A stretch of 27,854 nucleotides of DNA, taken from a virus. Position numbers and translations under genes: made by a program. Every line of letters begins with the position of its first letter. The stretch's first letter is position 1. Location: positions 1 through 27,854 of IMG/VR virus record IMGVR_UViG_3300021364_000132; one strand, 5' to 3'. Shown piece by piece: positions 1-27,854 of the stretch. A model generated the notes under the pieces. It worked only from the letters and a program-made list of their open reading frames with translations. It was not told the DNA's origin and made no database searches.

Positions 1-184
1 CAATATAACGAATGTCACAGCGTGAAAGACCCATATCGTTTAGTTCACGATCTGAAAGTCTTGATAGTTCTTTTACAGTTTGATTTGCAAGTCTTCTTGC
101 TTTGATTTTTACGCTTTGCTTCTTTAACCATCCCGCGATAGATGGCAGGCCAACCCAATTGGCCGTATTGATTAGTGTAGTCAT
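1..184 (-). CDS. DUF1127 domain small basic protein (partial, runs off left edge)
   Basis: The leftward reading frame starts at the ATG at 184 behind an AGGAG ribosome-binding site and stays open for 61 codons to the window edge. Near the visible C-terminus it reads ELSRLSDRELNDMGLSRCDI, the signature of DUF1127 (YjiS-like) proteins, after a basic helix rich in Lys and Arg. DUF1127 proteins are short (about 45-75 residues), common in alphaproteobacteria, and at least one (CcaF1 of Rhodobacter) is reported to bind RNA and affect sRNA maturation. A phage copy might act on host RNA; that is inference. It is divergent from the phosphate-permease gene and preceded by an unusually long leader (185-356) with several hairpins. 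Confidence 0.8.
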   Translation of the reverse strand, partial: MTTLINTANWVGLPSIAGWLKKQSVKIKARRLANQTVKELSRLSDRELNDMGLSRCDIRYI

Positions 185-356
185 TGCTACATTCTCCTTT
201 GTATATGTGTATGTGTGGCTAATAAGGTCTGTCACGTACCCCGGTCTCTCCCGGCGCTACCTTTGTATGGCATAGGAAATGCCCTTCATCATTTTTATAG
301 AGCTGAAGACGCTCTAGGAGTTTAAAATAGTGCAGTATCACTGTCCTATTCCCAAC
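185..356 (-). other. Long structured leader of the DUF1127 gene
   Basis: No open frame fits here. On the minus strand it holds three hairpins: stem 299-303/311-315 (AGAGC/GCTCT), stem 269-273/279-283 (GGCAT/ATGCC), and stem 241-244/251-254 (CCGG/CCGG). A CTCCT on the transcript (plus-strand AGGAG at 316-320) could pair with the AGGAG ribosome-binding site just before the DUF1127 start. It is either a regulatory 5' UTR or contains a small RNA. No tRNA-like fold was found. Confidence 0.4.
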
Positions 357-364
357 TATTTATC
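357..364 (-). promoter_or_regulatory. T4-type late promoter, leftward
   Basis: The minus strand reads GATAAATA, matching the late motif found before many rightward genes in this window. It would drive the DUF1127 gene. A perfect 14-bp palindrome, TATACTATAGTATA, lies just upstream at 369-382. Confidence 0.5.
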
Positions 365-414
365 ATACTATACTATAGTATAACACAAAAGTCTACTGCT
401 TTTTTGTAAAGACT

Positions 415-443
415 GTTATGCTATTTTTGCATGAGTCTGTCAA
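415..443 (-). promoter_or_regulatory. Sigma70-like promoter, leftward
   Basis: The minus strand has TTGACA (443-438), a 17-nt spacer and CATAAC (420-415). Its -35 box forms an inverted repeat (TGTCAAC/GTTGACA, 438-444/450-456) with the -35 box of the rightward promoter, so the two promoters are back to back. The -10 matches only 4 of 6. Confidence 0.35.
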
Positions 444-450
444 CTTTAGG

Positions 451-486
451 TTGACACAGTTAAGAATTTATCTTATAGTGTAAATA
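451..486 (+). promoter_or_regulatory. Overlapping sigma70-like and late promoters before the PiT gene
   Basis: TTGACA (451-456), a 17-nt spacer and TATAGT (474-479) form a near-consensus host-type promoter. The last T of the -10 begins TGTAAATA (479-486), the late motif. The overlap would allow transcription both early (host sigma70) and late (phage sigma factor). The leader that follows has hairpin CCGAGC/GCTCGG and hairpin GACGG/CCGTC before the GGAG ribosome-binding site. Confidence 0.6.
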
Positions 487-561
487 ACATTGCCGAGCAG
501 ACGTCGAGCTCGGTCTTAATAGTGAGCGACGGGGTAAAGCCGTCAAGCGAGGAGATAAAAA

Positions 562-1533
562 ATGGACGCATTCACACTATGGAGCCTTGTTGGGTTCCTG
601 CTTGCCGCATATGCGGTTATAGCAAACGATTCAGTACAAACTCTCGGTACATGGATGGCATCAAACAATGAGAGATTCAACTATAAAACATTATGGGCCG
701 CGGCAAGTGCAGTGTTACTTGCAACCCTGTGGTATGGTTGGAGTGTAAATGGTGGAGACATCAGTTACGAACGACTAACGAGAATACCTTGGCAGGAAGT
801 CCAATGGTATCATGCGGCAGCACCTGCTATCCTAGTAGCCCTTACTAGACTTGGTGTGCCGGTATCAACTTCATTCTTAGTTCTATCAGTATTTGCTTCA
901 ACCTTTGTGTTGGAAAAAATGCTAATGAAATCTATTATGGGTTACGGTGTTGCAGCCGCATTTGCATATTGCATTTGGTTTGCAATACACAAGTTCTTTG
1001 CTAAGTGGTATGATGAAACACAGCCAGTTAGCGAAGGCAACAAGAAGTTTTGGCGTATTGCACAATGGGTAGCAACAGGCGGCTTGTGGTGGACATGGCT
1101 AAGTCATGACATGGCAAACATCGCAGTTTTCCTACCACGGGTGGTGCCAGTTGATATGATGATCTTTATATCGGTTGTGTTTGTTGCGGGCTTGTTCTTT
1201 ATGTTTAGAGAAAAAGGCGGCAAGATCCAACAGATTGTTCTAGAGAAGCACAACACACGATATGTGCGTAGTGCTACATTGATCGACTTGTTCTATTGGT
1301 TGTGCTTGTACTTCTTTAAGGAACTGAATGACATCCCAATGAGTACAACTTGGGTGTTCGTAGGTTTACTTGCAGGACGAGAACTTGCAATGGCAACATA
1401 CTTTGGTAAGAAGAAAACCAAATCAGTGTTTCCACTTGTTGCAAAAGACTTTGGTAAGATGATGGTAGGCTTGGGTGCATCAGTTGCACTGGTATTGGCT
1501 ATCCATTATGTGATCTTACCAAACGGACTTTAA
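562..1533 (+). CDS. PiT-type inorganic phosphate permease-like membrane protein
   Basis: A strongly hydrophobic 323-residue protein with about eight to nine membrane segments. It carries two half-repeat signatures like the PiT/Pho4 family: A-N-D near residues 21-23 followed by a Gly/Thr-rich stretch, and S-H-D-M-A-N near 180. Each half also has a Pro-(V/M)-Ser-Thr-(S/T) loop (near 100 and 259). The family moves phosphate with H+ or Na+ across the inner membrane; members are usually 400-500 residues, so this is a compact form lacking most of the central loop. The start is fixed by GGAG eight bases upstream. It is transcribed alone, from a dual promoter to a strong terminator. As a phage gene it would raise phosphate uptake during infection. 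Substrate is inferred from the family. Confidence 0.72.
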   Translation: MDAFTLWSLVGFLLAAYAVIANDSVQTLGTWMASNNERFNYKTLWAAASAVLLATLWYGWSVNGGDISYERLTRIPWQEVQWYHAAAPAILVALTRLGVPVSTSFLVLSVFASTFVLEKMLMKSIMGYGVAAAFAYCIWFAIHKFFAKWYDETQPVSEGNKKFWRIAQWVATGGLWWTWLSHDMANIAVFLPRVVPVDMMIFISVVFVAGLFFMFREKGGKIQQIVLEKHNTRYVRSATLIDLFYWLCLYFFKELNDIPMSTTWVFVGLLAGRELAMATYFGKKKTKSVFPLVAKDFGKMMVGLGASVALVLAIHYVILPNGL

Positions 1534-1541
1534 GAAGCCAA

Positions 1542-1569
1542 GGCAGTGAACGACGACACTGCCTTTTTT
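1542..1569 (+). terminator. Rho-independent terminator after the PiT gene
   Basis: Seven-base stem GGCAGTG/CACTGCC with an 8-nt loop, followed by six T. Confidence 0.9.
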
Positions 1570-1570
1570 C

Positions 1571-1599
1571 TTGACTTGATAACAAAACTATGTTATATA
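1571..1599 (+). promoter_or_regulatory. Sigma70-like promoter
   Basis: TTGACT (1571-1576), a 17-nt spacer and TATATA (1594-1599). It sits directly between the terminator and the next ATG (1604), so the expected transcript start falls on or beside the start codon. Confidence 0.55.
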
Positions 1600-1603
1600 T
1601 TGT

Positions 1604-1840
1604 ATGATAAAAGATTGGGACATAAAAGATATCTGTAGAACCATAGGCAAGATCACTTGGGCCGCAACAGATCCAAGGATGGACGGCTTTAACACTTGGG
1701 GTAGCAAACGAGAACTGTACGAACTACTGTTCTTTGTGCAACAGGAACTAGATAAGTGTAGCACCTATGGTGACATAGAAGAAGACTATTTAAAGAAACA
1801 TGATCAGGAGATGATGCTAAGAGCATTAGGTAAACGATGA
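1604..1840 (+). CDS. Hypothetical protein, 78 aa, possibly leaderless
   Basis: Not recognised. A soluble, mixed-charge, mostly helical protein with two Trp in the first half and an acidic, Lys-rich C-terminal half. No ribosome-binding site precedes the ATG, and the -10 box ends only four bases before it, so translation from a leaderless mRNA is likely if this start is right. The only nearby internal ATG (codon 26, at 1679) has AAGG too close to help. The stop overlaps the next gene's ATG by four bases (ATGA), so the two genes are probably translationally coupled. Confidence 0.6.
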   Translation: MIKDWDIKDICRTIGKITWAATDPRMDGFNTWGSKRELYELLFFVQQELDKCSTYGDIEEDYLKKHDQEMMLRALGKR

Positions 1841-2589
1841 AAATAGGTATTGCAGGTTACGGCTTTGTTGGCAAGGCCCACGAAAAGATATTTAAACAAT
1901 CACATGAGATTATAATCTCAGATCCTGCACAGGGCGAGTACGGTAATCTTGCTCACGCAGATGCAATAATTATATGTGTTAGCACACCGCAAAAAGACGT
2001 AAGTGGACATTGTGATGTAACCAATGTGTGTGATGTGATTGACGAAGCACCTGATGTGCCAATCCTAATTAAGAGTACGATCTCTCCTGAAGGTTGGAGA
2101 TTGATAACTGATACTTGCAAGAACAAGAACATAACGTTCTCGCCAGAGTTCCTACGTGCGGCACACTGGGAAGAAGATGCCCTTAACAAACGTGACTTTT
2201 ACTTTGGCGGAGAAAGTGTAGCATTCTGGAGTGGATTGTTTTTAGGTGCTCTAGGTAATATCAATATTACTCCTGCCGAGCCTGAAGAACTTATCCTAAT
2301 GAAGCAACTTAGAAATAGTTACCTAGCAACCAAGGTAACTTTCTTTAACCAAGTGTATGACTATTGTGCGGGTGAAGGTGTAGACTTTGAAAAGGTGCGT
2401 AAGTTTATTACAGCTGATGATCGTATTGGCGAAAGTCATAGCCACGTAACAAAAGAGCGAGGCTTTGGAGGACACTGCTTGCCTAAAGATACCCTTGCAA
2501 CCGTACGCAGTGCAAACGTCAGTGCTAATACTCGTATGACTCTGCTTGAAGAAGCATTAGACTATAACAACTCAATCCGTAAGGATTAG
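1837..2589 (+). CDS. Short nucleotide-sugar (UDP-glucose-type) dehydrogenase
   Basis: The N-terminal Rossmann motif G-Y-G-F-V-G (residues 7-12), the I-I-I-C-V-S-T-P strand near 46-53, S-P-E-F near 103, and the catalytic-cysteine motif GFGGHCLPKD (209-218, Cys214) identify the UDP-glucose/GDP-mannose dehydrogenase family. These enzymes oxidise the C6 hydroxyl of a nucleotide sugar to an acid using NAD+. Family members are about 390-440 residues; this protein stops about 36 residues after the catalytic Cys, so it lacks the C-terminal sugar-nucleotide-binding domain. The reading frame is intact and ends cleanly, so this looks like an evolved short form and not a recent truncation. Its substrate and activity are uncertain. 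It may serve surface-sugar modification. Confidence 0.78.
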   Translation: MKIGIAGYGFVGKAHEKIFKQSHEIIISDPAQGEYGNLAHADAIIICVSTPQKDVSGHCDVTNVCDVIDEAPDVPILIKSTISPEGWRLITDTCKNKNITFSPEFLRAAHWEEDALNKRDFYFGGESVAFWSGLFLGALGNINITPAEPEELILMKQLRNSYLATKVTFFNQVYDYCAGEGVDFEKVRKFITADDRIGESHSHVTKERGFGGHCLPKDTLATVRSANVSANTRMTLLEEALDYNNSIRKD

Positions 2590-2801
2590 ATAGACTCTCC
2601 TGGCTGCCAATCTAGGCAAACGCCGTATGCTTTTCCTGCGAAGTCACTCATATTAAAATTTTTGTTGATTCTATCTTCTGCGGCTAAACACAACTCTTCT
2701 GTTTCAAATTGCAAAGCACTCCAGCCATCGGGCGCAATAATGTCCCCGGGCAACCAAGTGCCATCTTGCATTAGAAACATTACTACTAAAAAATATTTCA
2801 C
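2586..2801 (-). CDS. Small hypothetical protein with hydrophobic N-terminus, 71 aa
   Basis: Not recognised. It starts at a GTG two bases after the lipase stop codon. The first ten residues are hydrophobic (MKYFLVVMFL) but too short for a clear signal peptide. The rest is acidic, with two Cys (in EELCLA and GVCLDW) that could form a disulfide. It is the second gene of a leftward pair with the lipase, and its end overlaps the convergent dehydrogenase by four bases. No terminator is visible between the convergent genes. Confidence 0.55.
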   Translation of the reverse strand: MKYFLVVMFLMQDGTWLPGDIIAPDGWSALQFETEELCLAAEDRINKNFNMSDFAGKAYGVCLDWQPGESI

Positions 2802-2802
2802 T

Positions 2803-3567
2803 TCATTCTTTATTGTATCTTTCTAAATTAGCAACATAGTTTACCATGCTGTGATCTGAAAAGTTATCAATACTTCCTTTCTTAATGCCCATCCACATAC
2901 CGCGCCAGCGATCTTTAACTCGTTGCCAAGGTGTCATGTTGCGAATGTTTCCGTATGCGTTCATGTAATGCTCTTGCCCATGATGTACATACCCCATTAT
3001 AGCAAGTGGCACTCTTGCTACAACGTCATTGTTGTTTACCCAACGATGATGTTCAACGTTTAGGCTCTTGCAGTATGCTCTCCATCCTACTCTTGGAGAC
3101 CCGTATGTGTATAGTTCGATAGGATCGTTTAGATCGATGTTGTGTTTGCAACGACTTGCCATAATGGTTGCCATTGCTGCACCAAGCGAGTGCCCACAGA
3201 ACCAAAGTGTTTTCTTAATATTAACTTTGCGGAGGATGTCTTCTTCAACCATTGGCCAAAGTTCATCTACTTCTGCTTTGAATCCTCTGTGTACTCTTGA
3301 CACTGTTTCTGCCATTACTGGCATGGCTTTTAGATCTGCTTTTATATCGTTAAACTCTGAAGGTTGTGTACCACGGCAAGCAATAACAATGTCATCTTTG
3401 TTCATAAAGCGATATGCTTGTGCTCCGTCTCTGTTGTAAAATTCTACTGTTGTAAACCCTAATTTTTTCACTTGACTTTTTGCTTCTTTTTCGTTACTAT
3501 AAGCAATGCTCGCAAGTTTTGCAAATAATAAGGAACGTTCTTTGAAATTCATATCTTTTATTGACAT
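2803..3567 (-). CDS. Class 3 lipase family alpha/beta hydrolase
   Basis: Lipase_3-type serine hydrolase of 254 residues. Visible features in order: the oxyanion-region motif A-C-R-G-T (63-67), the V-H-R-G-F motif (92-96), the nucleophile elbow G-H-S-L-G (Ser127), the Y-T-Y-G-S-P-R-V-G strand (153-161), Asp181 in N-N-N-D-V-V, and His239 in D-H-S-M-V. This completes the Ser-Asp-His triad. An earlier in-frame ATG at 3582 exists, but its codons run through the G-rich ribosome-binding site, so the start at 3567 is preferred. No signal peptide is seen, so it would act in the cytoplasm or be carried in the virion. A role in membrane-lipid breakdown at lysis or in lipid scavenging is inference. Confidence 0.85.
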   Translation of the reverse strand: MSIKDMNFKERSLLFAKLASIAYSNEKEAKSQVKKLGFTTVEFYNRDGAQAYRFMNKDDIVIACRGTQPSEFNDIKADLKAMPVMAETVSRVHRGFKAEVDELWPMVEEDILRKVNIKKTLWFCGHSLGAAMATIMASRCKHNIDLNDPIELYTYGSPRVGWRAYCKSLNVEHHRWVNNNDVVARVPLAIMGYVHHGQEHYMNAYGNIRNMTPWQRVKDRWRGMWMGIKKGSIDNFSDHSMVNYVANLERYNKE

Positions 3568-3594
3568 TATGCCCTCCCCCAAGTGTACTACTCA

Positions 3595-3602
3595 TATTTA
3601 TT
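3595..3602 (-). promoter_or_regulatory. T4-type late promoter, leftward (lipase)
   Basis: AATAAATA on the minus strand, 28 bases before the lipase ATG. It is back to back with the rightward late motif at 3608. Confidence 0.55.
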
Positions 3603-3607
3603 CCTGC

Positions 3608-3615
3608 GCTAAATA
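3608..3615 (+). promoter_or_regulatory. T4-type late promoter, rightward
   Basis: GCTAAATA, followed after 11 nt by GAGG and then the ATG at 3633. It probably starts the long late block running to about 7200. Confidence 0.6.
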
Positions 3616-3632
3616 CATTACGAGGATATAAA

Positions 3633-3893
3633 ATGAAAAAACACACAAGAAGTATACTTGAAGAACTTAATAATTTGCATCCTAATAGGGATAATGATTT
3701 CCTAATTGAATCCAGTGCGAATAATATATTAGAAAGCGCAATTAATCTAATGAACCGTATAAACAGAACTTATGATCCTCAAACAGCAGGTGAATTAGAA
3801 AGACGTTTTATTAATAGCATAAAGTCTGGAGATCCTCGTAAATTCAAACGTGGTATGCAAAAAATAATAGAGGCCAAGCGTAATGATTCTTAA
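3633..3893 (+). CDS. Small phage protein, T4-like late block, 86 aa
   Basis: The ATG at 3633 is preferred over an upstream in-frame start at 3561 because it follows GAGGATATAA and lies downstream of the late promoter. The product is helical and charged, with a basic C-terminal half (KRGMQKIIEAKR). The N-terminus contains I-L-E at residues 8-10, matching the (I/L)-x-E site discussed for this block. I recall similar small proteins in marine T4-like phages but know no function. It overlaps the next gene by 11 bases. Confidence 0.75.
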   Translation: MKKHTRSILEELNNLHPNRDNDFLIESSANNILESAINLMNRINRTYDPQTAGELERRFINSIKSGDPRKFKRGMQKIIEAKRNDS

Positions 3894-4719
3894 AGAAGGT
3901 GGTAACGTATTCAAAACAGAGCAAGGTCCGCTAACGCAGCGTATTCCTACACCAGCAGTCAGACCTACTGTAGATGCAATTGAAAAGATTACAGGATTAG
4001 AATTTATCGATGATGACTTATTAGGCACAACAGGTAAGAAGACAGATCCAGATGGTTCTTTTGAAAAGAATTCGTCAGGTGATTTAGATTTAAATACTGA
4101 CCTAAATAAGATAAGCAAAGACGAATTGATTGCCAAACTAACTGCTTGGTGCAAAAGCAAAGGCATTGCAGATAATGAAATAATGAATCAAGGTCGCAAG
4201 TTTACAGGTGGATGGATTCACAATGCAGGTGACCAAGTACATTTCCGTATGCCTATCCAAGGTGGCGAAGGGTATGTACAAGTTGACTTTATGATGACAG
4301 CTAAGCCAGCTTACCAACGTGGAGCCAAGCGTGGAGGCACAGGACAATACACTGGTGCTGACAGAGCAGTTTTACTTTCTAGCTTGGCTAGAGGTAGAGG
4401 ATTTAAGATGAGCCCTAAGTTTGGACTTGTTGATCCAAACCAAGGCGACAAAGTAGTAGCAGACGATTGGGATGAGATTGCTAAATTACTATTAGGACCA
4501 TCTGCTACAGAAAAAGATACTCATACAGTTGATAGTATGCTTGCGGTTCTTAAAAAGGATCCAAACTACGAAGAACTTATAGGTCCTTGGAAAGAAAATA
4601 TGTTGAAACAAGGTAAGGAAGTTCCTGAGTCAAAAACTTTTGAAACACTTGCCGATAAGCAGTTAGATAGAATTCTGTCTTTAACAAAAACATTAAACAG
4701 TAGTGTATTGGTACAATGA
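3883..4719 (+). CDS. Putative Pol-beta-fold nucleotidyltransferase
   Basis: A 278-residue protein with G-S (58-59) followed by S-G-D-L-D-L (65-70, Asp67 and Asp69) and a later G-Y-V-Q-V-D-F strand near 130. This arrangement matches the Gly-Ser, Asp-x-Asp and third-Asp pattern of the Pol-beta nucleotidyltransferase superfamily, which transfers a nucleotide to nucleic acid, protein or small molecule. It is followed by basic Gly-rich segments (RGAKRGGTGQ and LARGRGFK) that could bind nucleic acid. The N-terminus, MILKEGG, contains L-K-E followed by G, a possible prohead-protease site. It overlaps its ligase-fold neighbour by four bases (ATGA), so the two are probably coupled. The assignment is from motif pattern only; its substrate is unknown. 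Confidence 0.5.
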   Translation: MILKEGGNVFKTEQGPLTQRIPTPAVRPTVDAIEKITGLEFIDDDLLGTTGKKTDPDGSFEKNSSGDLDLNTDLNKISKDELIAKLTAWCKSKGIADNEIMNQGRKFTGGWIHNAGDQVHFRMPIQGGEGYVQVDFMMTAKPAYQRGAKRGGTGQYTGADRAVLLSSLARGRGFKMSPKFGLVDPNQGDKVVADDWDEIAKLLLGPSATEKDTHTVDSMLAVLKKDPNYEELIGPWKENMLKQGKEVPESKTFETLADKQLDRILSLTKTLNSSVLVQ

Positions 4720-5909
4720 GATACAGTGAATTTAAAATAGTAGAATGGGTCTGTGGAAAATGCTATAGTGAACCTTGCGGTTGCGAAGTTTTAACTGAAG
4801 CAGAAGCTCGTATTCAACACGCAGAAGATATAGTATTCTGGGAAGGTAGTAAAGGTGCAACTAGAGCATTAAATGCTTTGAAAAGTATGGCAACAGGTGG
4901 TCACAAAGATACTACAATAAAATGGGATGGATCGCCTGCACTTATATTTGGCCGTAATGAAAACGGTGACTTCATCCTTACTGATAAATCAGGTTTCAGT
5001 GCTAAAGGATATGATGGTAAAGCAACAAGTGCAGATATGTTAGGTAAAGTTTTAGGTAATAGAAAAGTTAAAGACCCTTCCCCTAAGAAACTAGCAGACA
5101 GAGAAAAATTTATTCAAAATATGAAAGACATATTTGACGAATATCAAAAAGCTGTTGCTCCTAACTTTAGAGGATATTTTAAAGGCGATTTGTTGTATTA
5201 TAACACTCCTCCAAAACTTAATGGAAGATACAGTTTTACTCCACAGTTAGTTACATATGAAGTTGATGCCGACAGTGCATTGGGCATGAAGATTGGTACT
5301 AGTAAAACAGGAATCGTAATCCACAGGTATATTGATTTGCAAGGCAAAGAAACAGGAGTTACTCCGCAAGGATTAGAATCTGCATTACAAGGCAGCGAAG
5401 TTTTAGCTATGCCGCCTACTTATGCAGTTCAAGCAGCCAATGTAGATATGAAAAGCATTAAACAATTAGAAACTATAGTTAAAATGAACGCTCCTAAAAT
5501 AGATGAGCTTCTTAACCAAGTAGAATTAAAACAAAAGAAACTATCTGGATTTGCAGATATGTTGTATACATATCTGAATAGTAAAGTTGACACAGGATTA
5601 AATAACCTTGGAGTAGACTTTAAAGATTGGGTAGCGAGTAGTAAATTAAGTGGACCTATGCGTACTAGAGTTTTAGAACATATAGGACAACATCCAACTG
5701 CCTTTAATGCATTATGGAAAGTCGTATCAGGAATAATTAAAGTAAAAGATGATATTATTAACCAGTTTGACTCGCATGATGCAGACGTTGTACAGAAGAT
5801 AGGAAAGTCTTCAGGCGGCGAAGGATATGTTATGGCACATCCAGAAGGCGATATTAAATTAGTACCTAGAGAGTATTTCTCAAAGGCTAATAGAGCGAAG
5901 GTGCGTTAG
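4716..5909 (+). CDS. Ligase-fold (covalent nucleotidyltransferase-like) phage protein
   Basis: A 397-residue protein. Residues 68-75 read I-K-W-D-G-S-P-A, like motif I (K-x-D-G) of ATP-dependent DNA/RNA ligases and capping enzymes, with Lys69 as the candidate AMP/GMP acceptor. A motif III-like F-K-G-D-L-L-Y lies near 153, a motif IV-like E-G-Y-V-M at 369-373, and a motif V-like I-K-L-V at 380-383. A long helical insert separates motifs III and IV, which is unusual. The N-terminus has I-V-E (8-10) followed by a Cys cluster C13-x2-C16-x4-C21-x-C23 that may bind zinc. It follows a putative nucleotidyltransferase, suggesting a nucleic-acid end-processing pair. I recall related marine T4-like proteins of unknown function. 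The ligase assignment is inference. Confidence 0.55.
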   Translation: MRYSEFKIVEWVCGKCYSEPCGCEVLTEAEARIQHAEDIVFWEGSKGATRALNALKSMATGGHKDTTIKWDGSPALIFGRNENGDFILTDKSGFSAKGYDGKATSADMLGKVLGNRKVKDPSPKKLADREKFIQNMKDIFDEYQKAVAPNFRGYFKGDLLYYNTPPKLNGRYSFTPQLVTYEVDADSALGMKIGTSKTGIVIHRYIDLQGKETGVTPQGLESALQGSEVLAMPPTYAVQAANVDMKSIKQLETIVKMNAPKIDELLNQVELKQKKLSGFADMLYTYLNSKVDTGLNNLGVDFKDWVASSKLSGPMRTRVLEHIGQHPTAFNALWKVVSGIIKVKDDIINQFDSHDADVVQKIGKSSGGEGYVMAHPEGDIKLVPREYFSKANRAKVR

Positions 5910-5920
5910 AGGAGATAATA

Positions 5921-6328
5921 ATGAGAGCATCAGAATTTGTAAACACAGAGGCTAATATTCCAACACATTTTGAAATTAAGCCTGAACATAAACCATTTAT
6001 TGATATGGGACATAAAATTAGAGCAGCACTAGAACCAGCAAGTGGTATCAAGTGGGACGACGAAGAATTTAATAAGGCTGCTGAATTAAGCACACAGCTA
6101 ATTTCAATAGGTGGACAGTTTGGTCCAAGATCAGCAGGTGAAGCATTGAAGGCTGCTGAAGTTGATGTTGAAACTGCTAAAGCAATAATGCGTAAAAGTG
6201 CAAGCGCAAAAATGGGAGCAGGTGTAAAAGATCCAGAGCCATCAGACGATGACGAAGATCCAGAAGATAAGCGTCCAAGCGATGACGACATCGATAGAGA
6301 TGCACAGGATTATGCCAAAGGTAGATAA
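5921..6328 (+). CDS. Acidic-tailed hypothetical phage protein, 135 aa
   Basis: Not recognised. The ribosome-binding site GGAG is at 5911. The N-terminus MRASEF resembles MRYSEF of the preceding protein. A helical Ala-rich middle is followed by an Asp/Glu/Pro-rich tail (about residues 106-130) that looks disordered. The stop overlaps the next ATG by one base (TAATG). A late structural or head-associated role is likely from position only. Confidence 0.65.
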   Translation: MRASEFVNTEANIPTHFEIKPEHKPFIDMGHKIRAALEPASGIKWDDEEFNKAAELSTQLISIGGQFGPRSAGEALKAAEVDVETAKAIMRKSASAKMGAGVKDPEPSDDDEDPEDKRPSDDDIDRDAQDYAKGR

Positions 6329-7200
6329 TGGACTTTATTAAAGAACTTCAAGAAGGTAGGATGACTCGCGACGCAAATGATGCTCGCAAACTTACCTATG
6401 CTGATTGCAAATTAAATTTATACCTAAGTATGTTATGTATAGAATTATTACGTCAGTTTCCTGCCTATGCAAAGACAGCAAGTGATTATTGCAGAAGAAG
6501 TTCTGGATATAGAGAATATTCTAAATTCCGCCCTGCTAGTACAGATATGTATAATTTTATGTACTGGGTGAACGGAGATGAAAAAGCTCTTTCAGTTTTA
6601 AAAGATCCTGGTGCTGCTTGGAAAGCAAGACAGAAAACAAACGTTCCTTTGCGCCAAATACATTTTTACATTAAAACACTGGGAACAGGAAGTCCTCCAA
6701 CTAATGTTATGGAAACTTTTGTAGCAATTGAAAGACAACTTGGTATAACGGACACAACTTTAAAAAATACTAGACGCAGAATTATTAATTTTGCAGAACT
6801 TAATACAATAGAAAAGAAAACAGCAGCTACCAATCTCCTCTTAGCTGCTAGAACACGATTAAGAGCAAGCGACTTAATTGATGATCTTTCTAAAGCAATA
6901 GCACAGTTTGGTCTAGAAAGCACAGGTGTCAAAGATACTAACCCTACAGTTAGTAATCCTGATTTAGGTTTTGATGACAGAGATCTTTTATTATACAGAC
7001 TGATAGTTGGTAATAAGAATCTAGCACAAACAAGACTTTTCCTTAAAAAAGCAGAAAATGGGGAAAGTATTCCTAATACCGCAGTAAGAGGTTATATGCC
7101 AGCAGTAAAAATGCTTAATGATATAGTGCAGGCTGGTCCTGGATTTGTTCAACAACTAAGATTATTACACCAAAGATCAAAAAATTATACTAAGAAGTAA
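6328..7200 (+). CDS. Hypothetical phage protein, 290 aa
   Basis: Not recognised. The N-terminus MDFIKELQEGR has I-K-E (4-6) and L-Q-E followed by G (7-10), fitting the (I/L)-x-E cleavage pattern. The body is basic and mostly helical, with Tyr/Arg-rich stretches near residues 50-70 (YCRRSSGYREYSKFRP) and an Arg-rich segment near 147-152 (KNTRRR). Nucleic-acid binding is possible. It is translated in series with the two genes before it and ends the first late cluster. Confidence 0.65.
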   Translation: MDFIKELQEGRMTRDANDARKLTYADCKLNLYLSMLCIELLRQFPAYAKTASDYCRRSSGYREYSKFRPASTDMYNFMYWVNGDEKALSVLKDPGAAWKARQKTNVPLRQIHFYIKTLGTGSPPTNVMETFVAIERQLGITDTTLKNTRRRIINFAELNTIEKKTAATNLLLAARTRLRASDLIDDLSKAIAQFGLESTGVKDTNPTVSNPDLGFDDRDLLLYRLIVGNKNLAQTRLFLKKAENGESIPNTAVRGYMPAVKMLNDIVQAGPGFVQQLRLLHQRSKNYTKK

Positions 7201-7312
7201 AATTTTCCGTCATTTTAAGGCTATTATAGCACTTTTTTCTTTATATTGCTAAATACATATAACAACGCCGCAGAGTCGCGGTATTGTCATTTCAGAGTTA
7301 AGGAGAAAGAAA
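7201..7312 (+). promoter_or_regulatory. Late promoter and leader before the small abundant-type protein
   Basis: A weak hairpin GCTA/TAGC followed by a T-rich run (7220-7240) may end the preceding transcript. The late motif GCTAAATA is at 7248-7255. The leader has a CCGC/GCGG hairpin (7268-7271/7278-7281) and a strong AAGGAG ribosome-binding site before the ATG at 7313. Confidence 0.6.
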
Positions 7313-7630
7313 ATGGCTGGAATCGGATTTGCTAACGCAGCAAACTATGACGTAAAACTAGGCAACGGCCTAGGTGCAAACACACAAATCGTGAAGTTTG
7401 CTCTAACAAACATGACACAAGCTAACCTAGACGCAGCAGTGCAGGAACTAGCACTAACACACACAATCGCAGGTGTGGGCACAGCTGACGGATCAGCTTT
7501 TGTTTCTGGAACAACTGACGCAGTATTTTTTGCTGTACAGGGACCAGTACTAGCTGCTGATAGCACAGATGCACTAGGCGTAACAGGTGCTGCTACAACT
7601 ATTGAAGCAACATTTAACGCTGCAAAGTAA
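7313..7630 (+). CDS. Small Ala/Gly-rich protein, candidate virion (decoration-like) protein
   Basis: A 105-residue protein rich in Ala, Gly, Thr, Val and Asn, nearly free of Arg, with no Cys and beta-rich in pattern. It is a single-gene transcription unit: its own late promoter, a structured leader, a near-perfect ribosome-binding site and a strong terminator. Its sense strand is less AT-rich than neighbouring genes. That setting suggests very high late expression, as for a head decoration or other abundant virion protein. The function is inference; I do not recognise the sequence. Confidence 0.7.
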   Translation: MAGIGFANAANYDVKLGNGLGANTQIVKFALTNMTQANLDAAVQELALTHTIAGVGTADGSAFVSGTTDAVFFAVQGPVLAADSTDALGVTGAATTIEATFNAAK

Positions 7631-7651
7631 TTAATTAATTACTGTCACAGA

Positions 7652-7680
7652 AGAGCCACTTTTATAGTGGCTCTTTTTTT
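7652..7680 (+). terminator. Rho-independent terminator
   Basis: Eight-base stem AGAGCCAC/GTGGCTCT with a 7-nt loop, followed by a T run. Confidence 0.92.
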
Positions 7681-7685
7681 ATGCC

Positions 7686-7693
7686 TGTAAATA
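7686..7693 (+). promoter_or_regulatory. T4-type late promoter
   Basis: TGTAAATA, ending only four bases before the ATG at 7698. The expected transcript start (about 6-8 nt after the motif) coincides with the start codon. Confidence 0.5.
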
Positions 7694-7697
7694 TAGT

Positions 7698-8081
7698 ATG
7701 AGATTTAATTTAAAAACTATTGTAGACGTGACAGAAACTAAAGCAAGACGCGGTGAAGGCGAAAAAGAAGTTAATCAACAGGCTAACTTTATGACTGTTT
7801 ACCAAACAATAGGTATGAGATCTAATCCAACTAATTTTAAAATAGAAAAAATTAAAGGTACACACGAAGGGTTCGGTTCAATATATAAAAACATAAAGCA
7901 CTACTGGAATGTAGAGTTTGATATTGAATACGGCGGACTTGAACTAGAAAGTTTAATAGAAGACTTTGATCTTGTACCTTTCATACAAGGATTAGACGAA
8001 AGTGTTAAATTTAAAGACGCAGTATTTTTTACTAAGAATTCTAGCAAAATTAACATTATTTTTAGCTTGATTGATAAATAG
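7698..8081 (+). CDS. Hypothetical phage protein, 127 aa, possibly leaderless
   Basis: Not recognised, though similar proteins occur in marine T4-like phages as far as I recall. Basic N-terminal third, then a mixed beta-type sequence with several aromatic residues (HYWNVEFDIEYGG) and an acidic segment. There is no ribosome-binding site before the ATG, and the late motif ends four bases upstream, so a leaderless mRNA is likely. The last codons (D-K-stop) overlap the next late promoter motif. Confidence 0.65.
   Translation: MRFNLKTIVDVTETKARRGEGEKEVNQQANFMTVYQTIGMRSNPTNFKIEKIKGTHEGFGSIYKNIKHYWNVEFDIEYGGLELESLIEDFDLVPFIQGLDESVKFKDAVFFTKNSSKINIIFSLIDK
8073..8080 (+). promoter_or_regulatory. T4-type late promoter
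   Basis: GATAAATA inside the last codons of the preceding gene. The 88-nt leader that follows has complementary ends (GGCAAT near 8088 and ATTGCC near 8135) before the gene at 8169. Confidence 0.55.
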
Positions 8082-8168
8082 TTACATAGGCAATAAAAAG
8101 GCATCCATTCATTAGGCCAACCACGAGTTTACTAATTGCCCTGGAGTAGGGGTACAATGGAGATATGT

Positions 8169-8405
8169 ATGGCACAGCCAACAGACTTAGAAAAAGAAAA
8201 TTTAGAAGCACACGTAGACCTTTGCGCTCAGCGTTACGAGGTGCTTGAGGGCCGCCTTACTAAAATAGAAGAAAAAGTAGAGCGTATTCACGAAGATATT
8301 ACTGCTGGTCAGCAAAGCATGACTAAGATACTTATTGGTACAGCAGGAACTATTGTTGCCGGACTATTATCAACTATAGTCGTTATCTTATTTCAATTCA
8401 ATTAA
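8169..8405 (+). CDS. Coiled-coil protein with C-terminal membrane anchor (holin/XhlA-like topology)
   Basis: The start at 8169 is chosen because GGAG lies six bases upstream; the longer frame from 8136 lacks a site. The 78-residue product has a helical, Glu/Lys-rich heptad region (about 20-50) followed by one membrane segment (about 53-76, ILIGTAGTIVAGLLSTIVV). This is the layout of XhlA/holin-associated and similar small phage membrane proteins. The protein at 20591 shares the MAQP start and layout. A role in lysis or membrane association is inference. Confidence 0.65.
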   Translation: MAQPTDLEKENLEAHVDLCAQRYEVLEGRLTKIEEKVERIHEDITAGQQSMTKILIGTAGTIVAGLLSTIVVILFQFN

Positions 8406-8410
8406 AATAG

Positions 8411-8418
8411 TATAAATA
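8411..8418 (+). promoter_or_regulatory. T4-type late promoter, consensus
   Basis: TATAAATA, identical to the T4 late consensus, ending four bases before the ATG at 8423. No ribosome-binding site fits between them. Confidence 0.6.
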
Positions 8419-8422
8419 CTTT

Positions 8423-8704
8423 ATGCTATTACGAGAACTAACATCATTAGTAGAAAAGCCTGTCTGGGCAAGATCAGGAAAGAGTGTGGTACGCAAGTAT
8501 CGTTGTTCTGCTGGTAAACGTAAAGGACGAGTAGTAGCAAAGGCTTCTCAATGTTTTGCTGCACCTGATGTAAAGAAACGCTTGAAGTTAAAAATGACGA
8601 AAGCAAGATTGGGTTCTAAGATGGCTAGGAAATCTAAAAGAACCAAAAGAATTAATCCAGCAAGTCGTAGAGTACAAGCACTAAACAAGGCGTCACGAAG
8701 ATGA
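8423..8704 (+). CDS. Small very basic protein, first of a tandem paralogous pair
   Basis: A 93-residue protein, about one third Lys/Arg. A central VRKYRC-S-A-G-K-R-K-G-R-V-V-A-K segment holds two Cys about 18 residues apart, followed by a Lys/Arg-rich tail with I-N-P-A-S-R-R. The next gene shares the same order of motifs, so the two are tandem duplicates. The N-terminus has L-R-E (3-5) and L-V-E (9-11) before the basic body, resembling a cleavable head-targeting peptide. The likely role is a DNA-binding internal head protein; this is inference from charge, length and context. The mRNA is probably leaderless. Confidence 0.75.
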   Translation: MLLRELTSLVEKPVWARSGKSVVRKYRCSAGKRKGRVVAKASQCFAAPDVKKRLKLKMTKARLGSKMARKSKRTKRINPASRRVQALNKASRR

Positions 8705-8982
8705 ATTTAAGAGAGATTATCGAAAGCGTAACGCAAGTTTGGAGCCGTAAAGGCAGTAAGAATGTAAGGAAGTACAGATGCACAAGTGGTACAAGAAAAG
8801 GACGTATCGTTGCAAAGCCTTCAACTTGCACAAAGCCATTAAATTTAAAAAAATCTGCTTCGCTTAAAAAGACAAAAGCTCATAAGGCGAGTAGTTTAAA
8901 AATTAAAAGAAGCAGAACACAACGAACAAACCCAGCTAGTAAGAAGCTGAAAAGAATTAACCTAAAACCAAGGAAGATGTAG
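8701..8982 (+). CDS. Small very basic protein, second of the tandem pair
   Basis: A 93-residue paralogue of the preceding protein. Shared elements in order: W-(A/S)-R-x-G, VRKYRC, G-x-R-K-G-R-(V/I)-V-A-K, a second Cys, L-K-K-T-K-A, and N-P-A-S-(R/K)-(R/K). The N-terminus MNLREIIES has L-R-E and I-I-E followed by S, the best (I/L)-x-E match of the pair. The ATG overlaps the upstream stop (ATGA). Lys and Ser dominate the C-terminal half, whereas Arg is more frequent in its partner, so the pair has diverged for some time. A DNA-condensing internal head role is inferred. Confidence 0.75.
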   Translation: MNLREIIESVTQVWSRKGSKNVRKYRCTSGTRKGRIVAKPSTCTKPLNLKKSASLKKTKAHKASSLKIKRSRTQRTNPASKKLKRINLKPRKM

Positions 8983-8983
8983 T

Positions 8984-9223
8984 ATGAAATTATTTGATGT
9001 CATTAAAGAAGCAAACATGAACCTGCAAGTTCTAGATGATAACGATGATGAAACTGTGCTACAAGATCCATCTACCAAAATTAAAACAGTAGTACCAAAA
9101 GATCCAAAAAAACCTGGAATGATATCTAAAGATCCTGCAGGTAAGCTAACGCTAAACACCAAGACAACAGGAACAGTGGATAGGGGCATCAAGCCAGGAG
9201 ATATTGTACAGGTTGAACAATGA
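8984..9223 (+). CDS. Small hypothetical protein with head-targeting-like N-terminus, 79 aa
   Basis: Not recognised. MKLFDVIKEA gives I-K-E followed by A (7-10), closely like the T4 internal-protein signal in form (hydrophobic-x-Glu before Ala). The remainder is Asp/Lys/Pro/Thr-rich, with a G-D-I-V-Q-V end that may form a small beta domain. It starts one base after the preceding stop, and its own stop overlaps the next ATG (ATGA). Confidence 0.65.
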   Translation: MKLFDVIKEANMNLQVLDDNDDETVLQDPSTKIKTVVPKDPKKPGMISKDPAGKLTLNTKTTGTVDRGIKPGDIVQVEQ

Positions 9224-9432
9224 AGATTGGTGATTTAACTGTAAGGACTATCTTGACTAATGAAGAGTCTGAAGTGCTAGACAAAACGTTTGGCGCAAAG
9301 CCTCTACATAGTTTTAATGAACGAGAACAATTCATAATTGATAGTCTTATTAGAAAGAGCATGGTAACTAAATTAGTGTGTAACGGTATGACAATGGTAG
9401 TGGGTTATGGACAAAGTAAAACTCCTGAATGA
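9220..9432 (+). CDS. Small hypothetical protein, 70 aa
   Basis: Not recognised. Starts with MKIGDLTV, helical middle (NEREQFIIDSLIRK), beta-type C-terminus. Translation is probably coupled to the preceding gene through a four-base overlap. It overlaps the next gene by 26 bases. Confidence 0.6.
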   Translation: MKIGDLTVRTILTNEESEVLDKTFGAKPLHSFNEREQFIIDSLIRKSMVTKLVCNGMTMVVGYGQSKTPE

Positions 9433-9814
9433 TTTAGCGTATATAATAGAGTCAGGCTTAGCCAAGACTCCTATTCCTCACATTCAAGATAATAGTATTA
9501 GAATAGGTAAAATTATAATTACTCCTAAGTCAGATGGATATATTGTATATTGTCTAAAAACAAAAAACCGTTTAGGAAAAACCTATTCTAAAAACGCTGC
9601 ACTTGCATTAGCTAATAAAAGCCATCGTGCTTTGGAAATATTAGATTTAGATAGAACATATAGCAAGTATGATATTGACTGTATGTTTTATAAACACACC
9701 CTTAAACATTCAAAAGACGACTTAAAACGTGATATTTCTGAAATTAGACTGTCTGATGCAGTAGACAGAAGAAAAGCAGTAGCCGATAAGTTGAATAAAT
9801 TTATTTTCTTTTGA
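9407..9814 (+). CDS. Hypothetical protein, 135 aa
   Basis: Not recognised. The N-terminus has a hydrophobic helix ending I-I-E followed by S (13-16), again fitting the (I/L)-x-E pattern. A small alpha/beta segment (about 30-60) is followed by a helical, basic C-terminal half. The ATG lies within the preceding gene and has no clear ribosome-binding site, so coupling is assumed. The next late promoter overlaps its stop codon. Confidence 0.6.
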   Translation: MDKVKLLNDLAYIIESGLAKTPIPHIQDNSIRIGKIIITPKSDGYIVYCLKTKNRLGKTYSKNAALALANKSHRALEILDLDRTYSKYDIDCMFYKHTLKHSKDDLKRDISEIRLSDAVDRRKAVADKLNKFIFF

Positions 9815-9820
9815 TAAATA
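9813..9820 (+). promoter_or_regulatory. T4-type late promoter
   Basis: GATAAATA overlapping the stop of the preceding gene. The leader contains AACATTGCGGAGC (9827-9839), nearly identical to AACATTGCCGAGC (486-498) after the late motif before the PiT gene. Confidence 0.6.
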
Positions 9821-9856
9821 CAAAGTAACATTGCGGAGCGCATATAGGAAAGAAAC

Positions 9857-10726
9857 ATGATTATATCAGAAATAGCAAAACCAATTACAGCAGAAATGCT
9901 TAACGAAAACCTGGCACAAAAATTCGGCCAGCGTTTAGATCTTGAGGCATTTACTTTAGAGCAATTAGAAAATGCAAGAAACAAAATTCGTACTGCACTG
10001 AGTCAAATTGAAACTAACGAAAGTTTTGATGCTGTGAAAAGCGAAAACTATCAAAAATCTAAAATGTATTTGGATGTTCTTAATGTTGCTATTAAGGAAC
10101 GCGAAGCTATTCAAGAAAAATCAAAGCCTGACTTTTTAGATATGGATAAAGATGGCGATAAAAAAGAGCCAATGAAGAAAGCCATTAAAGATAAAAATAA
10201 AAAGAAAACTGATGAAGCAGTTGTTACCGAAGGCGCAGAAGACGAAGCAGAACTAGTAATGGCAGCTAAAGATATGGTTGATCGTGTTACAGGCTGGATG
10301 GAAGATACAGCTGAAATGCAAACTGAATCAATGCTAGAACTAGCTGATGCTATCCGTGACGAAATGGGCAGCGAAGCAAGTGAAGCGTTTGTAAACACAG
10401 TTAAGCCTGCGCTAGAAGCAATGTACACAGCAATGGAATCAACTCGCGAAAGTCTAACAGCAGGTGTAGGCCAACTAACAGGTGACGGCGAACCTATGGA
10501 TGCTATGGGTGCTGATGACATGGAAATGGATATGGAGCCAACAACCGATATGGAAGGTGGCGACGATGATATGGGCGATGTCGACATTGATGCCGAAGCA
10601 GGACTAGATGATGAGTTTGGTGCAGACGAAGCAGCTACAGGCGGCGAAGAAGAAGCAGGTAGAGCTAAACGAGAGTCTGTAGAACGTTCACGCAAGCTAG
10701 GACAAATCCTTTCAAAAAAAAAGTGA
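9857..10726 (+). CDS. Acidic structural-type protein, candidate prohead core/scaffold protein
   Basis: A 289-residue protein with its own late promoter and AGGAAAG ribosome-binding site. Residues 1-90 are helical. A Lys-rich linker follows with DMDKDGDKKEPMKKA (about 96-110), a motif I recall from structural proteins of marine T4-like phages. Next come a helical Met/Glu-rich middle and a long Asp/Glu/Met-rich stretch (about 209-265) that looks disordered. It closes with a basic tail (R-S-R-K-L-G-Q-I-L-S-K-K-K). An acidic, repetitive body with a basic end is typical of scaffold or core proteins, but the role is inferred. It contains I-S-E at residues 3-5. Confidence 0.65.
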   Translation: MIISEIAKPITAEMLNENLAQKFGQRLDLEAFTLEQLENARNKIRTALSQIETNESFDAVKSENYQKSKMYLDVLNVAIKEREAIQEKSKPDFLDMDKDGDKKEPMKKAIKDKNKKKTDEAVVTEGAEDEAELVMAAKDMVDRVTGWMEDTAEMQTESMLELADAIRDEMGSEASEAFVNTVKPALEAMYTAMESTRESLTAGVGQLTGDGEPMDAMGADDMEMDMEPTTDMEGGDDDMGDVDIDAEAGLDDEFGADEAATGGEEEAGRAKRESVERSRKLGQILSKKK

Positions 10727-11040
10727 ATGAAGCTGTAGACACAGCAACTTTACTTCAAGTTTTACTTACTAAAGCAAAAGATGATAGCAATGTAGATATT
10801 TCGTTTACAGAGCTTAATGACGTTATGGGCGGCATGGGCGACCAGCAATTTGATTACGATGTTTTCAAAGCTGCTTATGACATGGATCAACGTATCCAAG
10901 GCATTGTAAAAAACTTTGACAAAGAAACTATAACCCTTGTAAGTAACAGTGACTTTGATGCTCCGGGTGGAGCAGGACAGGGTGATGGTGACGAAGTAAG
11001 TGCAATGGCCAAAAGAGCAACAAATTTGAAAGATTTGTAA
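10723..11040 (+). CDS. Acidic hypothetical protein, 105 aa, GTG start
   Basis: Not recognised. It starts at a GTG that overlaps the preceding stop (GTGA); the nearby ATG at 10727 is out of frame. Helical N-terminal half with a D-Q-Q-F-D-Y-D-V-F-K segment, acidic Gly-rich C-terminal part (GGAGQGDGDE). Probably a structural partner of the preceding protein, given the coupling. Upstream Lys-rich coding sequence (AAAAAAAAA near 10714) could promote slippage, but both frames are intact as read. Confidence 0.6.
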   Translation: MNEAVDTATLLQVLLTKAKDDSNVDISFTELNDVMGGMGDQQFDYDVFKAAYDMDQRIQGIVKNFDKETITLVSNSDFDAPGGAGQGDGDEVSAMAKRATNLKDL

Positions 11041-11047
11041 AAATCAC

Positions 11048-11076
11048 TTGACAAACTAACTAACTGAAACTACACT
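11048..11076 (+). promoter_or_regulatory. Sigma70-like promoter before the Nfu gene
   Basis: TTGACA (11048-11053), a 17-nt spacer, then TACACT. A TATATATTGT follows, which also follows the promoter at 1571. The -10 is not certain, but the perfect -35 and the gap between genes support a promoter. Confidence 0.5.
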
Positions 11077-11099
11077 ATATATTGTGTAAAGGAAATATT

Positions 11100-11441
11100 A
11101 TGACTAAAAGAACAGACGAAGAAATTATTCAAGAAATCAAAGCACTTATCGAAAGCCACGTAAAGCCTGCTGTTGCAAGCCATGGAGGTAATATTGAATT
11201 TGTCTCCTATGATGACGGCGCATTACTATTAGAATTAGGCGGTGCTTGTTCGGGATGTGCAGGTTCAACAATGACACTTAAAATGGGTGTTCAAAATATG
11301 ATGATGCACTACATTCCAGAAATCAAGTCTGTCGAAGCGCAGGACGATCCGTTTAGTACTGTAGACCCTTACTACACTGACCCATTCATGTTTGATGATT
11401 GGGAAACAGAAGATGAGGGTGCTAATGACTCTTCTAATTGA
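11100..11441 (+). CDS. Nfu-type iron-sulfur cluster carrier (NifU C-terminal domain)
   Basis: The start at ATG 11100 follows AAAGGA; an upstream in-frame TTG (11082) has no site. The 113-residue product is a single NifU C-terminal/Nfu domain: H-V-K-P-A-V-A-S-H-G-G near 20-30, E-L-G-G-A-C-S-G-C with the CxxC pair Cys50/Cys53, then a helix ending in the family's I-P-E-I-K-S-V-E-A strand. Two such CxxC motifs from a dimer hold a 4Fe-4S cluster for delivery to client proteins. An acidic aromatic tail (about 80-113) is extra to the domain. In a phage it may sustain host Fe-S enzymes during infection; this is inference. It overlaps the nuclease gene by 17 bases. Confidence 0.88.
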   Translation: MTKRTDEEIIQEIKALIESHVKPAVASHGGNIEFVSYDDGALLLELGGACSGCAGSTMTLKMGVQNMMMHYIPEIKSVEAQDDPFSTVDPYYTDPFMFDDWETEDEGANDSSN

Positions 11442-12105
11442 AAAGTTTAATTACCAACCAATTAATAGAAAAGAAGTAAACGGCAAAAGATTATACGCTA
11501 CTCCCGATGGTAACGCAGTAGCTAGTGTTACCACTATCCTTGACGCAACCAAAGACAAGACACATCTTATTGCTTGGCGTAAACGTGTAGGTGAGCAAAA
11601 AGCAAGAGAGATTACTACAGAAGCTGCCGGCGTTGGAACTAGAATGCACAAATATCTAGAAGATTATGTGGAAACTGGTGAATGGCCTACACCTGGTAGT
11701 AATCCCTATGCAAAGCAAGCTCACATGATGGCAACTCAAATTAAAGAACAAGCATTAACAGATGTTGATGAAATTTGGGGAAGTGAAGTAAATTTGTATA
11801 TGCCTAATATGTATGCTGGTACAACAGACTTAGTAGGACAGTACAAAGGTCAACCTTCAATTATGGATTTTAAACAGACAAATAAGCCTAAGAAGATTGA
11901 GTGGGTTGTAGATTATTTTTTACAACTTGTCGCATATGCAGAAGCACACAATGAGATATATGGAACCACTATTCGTGAAGGTCATGTGTTTATGTGTAGC
12001 CGTGCAGGAGAATATCAACAATTTGATATATGGCCAGACGAGTACGAGGAATGGAGACAGGAATGGTACAACAGAGTCTATCAATATTACGAGAACTACG
12101 CATAA
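11425..12105 (+). CDS. PD-(D/E)XK nuclease (RecB/Cas4-like phage exonuclease)
   Basis: The ATG at 11425 follows GAGGG; the longer frame from 11392 lacks support. The 226-residue protein shows the ordered active-site pattern: G-T-R-M-H (His75), Glu121 in S-E-V, Asp135 in T-T-D-L-V-G, D-F-K (Asp148, Lys150), and the Q-L-V-A-Y-A helix near 168. This is the RecB/Cas4-like exonuclease subfamily. It lacks the four Cys of the Cas4/AddB Fe-S cluster (only one Cys is present), so its neighbour Nfu is probably not needed to mature it. The likely role is degrading or processing DNA in replication or recombination. Confidence 0.82.
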   Translation: MTLLIEKFNYQPINRKEVNGKRLYATPDGNAVASVTTILDATKDKTHLIAWRKRVGEQKAREITTEAAGVGTRMHKYLEDYVETGEWPTPGSNPYAKQAHMMATQIKEQALTDVDEIWGSEVNLYMPNMYAGTTDLVGQYKGQPSIMDFKQTNKPKKIEWVVDYFLQLVAYAEAHNEIYGTTIREGHVFMCSRAGEYQQFDIWPDEYEEWRQEWYNRVYQYYENYA

Positions 12106-12108
12106 ATA
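12101..12108 (+). promoter_or_regulatory. T4-type late promoter
   Basis: CATAAATA overlapping the nuclease stop codon, with ATAGGAG and the ATG at 12128 downstream. It drives the tail-fibre gene. Confidence 0.6.
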
Positions 12109-12127
12109 TAGATATAGGAGAACGTAG

Positions 12128-13816
12128 ATGGCTGTTGTACAAATATCAAGAATCCAAGTTCGCAGAGGGCAAAAGAACACAGGAACTGGCATTCCGCAGT
12201 TAGCAAGCGGAGAGTTTGGTTGGGCAGTGGATTCGCAAGAACTTTATATTGGTAACGGAAGTGTTAGTGAAGGAGCGCCTGCTGTAGGAAATACGCAGAT
12301 ACTGACTGAAAATAGTGATATATTTTCTATTATAGGTGAAACTTACGAATATAAAGCAAACGATCAAGGTGTATTAACAGGCAAGGACGGTAACCATCCT
12401 GTAAAGAGAACATTGCAAAGTAGACTTGATGATCAAGTTAACGGAGCAAACTTTGCAATATTGCCAGGTGAAGATGTTACAAGAGAATTACAAAATGCTA
12501 TCCTACAACTTTTCCCTGTTGATTTAAGCAATTCAAATATACCTAGTCGTGTAACATTGATTATTAATCCAGGAGAATACACTCTTACTGATACAATATA
12601 TATTCCTAGCAACTGTAAAATTGTTGGGTCAGGTAAAGGTAAAACTATTTTTAACAGTTCAGTAGATCCTGCATTTCAGGTTGTTAACTCCTATGACGGA
12701 TCTAGCGGAGCAAATGTTTCTATTGATTGGACAGCAGGAGCAGCCAATAAAACAAATGTTGTTGGTGAAGGATTAGCAACTACATCAGTATCTAATCAGC
12801 CTAAAAATATTGAACTATCAGATTTTACAATTAACAACAGTTTACAAGACGCAACTATAATACTAGCCGAGGCAATGAAGGAAAGTAAATTTACAAACAT
12901 TGCTATGTCAACTGCTTGGGTCACTTCGGATGCACTTAATCCTTTAAAAGCAGGAATAGAGATGACCGCTTTTAACAACACAACAACTGCTAACAATGAA
13001 ATAGTTGGATGTGATTTTAACAATATGACATATGCAATTAAATGTAACTATGATGTTGTTGACACATTGATTGATGATTGTAAATTTGATACTTTAGGCA
13101 GAGGCATTGTGTTTGGCGAAGTAATACTAAATGTTGATGGCAGCACAGACGGTCCGAGTAGATCAAAAATATCTAACAATAGGTTTACAAACATCATGCG
13201 TGAAGCAATTTGGATAGAAAAAGGACAGCAAAACTATATGGACTTTAACTATTACGCAGGATGTGGTAACGATGGTGCTAGTGAAACAACACAGCAATAT
13301 TCAGTAATAAAACTTACCGACTTTAATAATCAAAGCACAGGAGAATGGTTTGATAGATCTAAGGTCAGTGAGGATATGGTTACTTACGCTGGCGACTTTT
13401 ATAAAGCAGAAGTTGCTGGTCCAGGAATACACACTCAAAGACGTGTACATAATAAATTAGTAATAGAAAACCTATCAACTACTACTAAAGTAGAATTAAT
13501 TAGACTGCCAGGAGAAGCTGATAGGAAGGTAAAAATAGACTACATTTATAAATCCAAAGCTGGAGACATCCAACGTTCGGGTACATTAAATGTAAACATA
13601 AACGCAACACAAACAAACGCACAATTAACAGACGATTTTGATATAAGAGGCAATGATGCATTTGATGCAACAAACTTACCGAAACTTAGATTTTATTCTA
13701 AGTACGATGCTGCAAGCGATACAGCATTTGTTACTTACACAAACCAATTTGATGAAAGGCAAGGCTCTACATATGACGGAGCAGACTTTTCATACAAACT
13801 CACATATGTCAATTAA
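12128..13816 (+). CDS. Tail fibre/tail spike protein with beta-helix
   Basis: A 562-residue protein. Residues 1-45 (I-Q-V-R-R-G, then L-A-S-G-E-F-G-W-A-V-D, then L-Y-I-G-N-G) match the N-terminal head-fibre/Mtd-type domain that attaches phage fibre proteins to the particle. Residues about 115-390 have the short turn-rich repeats of a right-handed parallel beta-helix, with a pectate-lyase-like opening (INPGEYTLTDTIYIPSNCKI) followed by Asn/Thr ladders. The C-terminal part (about 410-562) is beta-rich and probably a trimerisation or receptor-binding domain. It probably recognises, and might cleave, a host surface polysaccharide; no catalytic residues can be assigned. The following gene starts on its last base. 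Confidence 0.8.
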   Translation: MAVVQISRIQVRRGQKNTGTGIPQLASGEFGWAVDSQELYIGNGSVSEGAPAVGNTQILTENSDIFSIIGETYEYKANDQGVLTGKDGNHPVKRTLQSRLDDQVNGANFAILPGEDVTRELQNAILQLFPVDLSNSNIPSRVTLIINPGEYTLTDTIYIPSNCKIVGSGKGKTIFNSSVDPAFQVVNSYDGSSGANVSIDWTAGAANKTNVVGEGLATTSVSNQPKNIELSDFTINNSLQDATIILAEAMKESKFTNIAMSTAWVTSDALNPLKAGIEMTAFNNTTTANNEIVGCDFNNMTYAIKCNYDVVDTLIDDCKFDTLGRGIVFGEVILNVDGSTDGPSRSKISNNRFTNIMREAIWIEKGQQNYMDFNYYAGCGNDGASETTQQYSVIKLTDFNNQSTGEWFDRSKVSEDMVTYAGDFYKAEVAGPGIHTQRRVHNKLVIENLSTTTKVELIRLPGEADRKVKIDYIYKSKAGDIQRSGTLNVNINATQTNAQLTDDFDIRGNDAFDATNLPKLRFYSKYDAASDTAFVTYTNQFDERQGSTYDGADFSYKLTYVN

Positions 13817-14244
13817 TGTTTAGGGATAGTTCTTATGAAGTCAGGCTACGGGCTTGGTCTGATTTTAGAGTGTCTCTAGAGTCTGCTGAAGATCCTTTAC
13901 AAGATGTAGTAGACAAATATAATGATGTTCCTACAGTTAGTATACATACTGACCCGTGGGATGAAAAAAGCTGGCCTAGTCCTTGGGAACTTATACAAGA
14001 GAATCAGTATTGTGACTTTTGTATCGTACTAGGACAATGCTATTCTTTACAGTTAACCGACCGCTTTTCGGGGTCCGACTTTGAGATACATATTGGTATA
14101 GATAGTACAAAATCAGCCGATTACTATCTCCTCGTCATTAATAATAGAGTGATTGGATATGATAAAAATACACACATTGATGTTAAGGAGTTGCCAGCAA
14201 CACTTCAAATTCAGAAAAAATATCCTATGCACAAAACCAAATAA
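13816..14244 (+). CDS. Hypothetical protein beside the tail fibre, 142 aa
   Basis: Function not known. An acidic protein with a Trp/Pro-rich centre (W-P-S-P-W-E-L-I-Q-E near 52-61) and paired Cys (C-D-F-C, then C about 8 later). I recall proteins with this W-P-(S/T)-P-W motif in tail regions of marine T4-like phages. It overlaps the fibre stop by one base (TAATG). The end is basic (K-Y-P-M-H-K-T-K). It may be a fibre assembly or connector factor, judged from position only. Confidence 0.65.
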   Translation: MFRDSSYEVRLRAWSDFRVSLESAEDPLQDVVDKYNDVPTVSIHTDPWDEKSWPSPWELIQENQYCDFCIVLGQCYSLQLTDRFSGSDFEIHIGIDSTKSADYYLLVINNRVIGYDKNTHIDVKELPATLQIQKKYPMHKTK

Positions 14245-14247
14245 ATA
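14240..14247 (+). promoter_or_regulatory. T4-type late-like promoter before nrdA
   Basis: AATAAATA overlapping the end of the preceding gene; AAGGAGAG and the nrdA ATG follow 30-45 nt downstream. Confidence 0.5.
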
Positions 14248-14284
14248 TTCATTTAAATAGATCAAAAACAAGGAGAGTCAAAAA

Positions 14285-16615
14285 ATGGCCAATGGCATTC
14301 ATATTATCAAAAGAGATGGCACTAAAGAATTATTAAACATTGACAAAATACATTTTGTTGTAGAAGAAGCCTGTAAAGGTTTAGCAGGCGTAAGTAGTAG
14401 CCAAATTGAAATGAATGCTAATTTACAGTTTTACGATGGTATGAGCACAACGGAAATACAAGAAATTCTAATCCGTAGTGCAAACGATTTGATTTCTCTT
14501 GATGCACCTAATTACCAAACTGCTGCTGCTCGTTTGTTAGGTTACACTGTAAACAAAACAGTGTTCGGTCGCTATGAGCCAATTACATTGCGAGAAATGA
14601 TCGATAAAAACATTGAGAGAGGTGTTTACGATCCAGCAATCCTTGATGAATATGATAGCGAAGAAATTGCAAGGATGGATTCATATATTCATCACAAGCG
14701 TGACGAGAATTTTACCTACGCAGGGCTGCGTCAAGTTGTAGACAAATATCTTTGTCAGGACAGATCTTCAGGCCAGTTATTTGAGACTCCTCAGTTCATG
14801 TATATGATGATTGCAGCAACTTTGTTTTCGCAATATCCTAAGCACGAACGTATGCACTATGTAAGGAGATATTATGATGCGACCTCACTTTTTAAAATCA
14901 ACATCCCAACGCCAGTTATGGCAGGAGTCCGCACCCCTGTCCGCCAGTTTGCTTCATGTGTCCTCGTTGACAGTAACGACACTCTTGACAGTATCTTTGC
15001 TTCCGATATGTCTATTGGAAGGTACACTGCGCAGAGGGCTGGCATCGGTATCAACGCAGGAAGAATTAGAGGCGTCAACTCTAAAATCAGAGGAGGAGAA
15101 GTAGCTCATACAGGTATTATTCCGTTCCTAAAGAAGTTTGAAGCAACTGTACGCTGTTGTACACAAAATGGTGTACGTGGTGGTAGTGCTACTACACACT
15201 TCCCGTTTTGGCATCAAGAGATTGAAGATATTCTTGTGCTAAAGAACAACAAAGGCACAGAAGACAACCGTGTACGTAAACTAGACTACTCAATCCAACT
15301 TAACAAAACTATGTACGAAAGATTGTTGAGCGGCGGAGATATTACTCTTTTCTCACCACATGATGTGCCTGGCTTATATGAAGCATACTTTGGTGATGCG
15401 GATGCGTTTAAAGAAATGTATGAAATGTATGAACGCAAAACAAGCATCAAAAAGAAAAAGATTTCTGCAATGGAATTATTTTCAGCATTAATTAAAGAAC
15501 GTGCAGAAACAGGACGTATCTATATTATGAATGTAGATCACTCTAATACACATAGTTCGTTCAAAGACACAGTTTATATGAGTAACTTGTGTCAAGAAAT
15601 TACATTACCAACAAAGCCATTAGAGCACATTGACGACGAGAACGGAGAGATTGCTCTTTGTATTTTAAGTGCAATTAACGTAGGTGTAATTAAAGAGTTA
15701 GACGATTTAGAAGATCTTTGCGAATTAGCAGTTCGTGCATTAGAAGAAATAATTGATTATCAAAACTATCCTATCAAAGCAGCAGAAATTTCTACAAAAG
15801 CAAGACGCTCGCTTGGAGTTGGTTATATTGGACTAGCACATTATTTGGCAAAGAATAAAGTAAACTATGCTGATCAGGAAGCATGGCAACTTGTGCATGA
15901 TCTTACTGAAGCATTCCAATACTATTTGCTACGTGCCAGCAACAAAATAGCGCAGGAAAGAGGTGCGTGTGAGTACTTTAACCGCACTAAATACTCAGAC
16001 GGCATCCTGCCTATAGATACATACAAAAAAGATGTAGATACTATTGTAGAAAACAAATTAAAATATGATTGGGAATCTTTACGCAACGATATTAGAGAGC
16101 ACGGATTACGGCACAGCACACTGTCCGCACAGATGCCTTCAGAGAGCAGTTCCGTTGTGTCGAACGCAACAAATGGTATCGAGCCACCTAGAGGCTACCT
16201 GTCCGTTAAGAAAAGCAAAAAAGGGCCTCTTAAGCAGATTGTTCCACAATATCAAAGTCTTAAGCAACACTACACCTTGTTGTGGGAAATGCCTAGCAAC
16301 GAAGGTTACATCAACGTTGTCGCAGTAATGCAAAAGTTCTTTGATCAAGCTATTTCAGGAAACTGGAGTTACAATCCTACCCAGTATCCAGACAACGAAG
16401 TACCAATGAGTGTTATGATGCAAGACTTGTTAAATACTTACAAGCTAGGTTGGAAAACTTCTTACTACCAAAACACATATGATTACAAAACAGATCCAAG
16501 TGAAATGGTAGATGAACCAGCACACTCATTAGGATGGCACGACAATCAACCAGAGGTTGAACCAGCTACTTTGGCTACAGAAGATGATGAAATGTGCGAA
16601 GCGTGTGCAATTTAA
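14285..16615 (+). CDS. nrdA: Class Ia ribonucleoside-diphosphate reductase, alpha subunit
   Basis: Full length (776 residues, close to E. coli NrdA). An ATP-cone domain covers about 5-95. Cys near 224 (A-S-C-V-L-V) and Cys near 458 (A-L-C-I-L-S) are the redox pair. N-L-C-Q-E near 433-437 carries the thiyl-radical Cys with its Asn and Glu partners. The dimer and specificity region N-K-G-T-E-D-N-R-V-R lies near 320. A Y-Y pair near 735 is on the radical path. The C-terminus C-E-A-C carries the swinging-arm cysteines re-reduced by glutaredoxin or thioredoxin. It reduces NDPs to dNDPs for phage DNA synthesis and sits in an nrdA-nrdB-glutaredoxin group, as in other T4-like phages. Confidence 0.97.
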   Translation: MANGIHIIKRDGTKELLNIDKIHFVVEEACKGLAGVSSSQIEMNANLQFYDGMSTTEIQEILIRSANDLISLDAPNYQTAAARLLGYTVNKTVFGRYEPITLREMIDKNIERGVYDPAILDEYDSEEIARMDSYIHHKRDENFTYAGLRQVVDKYLCQDRSSGQLFETPQFMYMMIAATLFSQYPKHERMHYVRRYYDATSLFKINIPTPVMAGVRTPVRQFASCVLVDSNDTLDSIFASDMSIGRYTAQRAGIGINAGRIRGVNSKIRGGEVAHTGIIPFLKKFEATVRCCTQNGVRGGSATTHFPFWHQEIEDILVLKNNKGTEDNRVRKLDYSIQLNKTMYERLLSGGDITLFSPHDVPGLYEAYFGDADAFKEMYEMYERKTSIKKKKISAMELFSALIKERAETGRIYIMNVDHSNTHSSFKDTVYMSNLCQEITLPTKPLEHIDDENGEIALCILSAINVGVIKELDDLEDLCELAVRALEEIIDYQNYPIKAAEISTKARRSLGVGYIGLAHYLAKNKVNYADQEAWQLVHDLTEAFQYYLLRASNKIAQERGACEYFNRTKYSDGILPIDTYKKDVDTIVENKLKYDWESLRNDIREHGLRHSTLSAQMPSESSSVVSNATNGIEPPRGYLSVKKSKKGPLKQIVPQYQSLKQHYTLLWEMPSNEGYINVVAVMQKFFDQAISGNWSYNPTQYPDNEVPMSVMMQDLLNTYKLGWKTSYYQNTYDYKTDPSEMVDEPAHSLGWHDNQPEVEPATLATEDDEMCEACAI

Positions 16616-16618
16616 TGC

Positions 16619-16647
16619 TTGACACTTGTAGATAAGTAGTATATACT
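16619..16647 (+). promoter_or_regulatory. Sigma70-like promoter before nrdB
   Basis: TTGACA (16619-16624), a 17-nt spacer and TATACT (16642-16647); ATAAGGAA is the ribosome-binding site before the ATG at 16675. It gives nrdB and the glutaredoxin an expression source independent of nrdA. Confidence 0.75.
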
Positions 16648-16674
16648 ATACACAGAGAAACATAAGGAAATCAG

Positions 16675-17778
16675 ATGTCACGCACAGTGTTTAACAAGGA
16701 AAAAGTAGACTTCACTAAAGAAACAATGTTCTTTGGTGCAGAACAAAATACCCAAAGGTATGATACATTTAAGTTTCCAGTATTTGATAAATTAAATCAG
16801 ACAATGCTGGGATACTTTTGGAGACCAGAAGAAGTAAGTTTGCAAAAAGATAGAGCAGACTATGCAAACTTTCGTCCAGAACAGAAGCATATCTTTACTG
16901 CTAACCTAAAGTATCAAACACTGCTAGACAGTGTACAAGGACGTGGTCCTTGTTTGGCTTTCTTGCCTCATGTAAGTTTACCTGAGCTAGAAGGCTGTAT
17001 TGTTACTTGGGACTTCTTTGAAACAATTCACTCACGTTCATATACACATATTATGAAAAACGTGTATCCAGATCCAAGCGAAGTATTTGATACAATTCTT
17101 GATGATGACAAAATTATTCAACGTGCTGTTTCTGTTACTAAACATTATGATGCGTTTAATGAAGCCGCAGATGCATTTATGCACCGTGGTGAAGGTTCGA
17201 TGTATGAAGTCAAGAAGAAACTGTATCTTGCAATGCAAACGGTAAACATTCTTGAAGGATTACGTTTCTATGTTTCATTTGCTTGTACTTTTGGCTTTGG
17301 TGAATTAAAGTTGATGGAAGGCTCTGCAAAGATTATTTCACTTATTGCTCGTGATGAAGCACAACACCTTGCACTAAGCACACACGTTCTTAAACTTTGG
17401 GCTCAAGGCAAAGACGATCCAGAAATGGCTAAGATTGCAAAAGAGTGTGAAGAAGAAGTGTACGAGTTATGGCGTGAGTGTGTTGCAGAAGAAAAAGACT
17501 GGGCTGACTATTTGTTCAAAGATGGTTCGATGATTGGTCTTAACAGCACACTACTGCATCAATATGTAGAGTACATTGCAAACCGTAGACTGAAAGCACT
17601 AGGCTTTGATGCAATCTTTGATGCACCAGTAAACACAAATCCACTACCGTGGACACAGCATTGGTTAAGTTCTTCAGGTCTTCAAGTTGCTCCGCAAGAG
17701 ACAGAAGTTGAAAGTTATGTTATTGGCGGTATTAAACAAGACGTTGATAAAGATATGTTAAAAGGATTTAGTTTATGA
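16675..17778 (+). CDS. nrdB: Class Ia ribonucleoside-diphosphate reductase, beta subunit
   Basis: A 367-residue R2 protein. All iron ligands and the radical Tyr are visible: Asp in L-L-D-S-V-Q-G-R, Glu and His in E-T-I-H-S-R-S-Y, the radical Tyr in the same motif, Glu in I-L-E-G-L-R-F-Y, and Glu and His in R-D-E-A-Q-H. It houses the diiron-tyrosyl cofactor that starts each turnover in NrdA. Its stop overlaps the glutaredoxin ATG by four bases. The C-terminus (K-D-M-L-K-G-F-S-L) should bind NrdA; it differs from the E. coli tail, which suggests specificity for the phage alpha subunit. Confidence 0.97.
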   Translation: MSRTVFNKEKVDFTKETMFFGAEQNTQRYDTFKFPVFDKLNQTMLGYFWRPEEVSLQKDRADYANFRPEQKHIFTANLKYQTLLDSVQGRGPCLAFLPHVSLPELEGCIVTWDFFETIHSRSYTHIMKNVYPDPSEVFDTILDDDKIIQRAVSVTKHYDAFNEAADAFMHRGEGSMYEVKKKLYLAMQTVNILEGLRFYVSFACTFGFGELKLMEGSAKIISLIARDEAQHLALSTHVLKLWAQGKDDPEMAKIAKECEEEVYELWRECVAEEKDWADYLFKDGSMIGLNSTLLHQYVEYIANRRLKALGFDAIFDAPVNTNPLPWTQHWLSSSGLQVAPQETEVESYVIGGIKQDVDKDMLKGFSL

Positions 17779-18026
17779 TTGAGATTTGGGGTAAGCCTGC
17801 TTGTCCGCATTGCGATCAAGCAAAACAGTTTTGCGAAACTAGAGGCTTTAAATATGTGTACAAGCAATTAGATGTAGATTTTACTCGTGAAGAAGTATTT
17901 GAAAACTTTCCGGGTGCTAGGACATTTCCGCAAATAAAAATATTAGATAAAGTAATTGGTTCAAAGGATGACTTCATGAACTATGTAGAAGCAACAGGTT
18001 ATACAGGAACAGGTCATACGCTTTGA
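17775..18026 (+). CDS. Glutaredoxin
   Basis: An 83-residue thioredoxin-fold protein with active site C-P-H-C (Cys10-Cys13), the R-T-F-P-Q-I cis-Pro motif near 50-55, and a G-S-K-D-D-F glutathione-site motif near 62-67. The family reduces the C-terminal cysteines of ribonucleotide reductase. Its translation is coupled to nrdB by a four-base overlap, which supports that role. C-P-H-C is a variant of the usual C-P-Y-C. It corresponds in role to T4 nrdC, but orthology is not shown here. Confidence 0.93.
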   Translation: MIEIWGKPACPHCDQAKQFCETRGFKYVYKQLDVDFTREEVFENFPGARTFPQIKILDKVIGSKDDFMNYVEATGYTGTGHTL

Positions 18027-18232
18027 GTAAGTTTGTGGTTAAAAGAAATGGAGTATTAGAAACGTATACTGAATACGAAGATATTCCATTAGACTTTGAT
18101 CACGTAATAGAATTTAAGCCTACAGTCCCGGAGCCACCTCATACAGAAGAACAGCATGAGGAGATAGAACAATGGAACAATAGGCTACAAGATTTAATGA
18201 AGAGGGAAAGAGAAAATGCCAGCAGTAACTAG
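18023..18232 (+). CDS. Hypothetical protein, 69 aa, TTG start
   Basis: Not recognised. It starts at a TTG overlapping the glutaredoxin stop (TTGA). Beta-type N-terminus (FVVKRNGVLE), acidic Pro-rich middle, and a helical Glu/Arg-rich C-terminus. Overlaps the PAAR gene by 17 bases and carries its ribosome-binding site (GAGGG). Confidence 0.6.
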   Translation: MSKFVVKRNGVLETYTEYEDIPLDFDHVIEFKPTVPEPPHTEEQHEEIEQWNNRLQDLMKRERENASSN

Positions 18233-18506
18233 AATAGGTGATGCAGATGTTGATCATTGCTCAGGAATGACAAGAGCAGTAGGCAGTCCTAATGTATTTG
18301 TAAATAATATTGCAGTAAGCAGACAGACTGACGTTAACACATCACACCTTCTTCCAGGAGTTCCGTGTCCTAGTCACACCGCTCCTATTTCTGTTGGATC
18401 AACTACAGTTTTTGTCAACAATCTTGGATGCGGTAGAGTTGGAGACGCTCTTGACGGATGCACTTCTGTCGCAGCAGGATCTGGAGACGTTTTTGCAGGC
18501 CCATAA
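18216..18506 (+). CDS. PAAR-repeat tail spike tip protein
   Basis: A 96-residue protein almost wholly made of the PAAR fold: M-P-A-V-T-R-I-G-D at the start, two N-V-F-V-N/T-V-F-V-N strands, and conserved His/Cys (H14, C15, H44, C51, H54, C73) of which three or four could bind a metal ion at the apex. PAAR proteins cap the central spike of contractile tails (T4 gp5.4, type VI secretion) and help pierce the outer membrane. This is a direct sign of a contractile-tailed phage. It is grouped with small late-type genes and not beside the spike gene in this window. Confidence 0.9.
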   Translation: MPAVTRIGDADVDHCSGMTRAVGSPNVFVNNIAVSRQTDVNTSHLLPGVPCPSHTAPISVGSTTVFVNNLGCGRVGDALDGCTSVAAGSGDVFAGP

Positions 18507-18520
18507 AAAAGGAGATAGGC

Positions 18521-18697
18521 ATGACACTACATGAAGAAATAGTACAAGCGTACAACAACTACCTAAAAGAAGCAGAAACCTTTGATGATAAAGGCGTAAA
18601 AGCTGCGGCTGCTAGAGCTCGTAAAGCTCTTGGAGATCTTGGTAAACTTACAAAAGACCGTAGAAAAGAAATTCAAGACAAAAAGAACGAGATGTAA
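18521..18697 (+). CDS. Small basic Hc1/histone-H1-like protein, 58 aa
   Basis: The ATG at 18521 has the ribosome-binding site AAAGGAGATAG; a longer frame (18458) runs inside the PAAR gene. The helix K-A-A-A-A-R-A-R-K-A-L-G-D-L-G-K-L, followed by R-R-K-E-I-Q, resembles the core of bacterial Hc1-type histone-like proteins (G-N-K-A-A-A-x-R-x-R...R-K-E). Such proteins bind DNA and condense nucleoids. The N-terminus has L-H-E at 3-5. The role may be genome packaging or host nucleoid effects; the family link is by eye. The stop overlaps the next ATG by one base (TAATG). Confidence 0.55.
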   Translation: MTLHEEIVQAYNNYLKEAETFDDKGVKAAAARARKALGDLGKLTKDRRKEIQDKKNEM

Positions 18698-19380
18698 TGA
18701 CTCTAGTTATAGATTGTTACACTAACAATCAGGCTGCATTTAAAGCAGCACCAATACAAAAATCCAACAAGTGTATGCCTGACTGGTTTAAAAGAATACC
18801 AGCCATTGAGGATGCACCTGTTGGTGCTTTGGCACAAAATAGATCTATAAAACATTGCATGGGAATATTAGATCTATATCAACATGGTTTTATGATTCCT
18901 GCTTGGGAAGATATTATGTTGAAGATTGATAGTGGTGAATTTGGTTATCAGGTATGTGGCGAAGATTGTGTTCAAATGCACTCTCCTGAACAGCGTAGAG
19001 GCTTTTTAGACAATCATATTCATTTTAAACTAATGAGTCCGTGGTACATAAAGGCAAATAAGGACATAGATTTTTTAATGATTTGGCCAACTTGGGAGTA
19101 TGCAGACGATTTCGGATTGTTTGGATTGCCAGGTGTACTAAAATTACACCACATACCTTTGACACATATCAATATTATGGCACATCAACATACTAATAGA
19201 ATAATTACATTAGAAACAGGCAATCCGTTGTGTCAAATTATACCATTGACAAATGAACCTTACAAATTAAATTTGCATTTTGCAAGTAAAGAAGAAATAG
19301 ATAAAATTACTACCCCGCAAGCACATTTAGGAAGATTTGTACAAGGTGCCTTAAAATACATAAGAGGAAAAAATGGGTAA
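18697..19380 (+). CDS. Hypothetical protein, 227 aa, marine T4-like phage type
   Basis: Function unknown. A mixed alpha/beta protein rich in His, Trp and Pro. It has C-M-P-D-W-F-K-R-I-P near 26-35, I-K-H-C-M-G-I near 51-57, a G-F-M-I-P-A-W-E-D-I strand near 64-73, and several His in the middle (H-H-I-P-L-T-H). I recall proteins with the pattern 'W-K-I-P...K-x-C-P/M-G...G-x-I-I-P-x-W' in marine T4-like phages, without assigned function. A metal- or small-molecule-binding jelly-roll fold is possible. It overlaps the next gene by eight bases. Confidence 0.65.
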   Translation: MTLVIDCYTNNQAAFKAAPIQKSNKCMPDWFKRIPAIEDAPVGALAQNRSIKHCMGILDLYQHGFMIPAWEDIMLKIDSGEFGYQVCGEDCVQMHSPEQRRGFLDNHIHFKLMSPWYIKANKDIDFLMIWPTWEYADDFGLFGLPGVLKLHHIPLTHINIMAHQHTNRIITLETGNPLCQIIPLTNEPYKLNLHFASKEEIDKITTPQAHLGRFVQGALKYIRGKNG

Positions 19381-19570
19381 AAAAATATATTGGACAATTT
19401 GTATTTTAGCAGGTATAGCAAGTGCTATTTTTGCACCTATGTATGTAGATTACGAATGGGGAGCAGGAGCCTATATTGCAATAGGTTGGTTTGTATTTTT
19501 ACTTATCTTTGGGTTGGTGGCTTTATTTGCGCCAAATATAAAAAATTATCTTGACAATAAATCACAGTGA
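19373..19570 (+). CDS. Small two-span membrane protein, 65 aa
   Basis: Not recognised. Two hydrophobic segments (about 6-24 and 31-53) separated by a short acidic turn, with Lys at both ends; a small inner-membrane protein. AGAGGA in the preceding gene serves as ribosome-binding site. The tmRNA promoter lies inside its last codons. Confidence 0.65.
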   Translation: MGKKIYWTICILAGIASAIFAPMYVDYEWGAGAYIAIGWFVFLLIFGLVALFAPNIKNYLDNKSQ

Positions 19571-19581
19571 TGCTATAAATA
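19551..19581 (+). promoter_or_regulatory. Overlapping sigma70-like and late promoters of the tmRNA gene
   Basis: TTGACA (19551-19556), a 17-nt spacer and TATAAA (19574-19579) form a near-consensus sigma70 promoter. The same -10 reads TATAAATA (19574-19581), the exact T4 late consensus. One site can thus serve both early and late polymerase, giving tmRNA through the whole infection. Confidence 0.75.
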
Positions 19582-19639
19582 AATCGTAGGCGTTACAAAG
19601 CGTATTTGGACCCCGGGGCGGTACCGGGCGCCTCCACCA

Positions 19640-19692
19640 TAATTACTCTGTAGCGTAAAAACCACAAATTTACGGCGTAGAGTAATTATGAT
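19640..19692 (+). other. Intervening segment of the permuted tmRNA
   Basis: The 10-bp inverted repeat TAATTACTCT (19640-19649)/AGAGTAATTA (19679-19688), with an inner stem CGTAAA/TTTACG (19654-19659/19669-19674), extends the acceptor stem and should be removed by processing to leave the CCA end and the 5' G. Confidence 0.8.
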
Positions 19693-19740
19693 GGGGGCGA
19701 AATAGGATTCGACAGGTAGGCAAGTTTACAAAACACAAAT

Positions 19741-19782
19741 GCAAACGATAACTTTGCACCTGAGTTAGCCCTAGCGGCATGA
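19741..19782 (+). other. tmRNA tag reading frame (ANDNFAPELALAA)
   Basis: GCA resume codon, 13 sense codons, TGA stop. The tag start A-N-D-N matches the alphaproteobacterial style (A-N-D-N-F/Y), and the end A-L-A-A matches the E. coli-type degron recognised by ClpX/ClpA. Confidence 0.9.
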
Positions 19783-19820
19783 TTCACGGGGTTGGTCCAC
19801 CTTGTTACCAAACGGCTAGA

Positions 19821-19851
19821 AAAGTGTTGCAGAGATGCAACACTTTTTTTT
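19821..19851 (+). terminator. Rho-independent terminator of the tmRNA gene
   Basis: Ten-base stem AAAGTGTTGC/GCAACACTTT with a 6-nt loop and a T run. Confidence 0.92.
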
Positions 19852-19888
19852 ATCTGCATCACAACCATTAGTTTAGATGCTGCACCGC

Positions 19889-19896
19889 AATAAATA
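19889..19896 (+). promoter_or_regulatory. T4-type late promoter
   Basis: AATAAATA, followed by a hairpin leader (GTTGGC/GTCAAC near 19900-19915) and AAAGGAAA before the ATG at 19947. Confidence 0.55.
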
Positions 19897-19946
19897 GAGT
19901 GTTGGCGTTCGTCAACAAACCCGTTACATATTTGAAAGGAAATTTT

Positions 19947-20351
19947 ATGCGTAAGACACTAATCGCATTGGCAGCAGTAATGGCTGCAAGCACAGCACAG
20001 GCAGTAGATTTAGCGCCTGGAGTATCATTAGATACAGAACTAAAAGCATTTCACTTAGTAGATGCAGAAACTAATAACGTGACAATCGAGCCTGTTGTTA
20101 ACTGGACACCAGGTGCAGATGGTCCATTAACATTCTCATTAGGCACATTGGTTACAGTGTATGCAACTGATCATGCAAGTGGCGATGATATTGCAATTAT
20201 GAATGTATTTGAAGATGGGCATCGTCCAGCTATCGATCTAGGTTTTGATTATGATTTATCGGAATCAACTACTGTTTATGGTGACACATCATGGAACCTA
20301 AACGATGAAGATCGTGGAGAAATTGAAGTAGGTGTTTCATTTAACTTCTAA
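19947..20351 (+). CDS. Secreted outer-membrane-type beta protein, 134 aa
   Basis: The ATG at 19947 is chosen because it has AAAGGAAA upstream and begins a textbook signal peptide (M-R-K-T, hydrophobic core, A-Q-A at 17-19). The mature part (about 115 residues) has alternating beta strands, is acidic, and ends G-V-S-F-N-F, the terminal-Phe pattern of outer membrane beta-barrels. It is too short for a standard porin, so a small barrel or periplasmic beta protein is likely. It forms its own unit between a late promoter and a strong terminator. A surface change that blocks rival phages is one possible role; this is inference. Confidence 0.7.
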   Translation: MRKTLIALAAVMAASTAQAVDLAPGVSLDTELKAFHLVDAETNNVTIEPVVNWTPGADGPLTFSLGTLVTVYATDHASGDDIAIMNVFEDGHRPAIDLGFDYDLSESTTVYGDTSWNLNDEDRGEIEVGVSFNF

Positions 20352-20372
20352 TTTTTTAGATATTTAAAACTA

Positions 20373-20395
20373 GGGTGCTTCGGCACCCTTTTTTT
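20373..20395 (+). terminator. Rho-independent terminator
   Basis: GGGTGC-TTCG-GCACCC followed by seven T; a UUCG tetraloop hairpin. Confidence 0.95.
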
Positions 20396-20408
20396 ATGAC
20401 CTCCTAGC

Positions 20409-20416
20409 AATAAATA
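20409..20416 (+). promoter_or_regulatory. T4-type late promoter
   Basis: AATAAATA, with TTGGAGG ten bases before the ATG at 20441. Confidence 0.6.
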
Positions 20417-20440
20417 CACATATAACGATTGGAGGTTATT

Positions 20441-20590
20441 ATGGCAAGACAAGTAGTAGGGTTTAAAAGTGTTTTTGAACCGACACGGAAAAAGACGTCT
20501 ATCGGTGGCAACAATGGTATGATTAAAACGGCTAGTATGAACAAAAGTAGACGCAAAAGTTATAAAAAATATCGCGGACAAGGAAGATGA
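20441..20590 (+). CDS. Very small basic protein, 49 aa
   Basis: An open frame from ATG 20441 to TGA 20590 with ribosome-binding site GGAGG. The sequence starts M-A-R-Q-V-V-G-F-K-S-V-F and ends in a Lys/Arg/Ser/Tyr-rich tail (KSRRKSYKKYRGQGR). I recall a conserved small protein with the same start and end in marine T4-like phages; its function is unknown. High basic charge and a late promoter suggest a DNA- or RNA-binding or head-internal role. The next gene starts directly at the following base. Confidence 0.75.
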   Translation: MARQVVGFKSVFEPTRKKTSIGGNNGMIKTASMNKSRRKSYKKYRGQGR

Positions 20591-20785
20591 ATGGCACAAC
20601 CAGACGATAAAGGCAAACTAGAAGTAGCAGTAAGAATTTTGGGTAACGAATTAGTTGCCCTTAAAATGGAAGTCGATGACTTCAAAATGAAATGGCTAGT
20701 TTACGGTGTTATTACTATCGTAGCATTAGCATGGGCAGCTGGAACTTACGGCCCCGATTTAATTGGAATGTTTGGATCTGAATAA
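20591..20785 (+). CDS. Small coiled-coil membrane protein, 64 aa
   Basis: A helical N-terminal half (K-L-E-V-A-V-R-I-L-G-N-E-L-V-A-L-K) with a heptad pattern, then one membrane segment (about 36-57). It has the same MAQP start and layout as the protein at 8169. It lies in a row of small membrane genes, with no gap before and a one-base overlap after. A holin or holin-partner role is possible but not shown. Confidence 0.65.
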   Translation: MAQPDDKGKLEVAVRILGNELVALKMEVDDFKMKWLVYGVITIVALAWAAGTYGPDLIGMFGSE

Positions 20786-21105
20786 TGGGCGAACACACAG
20801 CAGCTTTAATCTTTATAGGGCTGATGTTTTTAGTAGTTTGGATTTATTACAAAAGAAATCCAGAACTTTATAGACACCTCGATGCTAAAACAACTTTTGG
20901 TCCAGACAAACCAAAGAAGTGGCGTAGCTGGGACGGTGTAATATATGTGTTATGGAATTGGAAAAGCTATGCAGCAAAGACTGTATGGTTATTAGGCTTT
21001 CCAGTAGTATGGTATACAGACGGAGGTGGTCCTGCAATAGCATGGCTGATACTAGGAGGCATATTAATACTAATGGGCAAGTTTTGGGAACTATTTAAAA
21101 AATGA
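20785..21105 (+). CDS. Small membrane protein, 106 aa
   Basis: Not recognised. One N-terminal membrane segment (about 6-21), a basic Trp-rich linker (K-P-K-K-W-R-S-W-D), then two hydrophobic stretches (about 63-75 and 83-99). It overlaps the previous gene by one base (TAATG). Candidate holin-type or membrane-remodelling protein by topology only. Confidence 0.6.
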   Translation: MGEHTAALIFIGLMFLVVWIYYKRNPELYRHLDAKTTFGPDKPKKWRSWDGVIYVLWNWKSYAAKTVWLLGFPVVWYTDGGGPAIAWLILGGILILMGKFWELFKK

Positions 21106-21115
21106 GGAGAGGGCA

Positions 21116-21595
21116 ATGTATGAGTACAGAGCAACTGTGATAAAAGTAATAGACGGTGACACCGTTGATGTTGATATTGATTTAGGTTTTGGTATTGTAA
21201 TGAAAGATGAACGTGTGAGAATCATGGGCATTGATACACCAGAATCAAGAACAAGAGATAAAGTTGAAGATTTATTCGGCGAAGCTGCAAAGGCTAGAGT
21301 AAAAGAACTACTAGAAGGCGATGTAATATTAAAAACACAAATTAATAAAAACGGTGAAGATATGAAAGGCAAGTTCGGACGTATCTTAGGAGACTTTATG
21401 GTAGAACGTTGGGAAGATCAACCCGCAGAACGGTTAACAGATATTCTTGTTGAAGAAGGCCATGCAGTAGCATATTTTGGTGGTTCAAAAGAAGAAATAC
21501 AAATGAAACATATGGCAAACAGAGAAAAACTTTTACGTGAAGGAATCATTGACAGAGCAGATTACGATGCTGCTGTGGCTAAAATGGACAAATAA
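21116..21595 (+). CDS. Thermonuclease (staphylococcal nuclease-like)
   Basis: A 159-residue SNase-fold protein. It starts with V-I-D-G-D-T (11-16); R35, D40, T41 and E43 (R-I-M-G-I-D-T-P-E) take the same numbers as in staphylococcal nuclease, and R89 in G-K-F-G-R is the second catalytic Arg. Asp20/Asp22 could supply the calcium ligand. It cuts DNA and RNA to nucleotides. It has no signal peptide, so it acts in the infected cell, perhaps in host DNA breakdown for nucleotide recycling together with the ribonucleotide reductase. AGGAGAGGG lies just upstream. Confidence 0.92.
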   Translation: MYEYRATVIKVIDGDTVDVDIDLGFGIVMKDERVRIMGIDTPESRTRDKVEDLFGEAAKARVKELLEGDVILKTQINKNGEDMKGKFGRILGDFMVERWEDQPAERLTDILVEEGHAVAYFGGSKEEIQMKHMANREKLLREGIIDRADYDAAVAKMDK

Positions 21596-21598
21596 AGG

Positions 21599-21627
21599 TT
21601 GACAATACATTAAACTCCTGTTATAGT
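21599..21627 (+). promoter_or_regulatory. Sigma70-like promoter within an inverted repeat
   Basis: TTGACA (21599-21604), a 17-nt spacer and TATAGT (21622-21627). The expected transcript start is near 21634, inside the loop of the inverted repeat 21612-21622/21647-21657. Confidence 0.75.
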
Positions 21628-21660
21628 AATACTACAAATGTGTTACAACAGGAGTTTTTT
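21612..21660 (+). terminator. Terminator-like hairpin that also holds a ribosome-binding site
   Basis: Perfect 11-bp inverted repeat AAACTCCTGTT/AACAGGAGTTT with a 24-nt loop, followed by T. Transcripts coming from upstream would form the hairpin, which either ends them or hides the AGGAG used by the ATG at 21661. Transcripts from the promoter nested in the repeat lack the left arm, so the site stays open. Confidence 0.65.
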
Positions 21661-22095
21661 ATGACTATGCACCTTGTAGGTCCTTATATGACCACTACAA
21701 ATTACAAGAAGCGTAAGGCAAAGAACCTTACAGACAATCAACGTAACAAATTAGAAGTTGAATGGCGCAAACACAATAAGCGTATGCGGCAAATGCATTG
21801 TCATGAAGCACAATTTGACACTTTAGATGATTACATTGCCTATACTAGGGGTGAGTATAAGCCGCAGAAAAGTGTGTCAAACGGGTCATATGTGCCGCAG
21901 AAAAGTGCAAACTATAGAGAAACTCCTAATTACCCAAGTTTGTCTAATAATATTGCAGGTTATGCACCAAAGCGTGAAAATCAGCAGTATACAGGCGACT
22001 ATATTATTGGTATCACTACAACACACAAGAGCAATCTTGTTCCTATCACAAGCAAAAAACAAGCTATCGAAGCATCACAGATGCGTAGGAATTAA
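21661..22095 (+). CDS. Hypothetical protein, 144 aa, with a short internal repeat
   Basis: Function unknown. The ATG at 21661 follows CAGGAG. Basic helical N-terminal part (about 13-45, Y-K-K-R-K-A-K-N-L-T) with His/Cys in M-H-C-H-E-A. A low-complexity middle repeats Y-x-P-Q-K-S (near 66-71 and 77-82), then Y-A-P-K-R, suggesting a flexible linker. A short beta-type C-terminal part follows. Its nested promoter is host-type, so early expression is likely. Confidence 0.6.
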   Translation: MTMHLVGPYMTTTNYKKRKAKNLTDNQRNKLEVEWRKHNKRMRQMHCHEAQFDTLDDYIAYTRGEYKPQKSVSNGSYVPQKSANYRETPNYPSLSNNIAGYAPKRENQQYTGDYIIGITTTHKSNLVPITSKKQAIEASQMRRN

Positions 22096-22124
22096 GTTAG
22101 TATTGAAGTTAGCACGAAAAACAG

Positions 22125-22132
22125 GTTAAATA
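22125..22132 (+). promoter_or_regulatory. Weak late-type promoter before the lysin
   Basis: GTTAAATA, with ACGAGG and the ATG at 22152 downstream. Only the TAAATA core matches. Confidence 0.35.
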
Positions 22133-22151
22133 TTACACGAGGTTTATAACC

Positions 22152-22676
22152 ATGAGATTTATTATAGGCACCATCTTAGGCGTAGCAGTTCTGTTCTCTA
22201 CAAATGCTACAATGGCAGAAGTTAAGTCATTGTACACTGCAGAGAGCAATCCTGAAGAGTATTGTCTTGCTTTGAATATCTATTACGAAGCAAGAAGCAG
22301 CAGTAAGGCAGACCAGGCGGCAGTAGCAGATGTTGTATTGAACAGAGTTAAGGACACACGGTATCCAAACACTATTTGCGAAGTAGTAAAACAAGGTAAA
22401 CAAAAGCCAAGTTGGAAAGATCCAAACAAAATGGTAATGGTGCGTAATGCTTGTCAGTTTAGTTGGTATTGCGACGGCAAAGCAGATGATCCATCAGATC
22501 AAGACGCTTGGATTTCGGCACAAACACTTGCTTATTATATGCTTTGGGACAAACAGTTTGTTGGAATAACAGAAGGCGCAACACACTATCATGCAAAGTA
22601 TGTAAATCCTAAATGGGCAAAACATAAAACACTTATTGGACGGATTGGACAACATATATTTTATAGATGGGATTAA
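22152..22676 (+). CDS. SleB-type cell wall hydrolase (candidate endolysin)
   Basis: A 174-residue protein with a signal-like N-terminus (hydrophobic 3-16, T-M-A at 20-22) and one Hydrolase_2/SleB domain. Y-Y-E-A-R carries the catalytic Glu46; A-V-A-D-V-V-L-N-R-V follows near 60, then T-I-C-E-V-V, C-Q-F-S-W-Y-C-D-G near 103-111, and A-T-H-Y-H near 145. The Cys pairs could form disulfides in the periplasm. The family cuts peptidoglycan glycan strands. The signal peptide suggests export by the host Sec system, or a signal-anchor-release lysin that needs no holin. It is translated three bases before the next membrane protein. Confidence 0.88.
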   Translation: MRFIIGTILGVAVLFSTNATMAEVKSLYTAESNPEEYCLALNIYYEARSSSKADQAAVADVVLNRVKDTRYPNTICEVVKQGKQKPSWKDPNKMVMVRNACQFSWYCDGKADDPSDQDAWISAQTLAYYMLWDKQFVGITEGATHYHAKYVNPKWAKHKTLIGRIGQHIFYRWD

Positions 22677-22679
22677 TGT

Positions 22680-24737
22680 ATGGCATTAGGAATATTAGTT
22701 TTAATTACCGCTCTTACAATTAGCGGTGTAGCAATTTATTACTCTATCGCAGGGCTTGTGGCAATCTTTGCCGCAGCCGCTTTCCCTATTATGGTTATGG
22801 GCGGCGCATTAGAAATCGGCAAACTAGTCACTGCGGTATGGTTACACAAGTATTGGAAGCAGGCAACTTGGTGGCTTAAAACTTATTTGACAACTGCTGT
22901 AATTGTGCTGATGTTTATAACAAGCATGGGCATTTTTGGTTTCCTTTCAAAGGCACATATTGAACAGACAAGTGCAAGCGAAGAAAGTATTGCACAGGTT
23001 GAACAAATTGATAGTGAGCTAGGTAGATTAAATGCTGTTATAGATCGTGCTGAAGCTAAGATAAAACAACTAGAGTCAAGCGGCACAGGTGCAGATGCCA
23101 ATATACAAGCACAAATTGATAAAGAGCAGGAACGTATAGATAAAGCATTTGAACGTATTCAACCTGCTATTACACAGCAAAATAAAATTATAGAAGATGC
23201 TAGAGCAGGCGATGCAAATCGAACAAAACCATACGAAGATCAACTAACAAGTATTCAAGCAGAAATACTTAGACTTGAAACTAGTGCAAGAGAATACGAA
23301 GGAAAAATTGCAAATCTAAGTGCTGATACAAGTGCAGTAGATCCTTTACTTGAACAAATAGATACAATTGAAAAAGAAATTATTCGTGTAACAAACCAAG
23401 TTAATAGTGGTGAACGAGATCAGATTAGAGCAGGGCAAGCAATTATTGGTGTAACAAGTGATGGAGCATTTGGTAATAATACCCGTAAAGCTCTGGTTGC
23501 TTGGGTTGCGGCCCAGCGTGAACGCATAACACAAATACAAGGCGACATCAGCAAACTTCGTCAAAATGCTACAACTACAGTTGACACAGAACGTGAACGC
23601 CTAGCAGGTGTTGTTAAAGATATTCGACAGACACAGATACCTGCATTAAAAGATCGCGAATTGACTATGTTAAGCAAGATCGACGAAGTACGTCAAACAG
23701 AGTCACCAGTAATTCAAACAGCAAGAGATGAAATACAAAGACTACGCAAAAGTGCAGAAGACCAGGTTGCTAACAGCCAAGCACTGATTGAACGTCTAAG
23801 ATCACAACTAGCACAGACAGACAAGGCTGATGAAATAGATGCGGCAGTAGATGAGCAACTAGCACGTATCAAAAAAGCAGAAGACGAGATAGACACATTA
23901 ACAGAAGAAAAATATGCTTTACAAGCAGAATACAGGAAATTAGAAGCAGAAGTAGGACCAATCAAATACATTGCAGAATTTGTATATGGAGACACAGCAG
24001 ACAATACTGTTCTTGAGGAAGCAGTTCGTTGGGTGATACTTATTATTATATTTGTATTTGACCCACTAGCAGTCTTATTGCTGATAGCAAGCCAATATAC
24101 CTTTGAGTTTAGAAAACGCAAAGATGACCGCGGTGACTGGCTTCGGCAATACGAGCAAGCAAGGGCACAACGAATAGTTGACAACCCTGGCTATACTGTT
24201 AATACTCCTGAGAAGGAGACTGAAGAAAAAAATGAAGAAGGAGAAGTAGATGATATACCACCTACTAAAGATCCAATTGATGAGCCTACAAATGATGGAC
24301 ACAATGATGAAAACCAACTTGAGCTACCATTACAAGAAGTCAATGTGGACAGCGATGAACGAATGGGGCAAGATAGCGATGGGGCAAGTGTTCCAGCAGG
24401 GCAGACAGTGGAGGAGGACACAGGACCTTTACTTACAACTGCCGAGGAACAAGAAAGAGCCCAAGAACTAGAAGAACAAGAACAACTTGAAGATTGGCAA
24501 AAAGCTAAACGTCAATGGAAAGATGAAAATCCAGATAGCACTATCAAGGAACAAAAGCAAGCATATATACAAGGTAAGTTAGATGAAGTTCCTTGGCAGA
24601 AGTATTTGCCTACTAAAAAGTATATCATGCTAGAAAAAGGCGAGCAAGTCAAGAAAGAAACTAATCCAACATATGAACAAAATGCCGAGCAAGGCAATAA
24701 TACAATATGGCAACGGATACAACGTGACAAAGATTAG
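22680..24737 (+). CDS. Large membrane-anchored coiled-coil protein with a peptidoglycan-binding-like segment
   Basis: A 685-residue protein. Three membrane segments lie near residues 4-22, 27-46 and 68-90. A long Glu/Gln-rich coiled coil (about 100-440) is interrupted near 256-271 by G-V-T-S-D-G-A-F-G-N-N-T-R-K-A-L, which resembles the core repeat of peptidoglycan-binding domain 1. A further hydrophobic pair lies near 449-475. The last 200 residues are acidic, low-complexity and probably cytoplasmic. I recall similar 'coil-containing' membrane proteins in marine T4-like phages. A spanin-like or envelope-remodelling role next to the lysin is plausible but not shown. Confidence 0.7.
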   Translation: MALGILVLITALTISGVAIYYSIAGLVAIFAAAAFPIMVMGGALEIGKLVTAVWLHKYWKQATWWLKTYLTTAVIVLMFITSMGIFGFLSKAHIEQTSASEESIAQVEQIDSELGRLNAVIDRAEAKIKQLESSGTGADANIQAQIDKEQERIDKAFERIQPAITQQNKIIEDARAGDANRTKPYEDQLTSIQAEILRLETSAREYEGKIANLSADTSAVDPLLEQIDTIEKEIIRVTNQVNSGERDQIRAGQAIIGVTSDGAFGNNTRKALVAWVAAQRERITQIQGDISKLRQNATTTVDTERERLAGVVKDIRQTQIPALKDRELTMLSKIDEVRQTESPVIQTARDEIQRLRKSAEDQVANSQALIERLRSQLAQTDKADEIDAAVDEQLARIKKAEDEIDTLTEEKYALQAEYRKLEAEVGPIKYIAEFVYGDTADNTVLEEAVRWVILIIIFVFDPLAVLLLIASQYTFEFRKRKDDRGDWLRQYEQARAQRIVDNPGYTVNTPEKETEEKNEEGEVDDIPPTKDPIDEPTNDGHNDENQLELPLQEVNVDSDERMGQDSDGASVPAGQTVEEDTGPLLTTAEEQERAQELEEQEQLEDWQKAKRQWKDENPDSTIKEQKQAYIQGKLDEVPWQKYLPTKKYIMLEKGEQVKKETNPTYEQNAEQGNNTIWQRIQRDKD

Positions 24738-25125
24738 ATTAATTACTCCACCTGACATACTATACAATAACACTTATAGTATTGTTTTAATCTGTCCTAG
24801 TAAAGGACTAAAATTAGAGCTACAAAAACATCTAGAAACTATAGAGTTTGATGTTAATGTCTATGTTTTAGAAAATGATAATATAGATATAAAATGGCTC
24901 TTGACTTTGATCAAGCAATCAAATATTGTAATTTATGATGTTGATAATTCAGATAATGTTGTAAAGAATTTTACAAGTTATTTAATTTCACATGACAATG
25001 TTTTTTGGTTGACAAATACTGAATACCTGTATTATAATATATTAAGTGATAACAGGCAATACAATCTAGATTTCTTATCAGACACATTTGGAGGTTACAT
25101 TGAGAAGAAACAACAACATCAATAA
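24724..25125 (+). CDS. Hypothetical protein, 133 aa, GTG start
   Basis: The GTG at 24724 is preferred over an upstream ATG (24673) inside the preceding gene because the recognisable sequence starts at T-K-I-R-L-I-T-P-P-D. An alternating alpha/beta pattern with several strands (YSIVLICP, VNVYVLE, IVIYDVD, VFWLTN) suggests a small Rossmann-like or receiver-like fold. I recall similar proteins in marine T4-like phages but no function. It is very AT-rich, more so than its neighbours. It overlaps the S21 gene by 26 bases and contains its ribosome-binding site. Confidence 0.6.
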   Translation: MTKIRLITPPDILYNNTYSIVLICPSKGLKLELQKHLETIEFDVNVYVLENDNIDIKWLLTLIKQSNIVIYDVDNSDNVVKNFTSYLISHDNVFWLTNTEYLYYNILSDNRQYNLDFLSDTFGGYIEKKQQHQ

Positions 25126-25360
25126 TAATAAGAAAGGCGAGCGTCAAAAGACAGGCCTATCTGTTGAGGTGCGTAACGGTGATTTCAATTACGCATTACG
25201 TAAATTTAAAAAGAAAGTTCAAGAGGACGGAATCCTACAAGAACTTAGAGAACGTCAATTTTATACAAAACCTAGTGAAAAGCGTAAGAAAGCAAAAGCT
25301 GCTGGTAGAGCTCGTTGGCTTAAGAAAGTAAAAAAACGTGAGCAGGATTTAGGTTATTAA
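25100..25360 (+). CDS. rpsU: Ribosomal protein bS21
   Basis: An 86-residue basic protein. The core [20 protein letters not shown], then R-E-R-Q-F-Y[11 protein letters not shown], is the full bS21 signature. A TTG start at 25100 is chosen because GGAGG lies five bases upstream; an earlier in-frame TTG (25088) overlaps that site. bS21 sits by the anti-Shine-Dalgarno end of 16S rRNA and affects initiation. Phage copies, reported in several marine phages including pelagiphages, may replace host bS21 and favour phage mRNAs. The N-terminal Asn-rich stretch (N-N-N-I-N-N-N) is an extension to the usual family start. Confidence 0.92.
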
Positions 25361-25362
25361 AA

Positions 25363-26520
25363 ATGCGTCTTGAGTCAGATAACAAATTAGATTACAAAGA
25401 TGTTTTGATACGTCCTAAGCGTAGTACATTAGGCAGTCGTAAACAAGTTGATCTAGAACGAGGCTATACATGGCGTAATTGGCAGCCAGAAGATATGACT
25501 ATGGAGCAAATACGTCCTGATAACCGTCATTGGCGTGGTGTTCCTATTATGGCTGCTAACATGGACGGTGTTGGTACGTTCGCTATCGCCGATAAATTGG
25601 CTGCTGGCGGCTTATTCACTTGCTTGAAGAAAACTTATTCTGTGCAAGAGCTTGTGGGTTATTTTGACACTGATATGTATGAACGTACAAACTATGTTGC
25701 TATGAGTATCGGTATTACTGATACTGACCATCAAAAGTTTCGTGACGTATACGAGCAAGCAGACGGTAATCTAAAATATGTTTGTATTGATGTAGCAAAT
25801 GGGTATAGTGAGCGTTTTGTTGCGTTTGTACGGCAGTTTAGACAGCTGTATCCACAAATTGTAATTATTGCAGGTAACGTAGTTACTGGCGAAATGACGG
25901 AGGAACTTATCCTTGCAGGAGCTGATATTGTTAAAGTGGGCATTGGTCCCGGGAGTGTTTGCACTACTCGCATACAAACTGGTGTTGGATATCCGCAGTT
26001 ATCTGCGGTTATCGAGTGCGCAGATGCCGCACATGGACTTGGGGGTCACGTTATTGCTGACGGCGGGTGTACTTGCCCTGGAGATGTCGCTAAAGCCTTT
26101 GCAGGCGGAGCAGATTTTGTTATGCTTGGCGGGATGCTTGCTGGGCACGATGAAGGCGGTGGGGAAGTAATCACCAAATATTACGCAACAGGTGAACACT
26201 GGTTTAAGCAAAATGACGAAACCTATCATCCTGTAATAGAAAACAAGCAGTTTGTACAATTCTACGGAATGAGTTCAAAGGCCGCGAACGACAAACATTT
26301 TGGTGGCCTTAAGGAGTATAGAAGTAGTGAAGGACGAGAAGTTCTTGTGCCTTACAGAGGAGCAGTGGGTAATACTATTCAAAATATTTTGGGTGGGTTG
26401 CGTTCTGCTTGTACTTACGCAGGTGCAGTAAGATTAAAGCATCTAAGTAAATGCACCACGTTTGTGCGTTGTACACAAACGCACAATGCAGTATACGAAA
26501 AAAACACAGTCGGATTTTAA
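25363..26520 (+). CDS. guaC: GMP reductase
   Basis: A 385-residue TIM-barrel enzyme of the IMPDH/GMPR family. It aligns closely with E. coli GuaC from memory: [12 protein letters not shown] near 13-24, M-A-A-N-M-D near 63-68, [10 protein letters not shown] near 141, the catalytic loop [11 protein letters not shown] (active Cys near 203), and [15 protein letters not shown] near 236. There is no CBS domain, which favours GMP reductase over IMP dehydrogenase. It converts GMP to IMP with NADPH and ammonia release, feeding adenine nucleotides. It starts two bases after the S21 stop. It is slightly longer than E. coli GuaC (about 347), mainly by inserts near 40-60 and 275-290. Confidence 0.93.
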
Positions 26521-26539
26521 ACCAAGTTGTTGCAAAAGA

Positions 26540-26547
26540 GATAAATG
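26540..26547 (+). promoter_or_regulatory. Weak late-type promoter
   Basis: GATAAATG, one mismatch from the late motif, followed by ACGGAGG and the ATG at 26572. Confidence 0.3.
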
Positions 26548-26571
26548 TTCTGTACTTACAACGGAGGATTT

Positions 26572-27144
26572 ATGAAACTTGCAACAACTTTTATTATTTT
26601 ACTTTTAACGGCCTTTCCAGCTCTTGCTGATATAGAAAGATTTGAAAGGACTGAACTTAACTTTGATTTTAAAGTCAACAATGAACTTAGTTTCGGAATA
26701 AAACAATTCCATAACCATCCAGATAATCACGAATGGATAAGATATAAAATAAAGGATACTCCTTATCAATTTGAGTACAGACGTCAAACTCTTAACGATC
26801 AAAAACTGAATAACGTCCGTTTTCAAATTAAACATTATGATAACGGATTTTTTTATTGGTCACGATTTGAATATAGAGAGCGGCAACGTAGAGATAATCA
26901 ATTACGTTATAGACCAAGAATAGGATATAAATGGCAAAAGTATGAATTGATAGGACAACCATACATATTTGTAGAGCCGCATTACGTAATAGATACCAAA
27001 CAAATTCCCTTGATAATGACTTATGTTGGAACAAAGTGGAAAGGCAAAAAAGTAGACTATGGAATTTTTGTACAGACACAGTCTAATGACAGATATCAGC
27101 CAAGAAGAATATGGGTTGGCACTGAAATATTAATAAAATTTTAG
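26572..27144 (+). CDS. Secreted outer-membrane beta-barrel-like protein, 190 aa
   Basis: The ATG at 26572 follows CGGAGG and begins a clear signal peptide (M-K-L, hydrophobic core, A-L-A at 17-19). The mature part is rich in aromatic and charged residues in alternating strands (Y-R-P-R-I-G-Y-K-W, P-Y-I-F-V-E-P-H-Y), like eight- to ten-stranded small outer membrane barrels, and ends I-L-I-K-F with a terminal Phe. It is the second such protein in this window and shows no obvious sequence likeness to the first. It could alter the host surface in infection; the function is not known. Confidence 0.72.
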   Translation: MKLATTFIILLLTAFPALADIERFERTELNFDFKVNNELSFGIKQFHNHPDNHEWIRYKIKDTPYQFEYRRQTLNDQKLNNVRFQIKHYDNGFFYWSRFEYRERQRRDNQLRYRPRIGYKWQKYELIGQPYIFVEPHYVIDTKQIPLIMTYVGTKWKGKKVDYGIFVQTQSNDRYQPRRIWVGTEILIKF

Positions 27145-27192
27145 TTGACAATCGTTCTTTTTTATTATATTATAGTATTATGATGATAAATA
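27145..27192 (+). promoter_or_regulatory. Sigma70-like and late promoters before hsp20
   Basis: TTGACA (27145-27150), a 17-nt spacer and TATTAT (27168-27173), then GATAAATA (27185-27192). Early and late promoters are stacked, as at 451 and 19551. AAAGGAG precedes the ATG at 27248. Confidence 0.7.
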
Positions 27193-27247
27193 AAACGTGC
27201 GCCGAAAAGGGCACAAATGTTAACTTGCTTATTAAAGGAGAAAAAAC

Positions 27248-27712
27248 ATGACAAGACTAACAACTCTAGACCTACCTAACTTTCACAGAGCAACTATTGG
27301 CTTTGACAGACTATTCAATGAACTAGAACGTTCATTTGCAAACAGTCCAAACGGTAACGGTTATCCTCCATACAACATTGCACAAATCAACGAAGACGAG
27401 TATATGATCTCTCTTGCGGTTGCTGGCTTTGGTATGGATAACTTAGAAATTACTAAAGACGGTAATATTTTGAGAGTAGAAGGAACAGCTCCTAAAGGAG
27501 GAGATGAAGTAAACTATCTACACAAGGGCATCGGTGGCCGAAACTTCCGTAGAGAGTTTACACTTGCTGATCACGTAGAAGTGCATTGTGCAAACCTTGA
27601 ACTAGGTATGCTAAACATCCACTTGAAGCGTGAAGTTCCAGAAGAGTTACAACCTAAGCGTATTAAAATCGTAGATGGTAACAATATTCTAGAAGGCGAA
27701 ACTCAAGAATAA
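27248..27712 (+). CDS. Small heat-shock protein Hsp20 (IbpA-type)
   Basis: A 154-residue protein. The N-terminus (F-D-R-L-F-N-E-L-E) is typical of IbpA-type proteins. The alpha-crystallin domain covers about 40-130, with Y-N-I at its opening, L-A-V-A-G-F, the L-x-V-E-G-T strand, G-I-G-G-R-N-F-R-R-E-F and a G-M-L-N-I-H-L near 118-124. The C-terminal I-x-I motif is R-I-K-I (139-141). It holds unfolded proteins for refolding. Hsp20 is common in marine T4-like phages, where a role in virion folding or stress is suspected. Stacked promoters imply expression throughout infection. Confidence 0.93.
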   Translation: MTRLTTLDLPNFHRATIGFDRLFNELERSFANSPNGNGYPPYNIAQINEDEYMISLAVAGFGMDNLEITKDGNILRVEGTAPKGGDEVNYLHKGIGGRNFRREFTLADHVEVHCANLELGMLNIHLKREVPEELQPKRIKIVDGNNILEGETQE

Positions 27713-27719
27713 TATAGTT

Positions 27720-27744
27720 AGGGGGGAAGGTATCCCCCCTCTTT
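27720..27744 (+). terminator. Rho-independent terminator after hsp20
   Basis: Eight-base stem AGGGGGGA/TCCCCCCT with a 5-nt loop, followed by CTTTT. Confidence 0.88.
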
Positions 27745-27759
27745 TCCAAGGAGAATGTA

Positions 27760-27854
27760 ATGTCAGCTGATATTGATATTTTAGAAGAAATTGTTATCGA
27801 CGAAAAAATTAAAGATACTGCATTTGAACCACCTCTATATAAGGTAATTCTTTT
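27760..27854 (+). CDS. clpS: Probable ClpS adaptor (N-terminal part, cut by window edge)
   Basis: An ATG at 27760 follows AAGGAGAATGTA; 31 codons are visible to the edge. After an acidic stretch (D-I-L-E-E-I-V-I-D-E-K) it reads F-E-P-P-L-Y-K-V-I-L, matching the ClpS opening (K-P-P-x-x-Y-K-V-x-L, normally followed by N-D-D). ClpS binds the N-domain of ClpA and steers ClpAP to N-end-rule substrates, and in E. coli it hinders degradation of SsrA-tagged proteins. Only the first strand is seen, so the call depends on the sequence beyond the edge. Confidence 0.6.
   Translation, partial: MSADIDILEEIVIDEKIKDTAFEPPLYKVIL

Follow-up and report, generated by a model that had tools for sequence, protein, structure and literature searches.

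Analyzing a 27,854-base linear IMG/VR virus record (hereafter the window, meaning this whole stretch), we found that positions 19586 to 19782 are a circularly permuted two-piece tmRNA of the alphaproteobacterial type. Judged by its sequence and that of its relatives, this phage-encoded gene very probably belongs to a structural subclass, restricted to phages, from which pseudoknot PK1, present in almost all known tmRNAs, has been lost. What is new here is this structure, a short form that seems to lack PK1; phage carriage of permuted tmRNAs is already known. The RF04321 permuted tmRNA covariance model scores 77.6 bits at 19589-19782 (gathering score 47) and the RF01849 alpha_tmRNA model 69.3 bits at 19547-19822 (gathering score 50), so the Infernal comparison proposed in the initial annotation bears out its claim that a virus carries a permuted two-piece tmRNA with its own tag. 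ARAGORN makes no tmRNA call in the window.

Every part that had been read from the letters, namely the acceptor piece, the hairpin spacer, the coding piece, the G3-U pair and the tag, can be located on the plus strand, and they follow the alpha-type order of acceptor piece, spacer and coding piece. Both Rfam models recognize the tRNA-like domain with T arm, acceptor stem and CCA. Based on these models and cofolding, the acceptor piece (the 3' half of the mature tmRNA) spans 19586-19639 and ends with CCACCA at 19639; we infer its exact 5' end, 19586, from the position just past the TATAAATA box described below. It contains the P2b strand GUAGGC (19586-19591, pairing with 19724-19729), the P2a strand UAUUUG (19603-19608, pairing with 19713-19718), a T arm with the alpha-type loop GGCGGUA (19612-19628, from the RF01849 alignment), and the acceptor stem 3' strand CGCCUCC followed by an encoded ACCA (19629-19639). 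The acceptor stem, GGGGGCG/CGCCUCC, carries the alanine identity pair G3-U as G19695-U19633. A 53-nt hairpin spacer (19640-19692, fold z -5.1 versus shuffles), presumably excised, separates the two pieces; across relatives its length ranges from 9 to 256 nt. The 5' part of the coding piece (19693-19740) includes the acceptor stem 5' strand (19693-19699), the D region, the P2a strand (19713-19718) and the P2b strand GUUUAC (19724-19729), and closes with an 11-nt A-rich linker, AAAACACAAAU (19730-19740), between P2b and the tag. The tag reading frame (19741-19782) encodes ANDNFAPELALAA at 19741-19779, starting with the resume codon GCA, ending in a degron and followed by the stop UGA (19780-19782), and this frame is kept across the class. 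Cofolding the two pieces of the window gives the acceptor stem, the T arm and a bridging P2 of 6+2+6 pairs.

The promoter and terminator that had been proposed to flank the gene are also found. TTGACA (19551-19556), 17 nt and TATAAATA (19574-19581) form a promoter-like element at 19551-19581, which a stricter sigma-70 pattern demanding a final T misses. With at most one mismatch and within 50 nt upstream, TATAAATA occurs at 60 of 86 short-class loci versus 17% in shuffles, and in 43 of those 60 it lies exactly 34 nt 5' of GGAC. The same box is readable both as a -10 box and as a T4-type late-promoter motif; we set aside a reading as late promoter only, since a -35-like box is also present at many loci. 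Downstream, a hairpin followed by a T run (19818-19849, fold z -5.3) forms the terminator, which is kept in locus L141 with compensatory changes (AAAAGUGUUGC/GCAACACUUUU vs AAAGGUGUUGC/GUAACACCUUU). Between stop and terminator, the post-stop region (19783-19815) diverges from a pseudoknot candidate that lies 3' of the stop in 58 of 62 relatives, and this departure counts against our main explanation. Matches to mir-7973 and MicX near the locus fall below the gathering score and look like chance.

No PK1 is found between P2 and the resume codon of the window tmRNA, which we therefore file as a structural variant and not as a canonical alpha_tmRNA. Its resume codon lies 48 nt from the first base of the coding piece, whose part 5' of the tag falls about 37 nt short of the length seen in bacterial alpha tmRNAs. 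In our alphaproteobacterial genome sample, 266 of 289 genomes have an alpha_tmRNA; among the 54 readable loci, 51 have a distance of 80-101 nt, with PK1 visible in most, recognized by the motif CGG..GGTACC..CCGTTATCGG. The three outliers (55, 59 and 125 nt) look like tag misreadings by our script, because PK1 is visible in those sequences. By contrast with this bacterial range, the distances of 223 viral permuted tmRNAs, a set enriched for the short form by a second scan, are bimodal, with 131 at 45-49 nt and most of the remainder at 77-90 nt; the first scan, unselected for shortness, gave 22 short forms among 107. Most of the listed values of 67-70 nt come from long forms read from an upstream in-frame position. 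Four loci at 57-59 nt (L041, L054, L093 and L011) seem to follow the same rule as the short class, with a longer P2 that stops 11-12 nt 5' of the resume codon.

Covariation among 70 unique acceptor/coding pairs of the short class supports the helices that remain. The acceptor stem is paired in 100% of cases with 51 both-side changes, and G3-U occurs in 70/70. P2b is paired in 95% of cells, from GUAGGC/GUUUAC in the window to GAAGAU/GUCUUC, GUGGAC/GUCUAC and AUAGAC/GUCUAU elsewhere; none of 1000 inter-locus strand swaps matches this level, and slid registers pair at 31-55%. The 20 unpaired P2b cells fit five sequences (the L052 group) whose alignment is off by one column, and they are paired when read by eye. 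In addition, the two P2a pairs beside GGAC covary (A-U/U-A and G-C/U-A). Throughout the short class, P2b is followed by 11-13 A-rich nt, with A at -4, and then GCA. In the alpha consensus, PK1 takes up about 24 nt between P2 and the resume codon, more than this interval offers, and we conclude that short-form tmRNAs most probably lack PK1. When run without constraints on all loci to measure the linker, RNAcofold returned spurious pairs and failed to tell short forms from long ones, which counts against our main explanation; we therefore base the argument on length, motif and covariation.

The window locus could instead be an ordinary alpha-type two-piece tmRNA like that of Melnitz, with a shortness of no importance and PK1 present in a compressed or tertiary form. 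Both Rfam models match, two-piece tmRNAs of phages are already published (PMC9004378), and Pelagibacter phage HTVC008M, at 75 nt to the resume codon, shows that length varies; however, 11-13 A-rich nt after P2b against about 24 nt for PK1 alone, together with the bimodal lengths, make this unlikely. The Methylophilales phage Melnitz (PMC9004378; MZ577097), like the window, combines a permuted alpha-type ssrA with a tag of its own (ANDNYVPVDYALAA) and an ALAA degron in a marine myophage, but its resume codon lies about 82 nt from the coding start, which leaves space for PK1, and signs of PK1 are seen there. It also has a glutamine riboswitch at the tmRNA 3' end, which is absent near the window tmRNA although the Melnitz locus, run as a control, scores. 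HTVC008M (NC_020484), a marine T4-like phage, shares the permuted alpha-type tmRNA and differs in its distance and its tag, ANFNEYALAA; read by eye, its PK1 (L297 1661-1768) seems reduced to a CACU-GGCG-AGUG hairpin resembling an engineered Escherichia coli variant. The two-piece tmRNA of alphaproteobacteria (RF01849; Caulobacter) shares gene order, T loop, D region, G3-U and the tag start ANDN with the window, in contrast to its 80-101 nt before the resume codon and a mostly visible PK1.

PK1 has been described as the one pseudoknot that tagging cannot do without (PMC3968760), and a comparative study found it in all groups except mitochondria, with Oenococcus oeni and a partial plastid sequence lacking one PK1 helix (PMC1168896). 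The loss in O. oeni is natural, as in the window, but affects helix 4 alone and leaves helix 3 as a hairpin, whereas the window has neither helix. In E. coli, a hairpin or a single strand can substitute for PK1 with tagging still possible (Tanner 2006 and Wower 2009, as cited in PMC3968760 and PMC4236655); that tmRNA is engineered and one-piece, unlike the natural two-piece tmRNA of the window, in which P2 itself reaches the linker. We think it somewhat probable that the short class is a phage-restricted and widespread lineage, nearly invisible to ARAGORN, that performs trans-translation without any pseudoknot upstream of the tag, and that P2 itself, ending 11 nt 5' of the resume codon, sets the frame instead of PK1. 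The engineered replacements suggested that PK1 merely aids folding, while reviews describe it as required for tagging, and natural PK1 loss may be the deletion experiment that laboratories tried to imitate. A widespread natural class without PK1, in which P2 covaries and the linker is fixed, would allow a direct test of what determines the resume codon, and structural studies would gain a very small, naturally occurring tmRNA.

Comparing short-class sequences reveals selection on the tag. In the commonest tag pair, with 19 unique nucleotide versions, every change is synonymous except F/Y at one codon, and the window tag ANDNFAPELALAA is identical in loci L132, L141 and L194. These patterns bear on whether the RNA is a decoy that occupies SmpB, AlaRS or stalled ribosomes and so inhibits host trans-translation, for which the tmRNA-like RNA of mycobacteriophage DS6A (PMC11915505) is a precedent and the long-held view of PK1 as necessary for tagging (PMC3968760) would be a reason. 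The DS6A RNA has no coding sequence, though, whereas the short class keeps the tag frame, resume codon, A at -4 and terminal AA degron with mostly synonymous changes, and a hairpin or single strand can stand in for PK1 in E. coli; a decoy is thus improbable. An unusually long tag of 31 codons, ANDNVAQPKFMKKRNTFARKVGFTKGMALAA, was observed in short-form loci L047, L177, L182, L189 and L222, and tags of 29-31 codons also occur in long-form loci L035 and L051.

We infer instead that the window RNA works in trans-translation, and ribosome rescue during infection, as the initial annotation supposed, is plausible. No SmpB gene was found in 14 virus records (the window, HTVC008M and twelve others, including several fragments), so the phage probably relies on the SmpB of its host. 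In the course of events that we propose, a single transcript would begin right after the TATAAATA box, and host tRNA-processing enzymes would remove the spacer, giving an acceptor RNA of about 54 nt and a coding RNA joined by the acceptor stem and the shortened 6+2+6 P2. Host AlaRS would charge this complex via G3-U, and host SmpB would deliver it to stalled ribosomes. There, the resume codon GCA would be fixed by the end of P2 and the 11-nt A-rich linker with A at -4, a role played elsewhere by PK1 and linker. The ribosome would then append ANDNFAPELALAA, a degron with a ClpXP-type LAA end, stop at UGA and be released during infection.

Searching for the short form with the pattern GAAATAGGN{2,4}CGACN{16,33}GCNAACGANAA, we found it in at least 119 viral contigs, with five matches in 84,980 bacterial and archaeal species genomes. 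Because the pattern used for this bacterial comparison demands the motif GAAATAGG and ANxN or ANxK-like tag-start codons, it would overlook bacterial short forms of another kind. Four of the five genome matches lack both GGGG and an acceptor arm. The fifth is a real short tmRNA in an ‘Opitutia’ MAG, on a contig that is homologous to viral loci over 7,771 of 8,000 nt and is therefore most likely phage DNA. An acceptor arm lies upstream in 118 of the 120 listed short-form candidates, which include the window and the Opitutia MAG contig. These counts weigh against a recent pick-up from a bacterium that itself bears the short form. The alpha-type T loop and D region would fit such an origin; the pattern occurs in no bacterial chromosome among the 84,980 species, 51 of 54 alpha loci are long and the other three look like misread tags, leaving this origin quite unlikely. 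A decaying relic or assembly artefact, which the missing ARAGORN call might suggest, is contradicted by the layout, compensatory pairs and open tags that recur in at least 118 contigs from many samples and is extremely improbable.

The short form is common to at least 118 viral contigs. ARAGORN recognizes two among 118 short-form genes and assigns an incorrect tag to one of the two, compared with 66 of 121 sequences called in a mixed set. A 2022 phage tmRNA survey relied on ARAGORN (PMC9004378), and a 2025 tmRNA database obtained its 79 phage sequences by ARAGORN and similarity search; since both are ARAGORN-based, they have probably under-recorded the short class, most of which such surveys miss. 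The class is undescribed in the literature that we searched, of which open-access coverage is partial, and BLAST gave no match to a short form in cultured phages. Readable cultured phages with a permuted tmRNA (Melnitz, DSS3_MAL1, RcXuper, RcRudolph and Kabachok) all have the long form. Permuted tmRNAs as such had been considered uncommon in phages of this kind, which does not hold in that form. In the 2022 survey, 402 of 18,146 phage genomes gave 133 unique tmRNA structures, 53 of them two-piece and 50 of these marine or aquatic (PMC9004378), and our pattern scan of viral contigs gave at least 120 rows, and 114 of the loci listed have a full permuted arm and coding piece. Being both published and common in viral contigs, phage-borne permuted tmRNAs are neither new nor rare.

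Mapping the tmRNAs onto their gene neighborhoods, we found them 0.4-6 kb downstream of nrdB and on the same strand wherever both genes are present, in 35 of 35 listed loci. Among NrdB relatives with 91-94% identity, some carry the short form (L128, L141, L198) and others the long one (L087, L024, L044), and the NrdB tree has well-supported branches that require at least three changes of tmRNA class. Moreover, L125 and L148 have NrdB proteins only 53-54% identical to that of the window and tmRNA cores that are 97% identical. Because NrdB and tmRNA similarity do not match, the two genes appear to have reassorted between phages, and near-identical short tmRNAs in phages with about 53% NrdB identity suggest exchange between phages; for the class changes, independent loss and exchange are not fully separable. 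tmRNA genes would thus move among phages at a conserved site downstream of nrdB. The earlier proposal of acquisition from an alphaproteobacterial host holds for the alpha-type ancestry, but the short form is in no bacterial chromosome among the 84,980 genomes, and the exchange suggested here is between phages. Its description of the phage as T4-like is unproven for the window. Most other long contigs with a short tmRNA carry Gp23 and the T4 portal, but neither was found in the window or in a 236-kb contig with the same tag. In one record (G291, the record of L042, 151,681 bases), Gp23 matches at 110962-112079 are fragmented with in-frame stops, which may reflect an interrupted gene or a contig of poor quality.

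Other features of the window were also recorded. A search for relatives through a neighboring 227-aa protein confirmed none. The nrdA, nrdB and glutaredoxin genes are consecutive at 14285-18026, and the named phages that come closest to the window in NrdB are cyanomyoviruses, at about 65%. Immediately downstream of the tmRNA, 19947-20351 encodes a small protein with a signal peptide-like start, without a match in Pfam or PHROG, which is kept in place in L024, L128, L087, L141 and L194 and, by eye, in L074. Further downstream, a 685-aa membrane and coiled-coil protein (22680-24737), conserved in several relatives, adjoins a cell-wall hydrolase gene (22152-22676), possibly as a lysis or envelope module. 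Candidate auxiliary metabolic genes are an IMP dehydrogenase/GMP reductase-like gene (25363-26520), HSP20 (27248-27712) and a NifU-like gene (11082-11441).
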